A stretch of DNA of 64,000 nt from Planctomycetaceae bacterium (GTDB lineage: Bacteria > Planctomycetota > Planctomycetia > Planctomycetales > Planctomycetaceae), in contig PBSL01000001.1 in assembly GCA_002726205.1 (NCBI GenBank), positions 1 through 64,000 on the forward strand, given 5' to 3'. Numbering within the stretch: the stretch's first letter is position 1; every line of letters starts with the position of its first letter. Below, in pieces: positions 1 through 64,000 of the stretch. The position numbers were made by a program, and so were the translations under genes. The notes below the pieces were generated by a model. It saw only the letters and a list, made by a program, of their open reading frames with translations, was not told the DNA's origin and searched no databases.

Positions 1-2
1 CG

Positions 3-137
3 GACGCCGACGAGGAAGTCTCGGAATCGGACGCCGACGAGGAAGCCGCGGAATCGGACGCCGACGAGGAAGCCTCGGAACCGGACGCCGACGAGGAAGC
101 CTCGGAACCGGACGCCGACGAGGACAGCGAAGGTGAG
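3..137 (+). repeat. 27-bp in-frame tandem repeat (about 4-5 copies)
   Basis: A 27-base unit beginning GACGCCGACGAGGAAG repeats at 3, 30, 57 and 84, with a fifth, decaying copy from 111. Each unit encodes nine residues (DADEE followed by variable Ala/Val, Ser/Ala, Glu, Ser/Pro). Copies differ by only a few substitutions, so the array is likely to vary in copy number without shifting the frame. The array may extend beyond the left edge. Confidence 0.85.
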
Positions 138-212
138 GCCGATGCGGAATCCGCCCAGGCGACCGATTCCTCCTCCGACGAGAATGACTCGAAGACAGAC
201 GACGACGAGTAG
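3..212 (+). CDS. C-terminal tail of an acidic-repeat protein (5' end outside window)
   Basis: An open frame enters from the left edge and stops at a TAG at 210-212, giving 69 residues. It begins with four near-perfect nine-residue units of the type DADEEASEP, then a looser acidic stretch rich in Asp, Glu, Ser and Ala ending in DDDE. This is a low-complexity, strongly negative, probably disordered tail. The body of the protein lies outside the window, so no function can be assigned. A strong hairpin follows about 50 bases after the stop. The reading frame is supported by the 27-base periodicity and the absence of stops. The identity is unknown. Confidence 0.75.
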   Translation, partial: DADEEVSESDADEEAAESDADEEASEPDADEEASEPDADEDSEGEADAESAQATDSSSDENDSKTDDDE

Positions 213-262
213 CCTCCCCTCTCGGCTACGCATTTTCTGCCGTCGTCACAAACCTCATGATC

Positions 263-307
263 GTAACGGCCCTTCAGCTGACAGGCTGAAGGGCCGTTAC
301 ATTTGCG
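263..307 (+). terminator. Strong hairpin, probable intrinsic terminator
   Basis: A perfect 16-bp inverted repeat (arms 263-278 and 285-300) has a 6-base loop and a G/C-rich centre. It lies about 50 bases after the stop of the acidic-repeat protein and upstream of the sigma factor gene. The following tract (ATTTGCG) is only weakly T-rich, so termination efficiency is uncertain, but position and stem strength fit a transcription end. Confidence 0.7.
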
Positions 308-438
308 CTAACTACCCCCTCTACCTGACCGTTCAGGTCAACCTACCCTGTTCAGTTTGATATCGGTCGCATCCCACGCCGATGAAGCTTGCACGGACAA
401 ACCGAACCTGAACGCTTCTCAGCAGAAACAGGGGTAAC

Positions 439-1272
439 ATGCCGGCAACTTCAAGAAGAGCAACGCGAGTCCAAGCACCACTGGAAACCTACCTGCGAGA
501 GATCAATGAAACGACTCTCCTGACTGCCGAACAGGAACGTGAACTCGCGTTCCGAATCGAAAAGGGTGATCTCGAGGCCCGCGACTGGATGGTGCGGGCC
601 AACCTGCGTTTGGTCGTAAATATCGCCCGGGCCTACAACGGGAATGGTCTCCAGCTGCAGGATTTGATCGAAGAAGGAAATCTTGGTTTGCTGCGTGCGG
701 TTGAAGGGTTTGACCCGACAATGGGCACCCGCTTCAGCACCTATGCCAGTTACTGGATCAAACAATCGATAAAGCGTGCCCTCGTCAATTCGGCCAAGAC
801 CATCCGAATCCCAGCCTACATGGTCGATCTCTTGACCAAGTGGCGCCGGGCCACTGCACGATTGCAGGATGAACTTGACCGCACGCCGACAAACGAGGAA
901 GTCGCCGCGGTCCTGGAACTCACACCAAAGAAACTCAACATCGTCCGTCAGGCGATCCAGCTCTACAACGCCACTCCCCACCGAGACGACGAGGATTCCG
1001 GTTGTGCGATGGGAGAACTCGTGGTCGATGATGCGGTCAAAACTCCCGACCAGGAAATGATCGAGAGTGACAACCTGCGTCACGTGTACCGCATGCTCGA
1101 GCGAATGGACCCACGCGAAGCAGACATCCTCCGCATGAGGTTTGGGCTCGACGGTGAAGAACCACGAACACTCAAGGAAATCGGAATCGTTCTGGGCCTG
1201 ACCCGCGAACGCGTTCGCCAGATTGAATCCGAGGCTCTGCGTTGCCTGGGTGATGGACTCAGTGATGATTAG
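439..1272 (+). CDS. RNA polymerase sigma-70 family factor (primary/group 2 type)
   Basis: This 277-residue protein directs RNA polymerase to promoters. It starts with a short region 1.2 (LETYLREI at about 16). Region 2 follows, with LRLVVNIARAY, DLIEEGNLGL and the promoter-melting segment FSTYASYWIKQSIKRA (about 92-113). Region 3 comes next. Region 4 has TLKEIGIVLGLTRERVRQIE near the C-terminus, the -35-binding helix-turn-helix. Region 1.1 is absent and the protein is shorter than housekeeping RpoD, so a group 2 or alternative factor is likely. The ATG has an AGGGG-type ribosome site just upstream. Its stop overlaps the convergent glcF stop by four bases. Confidence 0.93.
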   Translation: MPATSRRATRVQAPLETYLREINETTLLTAEQERELAFRIEKGDLEARDWMVRANLRLVVNIARAYNGNGLQLQDLIEEGNLGLLRAVEGFDPTMGTRFSTYASYWIKQSIKRALVNSAKTIRIPAYMVDLLTKWRRATARLQDELDRTPTNEEVAAVLELTPKKLNIVRQAIQLYNATPHRDDEDSGCAMGELVVDDAVKTPDQEMIESDNLRHVYRMLERMDPREADILRMRFGLDGEEPRTLKEIGIVLGLTRERVRQIESEALRCLGDGLSDD

Positions 1273-2585
1273 TCCGCGGCATTCGACGTGTTGTAACTCA
1301 GGTCCAACACATCCACCGGATGCACCACCTGCAGCGAACGTCGCTGCTGCCGCAAAGCTGCCTGCAGTTGCAGAGTGCAGCCGGCATTTCCGCTGATCAC
1401 CACATCTGCACCTGTCGAAAGGATGTTGTTCACCTTCCGTTTTGCCAACCGGTCGGACATTTCGGCCTCTGTCAGGTTGTAACTGCCCGCCGCGCCACAA
1501 CAGATATCCGATTCGGGCAGAGTCACCAATTCCAGCCCCGGCACCATCTCCATCAGCTTCCTGGGTGCTTCACGAATCCCCTGTGCATGGGCAAGATGGC
1601 AGGCGTCGTGATAGGTCGCGCGCCAGGCAACCTCGCCGAGGGGTGGCCTTGGTCCCAGTTCGACAAGGAACTCGGAAATGTCCTTGACGCGACTGGCAAA
1701 TCCGGCCAGCGACTCGCACATCGCCGTGTCCTTCAAAGTGGCTTCTGCAGCCATTTGACCGTAGTCCTTCAACATCGCCCCGCATCCGGCCACATTCAGG
1801 ATCACTGCATCCAGATCCTCGGGAAACGCGGCGACGTTGCAGCGAGCCATCTCGAGAGCCGGTTCCGCGGCGCCGCTGTGGTAATGGATCGCTCCGCAGC
1901 AGACCTGCTGTCGCGGCACAACCACCTCGCAGCCATTCGCCTGCAATACCCGCGCCGTGGCTTGATTGGTGTGACTGAACATCACGTCGCCGACGCACCC
2001 GGTGAACAAACCCACTCGAGCCCGGCGTTTCCCTACAGCCGGCAACACTTCAGGAAGCCGGGCGGCAACCGGTTTCAGCCTCGGAAGCAGCCGATACATC
2101 CGGCCCAGCGTCCCGGGAAGAAGTCGATCCAGGCACAACCATCGGGCCACACTGTCCACTCGCAGCAACTGCAACCATCGCATCGGGGCCAGCGCCCACT
2201 TCAGCCGTCGCGGATACGGGAACAGGCCATGCAGCACGAACCGTTCAAACCAGCCGACCGCCCGTGAGCCCTTCATGTCGATTCGAAACGGTTCTATCAA
2301 TCGTCCGTATTCGACACCAGAGGGACAGGCCGTTTCGCAGCTGCGGCAGTCCAGGCACAGGTCCAGGTGGTGACGAACATTGTCCGTCAGACCCACTCGC
2401 CGGTCGACCACCCCTCTCATCAGATAGATGCGGCCTCGGGGACTGTCATTCTCGTTTCCGGTTTCCAGGTATGTCGGGCAGGCGGCCGTACACAGTCCGC
2501 AATGGACACAGTCGAGGAAACGACCGTAGTCGATCGACCCCCCGGCTGGCGGCGCCCCTTCAGTTTCGGCCAACGGTCCACTCAT
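1269..2585 (-). CDS. glcF: Glycolate oxidase iron-sulfur subunit GlcF
   Basis: GlcF is the Fe-S electron-transfer subunit of the GlcDEF glycolate dehydrogenase, which oxidises glycolate to glyoxylate at the membrane. The 438-residue protein has two 4Fe-4S motifs (C26-x2-C29-x2-C32-x3-C36-P and C77-x2-C80-x2-C83-x3-C87-P) and two CCG-domain motifs (QVCCGAIHYHSG and DICCGAAGSYNL). It is the third gene of a glcD-glcE-glcF operon. Its ATG overlaps the glcE TGA as ATGA, so it is probably translationally coupled. Its TAA overlaps the stop of the convergent sigma factor gene. Confidence 0.93.
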   Translation of the reverse strand: MSGPLAETEGAPPAGGSIDYGRFLDCVHCGLCTAACPTYLETGNENDSPRGRIYLMRGVVDRRVGLTDNVRHHLDLCLDCRSCETACPSGVEYGRLIEPFRIDMKGSRAVGWFERFVLHGLFPYPRRLKWALAPMRWLQLLRVDSVARWLCLDRLLPGTLGRMYRLLPRLKPVAARLPEVLPAVGKRRARVGLFTGCVGDVMFSHTNQATARVLQANGCEVVVPRQQVCCGAIHYHSGAAEPALEMARCNVAAFPEDLDAVILNVAGCGAMLKDYGQMAAEATLKDTAMCESLAGFASRVKDISEFLVELGPRPPLGEVAWRATYHDACHLAHAQGIREAPRKLMEMVPGLELVTLPESDICCGAAGSYNLTEAEMSDRLAKRKVNNILSTGADVVISGNAGCTLQLQAALRQQRRSLQVVHPVDVLDLSYNTSNAAD

Positions 2586-3883
2586 CCCCCCACCCCAACC
2601 TCATTCGTCTCAATGGGCCTCGCCGAAGCCCGGGCACCGTCGATGCCTCTGCCCGGACTCAGCAATTCACCGGGATCCAACTCTTTCTTCAGTGCTGCCA
2701 TCAATTCCCAGTCCCCACGAGCCGTCCCCCACAGATCCAGTTCCGGCTGCCAACCCGGTTCACAACGCTCGATCAGCACCTGGCCACCTCCGGACACTGC
2801 AACCGCTCGCAGCGATTTGATGATCGAACATGCCCGGCCCACATCCAGGGTGTCGTCGGGCAAGTGTCCGTGTACCACGCCGTTTCCCAGGTGCGCCTGG
2901 ACTGCGACTCCCGCATCGATTGCGGCCGTCATGAATTCGACGGTTCGAGACGGCCTCAAGGAAGCCCGAAACGTCACGGCCGACTCGGCGCCGACCTGGA
3001 ATTCCGTCAGAGCCGACCACATCGCCACGGCCGCCGCTTCCTCTTTCCACACAACGTTATTGGCTCCGCCGGCACGCAGTTCCCGTTCGACGACCTCCGC
3101 CTGCCAATCAACTTCGGCGCGACTCCCCTCAAGGCCCACCCCTACCAACAATGGTCCTTCCGGAAGTTGCTGACGTGACTCGGCGGAGATTTGCCTGGCT
3201 GCCTTGGGACCCAGTAATTCGATCGCGACCGACCGCGCCTGCGATGTCGACATATCGGTCAACAGATCGTTGACCATCGCACCCTGATCAAAGCACGCCC
3301 AGCCCAGCGCCGAGGCCGCTGCCACCGGTTTGAGCTTGAAAGTCACCTCGGAGATCACCGCCAGGCTGCCGCCGGAACCAACCAGCAACTTGCACAGGTC
3401 ATACCCGGCCACGTTCTTGACCACGCGGCCGCCGGCTCGGAAAGGTTGGCCACCGGCCGTCACTGCCCCGATTCCGATCACGTAATCCCGCATCGTCCCG
3501 AAACCAAACCGCCTCGGTCCACCCGGATTACAGGCAACCACACCTCCTGCAGTTGCACGGTGGGCCATTGGGATGTCGATCGGCAACCGCTGCCCCTCCT
3601 GCCGCAACTGTTCCTGCAAGATGCCCATCCGGCAACCCGCTTCGACGGTGACGGTCATGTCACGGGCAGGGAAGTCCAGGACCTGATCCAACCGTCCCAG
3701 GGACACCTCGAGGCTCTCTCTGGCGATCGGAAATCCAAATCCCAATGCCGTACGACCTCCCACCGGCAACAATGGACGTCGTTCTCCACTTGAGTTCTTT
3801 TCCAGCAGACGAGCCAGTTCGCTTGCCGTGGCCGGGACGATCTCATCGTACGCCCTGGAGATTGGCTTCCCGGGATCATTCAC
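2582..3883 (-). CDS. glcE: Glycolate oxidase FAD-binding subunit GlcE
   Basis: A second, shorter PCMH-type FAD-binding subunit of glycolate dehydrogenase, 433 residues from a GTG start. That GTG overlaps the glcD TGA as GTGA. The frame stays open upstream to 3970, but that extension lies inside glcD and does not resemble the family. FAD-domain features include LLPVGGRTALGFG near the start, then MAHRATAGGVVACNPGGPRRFG and GGRVVKNVAGYDLCKLL in the middle. It lies between glcD and glcF with four-base overlaps at both ends, so the three subunits are expected in equal amounts. Confidence 0.9.
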   Translation of the reverse strand: MNDPGKPISRAYDEIVPATASELARLLEKNSSGERRPLLPVGGRTALGFGFPIARESLEVSLGRLDQVLDFPARDMTVTVEAGCRMGILQEQLRQEGQRLPIDIPMAHRATAGGVVACNPGGPRRFGFGTMRDYVIGIGAVTAGGQPFRAGGRVVKNVAGYDLCKLLVGSGGSLAVISEVTFKLKPVAAASALGWACFDQGAMVNDLLTDMSTSQARSVAIELLGPKAARQISAESRQQLPEGPLLVGVGLEGSRAEVDWQAEVVERELRAGGANNVVWKEEAAAVAMWSALTEFQVGAESAVTFRASLRPSRTVEFMTAAIDAGVAVQAHLGNGVVHGHLPDDTLDVGRACSIIKSLRAVAVSGGGQVLIERCEPGWQPELDLWGTARGDWELMAALKKELDPGELLSPGRGIDGARASARPIETNEVGVGG

Positions 3884-5355
3884 GGCGCGGCCTGCTTTCC
3901 CGGATGCGAACGTTCGATGTGTTCCATTCCACAAGCACCGGCAACGGGCAGCATCTTGGCCGGACTGCAACGGCCCTTGGGATTGAACGCAGCACGCACC
4001 CTGCCCATCACTTCCAGGTCGTCGCTACTGAAGAGCCGATCCATGAAGCTGATCTTCTCGACGCCGATCCCGTGTTCCCCGGTCACGCTGCCTCCAAGGT
4101 CAATGCACTTCCCGAGGATTTCATCGCTGGCGGAAAACACGCGGGCAATCTGCTCTTTGTCCCTTTCATCAAACAACAGGATCGGATGAATGTTCCCGTC
4201 GCCGGCATGAAACACATTTACGATTCGCACCCCGTGACGTTCGCCTGCCGCCGTGATGAATTCGAGAATTTCCGGCAGCTTTGTTCGCGGAACCACACCG
4301 TCCTGGGTGCAGTAGCTTGGGCTCAGACGACCGATGGCACCAAAGGCTTGTTTGCGACACTTCCAGAGCAACTGCCGTTCCTCTTGCGTTTCCGCTCTGC
4401 GAACTTCCCGGGCGCCGGCCTGGTCGCAAATCTCGACGATCCGGCGAGCCTCTTCGTCGACGGCCACCTCCAGCCCGTCAACCTCCATCAACAACACCGC
4501 GGCCGCGTCCAGCGGAAACCCGAATCCATAGGCTGCCTCGACGGCCTCGACTATCCCCTGATCCATCATCTCCAGCGCCGCAGGAATGATCCCTTCACCA
4601 ATGATGCTACTGATCGCACGCGTTGCATCTCCGACCGTCTCAAAGATCCCCAACATCGTCCGATAGGCCACCGGGTCCCGCGTCAGCCGAACCATGACCT
4701 TCGTGCAAATCCCAAAAGTCCCTTCACTGCCCACGAAGAGACCGGTGAGATCGTAACCGGCCAAGCCCTCGGTCGCTCCGCCCAACTCGACCAGACGACC
4801 GTCGGGCATAACAACTTCCAGGCCAAGCACGTGGTTGACCGTCACTCCGTACTTCAGCGTGTGCGGTCCGCCGGAGTTGGTCGCCACGTTTCCCCCGATC
4901 GTGCAGGCCCCCTGGCTCGAAGGATCCGGCGCGTAATGAAATCCGGTACCCGCAAGGTGCTGAGTGAGGTGCAGATTGACCAGGCCTGGTTCCACCACGG
5001 CAAAACGATCCTGGAGATTCACCTCGAGGATTTCTTTCATCCGCGTCAGCGTGATCATCACGCCGCCGCCGACGGGCAGGCAGCCTCCAGCAAGACTCGT
5101 CCCTGCACCTCGTGGCACGAAGGGCACATCGAACTCATTGCACGCGAGAACGATCTCGACCACCTGGTCGGTGCTGCCTGGAAAGAGCACGACATCGGGT
5201 AGCTTCTTTTCGACAACATACCCATCGCACTCGTAGACCAGCAGTTCATCGGTGGCCGAAAGAACAGCGTCGTCACCGACGATCGCCTGAAAGCGGCGAA
5301 TCAACTCGCCCGAGATCCCACCAGTCCCGGCGCTCGTGTCGTTGGACTTCCCCAT
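3880..5355 (-). CDS. glcD: Glycolate oxidase subunit GlcD (FAD-linked oxidase)
   Basis: This is the catalytic FAD-linked subunit of glycolate dehydrogenase, 491 residues, close to the family length. The N-terminal PCMH FAD domain has VPRGAGTSLAGGCLP (about 88-102), DPSSQGACTIGGNVATNSGG and YDLTGLFVGSEGTFG. The C-terminal FAD-oxidase domain has the metal-site motif NVFHAGDGNIHP and the terminal GGSVTGEHGIGVEK. It is first in the glcDEF operon. A TAGAAT box lies about 15 bases upstream of the ATG at 5370-5375, but no convincing -35 accompanies it. The product supports glycolate detoxification or use as a carbon source. Confidence 0.94.
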   Translation of the reverse strand: MGKSNDTSAGTGGISGELIRRFQAIVGDDAVLSATDELLVYECDGYVVEKKLPDVVLFPGSTDQVVEIVLACNEFDVPFVPRGAGTSLAGGCLPVGGGVMITLTRMKEILEVNLQDRFAVVEPGLVNLHLTQHLAGTGFHYAPDPSSQGACTIGGNVATNSGGPHTLKYGVTVNHVLGLEVVMPDGRLVELGGATEGLAGYDLTGLFVGSEGTFGICTKVMVRLTRDPVAYRTMLGIFETVGDATRAISSIIGEGIIPAALEMMDQGIVEAVEAAYGFGFPLDAAAVLLMEVDGLEVAVDEEARRIVEICDQAGAREVRRAETQEERQLLWKCRKQAFGAIGRLSPSYCTQDGVVPRTKLPEILEFITAAGERHGVRIVNVFHAGDGNIHPILLFDERDKEQIARVFSASDEILGKCIDLGGSVTGEHGIGVEKISFMDRLFSSDDLEVMGRVRAAFNPKGRCSPAKMLPVAGACGMEHIERSHPGKQAAP

Positions 5356-5511
5356 GATCGGGGTATTCTATGACCGTCGCCATCCCCGCGAAAGTCATCA
5401 CCGACCAACGCCCGCCTGCAATCAAGCGTCCCGGCGCGGACCAAGGCGAACGCCGTCCTGAAATCCCGGAGATCGGGTTGGGGGCTCACGTCAGTCTACC
5501 GAAAACGACGG

Positions 5512-5781
5512 TCATCGCCGTGTCGGCGTGGTCGCCTTTCCGGCCGTCGCCGGCGGCAGCAACCGGGCCGGTGCCCCCAACTGCCGCGTGTCGGCCCGGA
5601 GCCGCGCATATTCACTCTTCACCGCCACCATCCGTTCGGCCTGCCGATTCAACTCTTGGCGGAAGTCTTGAATGCGGGATTCCAGCATCGCTGCGGCAAA
5701 CGAAATCATCGCGACCATCACGACGGCACAGGAAAATCGAAAGAACATCGCTGCAGGCCTCCGAATGGTTCCAATGACCAT
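5512..5781 (-). CDS. Small membrane protein, FtsL-like topology
   Basis: An 89-residue protein with a short basic N-terminus, one transmembrane helix (about 12-32) and a charged segment rich in Glu, Arg and Gln (about 34-62) predicted to be coiled coil, then a Pro/Thr/Arg-rich tail. Size, topology and position downstream of rsmH match the divisome protein FtsL, which usually follows rsmH (mraW). FtsL sequences are too divergent for assignment by eye, so the name rests on topology and synteny. Its ATG is only three bases after the LysM gene stop, so the two are probably co-translated. Confidence 0.6.
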   Translation of the reverse strand: MVIGTIRRPAAMFFRFSCAVVMVAMISFAAAMLESRIQDFRQELNRQAERMVAVKSEYARLRADTRQLGAPARLLPPATAGKATTPTRR

Positions 5782-5784
5782 GGC

Positions 5785-7062
5785 CTAGTATCGTCGCGAG
5801 TCAGCTTCGCGCGCCAGTTGCACTCGCGCGGCGTCGGACGGCAACCTCAAAACCATTCCCTGCTTCAGTTTGTGTGGACTGGGCAACTCGCTCCGGTTCA
5901 TCCGGAAGATCTGGATCCAACGCGACGTTCGTCCCAAATATTTTTCGGCAATCCCAGTCAGCGTGTCGTCTGGCCCCACCCGATAAACCGGATGACCATC
6001 GGAGCCGATCGAGAAACCGGCCGAATCTGTCGCCGCGGCACGGGAGTTTCCCGCCCGCGGAACCAGGGTTGCGAATTGTGATTCGAGCAATTCACGGGAG
6101 GGAATCAACACCTTCATCCCCGGTTTCATTCGTTGAGGATCGCCTATCCGTCGCCTGTTGTACTCAGCCAACGCCTGGAAATACCGCGCAGTGCCGTAGT
6201 GACGGCGCGAAATCGTCCAGTAACTGTCGCCACTTGCCACCTCGTGAACACCAATCGCAGCTCCTTCGGTTCGTCTATCCAAACCCAATGCGTCAGTCGA
6301 TTGGCCCTCGACGGCAATTCGACGCGCGGAGCTCGTGCTCTCGAGGGTCCGTGGCCTATAGGGCTGGGTCGTGTCCGGAACCGGAACTTCCGGATCAGCG
6401 GCAAGAGCCCGGGACCTCGCACCGTCGGACGGTTCGGAGAAGGGCAAGGCGGGATTTGCGTTTCCGATCGCCGGTTCACCGCCAAAGGTCGCGGCGGGAG
6501 CGACGCCCGCAGTTTCTGCCCCGGGCCCGAAGGAGTTCGACTGCGTTGTGGCAGCCTTCGGCTGGGAAAAACCCGTGCCCGTGGGCCGGAAACCCACCCG
6601 GTTCTCTTCTGGAAACGCTGGTTGCTCGCCGCGGGTGGAGGCGGCCGTCTCGTCGAATTGGGGGGGGTCCCCCAGGGGTTCAGGTTCACTTTGCGGAATG
6701 CGACTCGAACGACTTTGATCCAGGCCATCGGCCAGGTCGTTGACAGGTGCCGAAACTCCGACCGCCTCATCTCGTGAGGGGAACGGTTCTGGCTGATTGC
6801 CGAACCCTTGCCCGCCGGCATCGGCCGCCAGCGGACCATCGCCTTGTGGCAACTGCCGCCTCGCCGATTCATCGTAGACGGCGTCTTCGAATCCGGCACC
6901 GTTCTCCGATGACGCCACGACAACCCCGGGGACTTTCGTCTCGTCCTTGGCAGGAGCTGTTGACGTGTCGGTTCCATCCCGGTTGCTTTGCCACACGTAG
7001 ATGACACCACCCACGAGGGCCAGCCCGAAGAGACACTGCAGCAGCCTACCCCAACCACGCAT
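5785..7062 (-). CDS. Membrane-anchored protein with two LysM domains
   Basis: The 425-residue protein starts at an ATG with a very good ribosome site (AGAAGGAGG, 7 bases upstream). The frame continues upstream but into rsmH. It has one N-terminal transmembrane helix (about 8-24) and a long low-complexity Pro/Ser/Glu linker. Two LysM modules follow in the C-terminal third: one beginning VHEVASGDSYWTISRRHYG with KPGMKVLIPS, the other beginning YRVGPDDTLTGIAEKYLG with KQGMVLRLPS. LysM modules bind N-acetylglucosamine polymers such as peptidoglycan. Position between rsmH and the FtsL-like gene suggests a role in wall synthesis or division. The biochemical function is not known. Confidence 0.88.
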   Translation of the reverse strand: MRGWGRLLQCLFGLALVGGVIYVWQSNRDGTDTSTAPAKDETKVPGVVVASSENGAGFEDAVYDESARRQLPQGDGPLAADAGGQGFGNQPEPFPSRDEAVGVSAPVNDLADGLDQSRSSRIPQSEPEPLGDPPQFDETAASTRGEQPAFPEENRVGFRPTGTGFSQPKAATTQSNSFGPGAETAGVAPAATFGGEPAIGNANPALPFSEPSDGARSRALAADPEVPVPDTTQPYRPRTLESTSSARRIAVEGQSTDALGLDRRTEGAAIGVHEVASGDSYWTISRRHYGTARYFQALAEYNRRRIGDPQRMKPGMKVLIPSRELLESQFATLVPRAGNSRAAATDSAGFSIGSDGHPVYRVGPDDTLTGIAEKYLGRTSRWIQIFRMNRSELPSPHKLKQGMVLRLPSDAARVQLAREADSRRY

Positions 7063-7136
7063 CGCCGTTCCTCCTTCTGTCCGATCGAATCCAAAAAATG
7101 CCTGATCATTCTCCGAATAATCTTCGGCACCGTTGT

Positions 7137-8045
7137 TCACATGCGTACCGCAGTCCGTAGACGCGCGGAGCGGCTCCGTGGGTTCACCCGCTGTTCCCTC
7201 GGAGAGGGCCGGATTGGCCCGCTGCTCAGTGCCATCCATATTTCCTGGTCCTGAAATGCTTGTTTGACGATTCTGTCTTCCAGTGAATGAAACGAGATCA
7301 CAACGATTCGACCACCGGAGGCCAGACACGTCGGAAGGATATCGGCAAGTGCCTTTTCCAGGTGAACCAACTCCTGGTTGACGGCGATTCGCAAGGCCTG
7401 GAACACCCGCGTTGCCGGATGCCGTCGCCCGCGACGCCGGCCCACCGTTTCCAGGACCACATCCGCCAATGCACGTCCGGAAAGGACAGGTTTGACCCGT
7501 TGTCTGGCAACGATCGCCGCAGCAATCCGCCGACTGTCCGGTTCCTCTCCCCATTTCCGTAAACAGGCTTCCAGTTCGCCTTCGTCGACTTTCGCGAGCC
7601 ATTCCGCCGCCGGATATCCCTGGGAGGTATCAAACCGCAGGTCGAGGCAACCGTCGTGTTCAAATCCAAAGCCACGACTGCTATCGGCCAACTGGTCGGA
7701 GGAGACTCCGAGATCGAGCAGGATTGCGTCGACAGTTTTCGGAATCCGCGCATCGGCAGCCAGCACCTTGTCCAGGGATGCATAACTCTCCTGGTGCAGG
7801 TAGCAGTTCGGGAATTCCAGGACGGCGCCGGCCCGGCCCAGCATCTGGCGATCGCGGTCGAGTCCCACCAGCGTACCCCCCGGACCCAATCGCTGCAGAA
7901 TTGCCGCCGAGTGTCCCCCGCCTCCCACCGTTCCATCAACAATCGTCTGCCCCGGCTGAACTTCCAGCCATTGCAGCACCTCGGCCACGAGTACCGGGAC
8001 ATGGCAGGAGCGTGACAGTTCTTCGGCACCGGATCGCTCAGTCAT
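7137..8045 (-). CDS. rsmH: 16S rRNA (cytosine-1402 N4) methyltransferase RsmH
   Basis: RsmH (MraW) methylates N4 of C1402 in the 16S rRNA P-site and usually opens the dcw cell-division cluster. The 302-residue length is normal. The SAM-binding motif DGTVGGGGHSAAIL is at about 38-51, followed by VGLDRDRQML. Downstream are ILLDLGVSSDQLADSSRGF and the family C-terminus VVISFHSLEDRIVKQAF. No mraZ precedes it. A glycosyltransferase gene lies upstream on the same strand, and a LysM protein and FtsL-like protein follow. Confidence 0.95.
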   Translation of the reverse strand: MTERSGAEELSRSCHVPVLVAEVLQWLEVQPGQTIVDGTVGGGGHSAAILQRLGPGGTLVGLDRDRQMLGRAGAVLEFPNCYLHQESYASLDKVLAADARIPKTVDAILLDLGVSSDQLADSSRGFGFEHDGCLDLRFDTSQGYPAAEWLAKVDEGELEACLRKWGEEPDSRRIAAAIVARQRVKPVLSGRALADVVLETVGRRRGRRHPATRVFQALRIAVNQELVHLEKALADILPTCLASGGRIVVISFHSLEDRIVKQAFQDQEIWMALSSGPIRPSPREQRVNPRSRSARLRTAVRM

Positions 8046-8117
8046 GGAACAACAGATTCCTGAGAACAGGCGGGTCTTCTAGTTCTTTGCCCGGGACGCG
8101 CGAAGGGGAATTCTGCG

Positions 8118-8140
8118 GTGGTTGCCTTTTTGGCATCCAC
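8118..8140 (-). terminator. Hairpin immediately after the glycosyltransferase stop
   Basis: On the minus strand GTGGATGCC, a five-base AAAAA loop and GGCAACCAC form a 9-bp stem with one mismatch, starting directly after the glycosyltransferase stop codon. There is no T-tract, so it may be an attenuator or an mRNA-stabilising structure instead of a true terminator before rsmH. Confidence 0.3.
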
Positions 8141-9280
8141 TTAGCTCGCCGCCGGCGGATCCAGATCGCCTGCGTCAATCACTTCCTGCCACATCTGTTC
8201 GTAACGCTGCACCATCACATCCAGCGAGAAGTGTTCGATCGCCCTTCGACGGGCGTGCTGCCCCATGGCCAACGCCTGTTCGGGATCATCCAGCAAATGT
8301 TCAACCGCATCGGCAAGACCATCAATCCCGCCGTCCCGGACAACCCAGCCGGTCCTCCCATGCTCGACCAGTTCTGCAACACCTTCAACGGCCCGTGTCA
8401 CCACGGGCACCCCGGCAGCCATGCTCTCCAGGACCACATTGGGCATTCCTTCCCAGAGTGACGTCAGCAGCACACCCGAGGACCGCGCCAAAAGCGCTTC
8501 CACGTCAGCAATCCATCCCAACAGATGAATTCGTCCTGCCAGGCCACTTCGTTCAATCGTTTGCTCAACCTTCGCTCGCAACGGACCGTCGCCGGCCAGG
8601 ACCAGATGTGCATCCGGGTGTGACTGCAGGACGCGTTCCATCACATCAATCAAAGCCAGGGGGTCCTTTTGAGGGTCCAATCGGCCAACACTGGCGATCA
8701 CAGGCTGATCGTCAGCGATGCCCAATCCAGACAGATCGGAGACGATCGCACGATCAAATCTGGCAGTATCGACGCCGTTTGGAATCACGCGGATCCGGAC
8801 CGGCTCGAGACGCGTCCATTTCCGGCAGAACTCGGCGACATCTCGACTGACACAGATGTGACGTCGTGCTCTCCTGACGCAGAATCGCTCGATCCAGGCG
8901 CGCCAGCGTCGGCGACGCTCCGCGACACGGTTGCCGGTAATCACGTCATCGACACCGGCCCAACGCGCAGCCAAGCATCCGGCAACATTTCCGTGGAACA
9001 GCCACGTTTGCAGCAAACGTGGCTGAATCCGTTTCAGTTCGCCGACGAGCTTGAAGACCATCATCACGTCCCAGCGACAACGTGCGCCCAGGCAGCGAAA
9101 ATCGATTTCCGCATCCCGCAGTCTTTCGGTCAGCGGTCCGTCACCACTGCCCAGCGAAATCACTGTCGGTCGCCAGCGTCGTCGATCGAGTCGACACACC
9201 AACTCGACCAGCATCCGCTCAGCCCCACCGGGGTCGAGTTCGGTGATACAAAACGCCAGCGGGCACGGCGTCACCGACAC
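8141..9280 (-). CDS. Glycosyltransferase family 4 (GT-B fold)
   Basis: A 379-residue GT-B glycosyltransferase. The N-terminal acceptor domain opens with FCITELDPGGAERMLVEL, the glycine-rich entry loop of this family, and TWLFHGNVAGCLAARWAG follows. The C-terminal nucleotide-sugar domain has RVIPNGVDTARFD, ASVGRLDPQKDP and the donor-site segment SLWEGMPNVVLESMAAGVPVV. Substrates cannot be told from sequence. The GTG at 9280 sits five bases after an AAGGAG site. GTG 9274 is an alternative, and an in-frame start at 9316 lacks a ribosome site. It is divergent from queA. Confidence 0.88.
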   Translation of the reverse strand: MSVTPCPLAFCITELDPGGAERMLVELVCRLDRRRWRPTVISLGSGDGPLTERLRDAEIDFRCLGARCRWDVMMVFKLVGELKRIQPRLLQTWLFHGNVAGCLAARWAGVDDVITGNRVAERRRRWRAWIERFCVRRARRHICVSRDVAEFCRKWTRLEPVRIRVIPNGVDTARFDRAIVSDLSGLGIADDQPVIASVGRLDPQKDPLALIDVMERVLQSHPDAHLVLAGDGPLRAKVEQTIERSGLAGRIHLLGWIADVEALLARSSGVLLTSLWEGMPNVVLESMAAGVPVVTRAVEGVAELVEHGRTGWVVRDGGIDGLADAVEHLLDDPEQALAMGQHARRRAIEHFSLDVMVQRYEQMWQEVIDAGDLDPPAAS

Positions 9281-9352
9281 AAACACTCCTTCGACTGCTG
9301 GCCCCAGGCGACACATCCCGTGATGGCGGAGGTGCCAGGTGATCCCACGGTC

Positions 9353-9358
9353 TATAAT
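9353..9358 (+). promoter_or_regulatory. Probable -10 box for queA
   Basis: A perfect TATAAT lies 67 bases upstream of the queA ATG in the divergent intergenic region. The -35 region 17 bases upstream is poor, so this is a -10 call only. Confidence 0.5.
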
Positions 9359-9425
9359 ACGTCCAGCACGCTGCGTCGCTGGCGCCTAATGTTGATCATG
9401 ACGGGTTTGTATCGACTGGAGTTTC

Positions 9426-10502
9426 ATGAGTAAACCCGTTTCATCCGATGAACTGGCGGCCTTCGACTACGAGTTGCCGGAGAGGTTGATCGCTCGGCAG
9501 CCTCCCGCTCGTCGGGATGGGGCCCGAATGCTACTCGTCGATCGCGACAGCGGGAAGATCGCCTCCCGGCTCATCACCGACCTCCCGGAACTCCTGGCCG
9601 CCGATGACTGTCTGGTTCTCAACGACACCCGGGTGCTGCCTGCCCGCCTGTTCGGGCGGCGGATCGCAACCGATGGGCACTGGGAAGGTCTCTTCCTCGG
9701 GTCTGATCCGGCAGGTCGTTGGCGGCTGATTGGCAAGACGCGCGGGAAACTCCAGCCCGGTGAACGAATTGCTCTGACGCCGGCCCACCCCGAGTCCGAA
9801 GCCTTCCCGCCATGCGAATTGTCCCTCATCGAGCAGGAGTCGTCGGGCACCTGGGTGGCCACACCCCAGCCACCAGAAGCCGTGCAGACCATCCTCGACC
9901 GCTATGGCACGATGCCACTTCCTCCCTACATCCGCCGCCCGATCGCCACGGCCGAGGACCGTCAACGTTATCAGACGGTCTATGCGGAGCACGCCGGTGC
10001 AGTCGCAGCCCCTACGGCCGGCCTGCATCTCTCACACCAACTACTGCAGGAGTGCCGCGATCGTCCACTGGGGATCGAGAAACTCACTTTGCACGTCGGC
10101 CTGGACACCTTCCGCCCGATCAACGTAGGAAACCTCGATGAGCACCAGATGCACTCCGAGTGGTGTCGGCTGGCGTCAGAAGTCGCCGACAAATTGAATG
10201 CGGTTCGACACGCTGGAGGACGGATTGTTGCTGTTGGAACGACGGTTGTCAGGACACTGGAATCGGCTGCTGACGGGAGCCGTTTAACGTCATTTGATGG
10301 TTCGACCGACCTGTTCATCCGCCCCGGCCACCATTTTGCGGCTGTCGATGCCCTGCTGACAAATTTCCACCTGCCCCGTTCGACGCTCTTCGTGCTGGTC
10401 TGCGCTTTTTGTGGACCAGATCTGGCCCGCGAGGCCTATCACCATGCAATCGCAGATTGCTATCGTTTCTACAGTTACGGCGATGCCATGCTCATCCTGT
10501 AA
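9426..10502 (+). CDS. queA: tRNA preQ1(34) S-adenosylmethionine ribosyltransferase-isomerase QueA
   Basis: QueA transfers and rearranges the ribose of SAM onto preQ1 at tRNA position 34, forming epoxyqueuosine. The 358-residue length is typical. Family segments visible are FDYELPERLIARQP near the N-terminus, LVLNDTRVLPARL, MPLPPYIRR, AAPTAGLHL and the C-terminal TNFHLPRSTLFVLVCAF with FYSYGDAMLI. The tgt gene, which inserts preQ1 into tRNA before QueA acts, is in the same window at 59282-60412 but in a different operon. Confidence 0.96.
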   Translation: MSKPVSSDELAAFDYELPERLIARQPPARRDGARMLLVDRDSGKIASRLITDLPELLAADDCLVLNDTRVLPARLFGRRIATDGHWEGLFLGSDPAGRWRLIGKTRGKLQPGERIALTPAHPESEAFPPCELSLIEQESSGTWVATPQPPEAVQTILDRYGTMPLPPYIRRPIATAEDRQRYQTVYAEHAGAVAAPTAGLHLSHQLLQECRDRPLGIEKLTLHVGLDTFRPINVGNLDEHQMHSEWCRLASEVADKLNAVRHAGGRIVAVGTTVVRTLESAADGSRLTSFDGSTDLFIRPGHHFAAVDALLTNFHLPRSTLFVLVCAFCGPDLAREAYHHAIADCYRFYSYGDAMLIL

Positions 10503-10584
10503 GATCACCTGTAGCAACTGGGCCGATTCTACGGCGCCCAGGCCCTTCCTCGAGGAACTTGACCCAACAGGGTCGGAATTCACT

Positions 10585-10614
10585 TTGACGCAAGGTCGGC
10601 GACCCAGATAGTAT
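10585..10614 (+). promoter_or_regulatory. Sigma-70-type promoter for the secreted 563-residue protein
   Basis: TTGACG (10585-10590) and TAGTAT (10609-10614) are separated by 18 bases, about 70 bases upstream of the ATG at 10684. Both boxes are one or two changes from consensus, and the gene downstream is isolated from queA by 181 bases. Confidence 0.5.
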
Positions 10615-10683
10615 GGGGGGTCTACATGGAGTTGGGCGCCACGGAGCGGGCTTCCCTGGATTTTGTTGATGTAGGTAATCGGT

Positions 10684-12375
10684 ATGAAATTCCTTCGCAT
10701 CACTTCGATTGCTGTTTTTCTGGCTGCCGTTACAGCACTGATCTCTCCGGCATTGGCCCAGAGCCAGTCGCGGTTCTCCCAGGATCCGTTCCTGATGGTA
10801 CCCAACAAGTACCGCAACCAGGTCCTTTTCGATGATTACCTGGCACCGCAGGGCAACTTCGCCAAACTGCCTGACCGAGCCAATGACATCCTGATCGCCC
10901 ATCGGATTGCCCAGCAACAGGTCGACCTGGCGATTGATTACCTGAAGTCGAATCGGCGACAGATCCTCGCCGGTATCGATCCCTTCTGGAACCAGGTCTA
11001 CGGTCCGATCACCAAGATGAAGGAAGTCGCCATTCTCTCGGCCAATCCGATCTCTGGCCTGGGCAACATCGATGACGGCGACTACATCATCGAGCAAGAG
11101 GATGCCGGTGACGCCAGCCCACCCTCACCTCCGGATCCCCCCCACGTCGCATTCCGATCACACCTGAAAAAGGGAGACTGGCTGTTCATTGCCGAGCGAC
11201 TGCCCGACGGCACTCTCGACGAAGGGTACGTCCGCCGTGTCTACGACATCACTCACGACGACGAGTACGACGACCAGGAAATCGAGCTTGATCCCAACGG
11301 CGAACCCGTTCCGGTCGACCTCGAAGAGGCCGTCATCTATCGCGTGCAGCGGTTCGACAAGCAGGCTGACCCGACCATCTACCAGAACGTGCTGGCCACT
11401 TTTCAGTCGATCAAGGCTGCGTTGTCGGGGCGTGATCCGACGACGATGGATACTGACCTGACGGTCGAGGACATCAACTACCACGGTCGCTTTCACGATT
11501 TCAACCAGGAATACGCTGCCGATGATGGGCTGCTGCCATCACTCGATCCGCTGGGCGATTTTCCCGCGATCCCCGAGGGACTGGTCGCCGACCGCCGCTT
11601 GCGTCAGGCCGGGCTGTCCAACTCCGATTCCCACTATCACCTCGACCGCCTCTACGATATTGCCAACCGCAATCTCGTCGACCGTAACGGCGACGACGTC
11701 TTTTTCGGAGGCGATCTGACCAAGCCAATCCCGCTGATGTGGACCCAGGACAACGAGTTGCCCCTGGAGTTTGACACTCGCAATCCGGTCGCCGGCGCCA
11801 CCGACCGCGACCGGGCGTTTTTCTCGAACCGGCAGACCGTCTTCGGCGGCCTCGACGACCACTGGAACCAGTATGTTGGTGACGCCTTTCTGCGACTTGA
11901 CGAGGACGGTGTCCCCCAGATTGAGCACGACGGTGAGTTTTACGACAGCAGCATTTCTGGCACGTCGATCGAGGAACGAACGCGGCGAGAGCGAACGCCC
12001 GCCGGTGGCACGCTCCTGACCGACGCCTTCGGCAATCCGATCTACGAGATTGCCAAGGTGCAGGAACGGGCGACTGCCGTCACCGGTTCCAGTGGCAATA
12101 ACAGTTTTCGCCAATGGCAGAACATCGTGCAGTCTTTTGCCGAATACGGGTCGAGCAGTTTTCTCGACGACGAGGACAACTGGAACCCGGTCGGCGTAAT
12201 TGGATTCTCTGGCATGCTCGGCAGTGGTGGAACCCAGGAACAACACGCACGCGACGCTGGCAGGTTCGCCCGGTTTGCCAACCTGATCCGGATCACTCCC
12301 GGCGGTGGCCCGAGCGTCGAACCGTTCGGCAAACGCAGCCAAGCGAACTTCAACCCGATCGTTCCCCGGCAATAG
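10684..12375 (+). CDS. Secreted protein of unknown function
   Basis: A 563-residue protein that I do not recognise. It has a clear Sec signal peptide: MKFLR, a hydrophobic core, and a likely cleavage after the ALA at 23-25. The mature part is acidic, rich in Asp and Asn, has few Cys, and has no transmembrane helix. Around residue 139 is an acidic, proline-rich patch, followed by a probable beta-rich segment (KKGDWLFIAERLPDG). The middle contains many DxN/DxD stretches that could bind divalent metal, but no catalytic motif is evident. It is transcribed alone from its own likely promoter, with a convergent neighbour. Confidence 0.8.
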   Translation: MKFLRITSIAVFLAAVTALISPALAQSQSRFSQDPFLMVPNKYRNQVLFDDYLAPQGNFAKLPDRANDILIAHRIAQQQVDLAIDYLKSNRRQILAGIDPFWNQVYGPITKMKEVAILSANPISGLGNIDDGDYIIEQEDAGDASPPSPPDPPHVAFRSHLKKGDWLFIAERLPDGTLDEGYVRRVYDITHDDEYDDQEIELDPNGEPVPVDLEEAVIYRVQRFDKQADPTIYQNVLATFQSIKAALSGRDPTTMDTDLTVEDINYHGRFHDFNQEYAADDGLLPSLDPLGDFPAIPEGLVADRRLRQAGLSNSDSHYHLDRLYDIANRNLVDRNGDDVFFGGDLTKPIPLMWTQDNELPLEFDTRNPVAGATDRDRAFFSNRQTVFGGLDDHWNQYVGDAFLRLDEDGVPQIEHDGEFYDSSISGTSIEERTRRERTPAGGTLLTDAFGNPIYEIAKVQERATAVTGSSGNNSFRQWQNIVQSFAEYGSSSFLDDEDNWNPVGVIGFSGMLGSGGTQEQHARDAGRFARFANLIRITPGGGPSVEPFGKRSQANFNPIVPRQ

Positions 12376-12477
12376 CAGGGCCACCGTCGGCACCGCAGCC
12401 TCCCTGCAGTCTGGGATCTGCTCGGATCAGGCACGGTGACCCGAGGCCTCGCCAACCGGCGGCGCGGATGGTCGGCC

Positions 12478-15477
12478 TCAGCGACCGCCGGTTCCGGGAA
12501 CCTTGATCGGCACGCGACCGTCAAGGTAACGCCAGTTCTTCAGGAAGTTCAGCAGATCGGCCATCTGGGCCTGGCTGATATTCTTCTCCAGTCCCTCGGG
12601 CATCAAAGAGATTCCGTTGGACTTCAGCACCTCGATGTCGTCCCGCAGGACGCGGACCACTTTGCCTTCGGCCTGTCGCAGTGTCACGGTTGTCGGCGTT
12701 TCCGAGGCCACGATACCTGTCAGAACTCGCCCGGCGTTGGTCACCAATGAATAGCTGAAGTAGTTGTTGTCGACGGCACGGTTGGGATCCAGGATCGATA
12801 ACAAGAGTTGCTCGCGGGTCCGTCGTCGCGAATCGGCGATGTCCGGAGCGACGTCAACTCCTATCTTCTCCACACGGTGACACGCCGCGCAGTTCTTCCG
12901 GAAAATTTCTCGCCCACGCTTCGGATTCCCGGCGTGTTTCAAGACCTCCTGATACTCGCGGATCACCAGTCGTCTCGCCGCCGGTACCAGGCCAGACAGT
13001 ATCTGTCGTGCCCGTTCGCGTATCCCCTTGTCCTTGTAGTCCCGAAGTCGAGTGACGCGCGCCGGATCGATGTCGGCCCTGACAATCCGCCCTTTCTCGA
13101 TTGCTTCCAGCAACAACGCGGCACGTTCCGGATCCGACATCAACACGTCCAGTGCCAGACGACGCGAGGCCGCAGTCATCCCGGCATATTTTTCCAAGAC
13201 CACCTGGCCGATCCGGCCACCCGCGAAGTCACGCAACGTTCGCAGCGCCTCGATGTCACCGCCACGAAATCTCTTCAACAGGGGTTCCACAACCCGCCCT
13301 GGAGGCCCGGACCGCAACAGCACCGTCACCTCCCTGGCAACGTCTCCGGACGGGGAAGCTGCCAACCACTCCAGCAGCGTTGTCCACAGTCGAGCCAATC
13401 GGTCCCGGTCAACAGGATCCGGCAGTCTTGCCAGCGATCGCCCCCCGGAACGCAAACCGTCATCAAGCCCCTGGAGGCCTGAGAGTTGCACGCGAGCCCA
13501 CTCTTCGCCCTCGGCGATTTCCGATTGTGGTGACAGCAGTTTCAGTGTCGCCGCAACTTCCGGCGAATCACTCCGCCGACCAATCGTCTCCGCAATCGAT
13601 TTCACCAACAGTCGCAGTTCCTTGAACCGGCACTCGTCTTTTGCAGAGGCTGACTTGATGAGTTCTGCAAGTAACACGGATCCGAACCGGCCCGCACCGG
13701 CCACAACCGCTTCGCGGGTCCACGAGTCCATCGGCGTCTGCAGACACGCGTTGACGGCCACCTTTACGAGTGGCACGGCCGTTTGCGAATCGTCCCAATC
13801 TGGATGGCGACGTTGGCTGAGCAGGTATTGGAATCGCAGCGGTGCAGCGGCAAGTCGTTCGACGGCAACCTGACCCAGCATTTGCGGATGTTCCCGCAGC
13901 AGCGTTTCCGACAGGATCAATGCCTGTACCACGACGCGATCATCGGCAGCTGACAACGCGGTGCCGATCAGTTCGGCCGATGTTTCGCCGAGACCGTCAA
14001 GAGCCCACAGGGCGTGAATTCTGCCGATCACGTCCTTTGAAGCAGTGGCCAATCGCTGAAGTGCCGGAATCGCCCCACGATCCTGTCGCTGGTAAATCAG
14101 TCGCGCCGCGGTATCTCTCCTCCACCCATTCGGGTGTGACAATTCCGCAACCAGTTTGCTTCCCGACAAACGCCCCAGTGCCGGCGCCGCCTCGTCGCGA
14201 TTCGCGGTAACATGACCCACAGGGACGATGCGATAGATCCTGCCCCGGTCGTTTCCCGCGTAATTGTCCGGCCGGTTCTTCAGTTCTTCAGGCACCCACT
14301 GGGGATGTTCGACCACGGCCCGATACATGTCGACGACGTAAAGTGCCCCGTCGGGTCCAACTTCGAGATTGACTGCCCGGAACCACTCGTCCCGTGACGC
14401 CAGAAATTCCACGCCCCGACGTCCTGGCGAACCGGCCAGAGTCACACCCTCGCGGGAAAGACGCTCTCGGTGCACGAGATTTCCGGTCGGGTCACAGACG
14501 AAGGCGTTTCCAGAACAATCGGGTCCCAGCAGGTGGCCACGGTAGATGGTTACACCGCAGGCGGCGGTGAATTGCCCTTCGTGGAGTGTCGACGTGACCC
14601 AGGTCCGCGACACGGGAAACACCCGGGACACGGCGCCGGGTGTTACAACATCATGCACGGTCGCCGCGACCGCCAGGTGTGGATTGCCTTCCAGGTAACG
14701 GCCCGCCAGCACCACGTGACGGCAGGGATTACGATTGCTGCAAACAAACCTGCGGCCCAGGTCGTCGAATGTCAGGCCGAACTGCCCGTTGCCGTTGACC
14801 GGTTCACACCCACCGGCGAGAGGGTCGAACCGAAAATCCCGGCCACTGATCGAAACGGCCTTGCTCTTCTTGCCCTTCACCGCCCGCCGCGGCGTCACCA
14901 TTCCTCCGCGAAGCCCGTTGGCCACGTAGACGCGATTGTCCATCGCAAAGGTTGGATGGTTCGCCCGCAACTGCGGGTTCTCCTGTTTGAATCCCGAGTA
15001 CCACGTTTCGCGAACGTCGGCGACGCCATCCCCGTCACGATCGGCAAGAAAGAGCACCTCGCCGGCCACGGTCACCAACACTCCGTCGTTCCAGGGTTGA
15101 AGCCCCGTCGCAAACAACAGGCCCTCGGCAAACACCCGGGACGTCTCGTAGCGTCCATCTCCGTCGGTATCTTCCAGCCAACGAACCCGGGACCGCGGCG
15201 GTTCCCCCTTGGGAGGGCCGTTGGGGTAATCCCCCATCTCGACCACCCACATCCGACCATTTTCATCGAAACGAACAGCCACCGGATCCACCACTTGTGG
15301 TTCAGCTGCCGCGATCTCAATGCGGTAACCCGGATGCAGACGGAACTCGGCCAGGGCAGCGACCGGGTTCAATGGACTGGCGGGGGGGCGCTCCTTGGCG
15401 ACCTCCTCTGCTGTTAGCGTACCGCACGCAACGGCCACAACAACCGCGGTTTTCAGCGACGTCAACACCACCTGCAT
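12478..15477 (-). CDS. PVC-type membrane-bound dehydrogenase with C-terminal c-type heme site
   Basis: A 999-residue exported protein of the large planctomycete/verrucomicrobial family. It has a signal peptide (about 1-23) and then an NHL/beta-propeller dehydrogenase-like domain (FHPGYRIEI-type start at about 51, VDPVAVRFDENGRMWVVEMG, DTDGDGRYE). A helical HEAT-like middle follows. The C-terminal cytochrome domain carries the heme motif C863-A-A-C866-H867 and a later MPEGL segment that may supply the Met ligand. Family members are periplasmic and thought to take part in sugar or polysaccharide oxidation, but substrates are undefined. A GGGGGAG ribosome site precedes the ATG. Confidence 0.92.
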   Translation of the reverse strand: MQVVLTSLKTAVVVAVACGTLTAEEVAKERPPASPLNPVAALAEFRLHPGYRIEIAAAEPQVVDPVAVRFDENGRMWVVEMGDYPNGPPKGEPPRSRVRWLEDTDGDGRYETSRVFAEGLLFATGLQPWNDGVLVTVAGEVLFLADRDGDGVADVRETWYSGFKQENPQLRANHPTFAMDNRVYVANGLRGGMVTPRRAVKGKKSKAVSISGRDFRFDPLAGGCEPVNGNGQFGLTFDDLGRRFVCSNRNPCRHVVLAGRYLEGNPHLAVAATVHDVVTPGAVSRVFPVSRTWVTSTLHEGQFTAACGVTIYRGHLLGPDCSGNAFVCDPTGNLVHRERLSREGVTLAGSPGRRGVEFLASRDEWFRAVNLEVGPDGALYVVDMYRAVVEHPQWVPEELKNRPDNYAGNDRGRIYRIVPVGHVTANRDEAAPALGRLSGSKLVAELSHPNGWRRDTAARLIYQRQDRGAIPALQRLATASKDVIGRIHALWALDGLGETSAELIGTALSAADDRVVVQALILSETLLREHPQMLGQVAVERLAAAPLRFQYLLSQRRHPDWDDSQTAVPLVKVAVNACLQTPMDSWTREAVVAGAGRFGSVLLAELIKSASAKDECRFKELRLLVKSIAETIGRRSDSPEVAATLKLLSPQSEIAEGEEWARVQLSGLQGLDDGLRSGGRSLARLPDPVDRDRLARLWTTLLEWLAASPSGDVAREVTVLLRSGPPGRVVEPLLKRFRGGDIEALRTLRDFAGGRIGQVVLEKYAGMTAASRRLALDVLMSDPERAALLLEAIEKGRIVRADIDPARVTRLRDYKDKGIRERARQILSGLVPAARRLVIREYQEVLKHAGNPKRGREIFRKNCAACHRVEKIGVDVAPDIADSRRRTREQLLLSILDPNRAVDNNYFSYSLVTNAGRVLTGIVASETPTTVTLRQAEGKVVRVLRDDIEVLKSNGISLMPEGLEKNISQAQMADLLNFLKNWRYLDGRVPIKVPGTGGR

Positions 15478-15533
15478 CGTCCGCTCCCCCGATCGACCCT
15501 TCTCGATCGGAGTAGCATAACAGAATCGTCGCC

Positions 15534-16814
15534 TCAGTCGTGGATATGGAACAGTCGCCTTAACGCCTCGAGCAACCCGTGTGGCGTGCCTTCCCGCGCC
15601 TCGTTCCGCAGCGTCTCCAGTGGCGGGTGCAGCAACTTGTTGACGATCCGTTGTATGGTCTGCTCGACCTGGCCCATGTCCTCCTCTTCGAGATGACCGA
15701 GTTTGGTCCGCAACCGTTCCAGTTCCTGCTCGCTGACTTCAAGCCACTGTTCCCGCAACCGTTTGACGATGGGACCGGTGGCCCTGTGGTAGACCTCCTG
15801 CATGAACCGGTCGGATTCCTCGTCGATGATCCCCAGTGCCCGTTCGATCTCGCGCGATCTCAGTTTCCGATTTCGCTCGCACGTCGCCTGCAGATCGTCC
15901 ACGTCGTAGAGAAATACGTTGTCATCGATTTCGGCCACGTCCGGTGAAATGTCGCGCGGAGCGCCCAGGTCCAGCACGAAGACAGGTTGATCACTGTTTC
16001 CCCTCCTGGCACGACGAAACATCTCGGCGTCGACGATCGGCTGGTCGGCACCGGTCGCCGATACGACCACGTCGGCACGGCCCAGTAGATCGTGCAGTTG
16101 CTCCATCCCGTAGCCTGAACCACCCCATTCCCGGGCCAGCACTTCCGCTCGTTGCGGATCCCGGTTGATTACCAGTACCTCGCGAACACCGTCATCTTGC
16201 AGGTAACGCAGCGTTTCTTCTGCCATTTCTCCTGCACCGATTACCAGCACCGTCTTGTCGTCAAACCGGTCAAAAATCCCCCTGGCGAACTCACCCACGG
16301 CCACGCTGGCAATCGACACCCGTCCTTCGGCCAGACGTGTTTCCGACCGCACACGTTTCGACACCCGGATTGCCCCTTGAAACAGTGCGTTGGTCAATGG
16401 GCCACACGCCTGATTTTCTTCCGACCGGCGATACGCATTCTTTACCTGGCTGACGATCTGCGGTTCGCCCAGCACCATGCTGTCGATACTCGAACAAACC
16501 CGGAACAGATGTCGCACCGCATCCGGGCCGTTGTGTGTCAACAGATCACCAAAAAACTCCTCGATGGGAATCCCGTGGAACCTGGAGAAAAACTCGGCCA
16601 GTTCGACGTGACCTGGAGCGCCACCCTCGTCATCCTGCGCCGTGTACAGTTCGACACGATTGCAGGTCGAAAGCACAACCGCTTCGCTGCCGGGAAAAGA
16701 ACCCCGGAACTGGGTGTAGGCTTCAGCCAACTGGTCGTCACTGGTAAACGCCAGCCGTTCCCGGACATCCAATCGGGCCGTCTGATGGTTGCAGTAGATC
16801 ACCTGCAATTTCAC
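15534..16814 (-). CDS. hemA: Glutamyl-tRNA reductase HemA
   Basis: HemA reduces glutamyl-tRNA to glutamate-1-semialdehyde, the first committed step of C5 heme synthesis. The 426-residue protein starts at a GTG that overlaps the upstream gene's TGA (GTGA) after an AGGGGAG site. The usual N-terminus is VIYCNHQTARLDVRERLAF. The nucleophile is C51 in STCNRVELYTA. The NADPH domain has VLVIGAGEMAEETLRYL, and the C-terminal dimerisation helix follows. Coupling to an HemX-like membrane protein is a known hemX-hemA arrangement. Confidence 0.96.
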   Translation of the reverse strand: MKLQVIYCNHQTARLDVRERLAFTSDDQLAEAYTQFRGSFPGSEAVVLSTCNRVELYTAQDDEGGAPGHVELAEFFSRFHGIPIEEFFGDLLTHNGPDAVRHLFRVCSSIDSMVLGEPQIVSQVKNAYRRSEENQACGPLTNALFQGAIRVSKRVRSETRLAEGRVSIASVAVGEFARGIFDRFDDKTVLVIGAGEMAEETLRYLQDDGVREVLVINRDPQRAEVLAREWGGSGYGMEQLHDLLGRADVVVSATGADQPIVDAEMFRRARRGNSDQPVFVLDLGAPRDISPDVAEIDDNVFLYDVDDLQATCERNRKLRSREIERALGIIDEESDRFMQEVYHRATGPIVKRLREQWLEVSEQELERLRTKLGHLEEEDMGQVEQTIQRIVNKLLHPPLETLRNEAREGTPHGLLEALRRLFHIHD

Positions 16815-17689
16815 AGCGTGTCTCCCCTGCAAATGAGACAATCGTCGTGAAGCACGACTCCGCCGTGGCCAGATTCGAGGCCGATTTGTGGAAGCACCAG
16901 CAGGCTAACCACCGTCAGCAGCAGAAACGCACACGCCAGCAGGGTTCGCCAGGCCACCTGCTTTCCGGTGGCTCGCGGCGTCAGCAACATCCAACCAAAG
17001 ACACCCGTCAGGCTCAACCAGGAAATCCCGTTGACGACGATCACCGGGTCTGCCAGCGAAAGCGATTCCGCCGAGCCGATCATCTTCAGCACCAAACCCG
17101 ACCCCATGCCCAGCGTCAACAGCGGCACCGACACCATCACGCTCCACCAGTTGATCCTCGAAAGCCGCTCCAAGCTCGGGAGTCGCAGCCCATCGGCCCC
17201 GGAGTACTTGTGGCGGAGCCTGCGATGCTGCAGCAGGTACATCAAGCTCAGGACAATCCCTGCCAGCACGCCCGCCATGCCGATCGCAAGCGAGGCCGCG
17301 TGCAACATTGTCCATCCATGACGCGCTGTCAGCAGTGCATCGTTGGGAGTTGAAACAACGAAGTACGAGGCGGCTACCAGGGCCAGCACCAGTGGCAGCA
17401 GGAAGACGCCGATCGACACCTGTCGATCGAAGGTGATGACAAACAGGTAGAAGCCGACGACCAGCCACGCCAGCACCAGTGTCCAGTCACGACTGGAACT
17501 CAACAACGGCGGCAACTCGGACGCCCGCCCCTGGTTCCACAGAAACAACGTGTGCGCCAGGAAACCTGCTGCGGCGAAGGCGTACCCGCCCAGGAATCGC
17601 GTCGGGCTTTGCTTTTGCAGACGCAAAAGTTCCACCACCAACGCGACCGAATAGCTGGCAAGAAAGCAAAACACCGTGACGTTGGCCAT
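16811..17689 (-). CDS. HemX/CcsA-like cytochrome c assembly membrane protein
   Basis: A 292-residue protein with about eight hydrophobic helices, matching the CcsA/HemX family (heme handling or c-type cytochrome maturation). The central GWTMLHAASLAIGMAGVLAG segment carries the conserved His. A second conserved region, PLLTLGMGSGLVLKM, follows a short cytoplasmic loop. The canonical tryptophan-rich heme motif is not obvious, so HemX-type regulation of HemA is a better guess than full CcsA function. The start at 17689 is preferred because GGAG lies six bases upstream; an in-frame start at 17710 is possible. Its TGA overlaps the hemA GTG. Confidence 0.82.
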   Translation of the reverse strand: MANVTVFCFLASYSVALVVELLRLQKQSPTRFLGGYAFAAAGFLAHTLFLWNQGRASELPPLLSSSRDWTLVLAWLVVGFYLFVITFDRQVSIGVFLLPLVLALVAASYFVVSTPNDALLTARHGWTMLHAASLAIGMAGVLAGIVLSLMYLLQHRRLRHKYSGADGLRLPSLERLSRINWWSVMVSVPLLTLGMGSGLVLKMIGSAESLSLADPVIVVNGISWLSLTGVFGWMLLTPRATGKQVAWRTLLACAFLLLTVVSLLVLPQIGLESGHGGVVLHDDCLICRGDTL

Positions 17690-17899
17690 CACCGACTCCA
17701 ACGGCCCCACACCGTGAAATGTCCATCGTAATCACTGCCAAAGTATGCGGCCACCCGCGAAGTCCACGCCCCCCCGAATAGGTGGTCTTCCAGGCCACTT
17801 TGATTCCGGTCGTAACGGTTCGTCTCAATTCTCCACCCATTTCACGCCGATCTTCATCAATGGGGAGTGGCCGTGATTCGGCCAAGGGAGACGACGAAG

Positions 17900-19264
17900 A
17901 TGCGTTTGACGCCCTGGTTGATTCCGTTGCTTCTTTTCGGTCTTTCCGGCCGGGACGAACTTCTGTTGCCGGAAATGGCCTGCCCCCGTCACGACGCCGC
18001 CTGTTCGATCACCGTCCGAAACGGCCGGGCCAGCTTTCACGTGCCTCCGGCGACCGATGGACGGTTCGTGCTGATTGTCGCGAGCCTGGGTAGTTCCTCC
18101 CGTCGCTTCGAGATCCGATTGACGGCCTCCGATTTCGACTCCACCCGTCCGTCCCGTTTTTCTCAGGCCCTCACTCGACCTGTACGCCCTTACCGCAGAA
18201 CCTTTCCACCGCAGCCGCTGGGACAGCCGCCGATTCCCGCCATCACCCTGGTGTCACTTCCCAGCACATCACGCACCTTCGATCTCCCACTGCTCAACGG
18301 CCAACCCGGCCGACGCGGCGGCAGCGTACGCGTCCGCGCACGCCTCGTCGCTCACGGCCAACGAACCTCGATCTACGCCGATGACACCATTACCACACCA
18401 GGCAGTTCCAGGAGACTCGCCCGGCACGTGATTGATCTCCTCGAATCGCAGATCATGCCCGTCGCCGATCAGAACCACGACCCGCCTGCAGACATCGATG
18501 GCGACGGCCGGCTCGCCATTCTGCTCACACCCTGGCTCGACAGACTCCAGGGTGGACAAACTTCTGTTGGAGGGTTCGTCCGCGGAGCCGATTTTCACAC
18601 CAACCCATCTCACCCCGGCTCCAACCATGCCGACATGATCTACCTCAATGCCAACCTGGTCCCCGGCGACCGTCTCAGAGACATCCTGGCTCACGAGTAC
18701 CAGCACGTCTTGGCCTGCAGTCAACGCGACGCGACTGGTCGACCCCCTGAGGAGGACTGGTTGAACGAGGCGATCGCTCACCTGGCCGAGCCCGGTTCGA
18801 CCAACATCCACAGCAGAGTCCAGGCGTATTTGTCGAACCCGTCTCTCTACCCGTTGGTGGTGCCCGACTATTTTCGAGCTGGCCGCTGGCGTTGCGACGG
18901 ATGCCGCGGTGCGACCTTTCTGTTCCTGGACTGGTGTCGCCACCAACATGGTCCCGGCCTGGCGGCCCGCCTGCTGCGATCACCCTGTTCGGGAGTCGCC
19001 AACATCTCCAGGGTCACCGCCACGTCCTTTCCCGTCCTCTTTCGGGACTGGAGCGTCGCGATCGTCTCGCAACGAGACAATCCCGCGTTCAACGGTCCTC
19101 GCGTCCTCGACTGGGACGCCACTGCTCCGTTGGCCTTGCAGCTTCACGGAACGTCGGCGGCTTTTGTTTCGCCACAGGTCGATTCGACGCGACCACAACT
19201 GTTCCGCATCGAAACTAGCCCCGGTGCTCGTTTGCAGCTGACCGTGGCCTGGCAACCCGACTAG
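17900..19264 (+). CDS. Secreted HExxH metallopeptidase (M30 hyicolysin-like)
   Basis: A 454-residue exported protein with a signal peptide (MRLTPWLIPLLLFG). The zinc-protease motif HEYQH is at 265-269, with a downstream EEDWLNEAIAHLAE glutamate segment. The motif pair and spacing resemble the M30 hyicolysin family. The region before it contains DIDGDGRLAILLTPWLD, which is a likely calcium-binding loop. The start at 17900 was chosen because it gives a proper signal peptide after a GGGAG-like site; an in-frame start at 17867 adds eleven charged residues. Its stop TAG shares a CTAG with the convergent neighbour's stop. Confidence 0.82.
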   Translation: MRLTPWLIPLLLFGLSGRDELLLPEMACPRHDAACSITVRNGRASFHVPPATDGRFVLIVASLGSSSRRFEIRLTASDFDSTRPSRFSQALTRPVRPYRRTFPPQPLGQPPIPAITLVSLPSTSRTFDLPLLNGQPGRRGGSVRVRARLVAHGQRTSIYADDTITTPGSSRRLARHVIDLLESQIMPVADQNHDPPADIDGDGRLAILLTPWLDRLQGGQTSVGGFVRGADFHTNPSHPGSNHADMIYLNANLVPGDRLRDILAHEYQHVLACSQRDATGRPPEEDWLNEAIAHLAEPGSTNIHSRVQAYLSNPSLYPLVVPDYFRAGRWRCDGCRGATFLFLDWCRHQHGPGLAARLLRSPCSGVANISRVTATSFPVLFRDWSVAIVSQRDNPAFNGPRVLDWDATAPLALQLHGTSAAFVSPQVDSTRPQLFRIETSPGARLQLTVAWQPD

Positions 19265-19746
19265 GGCGCCGTTTCTTGCCCGGCGTACTTCGCCTGTTCC
19301 TTGAACAGTCGTGTCAACCGACTGATTGGGTACAGGCGAACCACTTTTCCCTTGTAGGTCACGCGGCCCCTGTCATCGCGTTCAATATGTTCCTGGACCT
19401 CGGCGCTGGCCTGGCCGGCGTAGAGTGCGGCAAATGTCTCCGGATCCACCCCGCGGCCTTTCTCCAGATCATCACGGGCGTTGACGCCACCCACGCTGAC
19501 CCCGAACAGGTTCAGCCCACGTGTTGCCGGAGCGTAGCGGCCTTCACGTTTCAGGGCATCGGCGGCGACCTTGATCGCGTCGAGACTGGCGGTAATCTTC
19601 AACGCCGTGTCCTTGGAGGGGCCCTGATTTTCGTCGGCCTTGTCTTGTGCTGAGAGTCCCTGCACCGAGAACATACCGACACTACCGGCCACGTAACCGG
19701 CGGTCAGAACGATCGACATCACAAGGCCGTTACTGATCTTTCGCAT
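19261..19746 (-). CDS. Exported protein of unknown function
   Basis: A 161-residue protein with an N-terminal hydrophobic segment (about 8-30) that looks like a signal peptide or anchor. The rest is soluble and helical, with a VRLYPISRLTRLFKEQ segment near the C-terminus. I do not recognise the family. An AGGAGA ribosome site sits before the ATG. The gene overlaps the end of the upstream small reading frame by 17 bases. Its stop is the reverse complement of the convergent peptidase stop (CTAG), so the two genes abut with no intergenic DNA. Confidence 0.75.
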   Translation of the reverse strand: MRKISNGLVMSIVLTAGYVAGSVGMFSVQGLSAQDKADENQGPSKDTALKITASLDAIKVAADALKREGRYAPATRGLNLFGVSVGGVNARDDLEKGRGVDPETFAALYAGQASAEVQEHIERDDRGRVTYKGKVVRLYPISRLTRLFKEQAKYAGQETAP

Positions 19747-19984
19747 CCGTCGTCTCTCCTGCTATTTTCGGGCCGCGTGTTTCCCGGCCGAGGCATCGGG
19801 CATCTTCGCCAGACACCAGCGACTCTTTCAATCCTCTCACTGCCATCGTCAGTCCGCAATAGCGGATTTCTTCAGGCGGCTTCCTGGTCGACGGTTCCCC
19901 GTCCCACCACCGTGCGACCTGCTTCACCACGCAGATGGGCAGATCGTCTGCCGGCATCGGTGGCTTTTCGTTGCGGCCTTCCAA
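19730..19984 (-). CDS. Small unknown reading frame, probably the 3' part of a frameshifted gene
   Basis: An 84-residue frame opening at a TTG (or ATG at 19957) and ending 17 bases inside the next gene. Residues such as DDLPICVVKQVARWWDG and high third-position GC look like real coding sequence, better than the overlapping frame over the same bases. No good ribosome site precedes either start. The frame meets the end of the upstream transmembrane frame at a run of five T (19983-19987), one base out of register. It may be the second half of one split gene. I do not recognise the family. Confidence 0.45.
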   Translation of the reverse strand: MEGRNEKPPMPADDLPICVVKQVARWWDGEPSTRKPPEEIRYCGLTMAVRGLKESLVSGEDARCLGRETRGPKIAGETTDAKDQ

Positions 19985-20090
19985 AAATCGTCCCCGACAG
20001 CAGCATCACTCCCAATGATCCTCCCAGGGCGGCAAGGCAGCCCAGCACTGCCATTTCGTTGTCGGTGGCCGTGTTCAAGAATTCCATCAT
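19872..20090 (-). CDS. Small membrane protein, possibly truncated by a frameshift
   Basis: A 72-residue frame starting MMEFLNTATDNEM. A GGGAG-like site lies upstream, and one transmembrane helix spans about residues 14-36. Downstream of the helix the sequence becomes Arg-rich and loses coding character, at the point where the +1 frame takes over after TTTTT. A +1 shift there would give a membrane protein of about 118 residues. It could equally be a genuine short protein overlapping a second gene. I do not recognise the family. Confidence 0.45.
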   Translation of the reverse strand: MMEFLNTATDNEMAVLGCLAALGGSLGVMLLSGTIFGRPQRKATDAGRRSAHLRGEAGRTVVGRGTVDQEAA

Positions 20091-20320
20091 GGCCAAGTTC
20101 TCCCAGGAATCGGACACATCGTAACGGCGAGTGGGACCAGGCGCTTCTCGTCCCTTGGGGTGTCGGCGATCTGGGCTGGCCGTCTGCAACACGAAGGCCG
20201 GGGATGCGTTTAAGCCGATTCCACCGATTGTGCCTCGCGGAAATGACCTTGACCCTTACGCGTTGATTGCCGTATACGCGCCGATCACGATGTCGATCTC
20301 CCGCCGGTTGGTCTCTTGCC

Positions 20321-21499
20321 GTGCCGTTGCTTCAACGCTACATCCTCGGCCAATTGTTTCGCGTCTTCATGGCCGTGCTGGCAGTCCTGACGATCGTCAT
20401 GATCGTCGGGGGCGTCTTCCGCGAGGTCAGCGCCCATGGTCTGGGGATCTTTCAGTCGCTGCAGATCCTGCCCTATATCATCCCCAGCCTTCTGCCGTTC
20501 GCGATTCCGATCGCCGTTTTGATGACCGTCTGTATCGTCTTCGGACGGATGGCCGCGGATCGTGAAATCACCGCCGCCAAAGCGGCCGGCATCCCCGTCC
20601 TCACCATGCTCTGGCCCGCGTTGTTCCTGGGAGGCGTTCTCAGCGCCGGGTCACTGCTATTGACCGACCAGGTGATCCCCTGGTCGGTCGGCAACATTCG
20701 CCGCGTGGTCGCCTCGACGATGGAGGACATCGTCCTGGACATGCTCAAGACCCACAACGAGCTTGTATTGCCCAAGGGAGGCATGTCGATCTCGGTACGT
20801 GGCGTCGCCGGCCGCACGTTGATCCGCCCCATCCTGAAATACACCGCCGCCGGCGGCCAGACCGTCACCGCCCAGGCCCGTCAGGCTCGCCTCGCCTTTG
20901 AACTGGAACACGGACGAATCTTGCTGGCACTCAGCGATTGCCATCTCGACATTCCCGGACGGGGGTCTTTCTGGTTTGCCGAGGTGACACGTTCGCTGCC
21001 GCTGCCGGGCAGTCGCAAGCAGGCCAAGCCGCGGCACATGAGCCTGGACACTTTGAAACGGGAGTTGGAGCAAGGTCTCGCGGAGCGAGTGGATCTCGCC
21101 GACGCCCAGGCAATCCGCACGGTTTTCCATCTGACAACAGGACGATTCGACCAGCTGGCCCTCTCCGGAAACGGCGAGCCGGCACGGGCCCGGGAAGCCG
21201 CCCAGGAGACCCACAATCGTCTCCGCACCGAACTCCACGGGCGTATCGCCTTTTCGAGCAGTTGTTTCTTCTTTGTCCTGGTTGGCGCCCCGTTCGCTAT
21301 TTCACAGGCCCGGCGGCAGGTGCTAACGAATTTCCTCACCTGTTTTCTGCCGATCACCTTGATCTATTATCCCATTGTGATGTTGTGCATGAATCAAAGC
21401 CGAACGGGGCTCGTCAACCCTGCCTGGGCAATGTGGATCGGCAACCTGCTCCTGCTGCTGGTCGGCCTTGCCGCATTGAGGGACTGCCGGCGGCACTGA
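20321..21499 (+). CDS. LptF/LptG-family permease (YjgP/YjgQ)
   Basis: A 392-residue membrane protein of the LptF/LptG family, whose members form the inner-membrane channel of the lipopolysaccharide export transporter with LptB ATPase. Typical order: an N-terminal basic start (LLQRYILGQLFRVF) with TM1, two further helices by about residue 110, a soluble periplasmic beta-jellyroll (about 120-280), then three C-terminal helices. ADREITAAKAAGI matches the coupling region after TM2-TM3. GTG 20321 is the best-placed start, although no clear ribosome site is seen. A second member lies at 37569-38693. Confidence 0.85.
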   Translation: MPLLQRYILGQLFRVFMAVLAVLTIVMIVGGVFREVSAHGLGIFQSLQILPYIIPSLLPFAIPIAVLMTVCIVFGRMAADREITAAKAAGIPVLTMLWPALFLGGVLSAGSLLLTDQVIPWSVGNIRRVVASTMEDIVLDMLKTHNELVLPKGGMSISVRGVAGRTLIRPILKYTAAGGQTVTAQARQARLAFELEHGRILLALSDCHLDIPGRGSFWFAEVTRSLPLPGSRKQAKPRHMSLDTLKRELEQGLAERVDLADAQAIRTVFHLTTGRFDQLALSGNGEPARAREAAQETHNRLRTELHGRIAFSSSCFFFVLVGAPFAISQARRQVLTNFLTCFLPITLIYYPIVMLCMNQSRTGLVNPAWAMWIGNLLLLLVGLAALRDCRRH

Positions 21500-21526
21500 C
21501 AGTCACACTGCCCATCGCAAACCAAC

Positions 21527-21562
21527 AAAAAAAGCCCCTTCCCGCGTCACCGGCGGGAAAGG
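21527..21562 (-). terminator. Rho-independent terminator after the DUF1501 gene
   Basis: On the minus strand a GC-rich stem (CCTTTCCCGC with its partner GCGGGAAGG, one bulged base) closes on a short loop and is followed by seven consecutive T. It begins about 30 bases after the DUF1501 stop at 21591. This is the clearest intrinsic terminator in the window. Confidence 0.85.
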
Positions 21563-21590
21563 ACCTCGGCGTCTTCCACAGCTGGCCGAC

Positions 21591-22889
21591 CTAGATCAAC
21601 GCGGGAACCGGATTGCCCCCCTCGATCATGTTGACCGGCCGACCCGACTGGCTGATGAACTGCAGCTTCTGGTGCATTCCCAGGACGTGAAACACCGTGG
21701 CCATCAGGTCCTGGGGCGTGACGGGATTACTCTTGGGACGATACACCTTGTCGTCGGATTGCCCGACAGTCTGCCCCATCTTCAAGCCGCCCCCGGCCAA
21801 CGCCAGCGTCGACAACGGCGCCCAGTGATCTCTTCCCCGGTTCTTGTTGATCTTAGGAGTCCGGCCAAACTCGCCGGTCACGACCAGCAGGATGTTCTTG
21901 GAGAGGCCGCGTTGATGTACGTCGTCGACGAAAGCCGAGACGGCACGGTCCACCACGGGGCCTCGCGAGTTCATTCCACCCGCGATATTGCCGTGCATGT
22001 CCCAACCGCCGTAGGACAACGTCACGAAGCCGCAACCGGCTTCGCACAGCCGACGGGCCATCAGCATGCTGCTGCCCAGCCCGCCGCCGTACTTGGCCAC
22101 GGTCCGAGGATCTTCCAGTTTCAGATCAAACGCCTGGGGCGCTTTGCCCAGGACCAGGTTGAAGGCCTGCTGCTCGAAAGCATTGAGGCCGTCGACGACC
22201 CCCTGGCGATCGGCAGTTCGCCGCAACCGGTCCAATCCAGTCAGCAGTCCCCGACGGTCCTCCAGACGATCGACCTTCGTCTGCAGGGTCATGTTCTTGC
22301 GTGCCTCACCACTGGTCCCAAACGGCGCAAACGCGGTGCCCAGGAACGCGGGACCATCCGAACTGATTCCGCCCAACCGCACATAAGTGGGCATCCCGGT
22401 CAACGGATGATTCGGTCCACGGAACTTCGCGGCGATTGATCCGATCGACGGTCGCGACGGTAACCCGCCATTATCGATGCCTCGGTTGTTGTAACCGGTC
22501 ATGACCCAGTGAGTGCCCCCACCGTGACCACTGTTGCCGTGATGAAATGACCGCACGAAAGCCATCTGTTTGGCAACGCGAGCCATTCCAGAGAAATTGC
22601 CTCCAAGCGTCACACCGGGAATCGTCGTTTTCACCTCGCCGGTGACACTACGGTATTCCTTCGGAGCGGTCATCTTCGGGTCGAAGGTCTCAACGTGCGT
22701 CGGTCCGCCGCCCAACCACAGCCAGACGACCGAGGTGTCCCTGACGGGCTGATTGCCTTCAGCAGCGGCAGCGCGGGCCTGCATCAGCCCGCCCAACCCC
22801 ATCGCACCCAGCCCACCAACCCTCAGAAAATCCCGGCGGGTTGCCCCGTCACAGTCGCGATATCGCCGATCGGTCGTCAAGGTCAGCAT
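21591..22889 (-). CDS. DUF1501 protein with Tat signal
   Basis: A 432-residue planctomycete DUF1501 protein, a sulfatase/alkaline-phosphatase-fold family of undefined activity. The Tat signal TRRDFLRVGGLGAMGLGG is at about 18-35. Conserved segments are VWLWLGGGPTHVETFDPK, FVRSFHHGNSGHGGGTHWV and, near the end, [19 protein letters not shown]. Unlike most DUF1501 genes it is not paired with a neighbouring PSD1 cytochrome gene. It has its own likely promoter about 160-190 bases upstream and an intrinsic terminator. Confidence 0.92.
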   Translation of the reverse strand: MLTLTTDRRYRDCDGATRRDFLRVGGLGAMGLGGLMQARAAAAEGNQPVRDTSVVWLWLGGGPTHVETFDPKMTAPKEYRSVTGEVKTTIPGVTLGGNFSGMARVAKQMAFVRSFHHGNSGHGGGTHWVMTGYNNRGIDNGGLPSRPSIGSIAAKFRGPNHPLTGMPTYVRLGGISSDGPAFLGTAFAPFGTSGEARKNMTLQTKVDRLEDRRGLLTGLDRLRRTADRQGVVDGLNAFEQQAFNLVLGKAPQAFDLKLEDPRTVAKYGGGLGSSMLMARRLCEAGCGFVTLSYGGWDMHGNIAGGMNSRGPVVDRAVSAFVDDVHQRGLSKNILLVVTGEFGRTPKINKNRGRDHWAPLSTLALAGGGLKMGQTVGQSDDKVYRPKSNPVTPQDLMATVFHVLGMHQKLQFISQSGRPVNMIEGGNPVPALI

Positions 22890-23048
22890 GAAACGTCTCC
22901 TTCTCTCGGCCCAACCACCTGAACCACGCGGAATCCGTCCCGCCTGGGCCTGATCAGGCAGCAGTGAATCGTCAAACTCCCCAGAGCCTTTCCTCTCGCC
23001 CAGTCCACAGTTCCGGGCGGGGCTAATTGTACGTTAGTCCTCGACGGA

Positions 23049-23077
23049 ATGTTACGTTCCACCGGGAACCGAGTCAA
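23049..23077 (-). promoter_or_regulatory. Sigma-70-type promoter for the DUF1501 gene
   Basis: On the minus strand TTGACT (23072-23077) and TAACAT (23049-23054) are separated by exactly 17 bases. A 5' untranslated region of about 150 bases would result. Confidence 0.55.
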
Positions 23078-23305
23078 CAACTTGCATCAGCCGCAGCTGA
23101 TATCACCAGCCCGCCACCCAATGGTATCGGGATAATTGGTTATCAAAGACAACCCGATCTCGCGGCCCACATTCTCAGCGGATGGGGGTTCTTGTGACTC
23201 GCTGCCACGTTTCGGCGATTTGGGCGTTAACCCGGCAACCCAATCAACGGAACATCACCTCGGAAGGTCTCGGTTGTTTGGTTTTTGCCACGAAGCTCGG
23301 GAGCC

Positions 23306-23311
23306 TATAAT
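23306..23311 (+). promoter_or_regulatory. Probable -10 box of the mqnA operon
   Basis: A perfect TATAAT sits about 50 bases before the mqnA ATG. The matching -35 region is weak (T-rich). An in-frame ATG at 23310 overlaps this box, which argues against translation starting there and in favour of 23361. Confidence 0.45.
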
Positions 23312-23360
23312 GTCCCTCTTGCATTCAGTTCATTCCCTGCCGGCGACCGGACGCAACCCG

Positions 23361-24203
23361 ATGCGTGACATGGCACTGACAGACCCGGCCGGCGTACGGA
23401 TCGGCGCGGTGAACTACCTCAACTCCAAGCCGCTCATCGAAGGCCTGACAGCGGAACTGGCCACGGTCGCCCCACAGGCCGAGTTATTCCTGGACTATCC
23501 CAGCCGCCTGGCCGACGATCTTTCTCGCGGTCACCTCGACGTCGCCTTGATCCCGTCGGTCGAGTGTCTGCGGGATCCGGGCTACGAGATTGTCACCGAC
23601 GCCTGTGTCGCCGCCCACGGCCCGGTCCTGTCGGTGAAACTCTACAGCCGTGTCCCGGTCGAAGACATTGGCAGTCTGGCACTGGATGAAGGATCTCGCA
23701 CGAGTGCGACCCTCGCCCGGCTGTTGTTGTCCGAGCGTTTTGGTGTTCGGCCCGAATTGGACTTGTTGCCACTGGGCCGCTCGATCGCTACCAGCAATGC
23801 CGACGCGGTGTTACTGATTGGAGATCGGGCAATGCATCCTGTCGAGGCGGACTTCGTCGAGACCTGGGATCTGGGTGAAGTCTGGAGCGACTGGACGGGC
23901 CTGCCATTCGTCTTCGCTCTCTGGGCCACGCGGCGAGGAACACCGCTGGGACGTGTCGAAGAGGCGTTGACGACGGCCCGTGACCGTGGGCTGACACGCT
24001 TGTCGGAGATCGGTGCCCGGGAGGCCGGCGCCCTCGGGATTGCACCGTCAACCGCCGTCAACTACCTGACCCGGAACCTGCACTTCCGGTTGGGCCCAAG
24101 CGAGCGTCAGGGATTGGCGTTGTTCCGACGCTTGTCGATTGCGCAGGGCTTGATCGCCGGCGAAATTGAGATGGCTTTCCGCGACTGCGGCATTCCCGGC
24201 TGA
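23361..24203 (+). CDS. mqnA: Chorismate dehydratase MqnA (futalosine menaquinone pathway)
   Basis: MqnA removes water from chorismate to give 3-[(1-carboxyvinyl)oxy]benzoate, the first step of the futalosine route to menaquinone. The 280-residue protein has a periplasmic-binding-protein fold without a signal. The diagnostic start is RIGAVNYLNSKPLIEGL. Later matches are LALDEGSRTSATLARLLL and LGEVWSDWTGLPFVFALWA. ATG 23361 was chosen because the upstream ATG overlaps the -10 box; ATG 23370 is also possible. It leads a run of eight genes on the same strand and is followed after 46 bases by mqnC. Confidence 0.93.
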   Translation: MRDMALTDPAGVRIGAVNYLNSKPLIEGLTAELATVAPQAELFLDYPSRLADDLSRGHLDVALIPSVECLRDPGYEIVTDACVAAHGPVLSVKLYSRVPVEDIGSLALDEGSRTSATLARLLLSERFGVRPELDLLPLGRSIATSNADAVLLIGDRAMHPVEADFVETWDLGEVWSDWTGLPFVFALWATRRGTPLGRVEEALTTARDRGLTRLSEIGAREAGALGIAPSTAVNYLTRNLHFRLGPSERQGLALFRRLSIAQGLIAGEIEMAFRDCGIPG

Positions 24204-24249
24204 CTCCTTCAAAGACACGGTCCCTTCCCTTCGCGCACCCGGCCAACAC

Positions 24250-25401
24250 ATGTCTCTTGACCAACGACTTCTCAGGAGTGTTGCCGGTGAACGAATGACT
24301 CCCGGCGAAGGGCTTTCATTGTTGCAGGAGCAAGACCTGCTCGCGTTGGGCGCCGCGGCGGATTCTGTCGCCCGGCGACTGCACCCGGAGCCTTATCGGA
24401 CCTACAACATTGACCGCAACATCAACTACAGCAATGCCTGCACCGCGGTCTGTGATTTTTGTGCCTTCTACCGTCCGGTCGACCATCCGGAAGCCTACGT
24501 CCTGGAGCCCGCTCGACTGTACGCCAAGATCTCCGAAACCGTGGAACTGGGCGGCGATCAGATCCTGCTCCAGGGCGGCTTGCACCCGACCTTGCCGTTG
24601 GAGTGGTACGAAGATCTGCTCCGGGGTATCAAGCAACGTTTCCCGCAAGTCAACATCCACGGCTTCAGTCCGCCCGAGATTCATCACTTCACCAAGATCA
24701 GCAAGCAACCGCTTGAGTCGGTTCTCACGAGACTGAAGGAAGCCGGCCTGGGCAGCCTGCCCGGTGGGGGAGGTAAGATCCTGGTCGATCGCGTCCGTCG
24801 CCAGATCACTCGTGGCAAGTGTCTGACCGACGACTGGTTGAACGTCCACCGCGTCTGGCACCGACTCGGGGGCCGCTCCTCGGCAACGATGATGTTCGGC
24901 CACATCGAAACCCTCGAGGAACGAATCGAACACCTCGGACGAATCCGCGACCTCCAGGATGAAACAGGAGGGTTCACCGCGTTCATTTGCTGGACGATGC
25001 AGCCCCCCGAGAAACCGCCCTGGTTCGGCAATCGCCGTGACGGCGTTGACATGTCCCCGATTCCTGCCGCGGGCGGATTCGAATACCTCAAGACACAGGC
25101 CGTCGCCCGCCTCTATCTCGACAACATCCCTAACATCCAGTCGTCATGGGTGACCCAGGGAGAGAAGATAGGACAGACCGCCCTGTTCTTTGGCGCCAAC
25201 GACATGGGGAGCCTGATGATCGAGGAAAACGTCGTGGCCGAGGCCGGCACAGTGCACTACCTGTCACTGGCAACCATTCGCCGATGCATCGAAGAGGCCG
25301 GTTACATCCCTCGACAACGAAACATCTTCTACGAATACCTCGACACGCCTGTTCTGACCACAAGGACGGCCACCTCGCCACCGCTCGAGTCGTCGGCATG
25401 A
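24250..25401 (+). CDS. mqnC: Cyclic dehypoxanthinylfutalosine synthase MqnC
   Basis: MqnC is the radical-SAM enzyme that cyclises dehypoxanthine futalosine in menaquinone synthesis. The 383-residue protein carries the cluster-binding motif C64-x3-C68-x2-C71 (CTAVCDFC) preceded by [12 protein letters not shown]. Family segments [28 protein letters not shown]-type [11 protein letters not shown], and [17 protein letters not shown] follow. It overlaps the next gene by ATGA, so translation is coupled to an ABC transporter gene. mqnE, mqnB and mqnD are not in the window. Confidence 0.95.
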
Positions 25402-26180
25402 TCCACGTCCACCAACTTTCCAAGCGATTCCCTGATCTCCGGCGTGGTGAGATCATCGCCCTGGATCAGGTCAGTTTTGACGTCTCGCCTGGCGAGGTCT
25501 TCGGGTTACTCGGACCCAACGGTGCGGGCAAGACAACCTGCCTGAGACTCCTCAGCACCATCCTCACGCCGTCGGCCGGCACCGCCACCATCGACGGCCG
25601 TGACATCGTGACAGACCCCGACGGCATCCGTGCCCGCATCGGATTCCTCTCGGGCACGACAGGCCTCTACGACCGGATGACGGCCCGCGAGACGGTCGAG
25701 TACTTCGGACGCCTCTACGGGATGGACGAATCCGCGCTGGCTGAATCAATCGATCAGATCTTCACCACGTTGAAGATGCATGACTTTGCCGACACGCTCG
25801 CCGGACGACTTTCCACCGGGATGCGGCAGAAGGTCTCGATCGCCCGCGCCCTGGTCCACGACCCACCGGTACTGATCTTCGATGAACCGACCACCGGTCT
25901 GGATGTCCTCGTGGCCCGCGCTGTACTCGACACGATCGCCGCCTTGAAGGAGCAGGGCAAGTGCATCATCTACTCGACACACATCATGCGCGAGGCCGAA
26001 CGACTGTGCGACCGACTGGCGATCATTCATCGCGGCCGCATTCTCTCCAGCGGAACCCAGGCCGAGTTACTTGCTGCCTCCGGCCACCGCGAACTCGAGG
26101 AACTCTTCTTTGATCTGGTGTCGCAGGTTGAGACGGAAACGGGTCGCGAGCCCAACGGCAACCCGAGGGTGGCGCCATGA
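25398..26180 (+). CDS. ABC-2 transporter ATPase (NatA-like)
   Basis: A 260-residue ATPase with Walker [10 protein letters not shown] (about 40-48), signature [15 protein letters not shown], Walker [13 protein letters not shown] and the switch His in YSTHIM. It is closest in type to NatA, the ATPase of sodium-exporting NatAB. The start is ATGA-overlapped with mqnC, and the end is ATGA-overlapped with the fused permease. The transported substrate is unknown; NatA is inferred from the partner's architecture. Confidence 0.93.
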
Positions 26181-28492
26181 CCGGTCGCACTCCGATCGAC
26201 TTCGGCAAGGTCCTGATCGTCTTCCGTCGAGAACTCAGGGATCAGCTTCGTGACCGCCGCACCCTGTTTATGGTCATGGTACTGCCGGTGCTGCTGTATC
26301 CCGCCCTGGGCATCGGCATGCTCCAGATGGCCGTCGTTTTCAGCGAGAAACCACGGACAGTGGTTCTCCTGGGGGCCGAGTCGCTGCCGGAGCCGCAATT
26401 GTTCGTCGAGAACGGTTTTGCACCGCGCTGGTTCGGCAATCAGGCCGACGTCGGTCGGTTGACCGTCGAAACCGGGACCCTGCCACCAGCAGACACGGCC
26501 AGCGAGAATCGACTCGAGGCTGCCCAACGTGTTCAACAACTCTACCGCGACCGCCTCAAGATACTCGATTCCAGTCCTGATTCTTCGCCAAGCCTGTCGA
26601 CCGACCTGCAGCGGATCAACGAGACGATTAGCGTTACTCTCCGTGACGCCGCGATCGACGTGCTCGTCGTGATCCCTCCGGACTTCGCCGACAATCTACG
26701 AAAAATCGACCGCCAGATCGCCAATCGTGAGCTGAGTCCCGAGGATCCTTCCGATTACTCCCGCCCGGTGATCCTCGTCAGCGGTGACGAGAAATCACTG
26801 ATCGCTTCACGCCGCGTGCAACGTGTCCTCGAGTCCTGGGAGCAGGAGTTGTTGCGGATGCGGTTGGAGGCTGCCGGGCTGCCGCGATCCCTGCCCTCAC
26901 CCGTCGCAGCCACGGTGGTCAAAGTCGGCGGCGACAATCAGGAATCGGCGCTCGTCTGGAGCAAACTCTACCCGGTGATCCTGGTACTGATGACTGTCAC
27001 GGGTGCTTTTTATCCGGCCGTGGACCTGGCGGCCGGCGAAAAGGAACGCGGCACGATGGAGACGCTGCTGATCAGTCCGGCCCGACGCATTGAACTGGTT
27101 CTCGCGAAGTTCTTCACGATTCTCGTTTTCAGCCTCGCGACGGCCGTACTCAACCTCGTCAGTCTGGGACTGACGGCCGGCTATATGGTTGGGCTCGCCG
27201 GGAATACTTCTCCAGCTTCCGGCAGCGGTCTCGCCCCTCCCCCCACCGGGGGACTGGCCTGGATCCTCGTGATGCTGATCCCGCTGGCGGCGTTGTTCAG
27301 CGCCCTGTGCCTGGCATTGGCCACATTTGCCAAGAGCACGCGCGAGGGACAGTATTACCTGACACCGCTGATGATCGTAACCTCGATCCTGGTGGCAATG
27401 GCCGCCTCACCTGGCGTTGAACTGCAGCCATTTCACGTGGTCTTGCCGGTCATCGGCCCTGCCCTATTGCTCAAGCAACTGCTGATTGATCCCACCCGAA
27501 CCGAAACACTGGTTTACCTGGCACCGGTGCTCGTCGCGAGTTTCACCTACGCCGGCCTGGCACTGTGGTGGGCCGTCGCACAATTCCACAGTGAAGAAGT
27601 TCTTTTTCGCGAGGCGGAGCGGTTTGACCTTCGCCTCTGGCTGAAAAGACTCTGGACCAACAAGCCCGCCCTGCCGGGCCCTGGCGGGGCAATCTGCTGC
27701 CTTACCATTGCCCTGCTCGGACAGCTTCTGCTGATGCAGCCGGCAAGTCGCTGGCTGGCGTCGTTGTCCGACGCCGATCGTCCCGGGGCAGCAATCTGGC
27801 TGCTGATCGGCCAACAGATCTTTCTGATCCTGACTCCCGCCCTCCTGCTGGGAGCGGTGCTGCTGACAGACGTTCGCCGCACCTTCCGTCTGCGAACTGC
27901 ATCGACAACGGCGGTTGCAGTCGCCGTGGGCCTGGCGCTGGCCCTGCACCCGCTGATACAGGAATTGATGCAGCACCTCGAGTGGTTCTTTCCGCCGGGA
28001 CTTCCCGAGGGGAGCCACGAGTTCCTTGAACAACTTCTCGGCCCTTCCCAACCCGCCTGGCTGATCCTGTTGGCCATAGCCATCACTCCGGCAGTTTGCG
28101 AAGAATTCCTTTTTCGTGGCTACGTCCTTTCTTGCCTGGACCGCCCCGGTCGCCAGCGAGCGGCGATCGTGATTTCGAGCATGGCTTTCGGCGCGATCCA
28201 CATGATTCCTCAGCAGGTCTTCTACGCCACGCTTCTGGGCCTGATCCTGGGGACCCTCGCCCTTCGCACCGGCAGCCTCTGGCCCTGCCTGGCCTTTCAC
28301 GCGACCTTCAATGGCATCGCCGTTGTTCGGGAACGACTGGCAATCTCCTCTGAGATCCCCGGCTCACTCGACTGGATACTGTCAATCGATGAAGCGGGCT
28401 CGCTGAGATACGACTGGCCGCTGCTGGCGATAGCCGCCGCCAGCCTGTTGCTGCTGTTGCGAGTGGTTCCTAGACGGCAACCTCCAGCGTGA
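26177..28492 (+). CDS. ABC-2 permease fused to a CPBP intramembrane metalloprotease
   Basis: A 771-residue fusion. The N-terminal half is a NatB-like ABC-2 permease: one helix (about 31-52), a large extracytoplasmic domain, then [19 protein letters not shown] and five or so helices. The C-terminal third (about 510-771) is a CPBP (Rce1/Abi-type) protease with motif EEFLFR at 642-647, FGAIHM about 30 residues later and FHATFNG. All three CPBP motifs are present, so activity is likely. ABC-2/CPBP fusions occur in PVC bacteria. It overlaps natA by ATGA and is followed four bases later by an amidohydrolase. Confidence 0.9.
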
Positions 28493-28496
28493 CCAC

Positions 28497-29699
28497 GTGA
28501 CTGACACCCGGCGTTTCACCTCACGCCTGCTCGTACCCCTCGATGGACCTCCCATTCCCGGCGGTGTCCTGGAAGTCTGCGGGGGCCGGATCTCGGCTGT
28601 CTTTGCTGGTCCAGACCCTTCTGCGACCGATCTCGGGGATCTCGCATTGATCCCGGGGCTGATCAACGCCCACACACACCTGGAATTTTCCGGGCTGGCC
28701 AAGCCACTGCCCGCCCCGGATGGCCTGGTTCCCTGGCTCCGGAATGTTGTCGCCACGCGTGGGCAGCGGCCGGCCAGCGCTAACCCGGTGCGGGCAGGAC
28801 TGGATGAACTGCAAGCCTGCGGCACCGCGGCTGCTGGAGACATCACCACCGAAGGCCCGGCATCGACCCAGTCCAGCCCCGGCGACCCCTCCCGCGTGGT
28901 CTTTCGCGAGATCATCGGCCTGCGGTCCACGTTACGTTCGGCCCGCCTGGCGCTCGCCCGGGACTTCCTCGCCGAAGAGCGTGCCGACGACTGCCTCCGT
29001 GGAATCAGCCCCCACGCCCCCTATTCGGTTCACCCGGATCTCTTCGGCGACCTCGTCGGACTCGCCAACACCCACGATGCCCCGCTGGCAATTCACCTTG
29101 CCGAATCTCCTGAAGAACTGCTGCTGCTGGCGAATGGAAGTGGACCACTGCGGCTCCTTCTCGAAGAACTCGATGCCTGGGAGGACAATGCCATCGCCTC
29201 CGGCAGCCGCCCGCTGGATTATCTTCGGCCACTGGCCCTGCTTTCCCGGCCGCTTGTCATCCACGGCAACCTGCTCGACGACACCGAGCTCGCCTGGCTC
29301 GCAGACCACCGACATGTCGCAGTCGTTTACTGTCCTCGCAGCCATGCCCATTTCGGACATCCTCCTCACCCGTGGCTCCAACTGCTCGAGACAGGAACAC
29401 CGGTGATCCTGGGAACCGACAGTCGGGCCTCCAACCCTGACCTCTCGGTGTGGAACGAGCTACAATTCCTCTCACGGACAACCTCGGCCTTGTCCCCGAC
29501 TGACCTGTTGTCCATGGCGACCCAGGCGGCAGCCCGGGCACTGGGTCTTGGCAGCAACCTGGGATCACTGACTCCCGGCAAGAAGGCTTTTGCAGTCGCC
29601 GTGGCGCTGCCAGCCTCCACCCCATGGACCCTGCAATCGATCCTGCAATCCGGCCGAATCGCCGGCAGCCTGCAAAACGGACACTGGCATCCGGCCTGA
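28497..29699 (+). CDS. Amidohydrolase, possible aminodeoxyfutalosine deaminase
   Basis: A 400-residue metal-dependent hydrolase of the ATZ/TRZ/chlorohydrolase type. Metal ligands visible are the HTH in LINAHTHLEFSG (about 58-62), the His in LAIHLAESPEE, VIHGNLLDD and the Asp in ILGTDSRASN. The SPHAPYSV segment resembles aminodeoxyfutalosine deaminases. Because mqnA and mqnC are in the same run, the product may convert aminodeoxyfutalosine to futalosine (MqnX role), but other deaminations are possible. The start is a GTG four bases after the previous stop. Confidence 0.85.
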   Translation: MTDTRRFTSRLLVPLDGPPIPGGVLEVCGGRISAVFAGPDPSATDLGDLALIPGLINAHTHLEFSGLAKPLPAPDGLVPWLRNVVATRGQRPASANPVRAGLDELQACGTAAAGDITTEGPASTQSSPGDPSRVVFREIIGLRSTLRSARLALARDFLAEERADDCLRGISPHAPYSVHPDLFGDLVGLANTHDAPLAIHLAESPEELLLLANGSGPLRLLLEELDAWEDNAIASGSRPLDYLRPLALLSRPLVIHGNLLDDTELAWLADHRHVAVVYCPRSHAHFGHPPHPWLQLLETGTPVILGTDSRASNPDLSVWNELQFLSRTTSALSPTDLLSMATQAAARALGLGSNLGSLTPGKKAFAVAVALPASTPWTLQSILQSGRIAGSLQNGHWHPA

Positions 29700-29706
29700 C
29701 TGACCC

Positions 29707-31467
29707 ATGACGATGCACGCTCAAGCCCAGAACCCAGCCACTGCCTCTCCGCAGGGGCTCGACGAACTCGCCGATACGGATTATCTCTCGCAATTGCTGT
29801 TTGACCGCGGTGCCTCATCCGACCTTCGCCGCAGCTCGGCAGCCGCTGACACAACAGCCTTCGCCCGGGCCTGGGTCAAACAGCTCTCCTGCCGAGTCGC
29901 GGCGCCCCGCTGCCGTCTGCCCGAACGCGCTTACGAATGGACCTCGACGCGGCGGTCCTTGCTCTCTGCCTGGAAGTTCCTCGCCAATTCCAACCGCCGC
30001 CGCCGGGCGATCGGGGGCCGCCGATCAGTTCGACGCCCCTACTCAGCGGTTGCCACACTCGAACCCGACGCAACCGACGGCGACCTGCTGGCCGCCCTGG
30101 GAATCGTGTCGATGCCGGTGCGGACACACCAGGCCAGGGCCTGGTTCAGCGCCTGGCGACGGCTTGTCGAACTCGTGTCATCACGTCCACTCGCCGGAGA
30201 ACTGGCCTATACCACCGGCTTGCTGCTGGCCCCCCTGAAGGGAACCTCTCGCCTCCGACGCGACGGCATCGCCTGGCTCCAAAAAGATCTGCTCGACCGC
30301 ACCGACACCGACGGCACACCCCACGCCGACCTGCTCCCGGTACTCCCTCAATGGCTGGGCACGCTGGTCAGAGCTGCCAGCTGGGGTCGACGGTATGGCG
30401 CCCCGCCCTGGAACCGCGACGGATCTGCTCGCTTTGATCTGCTGGTCGAACTGGTGGCCTCGCTCTACCGCGAGGGCGACCGCATGGTATTTTCCGCGAT
30501 CAGAACCAGCGGCGTCCGGGCGTTGCTCGATGCGGCCACTCGACTGACCGACCTCCCGACGACTGATCCTGCCCGCAGGTTTCTGGCCGATCACCGTCGC
30601 GCATCCCGCAAGGCGACCGCCGTTGACGACCTGCCGGTGACCCAGTCCGACTGGGCCCAGGTCGCCATGCTTCGTTGCGACTGGTCACCGGTGGCGCCGG
30701 CCGTTGTCGTGACCCATGAGGGGCCGCGTCCCCGACTCGACGTTTCACTGGCCGGCCGATCCCTGCTTAGCGGCGACTGGTCGCTGGAAGTCACCTGCGA
30801 GGGCCGTTCCTGGGAGCTGTCCGAGTGGCGTTGTGTCTGCTGGGTTAGCGACGCGGATGCCGACTATCTCGAACTGCAGTCCACGGCTCCGGATGGATCT
30901 CGCGTTGACCGGCAGATCTTGTTGTCGCGGACCGAAGACTTGCTGATTCTAGCCGATGCCGTCCTCGGCACCGCCGAGGCCCCGGTCCACTGCCGGTCTG
31001 GCCTGTCCTTGTCCAAAGGCATCAAGGCCCATCAACGCCGTGGTCACCGCGACTGGCGACTGGGAGGTCGCACGACGGCGGCTCGCGTCTTTCCGTTAGC
31101 AATGCCCGACAGCCCGCTGGAATCCGGCCCGGCCACATTTTCCTGTGTTGACCAACAATTGGAATGGAGCCACAGCAGTAGCGGTCCCACCCTCTATCTT
31201 CCCCTGGTCCTGGATTTTTCCAGTTCGCGACGCCGCCGCGCCGTGGAATGGAATTCCCTGACGATCACCGAGGACCGCCGCGTCGTGTCACCTGCCCAGG
31301 CCGCCGGGCACCGGCTGAAAATTGGCGGCCTGCAACTCCTGCTGTATCGCAGCCTGCTTCCTGCCGCCGCCTCACGTGCCGTGCTCGGTCAGCACACGCC
31401 GCATGAGACGCTCATCGGAGAGATCGAAGCCGGGGGCGATATCACACCACTGGTGATCGTCAACTAG
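29707..31467 (+). CDS. Unknown protein, perhaps heparinase-like toroid plus beta-sandwich
   Basis: A 586-residue protein with no signal peptide or transmembrane helix. The first 300 residues are Arg- and Leu-rich amphipathic helices, compatible with an alpha/alpha toroid. The second half is beta-rich (for example LEVTCEGRSWELSEWRCVC and DLLILADAVLG), compatible with a beta-sandwich. That order recalls heparinase II/III-like polysaccharide lyases, but no catalytic Tyr/His motif is clear, so this is a weak guess. Seven bases separate it from the amidohydrolase, so it is in the same operon. Confidence 0.7.
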   Translation: MTMHAQAQNPATASPQGLDELADTDYLSQLLFDRGASSDLRRSSAAADTTAFARAWVKQLSCRVAAPRCRLPERAYEWTSTRRSLLSAWKFLANSNRRRRAIGGRRSVRRPYSAVATLEPDATDGDLLAALGIVSMPVRTHQARAWFSAWRRLVELVSSRPLAGELAYTTGLLLAPLKGTSRLRRDGIAWLQKDLLDRTDTDGTPHADLLPVLPQWLGTLVRAASWGRRYGAPPWNRDGSARFDLLVELVASLYREGDRMVFSAIRTSGVRALLDAATRLTDLPTTDPARRFLADHRRASRKATAVDDLPVTQSDWAQVAMLRCDWSPVAPAVVVTHEGPRPRLDVSLAGRSLLSGDWSLEVTCEGRSWELSEWRCVCWVSDADADYLELQSTAPDGSRVDRQILLSRTEDLLILADAVLGTAEAPVHCRSGLSLSKGIKAHQRRGHRDWRLGGRTTAARVFPLAMPDSPLESGPATFSCVDQQLEWSHSSSGPTLYLPLVLDFSSSRRRRAVEWNSLTITEDRRVVSPAQAAGHRLKIGGLQLLLYRSLLPAAASRAVLGQHTPHETLIGEIEAGGDITPLVIVN

Positions 31468-31617
31468 CCACTGGCTTGCCGCCGGAGGATTTGACCGAAC
31501 AGTTCAGTTCCGCCGCGCTTCCCCGCCACCATCGTCCCCGCCATAATGGGGCGACGTGGCCGCACGATCGGCCGACCGGCATTTCCCTCCTACAGCCCGG
31601 CCAGGACAGAACCACCG

Positions 31618-32796
31618 ATGACCGACACATTCACGACGCTCGAGCAGATACAAGAGACCGAGGGAGCCAAGGCGACCCTTCAACGGTTGGCAGAGGTCCT
31701 TACCGAAGAGCAGAACTACCACAAGCTCTTTGACGTCCTCCTGATGCAGAAGAAGTTCGAACTTGGTTTACCTCTGGTGCAGCCGACCTCCTTTGATGAT
31801 GTCGGTGAAGAACACAGGGTCACCTTCGAACAGCATTACGTCGAGTCTGCCCGCGAGGTCGGCAACCTGTTGATCGAACAGGGAAAACTCGGAGATGCCT
31901 GGGTCTATTTCCAGACAATCCGTGAACCAGCTCCGGTACGTGAGGCTCTCGACCAGGTTGCCGTCGGTGCCGATTTTGATGATCGCTGCGAGGAATTGAT
32001 CAACGTCGCGTTGTACGAGGGTGCCCACCCGGTCAAGGGGCTTGAATTGATGTTGGCCAGCCACGGCACCTGCAACACGATCACCGCGCTCGACCAACAG
32101 ATCATGCAATTGCCTGAAGATGACCGACGCCAGGCAGCGGCACTTCTCGTTCGCCAGATCTACGGGGACCTGTGCCACACCCTCAATCACGAGATCTCCC
32201 AACGAATTCCGTTGGTGTCCCCATCCGAGAATCTTCGCGAGCTGATCAGCGGAGACCGCGACTGGCTGTTTTCCGAGGGCAATTACCACATCGATGTTTC
32301 ACACCTCAACGCGGTGGTACGCTTCGCCCGCTCGCTGAAGGCCGATGACCCGGAACTTTCATCGGCAGTCGAACTGGCCGAATATGGATCGCGGCTCGAC
32401 GCCCAGTTCCAGTATGCCGCCGAGCCGCCTTTCGACGATTTCTATCCAGCCCACGCACACTTCTTCCGGGCCCTGCTCGACGACGGCCGAGACGAGGCAA
32501 TCGCGTATTTCCAGGGAAAACTCGAAACGGCTGCCGACGAGGAAGACAAGCAGATGATCGCTTATGTGATGGTCGACCTGCTCGGTCGTATCGATCTTGA
32601 AGAACAGGCCATCAACCTCGCCAGCCAGCACCTGGCGCACGTGGACGAATCCAGCGGATTCAGTTTCGCCGAGTTCTGCCACACCGCCGATCGTCTCGAC
32701 TTGCTCCGCGATGCGGCTCGTGGCCGCGGCGACCTGGTGACCTGGACCGCAGCGATGCTCGGCGACGCAACCGCCACCGCTGCTTCCAACGACTGA
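31618..32796 (+). CDS. Unknown acidic, helical cytoplasmic protein
   Basis: A 392-residue protein that I do not recognise. It has no signal peptide or membrane helix and is strongly acidic and almost entirely helical, with regular Leu/Ala spacing that could form a repeat scaffold. ATG 31618 is preferred over the in-frame GTG/ATG region from 31546, whose translation is basic and unlike the rest. It follows the heparinase-like gene by 150 bases and precedes a methyltransferase by 16, so it may be part of the menaquinone-region operon or have its own promoter. Confidence 0.75.
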   Translation: MTDTFTTLEQIQETEGAKATLQRLAEVLTEEQNYHKLFDVLLMQKKFELGLPLVQPTSFDDVGEEHRVTFEQHYVESAREVGNLLIEQGKLGDAWVYFQTIREPAPVREALDQVAVGADFDDRCEELINVALYEGAHPVKGLELMLASHGTCNTITALDQQIMQLPEDDRRQAAALLVRQIYGDLCHTLNHEISQRIPLVSPSENLRELISGDRDWLFSEGNYHIDVSHLNAVVRFARSLKADDPELSSAVELAEYGSRLDAQFQYAAEPPFDDFYPAHAHFFRALLDDGRDEAIAYFQGKLETAADEEDKQMIAYVMVDLLGRIDLEEQAINLASQHLAHVDESSGFSFAEFCHTADRLDLLRDAARGRGDLVTWTAAMLGDATATAASND

Positions 32797-32812
32797 ACCA
32801 ACCGGACCCGTC

Positions 32813-33622
32813 ATGACGTCGCCTGACCGGGAGCACCTGCGGCACAACAGAGCAGCGTGGAATCGCCTGGCCGGACAAGACAGCAGTTTCTCTCAAGTCG
32901 CCACCGACGAGGAAGCGCAACGGCCACTGGAAATTCTCGACGGTCGGGGCTGGCTGCCGGCATCGGTCGAGGGCCTGGATGTCCTGTGCCTGGCCGCCGG
33001 CGGTGGCTGGCAGTCAATCCTCTACGCCGCCGCCGGGGCACGGGTCACCGTCGTGGATCTCAGCCCGCAGATGCTGGCCCTGGACCAACGCGAAGCCGAT
33101 CGCCGCGGCCTGTCGGTCAACACCGTCGAATCCTCGATGGACGACCTCTCGACACTCCTCGACCAGACTTTTGACATCGTGCATCAGCCGGTCAGCACCT
33201 GTTACGTTGCATCCGTGGAACCTGTCTTTCGCGAAACGGCCCGGGTTCTTCGCGACGGCGGACTGTATGTCAGCCAACACAAACAACCCACCAGCCTGCA
33301 GATCACCCATCGTGATCGTCGCGACCGCTATGTTGTCGGTCTCGAGTATTACCACGAGGGGCCTCTTCCAGAAGTTCCCGACCGCTCCTATCGAGAAACT
33401 GGAACCGTCGAATTCCTCCATCGCTGGGAAGAACTTGTGGGGACTCTCTGCAGTTCGGGATTTGTCATCGAAGACCTACGGGAACCTCTGAGGGCGGACC
33501 GCCGCGCCAAACCGGGGAATTTCCGGCACCGGGGTCGCTTTCTTCCGCCCTACGTGCGAATCAAGGCACGGCGTCGCGATCGCACGACCGACCAGCAACT
33601 GGCCCCGCTCTGGACCCCCTGA
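32813..33622 (+). CDS. Class I SAM-dependent methyltransferase
   Basis: A 269-residue methyltransferase. Motif I is LDVLCLAAGGGWQSILYAAAG (about 53-73) with VTVVDLSPQML as the acidic loop after strand 2. The motif I glycines are shifted (AAGGG instead of GxGxG), which is common in this subfamily. The substrate is not evident. Given the operon with mqnA/mqnC, a quinone-pathway methyl transfer is conceivable but it does not match UbiE/MenG segments. It ends the gene run; a fresh promoter lies 125 bases downstream. Confidence 0.85.
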   Translation: MTSPDREHLRHNRAAWNRLAGQDSSFSQVATDEEAQRPLEILDGRGWLPASVEGLDVLCLAAGGGWQSILYAAAGARVTVVDLSPQMLALDQREADRRGLSVNTVESSMDDLSTLLDQTFDIVHQPVSTCYVASVEPVFRETARVLRDGGLYVSQHKQPTSLQITHRDRRDRYVVGLEYYHEGPLPEVPDRSYRETGTVEFLHRWEELVGTLCSSGFVIEDLREPLRADRRAKPGNFRHRGRFLPPYVRIKARRRDRTTDQQLAPLWTP

Positions 33623-33746
33623 CCGACACGATCGGCACGGTCCTGAAAGTTCCCCCAATCTGCCACTTTTGCGCAATTGGAATTCAGCTGTGCTGCCTCC
33701 GGAACCGATTTTTTCACTCAGGAGGCAAACTGCCGAGACACTCGTC

Positions 33747-33776
33747 TTGACGTGATTTCGGTTTTTGCCATATATA
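33747..33776 (+). promoter_or_regulatory. Sigma-70-type promoter for the OmpH-lpxC-lpxA block
   Basis: TTGACG (33747-33752) and TATATA (33771-33776) are 18 bases apart in the 270-base gap before the OmpH-like gene. The spacer contains a T-run. Confidence 0.55.
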
Positions 33777-33892
33777 CGCCCCACAGCGAACTGAACGGAT
33801 TCGCCTGAGCGGACTCGAGTCACGGAAGCCGACTGTTGGTCTTCCGGACACGCTTCTCTTCAGGCTCTGCCAACAAAAGGAGTGTCCTGGCC

Positions 33893-34555
33893 GTGAACAG
33901 ACTCATCATCACTCTTGTCTCCACCATCCTGCTTGCCGGACCATTGGCCGTTGCACAGGCACAAGAAGCCAAGCCCAGTGCCTCGCCACACAAGATCGCC
34001 TTGATAGATATCAGTCGCGTTCTCAAGGAGTACAAGAAGGTCGATTCGTTGAGAACCGAGATCAAGGGCGAGATCACCAAGAGTGAGCAAACGCGGAGAG
34101 CGATGGTCAAGCAAAGTGAAACACTCAAGGGGAAGCTAAAGGCGCCAAACATTGAACCCGCCAGTGCAAAAGCCGTGGAGCTCGAGAAGCAGTTACTGAA
34201 GCTCGAGGCCGAGTTCAACGCTTTCAAGAAGTCCGAACGCGCAAGAATCCTCAGGCTGGAAGCCCAGTTGTTGAAAACGATTCACGGCGAGATCAAGGCT
34301 GTCGTGAAACGCGCTGCCGAAGCCTGGGGTTACACCCTGGTCCTGCGTTTCAACAGCGACAATTCCAATTCGAGCAATCCCAACACCGTGGTGGGGCAAC
34401 TGCAAAGGCAGGTCGTTTTCTACCGAACAGACGATGACATCACGCAACCGGTAGTCGAGTATCTCAATAAGCAATACTCGGCCCAGGTCAAACGTCCCAC
34501 TCCGCCAACCGGCACCCAGCCTGCCGGAGCCACCAAGAAGAAGACTCGGCGATAA
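33893..34555 (+). CDS. OmpH/Skp-family periplasmic chaperone
   Basis: A 220-residue exported protein. GTG 33893 is preceded by AAAAGGAG and gives a clean signal peptide (likely cleavage after AVAQA at about 19-23). The mature part begins IALIDISRVLKEYKKVDSL, the typical OmpH/Skp strand, then about 90 residues of charged coiled coil, and ends in a Lys/Arg-rich tail. Skp holds unfolded outer-membrane proteins in the periplasm. It precedes lpxC and lpxA, as skp does in proteobacteria, but bamA is not adjacent. Confidence 0.88.
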   Translation: MNRLIITLVSTILLAGPLAVAQAQEAKPSASPHKIALIDISRVLKEYKKVDSLRTEIKGEITKSEQTRRAMVKQSETLKGKLKAPNIEPASAKAVELEKQLLKLEAEFNAFKKSERARILRLEAQLLKTIHGEIKAVVKRAAEAWGYTLVLRFNSDNSNSSNPNTVVGQLQRQVVFYRTDDDITQPVVEYLNKQYSAQVKRPTPPTGTQPAGATKKKTRR

Positions 34556-34655
34556 CCCGCCCGGCCACAGATGCCGGTCAACCCGCGGGCCTGCCACCTC
34601 TGGGGTTGATCGGCATTCGGTCGGATTTCGACCTTTGCCTTCCGCATCCCGCCGC

Positions 34656-35570
34656 ATGCCTGCCAACTCCCGCGACCTTCTGCCCCCGCTGACGCGACGC
34701 ACATTTCGTCCTCAGCACACAATTGGCCGCAGTGTGCAGTGCCGCGGTGTCGGATTCTTGACCGGCGCCGATGTCACGTTGACGCTGCACCCATCGGAGG
34801 CCGACTCGGGGCTCAGTTTCCAACGGCTCGACTGCCCCGGAACCTCGCCGGTCCCCGCCACCCGGGATCACGTTCTGCCCCGGCAGAGGCGCACAGCCAT
34901 CGGGCGTGACGGCGTAGTGATTGAACTTGTCGAACACGTCGTCGCTGCATTGGCCGGACTCCAGGTCGACAACTGCCGGATCACTCTTGATGCCCCCGAG
35001 CCGCCCGGGTTCGACGGATCCTGCCAGCCGATCGTCGAAGAACTGCTCGCCGCCGGTGTGGTCGATCAGGATCGACCGCGGATGTGCCTGATGATAGATC
35101 GCGTTCTCAAGGTGGGATGCGGAGAACGCGACCTGACGATCCGCCCCCTGACCTCACCCGGACTGGCCGTGACCTATCACCTGGACTACGGTCATCAATC
35201 TCCGATTCATCCGCAAAACCTTACGTTCTGTCTGTCGCCGGAGGGTTTTGCCCGCGACATCGCCGCCTGCCGTACGTTCGTCCTCGATCGTGAAGTGGCC
35301 AACCTCCAGGCCCAGGGTTTCGGCCGCGGACTGACGCACCGCGATCTGCTTGTGTTCGGCCCGCAGGGCCCGATCGACAATCCACTGCGGTTCCCCGATG
35401 AATGCGCCCGCCACAAGATCCTCGACTGCATCGGTGACTTTGCCCTGCTCGGTGCCGATCTTGCCGGCCACATCGACGCCTGCTGCACTGGTCACACCAT
35501 GAATCACGCGGCCACTCGCCTGATCTCCCGGGCAGCAGCCCGATCAACAAACACGGCCCAGGCGGCCTGA
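34656..35570 (+). CDS. lpxC: UDP-3-O-acyl-N-acetylglucosamine deacetylase LpxC
   Basis: LpxC is the zinc deacetylase that commits UDP-acyl-GlcNAc to lipid A synthesis. From ATG 34656 it is 304 residues, the usual family length; a TTG at 34635 is in frame but less likely. Zinc ligands lie in VEHVVAALAGL and FPDECARHKILD, and the catalytic His is in CTGHTMNH. It supports an asymmetric outer membrane with lipid A. A gap of about 50 bases separates it from lpxA. Confidence 0.94.
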   Translation: MPANSRDLLPPLTRRTFRPQHTIGRSVQCRGVGFLTGADVTLTLHPSEADSGLSFQRLDCPGTSPVPATRDHVLPRQRRTAIGRDGVVIELVEHVVAALAGLQVDNCRITLDAPEPPGFDGSCQPIVEELLAAGVVDQDRPRMCLMIDRVLKVGCGERDLTIRPLTSPGLAVTYHLDYGHQSPIHPQNLTFCLSPEGFARDIAACRTFVLDREVANLQAQGFGRGLTHRDLLVFGPQGPIDNPLRFPDECARHKILDCIGDFALLGADLAGHIDACCTGHTMNHAATRLISRAAARSTNTAQAA

Positions 35571-35620
35571 GAATCTGCTTTCCCGCTTCGTCTCCCCCTC
35601 ACATCCGGAAATCGCCGATC

Positions 35621-36469
35621 ATGCCGACCACTCTCTCGCCACTCGCGCAGATCGATGCCGGAGCCCAGCTTGGGACCAACGTCTCGGTGGGTCCATTTTG
35701 CCTGGTCGGGCCCAACGTTGTCGTCGGCGACGGATCAGTGCTAGAGAGCCATGTCGTGCTGACAGGAAACACCCAGATTGGCACAGAAAACCGGTTTTCT
35801 CCCTACTGCGTCATCGGAGGAGAACCGCAGGACAAGAGTTATCGCGATACCGGTACCCGACTGGTTATCGGCGACAACAACTTCTTCCGCGAAGGAGTCA
35901 CGGTCAACCGCGGTTCCGAGAAGGAGGACCGCACGACGTGGATCGGAGATCGCAACCTGCTGATGGCCAATTCGCACGTCGCCCACAACTGCCGCGTACA
36001 CAACGACGTGATTCTCGTCAACGGAGTCCTGCTGGGTGGGCATGTTCACGTTCACGACCGTGCCATCGTGTCGGGCAACTCGGTTGTCCATCATTTTTCG
36101 ACCCTGGGCACTTTGTCTTTCATCAGCGGCGGCTGCCGTGTCCCTCACGACGTGCCTCCCTACATGCTCGCCGCCGGCAGCGACAACCCTAGCATCAAGA
36201 CACTCAACACGATCGGAATGCGCCGGGCCGGTATTTCTGACAACGCGACGCAGATCATCCGCAAAGCCTACAAGCTGCATTTCCGCGAGCGTCGTGGAAT
36301 CCAGGAGGTCCGTCGCTACTTCGAGGAGAACCTCGAGGACCTCTTCCCGATTGAATTGACCGAATGGCTGTCTTTCATCGAGAAGCAGAATCAGGGCCAC
36401 ATGCTCCGCGCACGCGACCCCTACAAGTCACCTCACTCACAAGCTCTAACGAATCGCAAGGCCGCATGA
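35621..36469 (+). CDS. lpxA: UDP-N-acetylglucosamine O-acyltransferase LpxA
   Basis: LpxA moves an acyl chain from ACP to the 3-position of UDP-GlcNAc, the step before LpxC. The 282-residue protein is a left-handed beta-helix with hexapeptide repeats (for example VSVGPFCLVGPNVVVGDGSV). The catalytic His sits in NSHVAHNCRVHNDVI. The C-terminal helical domain has the RRAGISDNATQIIRKAYKLH segment. It is slightly longer than E. coli LpxA at the C-terminus. Its stop overlaps the next gene by ATGA. Confidence 0.95.
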   Translation: MPTTLSPLAQIDAGAQLGTNVSVGPFCLVGPNVVVGDGSVLESHVVLTGNTQIGTENRFSPYCVIGGEPQDKSYRDTGTRLVIGDNNFFREGVTVNRGSEKEDRTTWIGDRNLLMANSHVAHNCRVHNDVILVNGVLLGGHVHVHDRAIVSGNSVVHHFSTLGTLSFISGGCRVPHDVPPYMLAAGSDNPSIKTLNTIGMRRAGISDNATQIIRKAYKLHFRERRGIQEVRRYFEENLEDLFPIELTEWLSFIEKQNQGHMLRARDPYKSPHSQALTNRKAA

Positions 36470-37533
36470 ATCCGTTGAAACTTGCCGTGGTGGGCGTGGG
36501 TGCCCTTGGCCGTCACCATGCCCGAATTCTCGGCGGCCTCGAATCGGCCGATCTGGTTGGCGTGGCCGAGATGAATCTCGAAGCCGGCCGCGCGGTTGCG
36601 TCTGCCTGCGGTTGCGACCATGTCACCGACTTCCACGAATTGCTCGACCGTGTCGATGCCGTCACGATTGCCGTGCCGACCAGTGCCCACCTGGCCGTCG
36701 CAGGCGACTGCCTGGCTGCCGGACTGCCGGTGATGATCGAGAAACCAATTGCCGGCAGTCTCGATGATGCGGCCCGTCTTGTTGAGCTGGCCGACCGCCA
36801 CGACGCCCTGCTGCAGGTCGGCCATGTCGAGCGGTTCAACCCTGCAGTCACCGCAGCCTTTGAACGGATCGATCGTCCGCGTTATCTCCGCGCCGAACGA
36901 TTCAGCCCGTTTGCGTTCCGTTCAATGGACATCGGTGTTGTTCACGACCTGATGATCCATGATCTGGACCTGGTACTTGCCCTGGTCAATTCTCCGCTGG
37001 AGGAAGTGTCGGCATTCGGCATTGGCCTGATGGGAGGCCATGAAGACATGGTCAACGCCCGTCTCCGCTTTGCCAACGGTTGTATCGCCGACCTCATCGC
37101 CAGCCGGGTTCATCCCGAGCCGAGGCGTTCGCTGGTCGCCTGGTCAGCTTCCGGATGCGTCCAGGTCGACCTGCACTCTCGGGAACTAACCTCCTACTGT
37201 CCTTCCGAGGCACTATTGCTTGGCAAGTCGCCAACACAACAGGCGAACGAACCCGGTGCGGACATCGAGGAACTCAAACAGCAGGTTTTCGGCGAGTTCA
37301 TCCAGGTGGACACCCCTGACATTTCCGACGCCGACGCGCTCACCGCCGAACTCGAACACTTCATCGACTGCGTCACCACCGGCAAGCCGCCGTTGGTGGG
37401 TGGTCTCGAAGCGATTCGAGCGATGGCAGCCGCCGACCAGGTCCTTTCCTCTGTCGCGACCCATCAATGGGAGGGCCGGCCAAACGGCGCCCAGGGACCT
37501 CTCGCCTGCAGGCCGCAACGGCGTGCCGCCTGA
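36466..37533 (+). CDS. Gfo/Idh/MocA-family oxidoreductase coupled to lpxA
   Basis: A 355-residue NAD(P)-dependent oxidoreductase. The Rossmann start is LAVVGVGALGRHHARIL, and the catalytic Lys is in MIEKPIAG (about 98). Start ATG overlaps the lpxA TGA. Gfo/Idh proteins beside lpxA include GnnA, which oxidises the 3-position of UDP-GlcNAc for amide-linked lipid A, but its partner aminotransferase GnnB is not nearby, so GnnA is only a hypothesis. The C-terminal tail (about 335-355) is low-complexity. Confidence 0.9.
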   Translation: MNPLKLAVVGVGALGRHHARILGGLESADLVGVAEMNLEAGRAVASACGCDHVTDFHELLDRVDAVTIAVPTSAHLAVAGDCLAAGLPVMIEKPIAGSLDDAARLVELADRHDALLQVGHVERFNPAVTAAFERIDRPRYLRAERFSPFAFRSMDIGVVHDLMIHDLDLVLALVNSPLEEVSAFGIGLMGGHEDMVNARLRFANGCIADLIASRVHPEPRRSLVAWSASGCVQVDLHSRELTSYCPSEALLLGKSPTQQANEPGADIEELKQQVFGEFIQVDTPDISDADALTAELEHFIDCVTTGKPPLVGGLEAIRAMAAADQVLSSVATHQWEGRPNGAQGPLACRPQRRAA

Positions 37534-37568
37534 ACCGTTCGCTAGCCCGCTGGCGGGCGTGACGCTGG

Positions 37569-38693
37569 CTAGGTTTCCACGTTCGGAGCACACCACGTCG
37601 CAAACGTGCCGCAGGCCAGGATTGGCGACCAGGCAGCAACATCGGCGGAAATCATGTGGATGCTGGCCAGGTAAAGGCAGGTTTCACCAAGGCCGAGGGT
37701 CACGAGCATCGCCACCACACCCACGGCCAGGTTGGCCACCAGCCCGCATCCTTCACGGCGGACCAGGAACGGCACGACCAGAAAGACCGCACACACGTTC
37801 AGCAAGGGTCGTGTCAACCTCGCGTGCAGAGCCAGCACCTGTCCATGAGCCGATCGTGTGGTCTGCGAGGGATTGCGGACACGCCGGTACAAGTCGGGGG
37901 TCGAAAGAAACCGGCCCGTATCAGCCTTGTCGCTCAGTTGATCGGGAGTGACACCGGAAACAACGAAAACCGTCGTGCGACGAGCCCCCACTCGAACCAC
38001 GTCTCGCCCCGGCCCCGTCAAAGTCAGCTTGTCGGGTTTGGGTGTCAACCCACCAAGCAGCCAACCCGACTGACCGTCGGGACCGTCGACCAGGAAACGT
38101 GCCCGCTTCGCTTTCAGCGTTGTCAGACGAGCGACGATATCGGGAACCGGGAGAACGAATTCGGCATTTTCCAGACGCGAAGAGGCCGGAAACAGCCGTT
38201 TCGCTGAAATCAGGACATGCGTGGCGAAATCCCGCGTCGGACGAACGTTGACACCGTACTCCACGTCACGACCACGTGGTGCCTGTAGCATTGGTGCAAT
38301 TCTCGGCAGCAGACATTCCTGATTGGCAATCATCGCGGCGTTGACCATCACCACCCCGAGCACCAGAGGCAGCACAACGCGATAAAGCGGGACACCGGCG
38401 GCCAGCAACGGATGCAGTTCACCGGTTCGCTGGACCATCGACAGTACGACCATCACCGCCAGAACACACAGAACATGCCCGGCGGTTCCCAGGAACAAGA
38501 TCGCTTGACAGGCGTAATAAACGCCCATCCGTTTGGCGATCGGCCAGATCTCACCTTCCGGACTTACCTTCAAGAACTCGTCGGCATTCGTGAACGCGTC
38601 GAAAACAAAAAACACGCCCAGGGTGCCCAGAAAGCACACGAGGAAGGCATAAAAGAACCGCTTCAGTAGATAGCGGTCGAAGGTCGTCAGCAC
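37569..38693 (-). CDS. LptF/LptG-family permease (second copy)
   Basis: A 374-residue membrane protein of the YjgP/YjgQ family, likely one of the two LPS-exporter permeases. It starts LTTFDRYLLKRFFYAFL, with three early helices, a periplasmic jellyroll of about 150 residues, and three helices near the C-terminus. GTG 38693 is preferred, with an AGGGAAG site nine bases upstream. The frame is open upstream to 38816, but that part covers the promoter. It converges with the lpxA-Gfo/Idh block. The first member is at 20321-21499. Confidence 0.85.
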   Translation of the reverse strand: MLTTFDRYLLKRFFYAFLVCFLGTLGVFFVFDAFTNADEFLKVSPEGEIWPIAKRMGVYYACQAILFLGTAGHVLCVLAVMVVLSMVQRTGELHPLLAAGVPLYRVVLPLVLGVVMVNAAMIANQECLLPRIAPMLQAPRGRDVEYGVNVRPTRDFATHVLISAKRLFPASSRLENAEFVLPVPDIVARLTTLKAKRARFLVDGPDGQSGWLLGGLTPKPDKLTLTGPGRDVVRVGARRTTVFVVSGVTPDQLSDKADTGRFLSTPDLYRRVRNPSQTTRSAHGQVLALHARLTRPLLNVCAVFLVVPFLVRREGCGLVANLAVGVVAMLVTLGLGETCLYLASIHMISADVAAWSPILACGTFATWCAPNVET

Positions 38694-38787
38694 GATGGAC
38701 GTCTTCCCTGCTCTCACGTCAGAAGAACGATTTGCGCTCGGGCGAGACTTCCTTTCCCAAGGATCGCACAAACCGGGACGATGCGGG

Positions 38788-38816
38788 ATTACATGCTGTG
38801 TTCCAACACCTGTCAA
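38788..38816 (-). promoter_or_regulatory. Near-consensus sigma-70 promoter for the second LptF/G gene
   Basis: On the minus strand a perfect TTGACA (38811-38816) and TGTAAT (38788-38793) are separated by exactly 17 bases. This is the best promoter match in the window and lies about 95 bases before the GTG at 38693. Confidence 0.7.
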
Positions 38817-38899
38817 GATCGATCATGCCGTGGTCGCGTCCTTGCAAGGCCGTTAGTCTGGACTGAACTCTCTACGGACCAACACCGCCGGTCACCGCC

Positions 38900-40075
38900 A
38901 TGCCACGCTGGAGAAGACCGTTTCGCACACTGACATTGGCGACAGCCACGATTCTGCTTGTGGCTGTCGCCGTGTGGGCCTGGCCACGATGGCAGCGTGC
39001 CAACGACCTCGACCATCTTCAGCGACGCGGCGCGATCTTTGACTCCCGGTCACGACATCCCTCGTGGATGAAACTGGAGGGTCTGTCGCTGAGCCCCAAC
39101 GATCTCACTCGCCTGGCCAGGATTGATTCCATCGAAGACCTTGTCCTCGACGAATCCTCGCTCGGCAATCCCGACCTCGAGTCGCTCACCAAGCTCACGC
39201 ACCTGAGGCGACTTTCCCTGAATCGCACCGGAATCGGCGACGAGGGACTTCGCCACCTCTCCGCGTTGCCGCACCTGAAGATTCTGTTGCTCGACTCGGC
39301 CTATCGAGTCACCGATGCCGGGCTCCTTCACATCGCCGCTCTCGCCCGACTCGAGGAATTCAGCATCAGGGACACCGCCATGTCACTGGCAGCGTTGATC
39401 GCTCTTTCGGAGAAACACAGCACGCTGCAGATCAATTCCAGCCACGGAGTGCTCGGTGATCGCAAGCTGGCACTTTCGGGAACCGCGATCGGTGACGAGG
39501 GTCTGATCCGGCTTCACGACGCCATCGAACTGGAAGGCCTCGAACTGCCGTCCCGGATCACCGACACGGGACTCGTCCACCTGCATGGGCTAATCCGACT
39601 GCGGTTCCTTGTCCTGGCCGGTACCGCCATCACCGACAGCGGACTGGCCCCCTTGGCAAAGCGGTTGGGACGCCTGGAAGAACTTGACCTTTCCGGCTGC
39701 CGGCAGCTGACCGACCCCGGACTGGCCGTGCTGTCACAACTGGTATCGCTTCGTCAGTTGACACTCGACGGAACCTCAGCCGGACCCAAGTTTCTGATCG
39801 CACTCTCTGCTCGAACACAACTCGAGTCACTGTCGCTGGGGCGTTGCCCACGGATCAACGACAAGACGCTGCTGGCCGGTTTCGGGAGCGGGCAATGGCC
39901 CCGACTGAAGTTCCTGCGGCTCAACGGCACGTCGGTAACCGACCGCGGGATACAGTCGATCAACCTCGAGTGTGTCCCGGCATTGGAGGGCCTCGACCTG
40001 CAGGACACCGCCACAACCGGACCCGCCATCCGCGACCTCCGCCAAAGGCTGCCCGGCTGCCGTGTTCTCCGCTAG
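38900..40075 (+). CDS. Membrane-anchored leucine-rich-repeat protein
   Basis: A 391-residue protein with an N-terminal transmembrane helix (about 10-28) and at least eight planctomycete-type LRRs of the pattern LxxLxLxxTxITDxGL, for example RRLSLNRTGIGDEGLRHL and ELDLSGCRQLTDPGLAVL. It should form an extracytoplasmic solenoid for protein binding; no partner is evident. Its TAG shares a CTAG with the convergent NHL gene. Confidence 0.88.
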   Translation: MPRWRRPFRTLTLATATILLVAVAVWAWPRWQRANDLDHLQRRGAIFDSRSRHPSWMKLEGLSLSPNDLTRLARIDSIEDLVLDESSLGNPDLESLTKLTHLRRLSLNRTGIGDEGLRHLSALPHLKILLLDSAYRVTDAGLLHIAALARLEEFSIRDTAMSLAALIALSEKHSTLQINSSHGVLGDRKLALSGTAIGDEGLIRLHDAIELEGLELPSRITDTGLVHLHGLIRLRFLVLAGTAITDSGLAPLAKRLGRLEELDLSGCRQLTDPGLAVLSQLVSLRQLTLDGTSAGPKFLIALSARTQLESLSLGRCPRINDKTLLAGFGSGQWPRLKFLRLNGTSVTDRGIQSINLECVPALEGLDLQDTATTGPAIRDLRQRLPGCRVLR

Positions 40076-40941
40076 AGATCACGCACGCGGACAAATTTCT
40101 TCAGCTGGCCGTCGGTCGCGACTTCGCTCACGTACAGGTCACCCCGACTGTCCCCCCAGATGCCGTGGGGCGCCGCGACGAACTGCTCGGGGGCCTCACC
40201 AGCCTCACCCCATTGGCTGAGCACGTTGTTGTTGCGATCGAGAATTGTCACGCGATGGCCGACCTCGGCCATGTAGATCGTCTCGTCCTGGTCAAACCAC
40301 AACTTGTCGGGACGAAGGTAACCGGGCCACTCCTCGAGGAACGTCCCCTCACCATCGAACAACTGGATCCTGTTGTTTTCACGGTCACAGATGTAGACCC
40401 GATAGTCGCTGTCAACCCAGACAGAATGGACGAGGTCGAACTGCCCCGGCCCCGTCCCCGGCTCTCCCCAACTCTTGATCAGCACACCATCGGGCGAGAA
40501 CTTGTGGACCTTGTGGTTGACGTATCCGTCGCTGACGAACAGGCACCCGTCCGGCGCAATGGCCAGGTCGGTCGGGCGATTAAACGGTCGGCCGGGCGGA
40601 CGTGGGACCCCCGGTGTTCCCAGTGTCCACTGCAACTCGCCGGCGGAATTAAACTTGTAGACGCAATGGCCCAGCCACTCGGTCAGGTACACGTTGTCGT
40701 CGCCGTCGATGTAGATGCCATGGGCATTCTCCGGCACAAGCACCGTGTCCTCCCAACTCTCCAGGACATTCCCCTCGGTATCGAAAATCACCAGGGGGTG
40801 GTCGCTGCGACTGGAGACGATCACTCGATCCCGGCTGTCGACGGCCACACCCGGCACCCAGCCGAACGTCCATCCTTCCGGCAACCTGGCCCAGTCAGCA
40901 ATCACGTCGAACTGAAACTCCCCCTGGCCGACCCGCGACAT
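40072..40941 (-). CDS. NHL-repeat beta-propeller protein
   Basis: A 289-residue soluble protein made of NHL repeats, e.g. GVAVDSRDRVIVSSRSDHP, LAIAPDGCLFVSDGYVNHKV and SVWVDSDYRVYICDRENNR, giving about six blades. It resembles the peptidyl-hydroxyglycine amidating-lyase-like proteins in sequence databases, but propeller proteins of this sort have diverse roles. ATG 40941 has an AGGGAG site upstream. No signal peptide is seen, so it is probably cytoplasmic. It diverges from the luciferase-like gene. Confidence 0.88.
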   Translation of the reverse strand: MSRVGQGEFQFDVIADWARLPEGWTFGWVPGVAVDSRDRVIVSSRSDHPLVIFDTEGNVLESWEDTVLVPENAHGIYIDGDDNVYLTEWLGHCVYKFNSAGELQWTLGTPGVPRPPGRPFNRPTDLAIAPDGCLFVSDGYVNHKVHKFSPDGVLIKSWGEPGTGPGQFDLVHSVWVDSDYRVYICDRENNRIQLFDGEGTFLEEWPGYLRPDKLWFDQDETIYMAEVGHRVTILDRNNNVLSQWGEAGEAPEQFVAAPHGIWGDSRGDLYVSEVATDGQLKKFVRVRDL

Positions 40942-41141
40942 GTCGTGCTCCCTGTTATCTTGACCGTGGTCGCCTGATCCGAGGCTACATCCAGGACCGG
41001 ATCCGTCCTGTGGCATACCGTGCGGGCAATGGTTGTTCAAGCGACATTCCGCGGGTTTGACTTCCGTGTATGGTTTGACGCCGACCCCCGATTCCACAAA
41101 ATACGCTCGGGACGTTCGTGCTTCTTCTTACGAGTCACACC

Positions 41142-42263
41142 ATGCCCGATCCGTCAAGGACAGCCGTCGACTATGGCATGTTCATCATGCCCTTCCATGA
41201 CCCCGACAAACCCCTCGGCCAGTGCTACGACGAAGACCTCGAGCTGATCGTGCGTGCCGAGGAACTGGGGTTCTCGGAATTCTGGATCGGCGAGCATCAC
41301 ACGATGCAGTACGAGAACATCGTCAGCCCCGAGATGTTTATCTGCCGTGCCCTGGGCGAGACCAGCACGATCCGATTGGGGCCGGCCCCTGTCTGCCTGA
41401 ACAACCATCATCCCGCCGCGGTGGCCGGACGCCTGGCCTTTCTCGATCACCTGGCAAAGGGACGGCTCAACCTCTGTTTCGGACCCGGCAGCGTAACGGC
41501 CGACATGGAACTCTTCGGGGTCGATCCGAAGAACAATCCCCGGATGGTCAAGGAAGCCATCAGCACCATCCTCACACTCTGGAGCAGCGATCCACCCTAC
41601 GAGATTGATGGTGAATTCTGGCCAATCCGGCTGGTCGACCACGTCGACCCGGAGACGCGGATCGGCTACATCCACAAACCGCTCCAGCAACCACATCCCC
41701 CGATCGCAATCCCCGCGATGAGCCGCAACTCGCCAAGCATGAAACTGGCCGGAGCCGCGGGATACCAGCCGTTTGGACATTGCCTGGTCACCGGCAACGT
41801 CCTCCGTGATTTCTGGGATACCTACGAAGAAGCCGGCCAGGCAGCCGGACGCACTCTGTCACGACGGGACTACAAGGTGGCGCGGTCGATCTTCCTGGCC
41901 GACACGACCGCCGAAGCCGAACAACTGGCGAGAACGAATTCTCTCGGCCGCAACTACGAGTACATCGGGCGACTCTTTGACAAGGGACTCGGCCGCAAGA
42001 TCTACAAGCGTGATCTCGACATGCCCGATTCCGAATGCAATCTCGATTTTCTGATGACCGAGCAGATCATTGCCGGCGATGTCGACACCGCGTTGCAGCG
42101 ATTGTTGCAACTGTGGGAGGAAGTCGGCGACTTTGGGACACTGGTCCTGATGAGCTACGACTGGGACGACAAGGCTTCCTGGTTGCGAAGCATGGACCTG
42201 TTCGCCAACGAATTGATGCCGGCCCTGAACCGGGCCGTGGGTGTCTCGGTCCAGCCGGACTAG
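41142..42263 (+). CDS. Luciferase-like flavin-dependent oxidoreductase
   Basis: A 373-residue LLM-class monooxygenase. Matches: FMIMPFHDPDK-like start, EELGFSEFWIGEHHTMQYENI (the family GEHH segment), and the flavin-site region RLAFLDHLAKGRLNLCFGPGS. These enzymes use reduced FMN or F420 with oxygen, and the substrate cannot be read from sequence. ATG 41142 starts the conserved part; an in-frame upstream start adds eight residues. It is followed after 46 bases by a DUF1501 gene. Confidence 0.9.
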   Translation: MPDPSRTAVDYGMFIMPFHDPDKPLGQCYDEDLELIVRAEELGFSEFWIGEHHTMQYENIVSPEMFICRALGETSTIRLGPAPVCLNNHHPAAVAGRLAFLDHLAKGRLNLCFGPGSVTADMELFGVDPKNNPRMVKEAISTILTLWSSDPPYEIDGEFWPIRLVDHVDPETRIGYIHKPLQQPHPPIAIPAMSRNSPSMKLAGAAGYQPFGHCLVTGNVLRDFWDTYEEAGQAAGRTLSRRDYKVARSIFLADTTAEAEQLARTNSLGRNYEYIGRLFDKGLGRKIYKRDLDMPDSECNLDFLMTEQIIAGDVDTALQRLLQLWEEVGDFGTLVLMSYDWDDKASWLRSMDLFANELMPALNRAVGVSVQPD

Positions 42264-42309
42264 CTGGTTTCACGTTTTCCTCACGCCGACGGTGTGGTCT
42301 AATGCAGTG

Positions 42310-43671
42310 ATGGATTCTCCTTCCACAGCACTCGTCTCACGCCGCGACCTCTTGAGTGTCGGGGCCCTCGGACTGACTGGCGTGACCCTGCCCGGTCTGC
42401 TTGCCGCCCGCGAATCGACGGTGGCCCGCGGCGCTCGCCCTTCGGCCGACGCCTGCATCCTGATTCATCTCAATGGCGGCCCACCGCACCTGGATATGTG
42501 GGATCCCAAGCCTCTTGCCGCGGCGGGGATTCGTGGCGAGTTTTCGCCGATCGCCAGTTCGATCCCGGGATATCGCGTCGGGGAACTCCTGCCGAAACTT
42601 GCGCGACAGATGCACCAGGCGACCATCGTGCGGTCGATGCACCACAGCGTGAACAACTCCCACGCCGCCGCCGTGTACTGTTCACTGACCGGTCACGACC
42701 GCGGGGAGCAGGGCGGTGGCACCAAGCAGACCGATCACCCTTCGCCCGGTTCGATCGTCACGGCACTGCGACCGCCCCAGCAGGTGGTTGTCCCGCATGT
42801 CACATTGCCCTACATGACCCAGGAGGGACGGGGGGGGCCACCCCAGCCCGGATTTTTTGGAGGGTTTCTTGGCCGGGCTCACGATCCGTTGTTTGTCCTC
42901 CGCGACCCCAACGCGGCCGACTTTGGCGTCCCGGAACTGACGCTGCAGGCGGGGGTCTCCGCACAACGACTCTCGGTTCGGCGACGTCTCTTTGATGACC
43001 TCAACCGCCGCAGCGGACTCGGGCCCGGTAACCGTCCGGCGAGGTCTATGAACCTCTTCCAGGGCCGCGCTCTGGACCTGTTGACTTCCGAGGGCACGCA
43101 ACGGGCTTTTCGGATCGTCGAGGAGCCCGACAAGGTGCGTGACGCATTCGGCCGCAACATCTACGGCCAGAGTACCCTGCTGGCCCGTCGGCTGATCCAG
43201 GCCGGAACCCGCATGGTGACACTTTCCTGGGCCCCGGACGCTAATGCCACCTGGGACACCCATACCAGCAACTTCAAGAGGCTCCGTGGCAGCTTGTTGC
43301 CGCAATTCGACGCCGCCGCCAGCAGCCTGATCGAGGACCTGTCGGATCGGGGCATGCTCGATCGAACGCTGGTCGCCATCCTTGGTGATTTCGGACGAAC
43401 GCCGAAGATCAATCCACGAGCCGGCCGTGACCACTGGAACTACTGCTACAGCCTGATGCTGGTTGGCGGTGGCTTCCAGAAGGGCCTGGTTCACGGAAGC
43501 AGCGACCGCATCGGGGGGTTCCCCAACAACGACCCCCTGGTTCCCGGTGATATCATCTCGACCATCTTCCACTGCCTGGGAATCAGCCACGACGGGATTA
43601 TCTACGATCGCCTGGACCGCCCCTATCGCGTGGTCCCCACCGGTGATCTCCAACGCGGCCTGCTCACCTGA
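42310..43671 (+). CDS. DUF1501 protein with Tat signal (second copy)
   Basis: A 453-residue DUF1501 protein with Tat motif [16 protein letters not shown]. It then has [35 protein letters not shown] and the C-terminal [19 protein letters not shown]. The family adopts a sulfatase-like fold; its role is not established. It is distinct from the one at 21591-22889 (different spacing and tail). It lacks a PSD1 partner in the window. Confidence 0.92.
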
Positions 43672-43703
43672 ATCGGCCACGCTCGAGCATCCTTGTCGGT
43701 CGT

Positions 43704-43732
43704 GGAATCCCTCACTAGACTGGAGGGTTTCC
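43704..43732 (+). terminator. Hairpin between DUF1501 and gap
   Basis: GGAATCCCTC pairs with GAGGGTTTCC around a nine-base loop with one mismatch. It starts 33 bases after the DUF1501 stop and ends 34 bases before the gap GTG. There is no T-tract, so it may be a weak terminator or a leader structure of gap. Confidence 0.35.
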
Positions 43733-43765
43733 GCGACATTTTCCGAGTATCCAGGAGTCTTGGCC

Positions 43766-44785
43766 GTGACAGTGAAGGTGGGAATCAACGGTTTTGGTCG
43801 GATTGGTCGAATCACGTTTCGGGCACTCGCGGCCCGAGGTGACGAATTTGAGGTCGTGGGAATCAACGACCTCGGCGAGACCTCCGCACTGGCCAACCTG
43901 CTGAAATATGACAGCACCCAGGGCCGCTTTCCAGGCACCGTCGAGGTCGATGGGGACTCGATGATCGTCAACGGGCGAACCGTCACGATCTGTGCCGAAC
44001 GAGATCCCGGGAATCTGCCCTGGGGCGATCTGGGTGTCGATGTTGCGTTGGAATCGACCGGATTCTTCACGAACCGTGCCGCCGACGGCAAACCTGGCTA
44101 CGACAGTCACCTGGCTGCCGGTGCCCGTAAGGTGGTGCTCTCGGCCCCGGCCAAGGATGCGCCCGACCTGACCGTCGTCCAGGGCGTCAACGATGATCAG
44201 CTTTCGGCCGATCATCTCTGCGTTTCCAATGCCAGTTGTACCACCAACTGCCTGGCGCCAATGGTCAAGATCCTGCACGAGAACTTCGGTCTCGATCATG
44301 GGCTGATGACGACCGTGCACGCCTACACCAACGACCAGCGGATCAGTGACCAGTTGCACAGTGATCCACGTCGGGCACGTGCCGCCGCGGCCAACATCAT
44401 CCCCACATCGACCGGTGCCGCCAAGGCCGTTGGCCTGGTCCTGCCTGAACTCAACGGCAAGCTCACCGGAATCAGCCTGCGGGTCCCGGTCCTCTCGGGC
44501 AGCATTACCGACCTGGTGGCCACCCTCGACCAGGATGCCAGCGTCGAAGCCATCAACTCTGCGATGCAGGATGCTGCCAACGGAGCCCTGGCCGGAATCA
44601 TGGAATACACCACCGACCCGATTGTCTCCAGCGATGTCATCGGAAACACCCACAGTTGCATCCTTGATGGCAGCTGGACCACCCGGATCGGACAGAACAT
44701 GGTCAAGTTGCTGGGTTGGTACGACAACGAATACGGTTACTCGAATCGAACCGCCGACCTGATTGCCAAAATGGCCACTCTCTGA
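43766..44785 (+). CDS. gap: Glyceraldehyde-3-phosphate dehydrogenase
   Basis: GAPDH oxidises glyceraldehyde-3-phosphate with NAD and phosphate in glycolysis. The 339-residue protein has the NAD-binding start [16 protein letters not shown], the nucleophile C158 in SNASCTTNC, and the C-terminal [14 protein letters not shown] 43766 is preceded by AGGAG; the frame is open far upstream without family similarity. It is likely transcribed separately from rpe, 290 bases downstream. Confidence 0.96.
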
Positions 44786-45075
44786 GCGTCTCCACACACA
44801 AAACACAATCCAACCCGGACTCCTCTTCAGGATTCCACTGGACGCGCTTTACCACCTCGGTCAGAATGGCGTCGTCGCGGATCGCCTGGCGTGGGTTTTC
44901 ACTCCGGCGACTGCATCGGCGGTTCAATCACCCGAGTCGATCCTGGAGTACCGGTTCTTGCGAGCGACCGCAGGGAACGCGGGGGCCAACCGCCACGACT
45001 CATCACTACTTGGCTGGATGATCAACCGTCACGTTGACCCAGCAGCACCGGTGTCCACGCCGGATGGAAACGTCC

Positions 45076-45789
45076 ATGAGCCGCCAGGATCTCTTGGAGA
45101 TCTATCGATCTGCCACACCGGTCATCGCCCCGTCGATGCTTGGGTGCGATTTCGGCAACCTCCACCGCGAGGTGGAGTTGCTCACGGCGGCCGGAGCCCC
45201 AATGCTGCACCTGGACGTGATGGATGGCCATTTCGTTCCCAACCTCACCTACGGCCCGGTTGTCATCCGACAACTTCGTTCGCTGACGCGATTGCCGCTG
45301 GACGCACACCTGATGATCAGCGATCCGGCACAATACCTTGACGAGTTCCTTGACGCCGGCTGCGACGGGATCACTGTTCACGTTGAGTGTTTCTCAGACT
45401 CAAGAACTGCGATGGCTGACGTTCTCGAACGGATCCAGGCCGCCGGTGCGGTTGCCGGAATCGCCGTCAATCCCTCAACTCCGATCACCGAAATCCAGCC
45501 CCTGCTGAACCACACCGACCAGGTGTTGATCATGAGTGTCGAACCGGGATTTGGTGGGCAGGCCTTTCAGGTGGAGTCGCTTGAGAAACTCCGGCAGCTG
45601 AGCGAAACAGACAAGATCATCGCCATTGACGGAGGGATCGGCCCGGAGACCATCGGTTTGGCTTACGCCGCCGGTGCACGGATGTTTGTTTGTGGGAGTG
45701 CAATCTTCGACGCCCCGGACTACTCCGCGGCCCTGCAAACGCTGCGTAGCGCAGCAACCTCCGTCACGACCGTCCAGGAGGCTTGTTGA
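45076..45789 (+). CDS. rpe: Ribulose-phosphate 3-epimerase Rpe
   Basis: Rpe interconverts ribulose-5-phosphate and xylulose-5-phosphate. The 237-residue TIM barrel shows IAPSMLGCDFGNL, LDVMDGHFVPNLTYGP, LDAHLMI, VLIMSVEPGFGGQAF and IDGGIG, carrying the metal His/Asp and phosphate-site residues. ATG 45076 is chosen; an ATG at 45064 and a TTG at 45034 are in frame. It is followed four bases later by a histidine-phosphatase-like gene. The 290 bases upstream hold no gene that I can support. Confidence 0.94.
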   Translation: MSRQDLLEIYRSATPVIAPSMLGCDFGNLHREVELLTAAGAPMLHLDVMDGHFVPNLTYGPVVIRQLRSLTRLPLDAHLMISDPAQYLDEFLDAGCDGITVHVECFSDSRTAMADVLERIQAAGAVAGIAVNPSTPITEIQPLLNHTDQVLIMSVEPGFGGQAFQVESLEKLRQLSETDKIIAIDGGIGPETIGLAYAAGARMFVCGSAIFDAPDYSAALQTLRSAATSVTTVQEAC

Positions 45790-45793
45790 GCCG

Positions 45794-46453
45794 ATGCCTA
45801 TCATCGCGATTGTCCGGCCAGGCTGTACGGGCTTTGACGAACAGAGTCGCATCCAGGGCAACCTGGATTTGCCGCTGAACGATCGTGGTCGGGATCAACT
45901 TGCCGCAACGATCACTCAGCTTCAGCCCTGGCCGCTGGATGCCCTTCTCACGTCACGACTGGACCCGGCCCGAACAACGGCGGAGTCGATCGGAGAGGAG
46001 CTCCAGGTATCGGTTCGATTTCATGAGGACTTGAGGAACGTCGACCAGGGACTCTGGCAAGGACTGTCACTGGATGAGATCCGGCGTACCTCACCCAAGG
46101 TCCTCAAGCAGTGGCAGGAATCGCCGGAGACGGTCCGCCCCCCGGAAGGTGAAACCATCCAGGAGGCCCTCGCCCGCGCGCTCAAGGTGCTGGAAAAGCC
46201 TCTAAAACGTGAGGAGTCGATCGCCGTCGTGACGTCGGAACCGCTAGCCACACTGCTGGGCTGCGCTATCACGGCAACACAGCCCGAATTCGATTCGGTC
46301 GCCGGTTGCTGCTGTTCAGAGGACCTCGTTGCCATCTATTCGACCAATGGACGTCTGCCCCGAACCGATCCGAAACAGCCGTGGCGGACAATGTCCGCCA
46401 CGGGCAGCCTGCTGACTTTCTCCGAAACACACGGGGGTCGTCAGAATGGCTAA
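45794..46453 (+). CDS. Degenerate histidine-phosphatase-fold protein
   Basis: A 219-residue protein of the phosphoglycerate-mutase/histidine-phosphatase fold. The opening [20 protein letters not shown] aligns with the usual RHG motif, but the catalytic His is Pro9. The second catalytic His, in the usual SHGG motif, is also missing (VTSEP at 146-150). Structural parts persist: [15 protein letters not shown] and [14 protein letters not shown] phosphate-transfer activity is therefore unlikely, and a binding or regulatory role is inferred. It lies four bases after rpe and overlaps accD by eight bases. Confidence 0.85.
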
Positions 46454-47291
46454 GTCCAACGTCAAGTCCTGGTTGAAACACGAGGAACGCACGAAGCGTG
46501 GTGTTCCCGAGGGGCTGTGGTTGCGCTGTGATGGGTGCGGCGGAACGGTGTTCCGCAAGCAGGTGGAAGACAATCTCGACGTCTGCCCCGAGTGCGAGCA
46601 TCATTTCTACGTTTCAGCACATCGACGAATCCGTCAACTGCTCGATGAAGACAGTTTCGAGGAGTGGTATACGGAGTTGAGCCCCTCCGACCCGCTGGAG
46701 TTCGCCGACAAGAAACCCTACCACCAGCGACTGAAATCCGAGCAGGCCAAGACCGGCCTCACCGAGGCCTGTGTCGTCGGCCGGGCCTACATGCGAGGTC
46801 GACCGCTCGTGTTCGGCCTGACCGATGCCGGCTTTATCATGGGCAGCATGGGATCGGTCGTCGGCGAAAAGCTGACACGGGCCATCGAAGAAGCCACACG
46901 GCTGGAGCTGCCGCTGGTGATCGTCAGTGGCTCCGGGGGTGGCGCGCGCATGCACGAGGGAATTCTCTCGTTGATGCAGATGGCCAAGGTCTCGGCGGCA
47001 CTGGGCCGTTTTGACGATGCCGGCGGCCTCTTCATCTCCGTCCTGACCAATCCGACGATGGGCGGAGTTGCCGCAAGTTTTGCTTCGCTGGGAGACTTTG
47101 TGCTCGCCGAACCCAAGGCGTTGGTCGGTTTCGCCGGACCGCGTGTGATCAAGAATACGGTGAACATGGAGTTGCCCAGCGGTTTCCAGACGAGCGAGTT
47201 TCTCCTCAAGTACGGGTTCGTCGACCGCATAATTCGCCGTCACGACCTCCGCAGCGAAGTCGCTCGACTGATCGATTATTGCGGTCAATAG
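46446..47291 (+). CDS. accD: Acetyl-CoA carboxylase carboxyltransferase subunit beta AccD
   Basis: AccD forms malonyl-CoA together with AccA by transferring carboxyl from biotin carboxyl carrier. The 281-residue protein has the Zn ribbon CDGC ... CPEC (about 28-52) and the crotonase-like core with [10 protein letters not shown] and [13 protein letters not shown]. Family length is normal. It overlaps the previous gene by eight bases and is followed nine bases on by a protein kinase. accA is not in the window. Confidence 0.95.
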
Positions 47292-47299
47292 GCCTGCCC

Positions 47300-48193
47300 A
47301 TGTTTGCATTCTTAAAAGAGCTCTTCCAACGCAAGCCGAAGGTCGAGAAGGTCGACTTGCGATCCCGTTATGAACTGATCGGCCGCATCGGACAGGGAAG
47401 CATGTCCAAGGTGTTTCGCGCCAAGGACCCCCGCACCAACCGGATGTATGCCGTCAAGGTTCTCGACCAGGTCAAGACCCAGAAACTCGAGAGCAGATTT
47501 CTCGCCAAGGGACTCGATCGCCCCAGCGAGGGCGAAGTGGCCCTGCAATTGGATCATCCTCGGATCGTCAAGACCTACGAATACGGGTGGACAATCGACA
47601 ACGAGATGTTCCTGGTCATGGAGTTCGTGGAAGGCGTCAGCCTGAGCTTCCTGATCGATACCCAGAACGAACACATGCACAACGGCCGCTTGCGATTCAT
47701 GGTGGAGTTGGGAGAAGCCATCGAGTTCTTTCACTCGAAGAACCTGATCCATCGCGACATCTGTCCCCGGAACATCCTGCTCGATGAGGATTATCACATC
47801 AAGCTGATCGACTTCGGCCTGGTCGTCCCCAACACGCCACCGTTTCAGCAACCCGGAAACCGGACCGGTACGGCCTCTTACATGGCACCGGAGTTGATGA
47901 AGCGGCAAAAGACCGATCAACGTCTCGACATCTTCTCCTACGCGATGACCTGTTTCGAGATGTTCACCAGTCGACTTCCCTGGGACGCCACCGAGACACT
48001 CGACCTCATGCAGCAACGGATCAACACGCCGGCCGCCGACATTCGTGAGTTCCTTCCGGAGATCGACGACGACGTCGCCGACACGATCATGCGGGGACTC
48101 GAATCAGATCCCTCGTCGCGATGGGCCTCGTCGGGCCAAATGGTCGCGAGATTCCGAGATGCACGCCAGAGGCTCGAGGGCGCCGTCGACTGA
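47300..48193 (+). CDS. Serine/threonine protein kinase
   Basis: A 297-residue Hanks-type kinase consisting of almost nothing but the catalytic domain. Gly loop GQGSMSKV (about 34-41), Lys in YAVKVL, catalytic H151-R152-D153 and Asn in ICPRNILL, D171-F172-G173, and APE in YMAPEL are all present, so it should be active. No transmembrane segment or sensor domain is attached, unusual among bacterial kinases. It lies nine bases after accD and 14 bases before tsaB, suggesting a link to growth control. Confidence 0.92.
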   Translation: MFAFLKELFQRKPKVEKVDLRSRYELIGRIGQGSMSKVFRAKDPRTNRMYAVKVLDQVKTQKLESRFLAKGLDRPSEGEVALQLDHPRIVKTYEYGWTIDNEMFLVMEFVEGVSLSFLIDTQNEHMHNGRLRFMVELGEAIEFFHSKNLIHRDICPRNILLDEDYHIKLIDFGLVVPNTPPFQQPGNRTGTASYMAPELMKRQKTDQRLDIFSYAMTCFEMFTSRLPWDATETLDLMQQRINTPAADIREFLPEIDDDVADTIMRGLESDPSSRWASSGQMVARFRDARQRLEGAVD

Positions 48194-48207
48194 CGCGTGG
48201 TGACATC

Positions 48208-48906
48208 ATGCTCGTTCTCGGAATCGAGACCTCTCAGCGCCCCGGGACCGTGGCGTTGTGTGATGCCAGCACCTGCCTGGATGAGCGCCCACTCGAACTC
48301 CCGAACCAGCAACACGCCCAGGCCCTGCCTTCGGTTGTTGCCGCCCTGTTCAGCGATCACAGCCGTTTGATCGATGACCTCGCACTCCTGGCCGTCAGCC
48401 ACGGCCCCGGTAGTTTTACCGGCCTGCGCGTCGGCATGGCGTTTGCCAAGACCCTGGCATGGGCAACCGGTTGTCCCCTGGTGCCAGTCGACACCTTCGT
48501 AGCGATCGCCACCGATGCGCCAGACGACGTGGATTCGCTGTATGTCGTCGCCGATGCCCATCGACAGGAACTCTTTACTCGTCATTATCGACGAGGCGCC
48601 GACCGACAGTGGACGCCAACGGGAGAGTTCGCGATCGAGTCGGCGCAGGCCTGGTGCCGGTCTCGCCAACCCGGTGACGCGATCGCCGGTCCGGCCCTGT
48701 CGTCAATACTCGACCAGCTTCCCGACCATGTCCGTCCGATAACTCTCGAAACCTCGCTTCCCCGCGCCCAGGCGATTGCCACACTCGGTCGGAGAGATCA
48801 CCAGGCCGGCCGGCACGCCGAGATCGCAACACTGGAACCGTTCTACCTCCGCAGGAGTGCGGCCGAGGAGAACCGGGAGACTCGCCGCGCCGCGTCGACA
48901 AGTTGA
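48208..48906 (+). CDS. tsaB: tRNA t6A37 synthesis protein TsaB
   Basis: TsaB is the inactive scaffold partner of TsaD in threonylcarbamoyl-adenosine tRNA modification. The 232-residue protein begins MLVLGIETSQRPGTVAL and has the conserved VSHGPGSFTGLRVGMAFAKTL region. It lacks the TsaD metal-site histidines, as expected. It closes the rpe-to-tsaB run, nine bases before the convergent hydrolase stop. Confidence 0.94.
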   Translation: MLVLGIETSQRPGTVALCDASTCLDERPLELPNQQHAQALPSVVAALFSDHSRLIDDLALLAVSHGPGSFTGLRVGMAFAKTLAWATGCPLVPVDTFVAIATDAPDDVDSLYVVADAHRQELFTRHYRRGADRQWTPTGEFAIESAQAWCRSRQPGDAIAGPALSSILDQLPDHVRPITLETSLPRAQAIATLGRRDHQAGRHAEIATLEPFYLRRSAAEENRETRRAASTS

Positions 48907-48914
48907 CCGCAGGA

Positions 48915-51071
48915 CTAATCGTCGAGGATCAGGTCCGCGACCTTTTCGAACTCAAGCGGATCCGCCTGCATGACCAACCGCCCGCCTGAAACGGCATAGA
49001 TCCTCCGCAACGGATCCAGTTCGGTCTTCGGAACACCTCTGGTTCCGGCAACCAGCAAACGCGAGGGTGCGACCAGGGCCGTCAACCCACCCAGGCCACC
49101 GTATTTCAAGGCCCCCGGCAACAGCATCGGGTCATCCCGTCTGGTGATTCGCGAAAAACCAAACCCGTCGATATCCGCAATCGTTAATCCCCCCGATTTC
49201 TTGCCCGTCGATGCCACCGCGCGTGCCAACAAAACCCAGGACCCCGCCCCTCGGGTGCCAACCAGGTGGACCCGCCTGCTGTCGATCTCCTGGGAATGGG
49301 CAGCCACCGTGGTGAGGACATCCTGGACGCGATGAGCCAATGGCGGAAGATTGTAGCCATACGTGTACCCCACAAAACTGCCATGTGTCGCCACGCTGGT
49401 CACCGGCTTGCCGGCAGGCACCAGTTCACCCGTGAGAAACACGTCGGCCGAGAGCACCGCGTGGCCGGCTTTCAAGAGCCTGGTGACGGCCTTGACCGGA
49501 ACACCCGCGGAGTCGAACAAAGACGATTTTCCGCGGCCATCAAACCAGGCGACCAGGCTGCCACTGGACTTGCCTTCCGATTTCAACAAGGTCCACGGAA
49601 TCGTCTCACCACGACCGCTGGCCGTCAGCGTGCCTGTTTCATACCGACCGCCCCCGGCCAACCTTCCTCTGGCTACCCGATTCCGCTTCGGCGCTGGCTC
49701 CCGACCGCTTCCCAGCAGGACGTCGGCAGCAACACCGACCACCCGCCTGTACGCAGCCAGCCCTCGCTTCTTGCTCGGCTTCCCGGCCTCTGCCGCTTCG
49801 AGAAGTTCGCTGAACTGTCGCTGTGCCAGGCCATCCTGGTGGGCCCGGTACTGTTCAAGCGTCAGTGCATCCCGGGGCCGGGGATGTTCTGTATCGAACA
49901 CGCTGAGTTTGGCCGGGGCCACGGGTCGAAAATCCCGCTCGCGGATCGGCTGGTCCAGTCCGAGTGCAAGGTGCTTGTTCATCCAGCCATACATCATCTC
50001 GCGGGACACCTGGTTGTAGTTGTGGCCAAACTGCGGATAGCACTTCGCCTGAACCAGCTCGGCCTTACCGAAGAGTCGATAGACGGATTTCAACTCGGGC
50101 AGTCCCTTGGTTTCGATGTCGATTGTCCAATCGTCGGCCCCGCTGAGTGCCATCGGCTTGGGAGCAAACAGGGCGGCGATCGCGATGTTGTTGATGCCCG
50201 GCCTGAGGTAGCAGCAGTTCTCGCAAACACAGCCCCCCTGCATTGCTGTCGACACCATGACCGCCGGGAAGGCAACACGCGGCCGTGGATCGAGCGCGCA
50301 AAGCATGAAGGTCTGCGTGCCTCCACCGCTGGCTCCGGTCACGGCAATCCGTTTTGGGTCGACGTCGGGCAGTGTCTCGAGAAAATCGATCGCCCGGATC
50401 GAATTGAACGTCTGCAATCCCATCAGGTTCTGGAGCCGCAACACGGCCTGAACATCACCGAAGCCACTTCGGTGAGGCAACGGTCCACTGTCGGCATATC
50501 CGACCATGTCGTAATGGAAGACGACACACCCCATCCGGGCCAGTTGTACCATCCGGGCCTGTAACGGGTAGCGGGCCCCCGCTGGGAACGTCTCGGCCCC
50601 CTTCTTGATCTGAGCCGCCGCCTTTTCGGCACCGGCATCATAGAAGCGACCGTTGGCCCAGTGCCCATGTGGGCAAAGAATTCCCGGGCGGCGGCCCTTG
50701 GCCTGGCGGGGCCGGTACAGGCTGCCGGTAACGTAGTGTCCGGGCAGACTCGCAAAAAAGACCTTCTCGACAGTGTAACCATCTCGCTGGATCTTCCCGT
50801 GGATCACCGGTTTGATCGAACCACGGGGCCAAGCCGGCCACAACCCGTTGGAAACCTTCAGTTGATTCCGGATGATCTGCGCGCTGCGTTTCCAGCCCTT
50901 CCGTGTCGTGGGTGGCACCCAGGGATGATAGCCATCACGCAAAGTCCTGGCCGGCTGCAAACGGCGATCGCCGGGGACCTGACCATCGGAAAACACGCGA
51001 GCCGGGCCAGCGGCACAAACGGTGGTGGTCAACAGAAGCAGGACAAGACAGGCGGTGGCCAGGTGTTTCAT
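48915..51071 (-). CDS. Secreted alpha/beta hydrolase (acetylxylan-esterase-like)
   Basis: A 718-residue exported protein with a signal peptide (MKHLATACLVLLLLTTTVCA). The first hydrolase domain shows PGILCPHGHW, FHYDMVGYADSG, the nucleophile elbow VTGASGGGTQT, and a candidate catalytic His in FGHNYN. A Cys-rich stretch QGGCVCENCCYL follows the nucleophile elbow. The C-terminal half is a second alpha/beta domain without a clear elbow. ATG 51071 is preferred; upstream frame to 51149 is not signal-like. Related planctomycete enzymes act on acetylated sugars. Confidence 0.85.
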   Translation of the reverse strand: MKHLATACLVLLLLTTTVCAAGPARVFSDGQVPGDRRLQPARTLRDGYHPWVPPTTRKGWKRSAQIIRNQLKVSNGLWPAWPRGSIKPVIHGKIQRDGYTVEKVFFASLPGHYVTGSLYRPRQAKGRRPGILCPHGHWANGRFYDAGAEKAAAQIKKGAETFPAGARYPLQARMVQLARMGCVVFHYDMVGYADSGPLPHRSGFGDVQAVLRLQNLMGLQTFNSIRAIDFLETLPDVDPKRIAVTGASGGGTQTFMLCALDPRPRVAFPAVMVSTAMQGGCVCENCCYLRPGINNIAIAALFAPKPMALSGADDWTIDIETKGLPELKSVYRLFGKAELVQAKCYPQFGHNYNQVSREMMYGWMNKHLALGLDQPIRERDFRPVAPAKLSVFDTEHPRPRDALTLEQYRAHQDGLAQRQFSELLEAAEAGKPSKKRGLAAYRRVVGVAADVLLGSGREPAPKRNRVARGRLAGGGRYETGTLTASGRGETIPWTLLKSEGKSSGSLVAWFDGRGKSSLFDSAGVPVKAVTRLLKAGHAVLSADVFLTGELVPAGKPVTSVATHGSFVGYTYGYNLPPLAHRVQDVLTTVAAHSQEIDSRRVHLVGTRGAGSWVLLARAVASTGKKSGGLTIADIDGFGFSRITRRDDPMLLPGALKYGGLGGLTALVAPSRLLVAGTRGVPKTELDPLRRIYAVSGGRLVMQADPLEFEKVADLILDD

Positions 51072-51203
51072 GGCAAGGATCTCCGACAAACGATCAACCG
51101 GATGTCCCGGCCGATTGGCGACCGGACGCCCATAGCGTATTCTGGCCAACCGCCGAGATCAAACCGGCAGAACGACCAGATCTTATAGGCAACAAGGACA
51201 CCG

Positions 51204-52430
51204 ATGATCATCGCAGGACGACTGGCAGATACCGACGGAGTCCATTCGGGACAGGTACGGCTCGAGGGAGCTGAAATTGTCGAAGTTGGGCCATCGTTGG
51301 GCGAACCCGATATCGTGTTTTCCGAGGATTGCCTGGTGTTTGCCGGAATGGGCGATATCCACATTCACGCTCGCGATGACACCAGCCTGCAGGAAACCCA
51401 CAAGGAGACATTCGTCACCGCTGGCGAAGCGGCGATCAACGGGGGCGTCGTCCATGTTGCTGACATGCCCAACAACCCGGCCGCGCCTGTGGATGATGCG
51501 ACCTACGCGGCCAAGTGCAACCATCTCGCTCAACGGAATCCCCCGGTACACGTCACGTTGTACGCCGGCATTGGTCCCGACACCCGCCCGTTGTCGCACC
51601 CGGTCCCCTACAAGGCCTACATGGGCCCCAGTGTCGGCGACCTGTTCTTCCACTCACTCGCTCAACTCGATGAGACGCTCTCGCATTACCGCGGCTCTTG
51701 TGTCAGTTTTCATTGCGAGGATCCCGAACTGCTGCGGACCCATGCCGCGGCCGCGACACATGAACAGCAACGCCCACCCGAGTGCGAGGTGTCGGCGACG
51801 CGGTTTGCTCTGAAGATGATCGAGAAACACCGCCTGACCGGGAAATTGTGCCACTACTCGGTTGGTGAAGGTCTGCCATTGATCCGTGAGGCCCGCCAAC
51901 GCGGCGTCCCGGTGACCTGTGAAGTAACACCTCATCACATCTACTACGACTCGGATTCGATCACCGACGGCAATCGTGAACTGATGCAGATGAACCCTCC
52001 GTTGCGCAATCCCGACGACCGCCGGGCCATGCTCGAGGCGTTGCGCGATGGGACGTTGGATTACCTTGCCACAGATCATGCACCGCACACTCTGGAGGAA
52101 AAAGCCTCCGGAGTCTCGGGGCAACCTCACCTGGACACTTATGGTGCTTTCGTAACGTGGATGATCCTCGAGGCAGGTTTCTCTCCCGAACGAGTGGCGA
52201 CGGTCTGCTCGGCCAACCCCGGCCGATTCGTCAACCGCTACACGGCTCCACGCCGATTCGGACGGATCGCCCCCGGCCATGTCGCCTCGCTGACGGTCCT
52301 CAACCTGGTCCGACCCACGACGATTTGCCGAGAACAACTGGCCACCCGCTGCGGTTGGTCGCCGTTTGAAGGAGTCACGTTTCCCGGTTCCGTCGAGGCG
52401 GTGATCATCGATGGACAGCAGGTCCGTTGA
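51204..52430 (+). CDS. Dihydroorotase-family amidohydrolase
   Basis: A 408-residue metal amidohydrolase of the dihydroorotase class. It has the HxH motif in GDIHIHARDD, a likely carboxylated Lys in YKAYMGPS, FHCEDPELL, LCHYSVGEG and TDHAPHT. These are the dihydroorotase/PyrC ligands in order. No other pyr gene is near, so both true dihydroorotase and a related cyclic-amide hydrolase are possible. It diverges from the hydrolase gene with 132 bases between. Confidence 0.88.
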   Translation: MIIAGRLADTDGVHSGQVRLEGAEIVEVGPSLGEPDIVFSEDCLVFAGMGDIHIHARDDTSLQETHKETFVTAGEAAINGGVVHVADMPNNPAAPVDDATYAAKCNHLAQRNPPVHVTLYAGIGPDTRPLSHPVPYKAYMGPSVGDLFFHSLAQLDETLSHYRGSCVSFHCEDPELLRTHAAAATHEQQRPPECEVSATRFALKMIEKHRLTGKLCHYSVGEGLPLIREARQRGVPVTCEVTPHHIYYDSDSITDGNRELMQMNPPLRNPDDRRAMLEALRDGTLDYLATDHAPHTLEEKASGVSGQPHLDTYGAFVTWMILEAGFSPERVATVCSANPGRFVNRYTAPRRFGRIAPGHVASLTVLNLVRPTTICREQLATRCGWSPFEGVTFPGSVEAVIIDGQQVR

Positions 52431-52511
52431 CGGTGCGCTCGCTGGATTGCAGACGGGACGTCGGCTAGGCTGTGACGCTCACCTGACTCGAGAATCCACG
52501 AGAGCCGCCCG

Positions 52512-53468
52512 ATGAAACATCTTTGCCTGGCCATCTCCGCATCCCTCATCCTGGCCGTCGTCACCGCTGTTTCACAAACAGCTCCAAAACCCGCAACGAC
52601 TCCGTCACACGTGGAGATCACACCCGGCCTGAACAATCCGTGGACACACCTGAAATTCAACGACAAGAACGAGAACTTTCAGTTCGTGATCGTCACCGAT
52701 CGTACTGGTGGCCGCCGCCCGGGCGTCTTCACGCGTGCCGTCAAGCAGATCAACCTGCTCGAACCAGAATTTGTCGTCTCTGTCGGAGACCTGATCGAAG
52801 GCTACACCGAGGATCCTGGCCAGTGGGCCCTGGAGTGGTCGGAATTCGAGGGTCTGGTCGATCGATTGAAGATGCCGTTTTTCTTCTGTGCCGGCAACCA
52901 TGACATCAGCAATCTGCCGATGGGCAAGGACTGGATCCGCCGCTTTCGTCGCAGCTACTACCATTTCAAATACCACAACTGCCTGTTCCTGGTACTCAAC
53001 ACGGAAGACCCACCAAAGAAGGGTCCGTTTCATTTCACCCAGCCACAACGGGATTGGGCCGTCGAAGTCCTCAAGGCCAACCGCAACGTCCGCTGGACCT
53101 TTGTGATCATGCACAAACCCACCTGGACGTACCCCGACGCCGACCTGGCCGCGCAGGGCTGGACCCAGATTGAGGACGCCCTGGCCGGCCGAAAATACAC
53201 GGTCTTTTCCGGTCACAAACACACCTACGCCCGTTACATCCGTCGGGGCCAGGAATACTACATGCTGGCGACCACCGGAGGCGGCTCGGCTCTCACCGGC
53301 GTCGCCGATGGCAAGTTTGACCACTTTGTCTGGGTCACCATGCGAGACAACGGACCGGTTTTGGCCAACGTGATGCTCGACGGAGTCCAGCCAAAGACAA
53401 TACGCACACTTCGCGTGCCCGCCCCAAAGAAGGCCGCGGTCAAGAAGCAGGCCAAGAAGAAGTCGTAG
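52512..53468 (+). CDS. Secreted metallophosphoesterase
   Basis: A 318-residue calcineurin-like phosphoesterase with a signal peptide (about 1-20). Motifs: VTDRTGG in place of the usual DxH, VGDLIEG, CAGNHD, IMHKPTW and SGHKHTY. The C-terminus is Lys-rich. The atypical first motif lacks the His metal ligand, but a Thr or Arg may substitute. It sits between the dihydroorotase-like gene and the SDR gene, all on the plus strand. The substrate is unknown. Confidence 0.86.
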   Translation: MKHLCLAISASLILAVVTAVSQTAPKPATTPSHVEITPGLNNPWTHLKFNDKNENFQFVIVTDRTGGRRPGVFTRAVKQINLLEPEFVVSVGDLIEGYTEDPGQWALEWSEFEGLVDRLKMPFFFCAGNHDISNLPMGKDWIRRFRRSYYHFKYHNCLFLVLNTEDPPKKGPFHFTQPQRDWAVEVLKANRNVRWTFVIMHKPTWTYPDADLAAQGWTQIEDALAGRKYTVFSGHKHTYARYIRRGQEYYMLATTGGGSALTGVADGKFDHFVWVTMRDNGPVLANVMLDGVQPKTIRTLRVPAPKKAAVKKQAKKKS

Positions 53469-53508
53469 CGCCGTAACCCGGAATTCCCTGACAGTTTGCA
53501 GCCCGAGG

Positions 53509-54330
53509 ATGACAACAACGATGACTGGATTTCTCGATGGCCAGGTGGCCTTGGTGACCGGGGCCGGACGTGGCCTCGGGCGGGCGTTTGCAGAGCACCT
53601 TGCCGCGGCCGGTGCCCGTGTGGGTGTTCATGGGATGCGGGAACATGGGCCCAGCGAGTACGGCGAGGGAACCACGCTGACCGACACGGCAGCAGAAATC
53701 GGTGAGACGGCCGGTGTTGAGACACTGCGAGTGCTTGCCGACTTGACCGATGCCGACCAGGTCGAGCGGGCTGTCAACGAGGTGGCCACCGGCCTGGGTC
53801 CGATCGACATCCTCGTGCACAATGCCGGTGGTGATATCGCCGCCGCCGGTGGAAAGCCCGACCCCAATGACGCGGTGATGATCAAGCAGGACGATGTCGA
53901 GGCCGTGCTCGACCGCAATCTTCTCAGCACGATCCTCGTCTGCCGTTGTGTGGCCCGGGGAATGATTGACCGCAACCGTGGCCGGATCATCACGATCAGT
54001 TCCATTGCCGCCTTCCGTGGCAACGATCAGGGTGCGATTTATGCCACCGCCAAGGCCGGGCAGGTGGCCTACACCCGCTGCCTGGCACAACAGTTGCGCC
54101 CCCACAACATCACCGTCAACAGCCTGGCGCCCGGCGACACCCGCACTGGCCGGTTTCTCAACACACGCGAGGTGGCTGACGACCGACTGGTTACCGAAGG
54201 AACACTCGAGCGAATCGCCACGGTGGATGAGGTGGCCCGGGTCGTCGAGTTCTTCGCGGGTCCACTCGGAGAGTTTGTCACCGGCCAGGCCCTCCGCGTC
54301 GATGGGGGCCACCAGGCCTGGTCGGCGTAG
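53509..54330 (+). CDS. SDR-family oxidoreductase (FabG-like)
   Basis: A 273-residue short-chain dehydrogenase with NAD(P) motif VTGAGRGLGRAF (about 17-28), NAG in LVHNAGGD, catalytic Ser in ISSIAAF, Y178 and K182 in YATAK. The C-terminal GQALRVDGGHQAW is the usual FabG-like end. Substrate cannot be assigned. The start at 53509 is close to GAGG; ATG 53521 is an alternative. It converges with secDF, with 36 bases between the stops. Confidence 0.9.
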   Translation: MTTTMTGFLDGQVALVTGAGRGLGRAFAEHLAAAGARVGVHGMREHGPSEYGEGTTLTDTAAEIGETAGVETLRVLADLTDADQVERAVNEVATGLGPIDILVHNAGGDIAAAGGKPDPNDAVMIKQDDVEAVLDRNLLSTILVCRCVARGMIDRNRGRIITISSIAAFRGNDQGAIYATAKAGQVAYTRCLAQQLRPHNITVNSLAPGDTRTGRFLNTREVADDRLVTEGTLERIATVDEVARVVEFFAGPLGEFVTGQALRVDGGHQAWSA

Positions 54331-54366
54331 TGCCAGGGCTGACCGCCTAACCCGCCTGCCGCGCGA

Positions 54367-57300
54367 CTAGGCGTGGGTTGCCGTCGAACGCCGCGGCGCC
54401 TGTGACTTCGTTCCCAGGATCTGGCCGGCGAAACGGTGAAATGCGCTGTCGGGGTTCATCATCCACAACAACGCCGGGCTGGCGACAAAGATCGAGCTGT
54501 AGGTACCGACAACAACGCCCATCACCAGGCAGAAGGCAAAGCCGTGGATACCGTCGCCTCCGCCGAAGTACAGGATCACGACGACGATGAACGTCGTCAA
54601 CGAGGTCAGCAACGTTCGCGACAGCGTCTGATTCAGGCTCAGGTTGACCATCTCCGGCGTCAGTGACGGATTCTTTCCCCGGACTTCACGAATGCGGTCA
54701 AACACCACGATCGTATCGTTGAGCGAATAGCCGACGATGGTCAGAAAAGCGGCGATCATCGGCAGGTTGATCTTGAAATCCTGCAACTGTAGCAGCCCGC
54801 CCTCCCAGCCCGCCTGGCTTGCCGCCAGTCCCGCCAGGGACACTCCACCCAGTACGACCATGACGTCGTGGACCAATGCCACCACGGCAGCCAATCCAAA
54901 ATCAATTCGCTGAAACCGAAACCAGATGTAGGCAACGATGGCGACGAGGCTGAAGAGCATTGCCAACAGGGCCGAATTCTGCATCTCCACGGCAACGGCA
55001 CTGTCGAACGACGTGACTTCGTCAAACCGTGGTGTTCCATCCTGATCGGACTTCATCTGCTCCAGAGCCTTCACGACATCAGCCTTCACAACAATCGGCC
55101 GGAACCTGACAACCCAGTTCAGGGCGGTTTCGGCCCGCTTGTCATCCTCGAGCGGTTCAACTTCAAATCGGCCCTCGATCGCTGTCGGATCGAGGTTGGC
55201 CAGCGCGAGCCCTTTCTCCAATCCACCGGCCACATAGGCCACGACATTTTCACGTGCCACCTTATCGGCATTGCCAAAGTTCAATTCTGCCTGGTGACCG
55301 CCGAAGAAATCCTTGTTCGCCGCATCGGTGATTTCCCGAACCGTGTCGAAATCAACCGACATCGTTGTCAGCCTGAACTTGGAATCGTCCTTGAAGGATT
55401 CTGCGATCCAGGACTGAATCTTCTCGTTGACGCTTTCGGTTCGTGACGTGCCACGCTGGTCGTCGTCGCCCTCTTTGGCTTTGGTCGTCGTCCTCAGCCG
55501 GAAGGGAAACCCCGAACCAGCCGCCGCAACCGCTTCCGCGCCGGCTTCATCCTCGATCTGCGTGAGCTTCTCGAGTGTAAATGAATCGTCGAACTCCTCA
55601 GAGAATTTCGCGGCCCGCACCTGCTCGAGCTTCTCCTTTACGTCATCGCTGTCATGGGCTTCCCGAAACTGAAAACTGACGGCGCGTCCGCCTCGGAAGT
55701 CGATATCGAGGTTGTTCACCCCGCGGTAGAAGAATGCCGTCATGCCGACAACGATCACGAGCACCGACACGCAGGCAGCAATCGTTCGGTGGCCAATAAA
55801 GTTGAACTCACGACCGGAAATACCCGGCAACGAGTTCATCTGGATCCGCTCACGGTGCTTGCGACTTTCCCAGACATCAAAGAGCAACCGTCCCACGTAC
55901 AGCGCGGTGAACATGCTCATCACGATGCCGATGAACAGCGTGACCGCAAAACCACGGACCTGGTCGGTCCCAATTGCATAGAGCACGGCCGCGACCAGCA
56001 AAGTGGTGACGTTGGCATCGACGATCGTCGTCAGCGCCCGCGCGAAGCCGTTTTGAATCGCCATTCGCACGGCACCGCCCCGGCGTTGTTCCTCACGAAT
56101 TCGCTCGAAGATCAGCACGTTGGCATCAACGGCCATTCCGATCGTCAATACCAGTCCGGCCAGGCCCGGCAGCGTGAACGTTGCTTCGATAAATATCATC
56201 GTCCCCAGCACGAGCACCAGGTTCAGCAACAGGCAGACAATCGCCACAAGGCCCGAGAGGCGATAGTAGATGAACATGAACACGATCACGGTCAACGCGG
56301 CGATGCCGATCGCCATCACGCCCTTGTTCTGGACATCCTCACCGAGGGTCGGCGATATACTCAGCTCGCTGACCGGTTCTGGTAGCAGAGGCACTTCGAG
56401 TGCCCCCGCATCCAGCACACCAATCAACTCGTTGATTTCCTGCTTGGTGAAATCACCACTGATGATGCCATTGCTGCTGATCCGGCTTTCCAGTCGTGGC
56501 GCAGAGAAAACATTGCCATCCAACACGATAGCCAGCCGGCGGTAGAAGCTCTTGTCGGCCGTGGGTTCATTCTTCCCCGTCAGGTCACTGAACCGGTTGG
56601 ACCCGGCCATGTTCAGAGTGAAGCCAACGGCCAAGCGACCGCTGTCATCGGTCGTCTCGTAGACGCGGTAGAGATGATCGCCGGTTACGCGTCCGGTTTC
56701 CGGCTCGTACATCACCAGCACATGGTCAACCTGGTTTCCGTCGGAACCGGACCGCTCCATGATCTGGACATCGTAGCTGCCATCAACCTGTCCGTTCGGA
56801 TCGACCGGGTGCCACTGACCTTCGAGAACGCCCTCGGCGTTTCGAATCTGGTTGCCCTGCAATTGTGGATCGCGGGCACGACTTACCAACGTCGGGTGGT
56901 CACGACCGTTTGCCAGGGTTGCCAACTCCAGGCTCCCCAGTCGCGTCATCATCCGTTTTGTCTGCTCAACAACCTGGGGATCGGCACGAGGTATGATCAC
57001 CTCGATCCGATTCGTACCCAGCGGCCGGACGGTCAGTTCCTTGTTGCCTCCGGGGTTGGCACGCTTGTTGATAGCAGTAGCCATCTGTGCCATCACGGAT
57101 TTTGTCAGCTCTTTCTGCTGTTCCGTCGCCTTTACCTCGTCGACCTGTAGAACCAGGTTCGCGCCGCCGGCCAGGTCAATCCCGAGCTTGACTCCTGAAA
57201 ACAGACGCTTCAACCAAGACCCGTCACCACCGACGGGAGGCTGCGGCTTGACCGCTGGAGTCAGCACGAGTGTGGAGAGCGCCGGAAATCCGGGGATATG

Positions 57301-57756
57301 TTCGATCAGGCCCTTGGCGCTGATCCTGGTATTGGACAACGTGAGCGTCTTCAGACCGGTCAACGATTTCAGCGATTTCAACCCGTTGTCAGTGACGTTG
57401 GTGTTGCTCAGATCCAGTGTCTTGAGTTCATCGAGATTCTCCAGGTGCACCAGGCCCGCATCGGTCACCAATGTTCCCGACAGATCCAGTTCGACAACCC
57501 TGGCCAGTTGTCCGACTTCCGCGAGTTCCGGATCACCGGCAGACTGCGGAAGCGTGATCTTCTCGATCCGTTCTCGATCCTCGTCCTGCTCGATCACTGC
57601 TCCGGCACGCCGCAGGGCAATCGCCGGATCATTGTCGCTGCACCCGCCGGTCACGCCCACCAGCACAAGCATCGACGCCAACCACAGGGCAACACAACGA
57701 CTCACTTTTCCGTCTCCGGCACGTTCCGTCATCGTCTCTCTACTCACGGCTGTCAT
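54367..57756 (-). CDS. secDF: SecD-SecF fusion with N-terminal lipobox-like signal and leucine-rich repeats
   Basis: A 1129-residue protein (start ATG 57756) joining SecD and SecF, which pull secreted proteins across the membrane using proton motive force. SecD begins about residue 186 with VKLGIDLAGGANL; later come IGMAVDANVLIFERIREE (SecD TM4 region), and the SecF half with NNLDIDFRGGRAVSFQF and TIVGYSLNDTIVVFDRIREV. In place of a plain TM1, residues 1-45 are a hydrophobic segment ending in VGVTGGC39, a lipobox-like site, followed by three or four TDxGL leucine-rich repeats (about 67-165). yajC and an unknown membrane protein lie upstream. Confidence 0.93.
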   Translation of the reverse strand: MTAVSRETMTERAGDGKVSRCVALWLASMLVLVGVTGGCSDNDPAIALRRAGAVIEQDEDRERIEKITLPQSAGDPELAEVGQLARVVELDLSGTLVTDAGLVHLENLDELKTLDLSNTNVTDNGLKSLKSLTGLKTLTLSNTRISAKGLIEHIPGFPALSTLVLTPAVKPQPPVGGDGSWLKRLFSGVKLGIDLAGGANLVLQVDEVKATEQQKELTKSVMAQMATAINKRANPGGNKELTVRPLGTNRIEVIIPRADPQVVEQTKRMMTRLGSLELATLANGRDHPTLVSRARDPQLQGNQIRNAEGVLEGQWHPVDPNGQVDGSYDVQIMERSGSDGNQVDHVLVMYEPETGRVTGDHLYRVYETTDDSGRLAVGFTLNMAGSNRFSDLTGKNEPTADKSFYRRLAIVLDGNVFSAPRLESRISSNGIISGDFTKQEINELIGVLDAGALEVPLLPEPVSELSISPTLGEDVQNKGVMAIGIAALTVIVFMFIYYRLSGLVAIVCLLLNLVLVLGTMIFIEATFTLPGLAGLVLTIGMAVDANVLIFERIREEQRRGGAVRMAIQNGFARALTTIVDANVTTLLVAAVLYAIGTDQVRGFAVTLFIGIVMSMFTALYVGRLLFDVWESRKHRERIQMNSLPGISGREFNFIGHRTIAACVSVLVIVVGMTAFFYRGVNNLDIDFRGGRAVSFQFREAHDSDDVKEKLEQVRAAKFSEEFDDSFTLEKLTQIEDEAGAEAVAAAGSGFPFRLRTTTKAKEGDDDQRGTSRTESVNEKIQSWIAESFKDDSKFRLTTMSVDFDTVREITDAANKDFFGGHQAELNFGNADKVARENVVAYVAGGLEKGLALANLDPTAIEGRFEVEPLEDDKRAETALNWVVRFRPIVVKADVVKALEQMKSDQDGTPRFDEVTSFDSAVAVEMQNSALLAMLFSLVAIVAYIWFRFQRIDFGLAAVVALVHDVMVVLGGVSLAGLAASQAGWEGGLLQLQDFKINLPMIAAFLTIVGYSLNDTIVVFDRIREVRGKNPSLTPEMVNLSLNQTLSRTLLTSLTTFIVVVILYFGGGDGIHGFAFCLVMGVVVGTYSSIFVASPALLWMMNPDSAFHRFAGQILGTKSQAPRRSTATHA

Positions 57757-57760
57757 CTGA

Positions 57761-58516
57761 TTATTCTTTCGGCGCGGCGTCGGAATCGTCCGATCCGTCG
57801 GTACCAATCGTCGCGATGGGCTGCTGGTCGTAGATCACCGTCAAGCCGGGGACATCAAGACTGGTCTTGATCGACTCGTTGACCCTGTACTCACGATTCT
57901 GGCTGTCGTACTCATCGATCGCCTGGCTGTAGGCTCGTTCTTCGGCAGCATCCACAACCAGTTCCTTGGCCATCGGCCAAATCCCCAGCGTGACTGCCGT
58001 CGCCACGACACCAAACCGAAACGAGGCCTCTTCCATCCCCAGCTTCATCGCCACCAACCGGCCCACGCTCAGTGGAACGGCGAAGGTGGCCCCGATCAGG
58101 AACAACGCTCGTGTGCCCGTTTCACTGTCGAAGAACAGTCCCGGTCGAAATGCGAACACGACCAAGGCCAGAAACACATAGAGCAGACACATCAGTGGGA
58201 ACAGGCGACCGGGGAGTTGTTCCCGCGAACCCATCCATCCGCCCAGGCCGATGATCCCCAGCATCAACCCCAGCAGAACCCGGGTGCCGGTGTCCAGTTC
58301 AACGACCAGCCCGGGCACCAGTGCGCCGACCGCCATCATCGCGGCAAAGCCCAGGACACCCATCGTGATGTAGCTATCCTCGAAGGCCTCCTGCCTGGCA
58401 CATCGCCGGGACACGAACACACCGCCGACCACGGCGATCACCAAGTAAGCCGCCGACACCCAGGCCGGCACCTCGGCCAAAAGTAGGGGAACCGATAGCG
58501 GATGACTCGCGTTCAT
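57761..58516 (-). CDS. Multi-TM membrane protein of unknown function in the Sec locus
   Basis: A 251-residue membrane protein (start ATG 58516) between yajC and secDF. It has about six hydrophobic helices in the first 190 residues and an extracytoplasmic or cytoplasmic acidic tail (DSQNREYRVNES and DDSDAAPKE). I do not recognise a named family. It ends four bases before the secDF ATG, and starts about 55 bases after yajC, so it is probably co-transcribed. An in-frame ATG at 58543 gives nine more residues. Confidence 0.75.
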   Translation of the reverse strand: MNASHPLSVPLLLAEVPAWVSAAYLVIAVVGGVFVSRRCARQEAFEDSYITMGVLGFAAMMAVGALVPGLVVELDTGTRVLLGLMLGIIGLGGWMGSREQLPGRLFPLMCLLYVFLALVVFAFRPGLFFDSETGTRALFLIGATFAVPLSVGRLVAMKLGMEEASFRFGVVATAVTLGIWPMAKELVVDAAEERAYSQAIDEYDSQNREYRVNESIKTSLDVPGLTVIYDQQPIATIGTDGSDDSDAAPKE

Positions 58517-58571
58517 CTGAATCCCGTTTCCGTCTGGAATCACCTGAAAATACTGTCAGACCCTGGGCTGT

Positions 58572-59072
58572 TCAGTCGCCGGAATCGTCACCTGACGACT
58601 TTCCTTCCCCGTCGCTGTCAGGCCCCATCGGCCCCTGAATGCTGCGGCGCAGAAACTGCAGCTGCGTGTCACGGTCGACCTCCAGGACCACGAGATCGCG
58701 ACCTTCATCGACCGACACGACTGTCCCGACAATGCCACCCGCGGTGACAACACGATCGTGTTTTTGCAGCGAACTGATCATCGCCTCCCGCTTCCGACGC
58801 TCTTTTTTCTGGGGTGCAAGTACGATGAAATAAAAGAGCAGCCCCATGCCGATGATCAGGATCATCGGGTTGCCCATCAGGCCCGGTGGTTGGTCCTTTT
58901 TGGGATCTGCATCCGGTGCCGCTTCATCGGCGGGAGCCGAATCAGGCGCCACATCGGCGGGAGCCGAATCAGGCGCCACATTCTTCTGGGCGGCAACCGG
59001 CAACACCATCAACAGTGCCAGCGCCACCACGGCCACCAGGCCGACGACTCCAATTTCACGCTGACACAACAT
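58572..59072 (-). CDS. yajC: Preprotein translocase subunit YajC
   Basis: YajC binds SecDF in the Sec holotranslocon. The 166-residue protein has the classical PMILIIGMGLLFYFIVLAPQKK anchor-like helix at about 69-89 followed by KERRKREAM and VVTAGGIVGTV. Unusually for a small YajC it has an additional N-terminal hydrophobic segment (about 9-28, signal-like) and an Ala/Pro/Asp repeat linker. The product is longer than the typical YajC of about 110 residues. It precedes the unknown membrane gene and secDF. Confidence 0.92.
   Translation of the reverse strand: MLCQREIGVVGLVAVVALALLMVLPVAAQKNVAPDSAPADVAPDSAPADEAAPDADPKKDQPPGLMGNPMILIIGMGLLFYFIVLAPQKKERRKREAMISSLQKHDRVVTAGGIVGTVVSVDEGRDLVVLEVDRDTQLQFLRRSIQGPMGPDSDGEGKSSGDDSGD
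58927..58980 (-). repeat. 27-bp in-frame duplication in yajC
   Basis: Two identical 27-base copies (58927-58953 and 58954-58980) encode APDSAPADV-type units in the linker of YajC. It is a perfect direct repeat, so it is a recent duplication or an active slippage site. Confidence 0.9.
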
Positions 59073-59281
59073 AACGCCCGGCTCCTCGTCTCCTGGTCAC
59101 GGTCCGCCGTCGCCACTCAACAGATCAACAACGGCCCGCGACCGTGGTTCTTCCCAACCGGCGACGTTTTCGTTGATTCAGCTGCCCTCCCGGGGGCACA
59201 AGCCAAACCCGCTCCACGAAGACCAACCGCCACTACGACGGGCCATTTCACCGACAAAACAGGGAGAAACAAGCCCGTATC

Positions 59282-60412
59282 CTAGACGGATGTTGTCAAA
59301 GCGGCAAGGTGAACAGAGTGAAACTCATCGAGCCGATCCATCCTGATGGCCTCGCCCAGGGATCGCAGGAAGTTCTGGTAGAACATGAGGTTATGGTAAG
59401 ACAACATGATCGGACCCAGCATCTCCTTGGCCTGGAAGAGATGCCGGATGTAACCCCGGCTGAATCCCGAACACACCCGACAACGACAATTCGCATCCAG
59501 CGGTCCGCGATCGGTCTTGAAACGGCTGTTGCGGATCCGTATTTCTCCTTCCGAGGTGAATGCTGACGCGCTGCGACCGTTGCGAGTGGGCATCACGCAA
59601 TCAAACAGATCCACGCCTCGCACCACGGCCTCGAACAGGTCCCGTGGCGTACCAACCCCCATCAGGTACCTCGGCCGGTCAACCGGCAGCAGAGGTACCG
59701 TCACGTCAAGAGTGTCGTACATGGCATCGGGAGACTCGCCGACACTCAATCCTCCGATCGCATATCCCGGGAAATCCAGCGGGAGCAACCCGTCGGCTGA
59801 TCGTTGCCGTTCGGCCGGGTTCGTTCCTCCCTGAACGATGCCAAACAAGGCCTGATCGTCACGGGTTTGCGCATCGCGGCACCGGGTCGCCCAGCGAGTT
59901 GTTCGTTCCACCGCATGCCGCAGCGTCTCGATCGGCACATCATGCGACGGACATTCGTCAAGGCACATGATGCAGTCGGCGCCCAACTGTTCCTGGATGC
60001 CAATCGCTCTCTCGGGCGTCAACTCCAACCAGGCCCCGTCGATGTGCGATTTGAAGGAGACCCCCTCCTCGGTCAGGTTTGCCAATTGCGCCAGGCTGAA
60101 AACCTGGAAGCCACCACTGTCGGTCAGAATTGGTCCGTCCCATTGCATGAATTCATGCAGGCCTCCCAACGCCTCGACGACATCCGAGCCCGGCCTCAAG
60201 GCCAGATGGTAGGTGTTTGCCAGGACCATCTGCGCGCCGGTTTCTCGCAAGTCCTCGGGCCAGTGCCCCTTGACCGTCCCACACGTCCCCACCGGCATGA
60301 ATGCCGGTGTCTGCACGGTCCCGTGAGGCGTTTTCCATGTTCCGCACCGCGCCGCGGTACCGGAACTCGTTGCCAAGATCTCGAATTCAAATGCACGGGC
60401 CGAGCAATTCAC
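59282..60412 (-). CDS. tgt: Queuine/preQ1 tRNA-guanine transglycosylase Tgt
   Basis: Tgt exchanges guanine 34 of certain tRNAs for preQ1. The 376-residue length from GTG 60412 is standard; the GTG overlaps the upstream TGA as GTGA. Motifs: [27 protein letters not shown] (catalytic Asp), [11 protein letters not shown], nucleophile region [14 protein letters not shown] and Zn ligands CRCRVC with a downstream His. It pairs functionally with queA at 9426-10502. The next genes downstream are yajC and secDF, the classical tgt-yajC-secDF order. Confidence 0.95.
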
Positions 60413-61446
60413 GAGATTCCTTCCAGGGCCTTGTTGATCTGGTCGACGTACCACGAAAAGAATCGGATCACAAAGAATACGATGAACCCCGCAACGGTTG
60501 CCCAGATCACCCAGGCGAAAGCGCCACACATCCTCGACAGAGAACGTCGGGCCTGCTCCTGAAACTCCGGGCTGAGCCGCTGCAACTGTTCCGGAACAGT
60601 CCCGGACGTTTCTCCGACGTGGACAATCTCGAGAAACTCCTCGGGAAACAACCCGACATCGGACAGGGCTTCGGAGAGCGACTCACCAGCCTCGATGCTG
60701 CGACAGACCGTCTCGGTGGCTGCCACGAACGCTCCGTTACCGGTTGCCCGAAAAGACGCCGTCAAGCTCTGACGCATCGGCATCCCCGTCTGTTGTGTCA
60801 GGTAGTAAGCCCAGGAAAAACGAGAAATCGCAAACGCACGCTGACACGACCCCACGACCGGAATCCCCAACAGCAAGCGGTCGAGTACGCGACGGGCCGC
60901 GATCGTCCGCGCGGCCAACAGGTAGCCGCCTGTCAGCAGCCCGACGATTCCATAGACGATCGCCAACCAGATGATGGCGCCGCCACCGCCGCGCAATCCG
61001 AAAGTCACGACCGCGAGTGCCTCACCACCGGGAATCATCCCCAGGACGACAATCAGCAGAGCAATCACCAGCGTGGCAATGACGAACTGGACAACCGGCC
61101 AGGTGATCTGTGAAACAAACTGCCGTCGCAATCTCACCGTGTTCTCGAAATGTTCGGCCAGATGTTCGAGTACCTCCGGCAGGGCCCCGCTGTGTTCGGA
61201 CATTCGCACCATGTCGATCATCAGCGTCGGGAATCGCCCGACCTGGGCAGCCATGGCCTCCGAGACCTCTTCACCCTGACGGACCAACTCCGACATTTCT
61301 CTCAGTGCGCGGTCGCAGCGGGGATCCCGACTCTTCCTTCCGGCAACTTCCAGGGCGCGGATCACCGCGACGCCGGAATGCAGCAGTGTCGACAGGCTGC
61401 GACAGGCGACAGCCAACGCGCTCTTGCGAATCTGTGGTCCCAACAC
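60409..61446 (-). CDS. Type II secretion/type IV pilus F-domain protein (GspF/PilC family)
   Basis: A 345-residue inner-membrane protein with two T2SF domains. The first has the [15 protein letters not shown] and [19 protein letters not shown] segments, the second [17 protein letters not shown] and [17 protein letters not shown], separated by helices at about 115-170 and ending in a third at about 310-330. GspF proteins form the platform of secretion or pilus systems. No other gsp or pil gene is near, so it is an orphan. Start is a GTG at 61446; its stop overlaps the tgt GTG. Confidence 0.9.
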
Positions 61447-61655
61447 TGTGTTTTGCCTCGTCGTTGACCGTCGCGGCGACTTTCATCCGATCGTCGTGAT
61501 TGCCCACGAACCACCAACCACGATTCTTGGGTCGGCTTCGATGATCGTCAACGCCGACGTCGTCGAGGCGATGCCCTCTGGGAACTGGTCTCGACGAGCA
61601 ACGGGCTGGGCGCCCGTTGCGTTCACGAGCCGATTCTGTCAAAGTGTCGCGCATC

Positions 61656-62495
61656 ATGCCGTCGGACTTTCTCGAATTGGCCGGCCGCCACGTGCTGGTC
61701 CTGGGAGTTGCCAACCGCAAGAGTGTCGCGTGGCACGTCGCCCAGGTCCTGACCGAAGCTGGCGCCCACGTGATCTACGGGGTTCGCAGTCCGCAACGCG
61801 CCGACGCCGTCCGAGCCCTGGTTGGGACAGATGCACCGGTGCTCGTCTGCGACGTCGAAAAGCCCGAGGAAATCCAGCGGCTCCGCGACGAGGTCGCGGC
61901 GACCTGTGGCAGCCTGCACGGGCTGGTTCACTCGATCGCCTTTGCTGACTACTCGGCCGGCTGGCTGCCCTTTCACGAGACGCCTCGCGCGGCATTCCTG
62001 CAGGCGATCGACATCTCCTGCTATTCGCTCCTGGCCGTCTCGGATGCCTTCCGCGAGTTGATCGATCCCGAATCCGGCAGTGTCGTGACAATCTCGATCT
62101 CCACGACCCGGATGACCGCCGAGAACTACGGTTACATGGCACCGGTCAAGGCGGCCCTGGATTCGTCGGTCTGTTTTCTGGCCAAGTCGTTCTCTGCCTT
62201 CAGCCGCATTCGATTCAATGCCGTGTGTCCCGGCCTGCTGAAAACGTCGGCCTCGGCCGGAATCCCCGGCTACGTTGACAGTTTCCTCTACGCTGAACGA
62301 GCAACGCTGCGCAACGAAGCCGTTCAGACCGAAGAAGTGGCCAACACGGCTGCCTTTCTGCTGTCGCCACGCTCCTCGGGCATCAATGCCCAGGGGCTGG
62401 TCATCGATGCCGGCATGTCGATCAACTACTTTGACAAGGGACTGGTCGGGGGTTCCGAGCAGGCAGGCACCTCCCATCCGGAGCCGTCTTCGTGA
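61656..62495 (+). CDS. fabI: Enoyl-[acyl-carrier-protein] reductase FabI
   Basis: FabI does the last reduction of each fatty-acid elongation cycle. The 279-residue protein has [13 protein letters not shown] (FabI-type cofactor loop), LVHSIAF and the catalytic pair Y158 and K165 with the FabI-type Y-x6-K spacing (matching Tyr156/Lys163 of E. coli). The C-terminal [17 protein letters not shown] is also FabI-like. ATG 61656 gives the conserved start; an in-frame start at 61617 adds 13 residues. Its TGA overlaps the next GTG. Confidence 0.93.
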
Positions 62496-64000
62496 CCGAC
62501 ACCCGTTTTGGGGAACTCGAAGGGTCCAGTGATCTGGCGGCAACGCAGCAGCAACATCCACACGCTTTGCCGGAACGTGCCTGGCCAGGGCGAGCCGCTC
62601 CTTTTGCCGTGGCGGCGCTGTGCTTGTTGGTGACGGCCTGGTCGGTTCGTGAACCGGGCCTGACCACCGATGAACCTCGATACATCGAGAACACCGAACG
62701 GTTGCACTCGTGGTTTGGTCAACTGGTCGACCAGGGTCCGAGCGTGGCCTTCCAGCACCAGCAACTGGCCGACGGGTGGTATTACGCCCGTCCCGACAGC
62801 AAGAACCTGCCCCTGGTCAGTCTTGTTGGGTCGCTGGGCAGGCTGACAGTGGGCCGGTTCGACTCGGAACCTGCCTCCTACCGGTGGGGCAACCTGCTGA
62901 TCCTGGCAGTGACCTGTGGCGTCGTCTTTGCCTGGATCCGAGAGGAAATCTCGCCCCCGGCCGCCGTGGTTGCCGTGGCCGCGCTGGTCGGCATGCCCCG
63001 TGTCTTCACGCATGCACAGCTGATGAGCATCGACCCCCTGGTGGCCTCCTTTCAGGTCCTTTCCTGCTGGGCGCTCTGGAAGAGTCGCGACCACCGGGGC
63101 TGGACCTGGCCGGTCCTCTTCGGAGTACTGGCGGGAATCGGTGCCATGTCAAAACCGACATTCTGGCTGATCGTCCCTGGCTGGATTATCTGGGCCGCGT
63201 TCACCGGCCCCAGACGTCTCTGGCGAGCAGGAGTCTGCCTGGTGATCGTGGCCCCACTTTCGGCGTTGTTCCTGATGCCTCCCTGGTGGACGAATCCGCT
63301 CGCTGGATTTCTCGACTATCTCGACCTGCTGCTGAACGATCCGGCCGGATGGAAAATTGATGTCTACTACCTCGGCCACATTTTCCAGACCGAGTTGACC
63401 CCGGGAGTCGCCCCGATTCCGGTTCCCTGGCACAGTGTCCCGCTCCTGACGGCCATCACCACTCCCCCCTGGATCCTGGTGCTGCTCGTCGTGGAAGTCA
63501 TCGGCTGGATTCTCGCTTTGCTGTTGGCCGTGTTGACCGCCCGGGCCGACAGGGCAACTGATCACCCCGTCCCGGACCCATCCGAGGACACGGCGAGTGA
63601 GAACCGGGCGATCGCACTGCAGGGATTGTGGCTCATGGCAGCCGCCATTCTCCCCCTGATCGTGATGCTGCCTGGCACGCCGGCCCACGACGGCACCCGG
63701 TTGTACCGCCCGGCGCACTATTTCGTCGCATTGCTGGTTGCCGCGGGTTTCGAGAGGATTCGTCAACGCTGGCTCAGTGACCGTCGCCATTGGCTGACCG
63801 CGACATCAGCCGCCAGCCTGGCCGTTCTCGCCACCTGGACAACTCTCGCAGCCCAACCCGCAGGACTTTCCTACTACAACAGCTTCGTTGGTGGTTTCGC
63901 TGGCGCATCCCGGACGGTCCCGCTGGGGCCTTCGTTGCCCGAACCACGGCGACCGTTGCATGAGATCAGTTACTGGTGGGAGTTGCTCAACCGCAGGGCT
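62492..64000 (+). CDS. Glycosyltransferase-39-like membrane protein (3' end outside window)
   Basis: A frame open from a GTG that overlaps the fabI TGA (GTGA) to the right edge, 503 codons without a stop. It has an N-terminal helix (about 37-52), then [13 protein letters not shown], which matches the early acidic motif of dolichyl-phosphate-mannose-type GT39/ArnT enzymes, and at least nine further helices. Residue spacing of PKNLPL-like [11 protein letters not shown] fits the same fold. Such enzymes glycosylate lipid or protein using a polyprenyl donor. The C-terminus is missing. Confidence 0.8.

Follow-up and report, generated by a model that had tools for sequence, protein, structure and literature searches.

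The window, a 64,000-nucleotide stretch from the genome of a Planctomycetaceae bacterium, encodes a real and recurrent variant of SecDF, in which a lipoprotein-type signal and leucine-rich repeats (LRRs) stand before the P1 domain of SecD. Judged by sequence profiles, SecD is almost certainly split precisely between TM1 and P1, with TM1 carried by the gene next door. We consider it fairly probable (about 0.7) that the two products form a functional SecDF, composed of a TM1 protein and a lipid-anchored LRR-P1-SecF chain, which would reassemble with an LRR platform beside P1. SecDF is a conserved motor of protein export, and debate on its power stroke continues; planctomycetes, for their part, have an unusual cell envelope and are very rich in LRR proteins. 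As far as the literature shows, the LRR-bearing split SecDF is an undescribed variant: our search, which covered subscription papers only in part, found no description of an LRR-bearing or split SecD.

The LRR-SecDF gene and its occurrence

The gene is a single unbroken reading frame of 1129 codons with its start ATG at 57756 (Table 1). Pfam recognized two SecD_SecF_C domains (3e-73), SecDF_P1_head (1e-20) and Sec_GG (5e-6) in the product, and the NCBIfam models for secD and secF both scored above their cut-offs, so that by its SecD_SecF_C domains, P1 head and GG motif the protein belongs to SecDF. From residue 188 onward, Pfam, NCBIfam, a PDB sequence search and the AlphaFold model concur on this identity. 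Residue 189 aligns with residue 33 of Thermus thermophilus SecDF (TtSecDF); hence residues 1-188 occupy the place of the 32 N-terminal residues of TtSecDF with its TM1. The equivalents of TtSecDF D340, D637 and R671, which are D544, D1014 and R1047 in the window, are invariant in the aligned carriers, and the 2011 TtSecDF structure paper reportedly found the three residues to matter for proton-driven function.

Table 1. Features of the LRR-SecDF locus (positions in the window)
Feature	Position	Strand	Basis or remark
LRR-lipoprotein SecDF (second half of split SecD, and SecF)	54367..57756	-	1129 aa; Pfam, NCBIfam, AlphaFold, relatives
Lipoprotein-type signal, residues 1-39	57640..57756	-	PS51257 pattern; Cys39 codon 57640-57642
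N-cap and leucine-rich repeats, residues 53-166	57259..57600	-	Pfam LRR_4, LRR_8; AlphaFold strands 54-164; leave-one-out profile
LRR-to-P1 linker, residues 167-187	57196..57258	-	Alignments; low pLDDT at 167-177
SecD P1 periplasmic domain, residues 188-467, from GIDLAGG motif	56356..57195	-	Sec_GG, SecDF_P1_head
SecD TM2-TM6, residues 469-631, including D544	55864..56352	-	TtSecDF alignment, AlphaFold model
SecF part, residues 654-1100, including D1014, R1047	54457..55797	-	TtSecDF alignment, AlphaFold model
Upstream gene, 251 aa, ATG 58516 (GTG 58543 possible), C-terminal extra helix and SecD TM1	57761..58516	-	TM_a+TM1 profile E=1.6e-8
Extracytoplasmic tail of upstream protein	57764..57958	-	Homologous to tails with LRR C-cap-like motif in G009, G011, G013
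Segment equivalent to TM_a and TM1 of intact family SecDFs	57959..58132	-	Profile; MAFFT alignment
yajC	58572..59072	-	Pfam YajC 5e-22
tgt (queuine tRNA-ribosyltransferase), conserved upstream neighbour	59282..60529	-	Motif recognized in translation

The AlphaFold model, built with 33 sequences (mean pLDDT 81), contained the LRR, TM2-6 of SecD and six SecF helices, and its best matches were the I form of SecDF (5xan, Z 49; 5xap, Z 46). Residues 54-164 were modelled as four to five strand/helix units of LRR type (pLDDT about 80-88), and these tandem strand-turn-helix units were matched by solved LRR chains; the Pfam LRR_4 match (7e-6) fell 0.5 bit short of the gathering score (26.5 versus 27). 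In the alignment, a linker motif like EPxxPxxRSxxDAx is common to the carriers G009, G011 and G013. Elsewhere in the window (38900-40075, forward strand) lies the gene of a separate LRR protein of 391 residues, which has a helix at its N-terminus and the LRR C-cap (RDLRQRLPGCRVLR) typical of planctomycetes.

The window's genome contains one SecD/SecF set only, and no second SecD P1 domain was found in it. We rejected the presence of a further, ordinary SecD at another locus, the other SecD_SecF_C matches being long frames outside the window that we read as RND-type transporters. As it provides the sole SecD P1 of the genome, LRR-SecDF must be the working copy.

A first search among 59 relatives gave three more genomes that matched through the LRR part. 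When the N-terminal 311 positions were made into a profile and run over 170 family genomes, at least eight carriers in six genera were found among the matches listed: the window's genome (G000), G189-G191 (one genus), G184, G013, G009 and G011. The seven others share 47-64% identity with the window protein over the full length where complete, and one carrier is PBMZ01000165.1, from Planctomycetaceae bacterium SP200. Since the architecture occurs in seven further genomes, it is not an assembly artefact. A scan of contigs gave one LRR-type locus only (L080, on the same contig as G009). Outside the family, no LRR-type SecDF was detected in samples of 397 class and 392 phylum genomes at thresholds of 1e-50 and 1e-62, which are strict enough for very divergent carriers to be missed.

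These analyses confirmed the observation of the preliminary description and supported its interpretation in part. It had proposed LRRs ahead of P1 in a frame continuous into SecD; Pfam (LRR_4, LRR_8) and the modelled strands and helices agree on the repeats, and the frame, with neither stop nor frameshift, is intact in the window and conserved in all carriers found. Its extracytoplasmic LRR on SecD, still a prediction, is supported together with the signal and the continuous frame into P1, and the lipobox-like signal that it pointed out also holds (see below). The recurrence of the LRR extension and the Cys among planctomycete SecDs, which it had proposed to check, was found in at least eight of the 170 family genomes, the Cys in 8/8, and its authors likewise knew of no earlier description of such a SecD.

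The upstream gene and TM1 of SecD

In ordinary SecDFs of the family, GIDLAGG is preceded by a pair of hydrophobic helices (about -62 to -44 and -35 to -17 relative to the motif); wherever the SecDF of another family genome was read, helices lay ahead of the motif in the same chain, and none of these proteins has an LRR. The carriers lack both helices and have instead one hydrophobic stretch some 165 residues upstream of GIDLAGG, which ends in Gly-Cys. We built a profile of the two helices (TM_a+TM1) from 47 ordinary N-termini and searched it against every ORF around the carriers. In 8/8 carriers the profile matched the ORF directly upstream of LRR-secDF, with E values of 1e-20 to 1e-18 in G009, G011 and G184, 3e-13 to 3e-12 in G013, G191, G189 and G190, and 1.6e-8 in the window (ORF 57764-58555, reverse strand). 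When the upstream sequence of the window was joined to SecD, MAFFT placed the N-termini of intact SecDFs on the upstream helices unprompted. TM1 is therefore encoded upstream and not in the same chain immediately before P1. Because the gene immediately upstream encodes TM_a and TM1 in all LRR-SecDF genomes found, SecD is best described as split, not truncated. The point of the preliminary description to be amended is that TM1 of SecD was simply lost or replaced, since the missing helices sit next door in all eight carriers.

The order tgt - yajC - TM1 gene - LRR-secDF is present in the window and recurs in, or is consistent with, the other complete loci. In the window the upstream gene stops 4 nt ahead of the secDF ATG, and the corresponding gap is about 110-160 nt in others, e.g. 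G009 and G184; readthrough or frameshifting as a general means of joining the two genes was rejected on these distances. The proton channel of SecDF is reported to comprise TM4, 5, 6 and 10 (PMC9508474) and not TM1, so a split at TM1 keeps the channel in one chain. Annotating the upstream gene as SecD TM1 also leaves one apparent orphan membrane protein fewer.

Selection was compared between G191 and G189. The dN/dS values were 0.082/0.42 for the LRR part (ratio about 0.2), 0.045/0.51 for SecD, 0.045/0.33 for the upstream TM_a+TM1 segment and 0.08/0.40 for the whole upstream gene; all of these parts, the LRR, SecD (P1), the upstream helices and the whole upstream gene, are under purifying selection.

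Several other features of this region were observed. About 125 extra hydrophobic residues with several predicted helices precede TM_a in the window (58133-58516, reverse strand); they are present in the window's genome and genus g76 and absent in the other carriers. Internal duplication as their source gained no significant support, the likeness to the TM_a+TM1 hairpin being weak (hhalign probability 2%). In the N-terminal region of YajC (58900-59000, reverse strand), a signal-like segment is followed by a short repeat in tandem (APDSAPADVAPDSAPADEAAPDADP). Three ordinary family SecDFs, L016 (G021), L028 (G008) and L167 (G031), have inserts of 50-100 residues between TM1 and P1. In SecDs of Verrucomicrobiota and related groups (L101, L105, L110, L112, L132 and similar), TM1 lies 90-140 residues before the GG motif, and these long segments indicate that the junction is widely tolerant of insertions.

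The signal segment and competing readings

The segment ...VLVGVTGGC39 matches the PROSITE lipoprotein pattern PS51257. This pattern with basic residues ahead of the core was found in 8/8 carriers versus 5/136 ordinary SecD N-termini, and all eight have the basic n-region, hydrophobic core and Cys-bearing lipobox of a bacterial lipoprotein, although the lipobox of the window, VTGGC, is non-canonical and its n-region long. G38-C39 is invariant across eight carrier species in six genera, while the remainder of the segment is not conserved, and Lgt (two copies) and LspA are encoded in the window's genome. A chain that lacks TM1 needs another export route for P1; a cleavable lipoprotein signal supplies one and also accounts for the Cys. 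We infer that C39 of LRR-SecDF is very likely lipidated.

It is improbable that the signal instead stays uncleaved as an anchor in the position of TM1, with the LRR inserted between anchor and P1 and the upstream gene a leftover or in some other function. The hydrophobicity of the segment resembles that of TM1, SecDs of other phyla have inserts of 50-100 residues between TM1 and P1, and AlphaFold, run on the chain alone, placed the signal helix roughly at the TM1 position, its residues 21-36 near SecDF TM1 (the alignment with 5xan began at model residue 21, opposite residue 36); this placement keeps the reading alive. The confidence at the signal helix was below 55 (pLDDT 30-53), which counts against an anchor there but says little, since in a control with an intact family SecDF its own TM_a/TM1 reached only about 51-71. 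Against an uncleaved anchor, too, Cys and lipobox are the part kept in eight species, and true TM1 has been retained next door, under purifying selection, in every carrier.

Slightly less probable again is that the ancestral TM1 has become redundant, so that an 11-TM lipid-anchored SecDF works without it and the upstream protein does an independent job, e.g. as a YajC-like helper. TM1 does lie outside the reported proton channel (PMC9508474), and the upstream protein of the window's genus and g76 has the further hydrophobic N-terminal region; against this, the family's TM_a+TM1 sequence is retained beside secDF in every case, and in G009 both the helices and the SecD body side with G006/G030, as if the parts had kept evolving together. 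LRRs abound in planctomycete genomes and are mobile there, but that SecD starts internally after the LRRs, or that the LRR-lipoprotein part is a decaying insertion in a real frame, is very improbable given an LRR and signal in frame in eight species, an LRR dN/dS of about 0.2 and a P1 that would be stranded in the cytoplasm without signal or TM1.

Origin, assembly and relation to known systems

The window's own genome encodes a free-standing LRR lipoprotein with the layout ILGC-...-LEESGASV...-LRR, and by sequence the LRR head of SecDF is of this planctomycete LRR-lipoprotein type. In a leave-one-out analysis, each held-out LRR-SecDF head scored 111-149 bits versus up to 116 for the best free-standing LRRs (the margin of G009 being small), which suggests a single origin of the cassette. 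In a tree of 47 SecDFs, the LRR-SecDFs were scattered and about four changes were needed; the AU test rejected a single clade (p=0.021), and one origin by simple vertical descent is not supported. This scatter suggests transfer of the cassette or its repeated loss. For the upstream helices of G009, the nearest counterparts are in G006 and G030, the genomes with which its SecD body also groups; for those of G011, the nearest are in G019, which neighbours G011 in a quick tree. As the upstream helices track the SecD bodies, these SecD genes seem otherwise to have stayed in their lineages, and only the middle piece to have been exchanged between them or lost.

The upstream proteins have a tail of 35-70 residues after TM1, absent from most ordinary SecDFs. 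In G009 its final residues, ITDEGVEKIEEAMPNVTVQR, are like the C-caps that close planctomycete LRR proteins. A profile built from 18 such C-caps gave E values of 3e-7 in G009, 1.4e-6 in G011 and 0.004 in G013, the best unrelated control among about 1350 reaching 0.08; the tails of the window and g76 align with these three, but the cap signal is lost (in the window the motif has decayed). The cap-like tails suggest that what inserted was a stretch spanning the boundary between two tandem LRR genes, and we hypothesize that the tail of the TM1 protein meets the LRR. In a rather speculative extension, which we consider unlikely as a whole, the split SecD would be rejoined by a split LRR: the tail would cap the LRR body on the lipidated half as a non-covalent clamp, possibly a regulator linking TM1 to P1, after the junction of tandem LRR-lipoprotein genes had inserted in frame into secD and the cassette had moved between SecD lineages by recombination. 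In the ordinary SecDF of G021, the insert (YESRHAEWAEGKKAW) is similar to the helical portion of the tails on split TM1 proteins, and could represent an intermediate state.

For the split SecDF, we propose the following mechanism. The product of the upstream gene would be a small membrane protein that has the extra N-terminal helix, SecD TM1 and the extracytoplasmic tail at its C-terminal end. The product of the second gene would be exported via its lipoprotein signal, cleaved before Cys39 and lipid-anchored, to run on as LRR, P1, TM2-6 and SecF with the customary topology. Both products, synthesized next to each other from the tgt-yajC-secD(TM1)-secDF cluster, would reassemble in the membrane as a proton-driven SecDF; assembly of the TM1 protein in trans with SecDF is likely in our judgement. 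The LRR platform would then lie next to P1 at the SecYEG exit, where it may bind emerging substrates or an envelope partner, such as a chaperone, YidC or the tail of the TM1 protein itself, although a docking role of the LRR on SecDF is tentative. In E. coli, SecDF-YidC recruits the chaperone SurA through its periplasmic parts (PMC9987972); by analogy, the LRR could do a SurA-like docking job, or hold the TM1 tail. A natural SecDF with TM1 detached from P1, and P1 presumably hung from a lipid-anchored LRR, offers a test of the TM1-P1 connection in coupling. It also indicates that a core part of the translocon can be split and gain a new extracytoplasmic domain, with a putative role in recognition.

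To our knowledge, Vibrio SecD2/F2 has neither a split nor an LRR. It is, like the present protein, a lineage-specific SecDF variant, regulated by VemP (PMC11470409), but regulation by an arrest peptide is Vibrio's. Free-standing planctomycete LRR lipoproteins (e.g. G000:C37:26358, L189, in the window's own genome; G094:C30, L174) share with LRR-SecDF the lipobox GC, the short N-cap and the LRR type, and are, by this likeness, the likely source of the cassette; however, they are not fused to a membrane protein and end in an LRR C-cap, which is absent from the SecDF fusion. Intact planctomycete SecDF fusions of the same family (e.g. L076, L155, L156) have P1, TM2-6, SecF and the proton-path residues in common with the window protein, but carry TM_a and TM1 in the chain directly before P1, with neither lipoprotein signal nor LRR. 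T. thermophilus SecDF (PDB 3aqp, 5xan, 5xap, 5yhf) has the same P1/TM2-12 fold (Z 41-49), and its D340, D637 and R671 have equivalents that are kept in the window. In contrast, its TM1 is covalently attached before residue 33, it has no lipoprotein signal and no LRR, and it forms one 12-TM chain, where the window encodes 11 TM segments and a separate TM1 protein.
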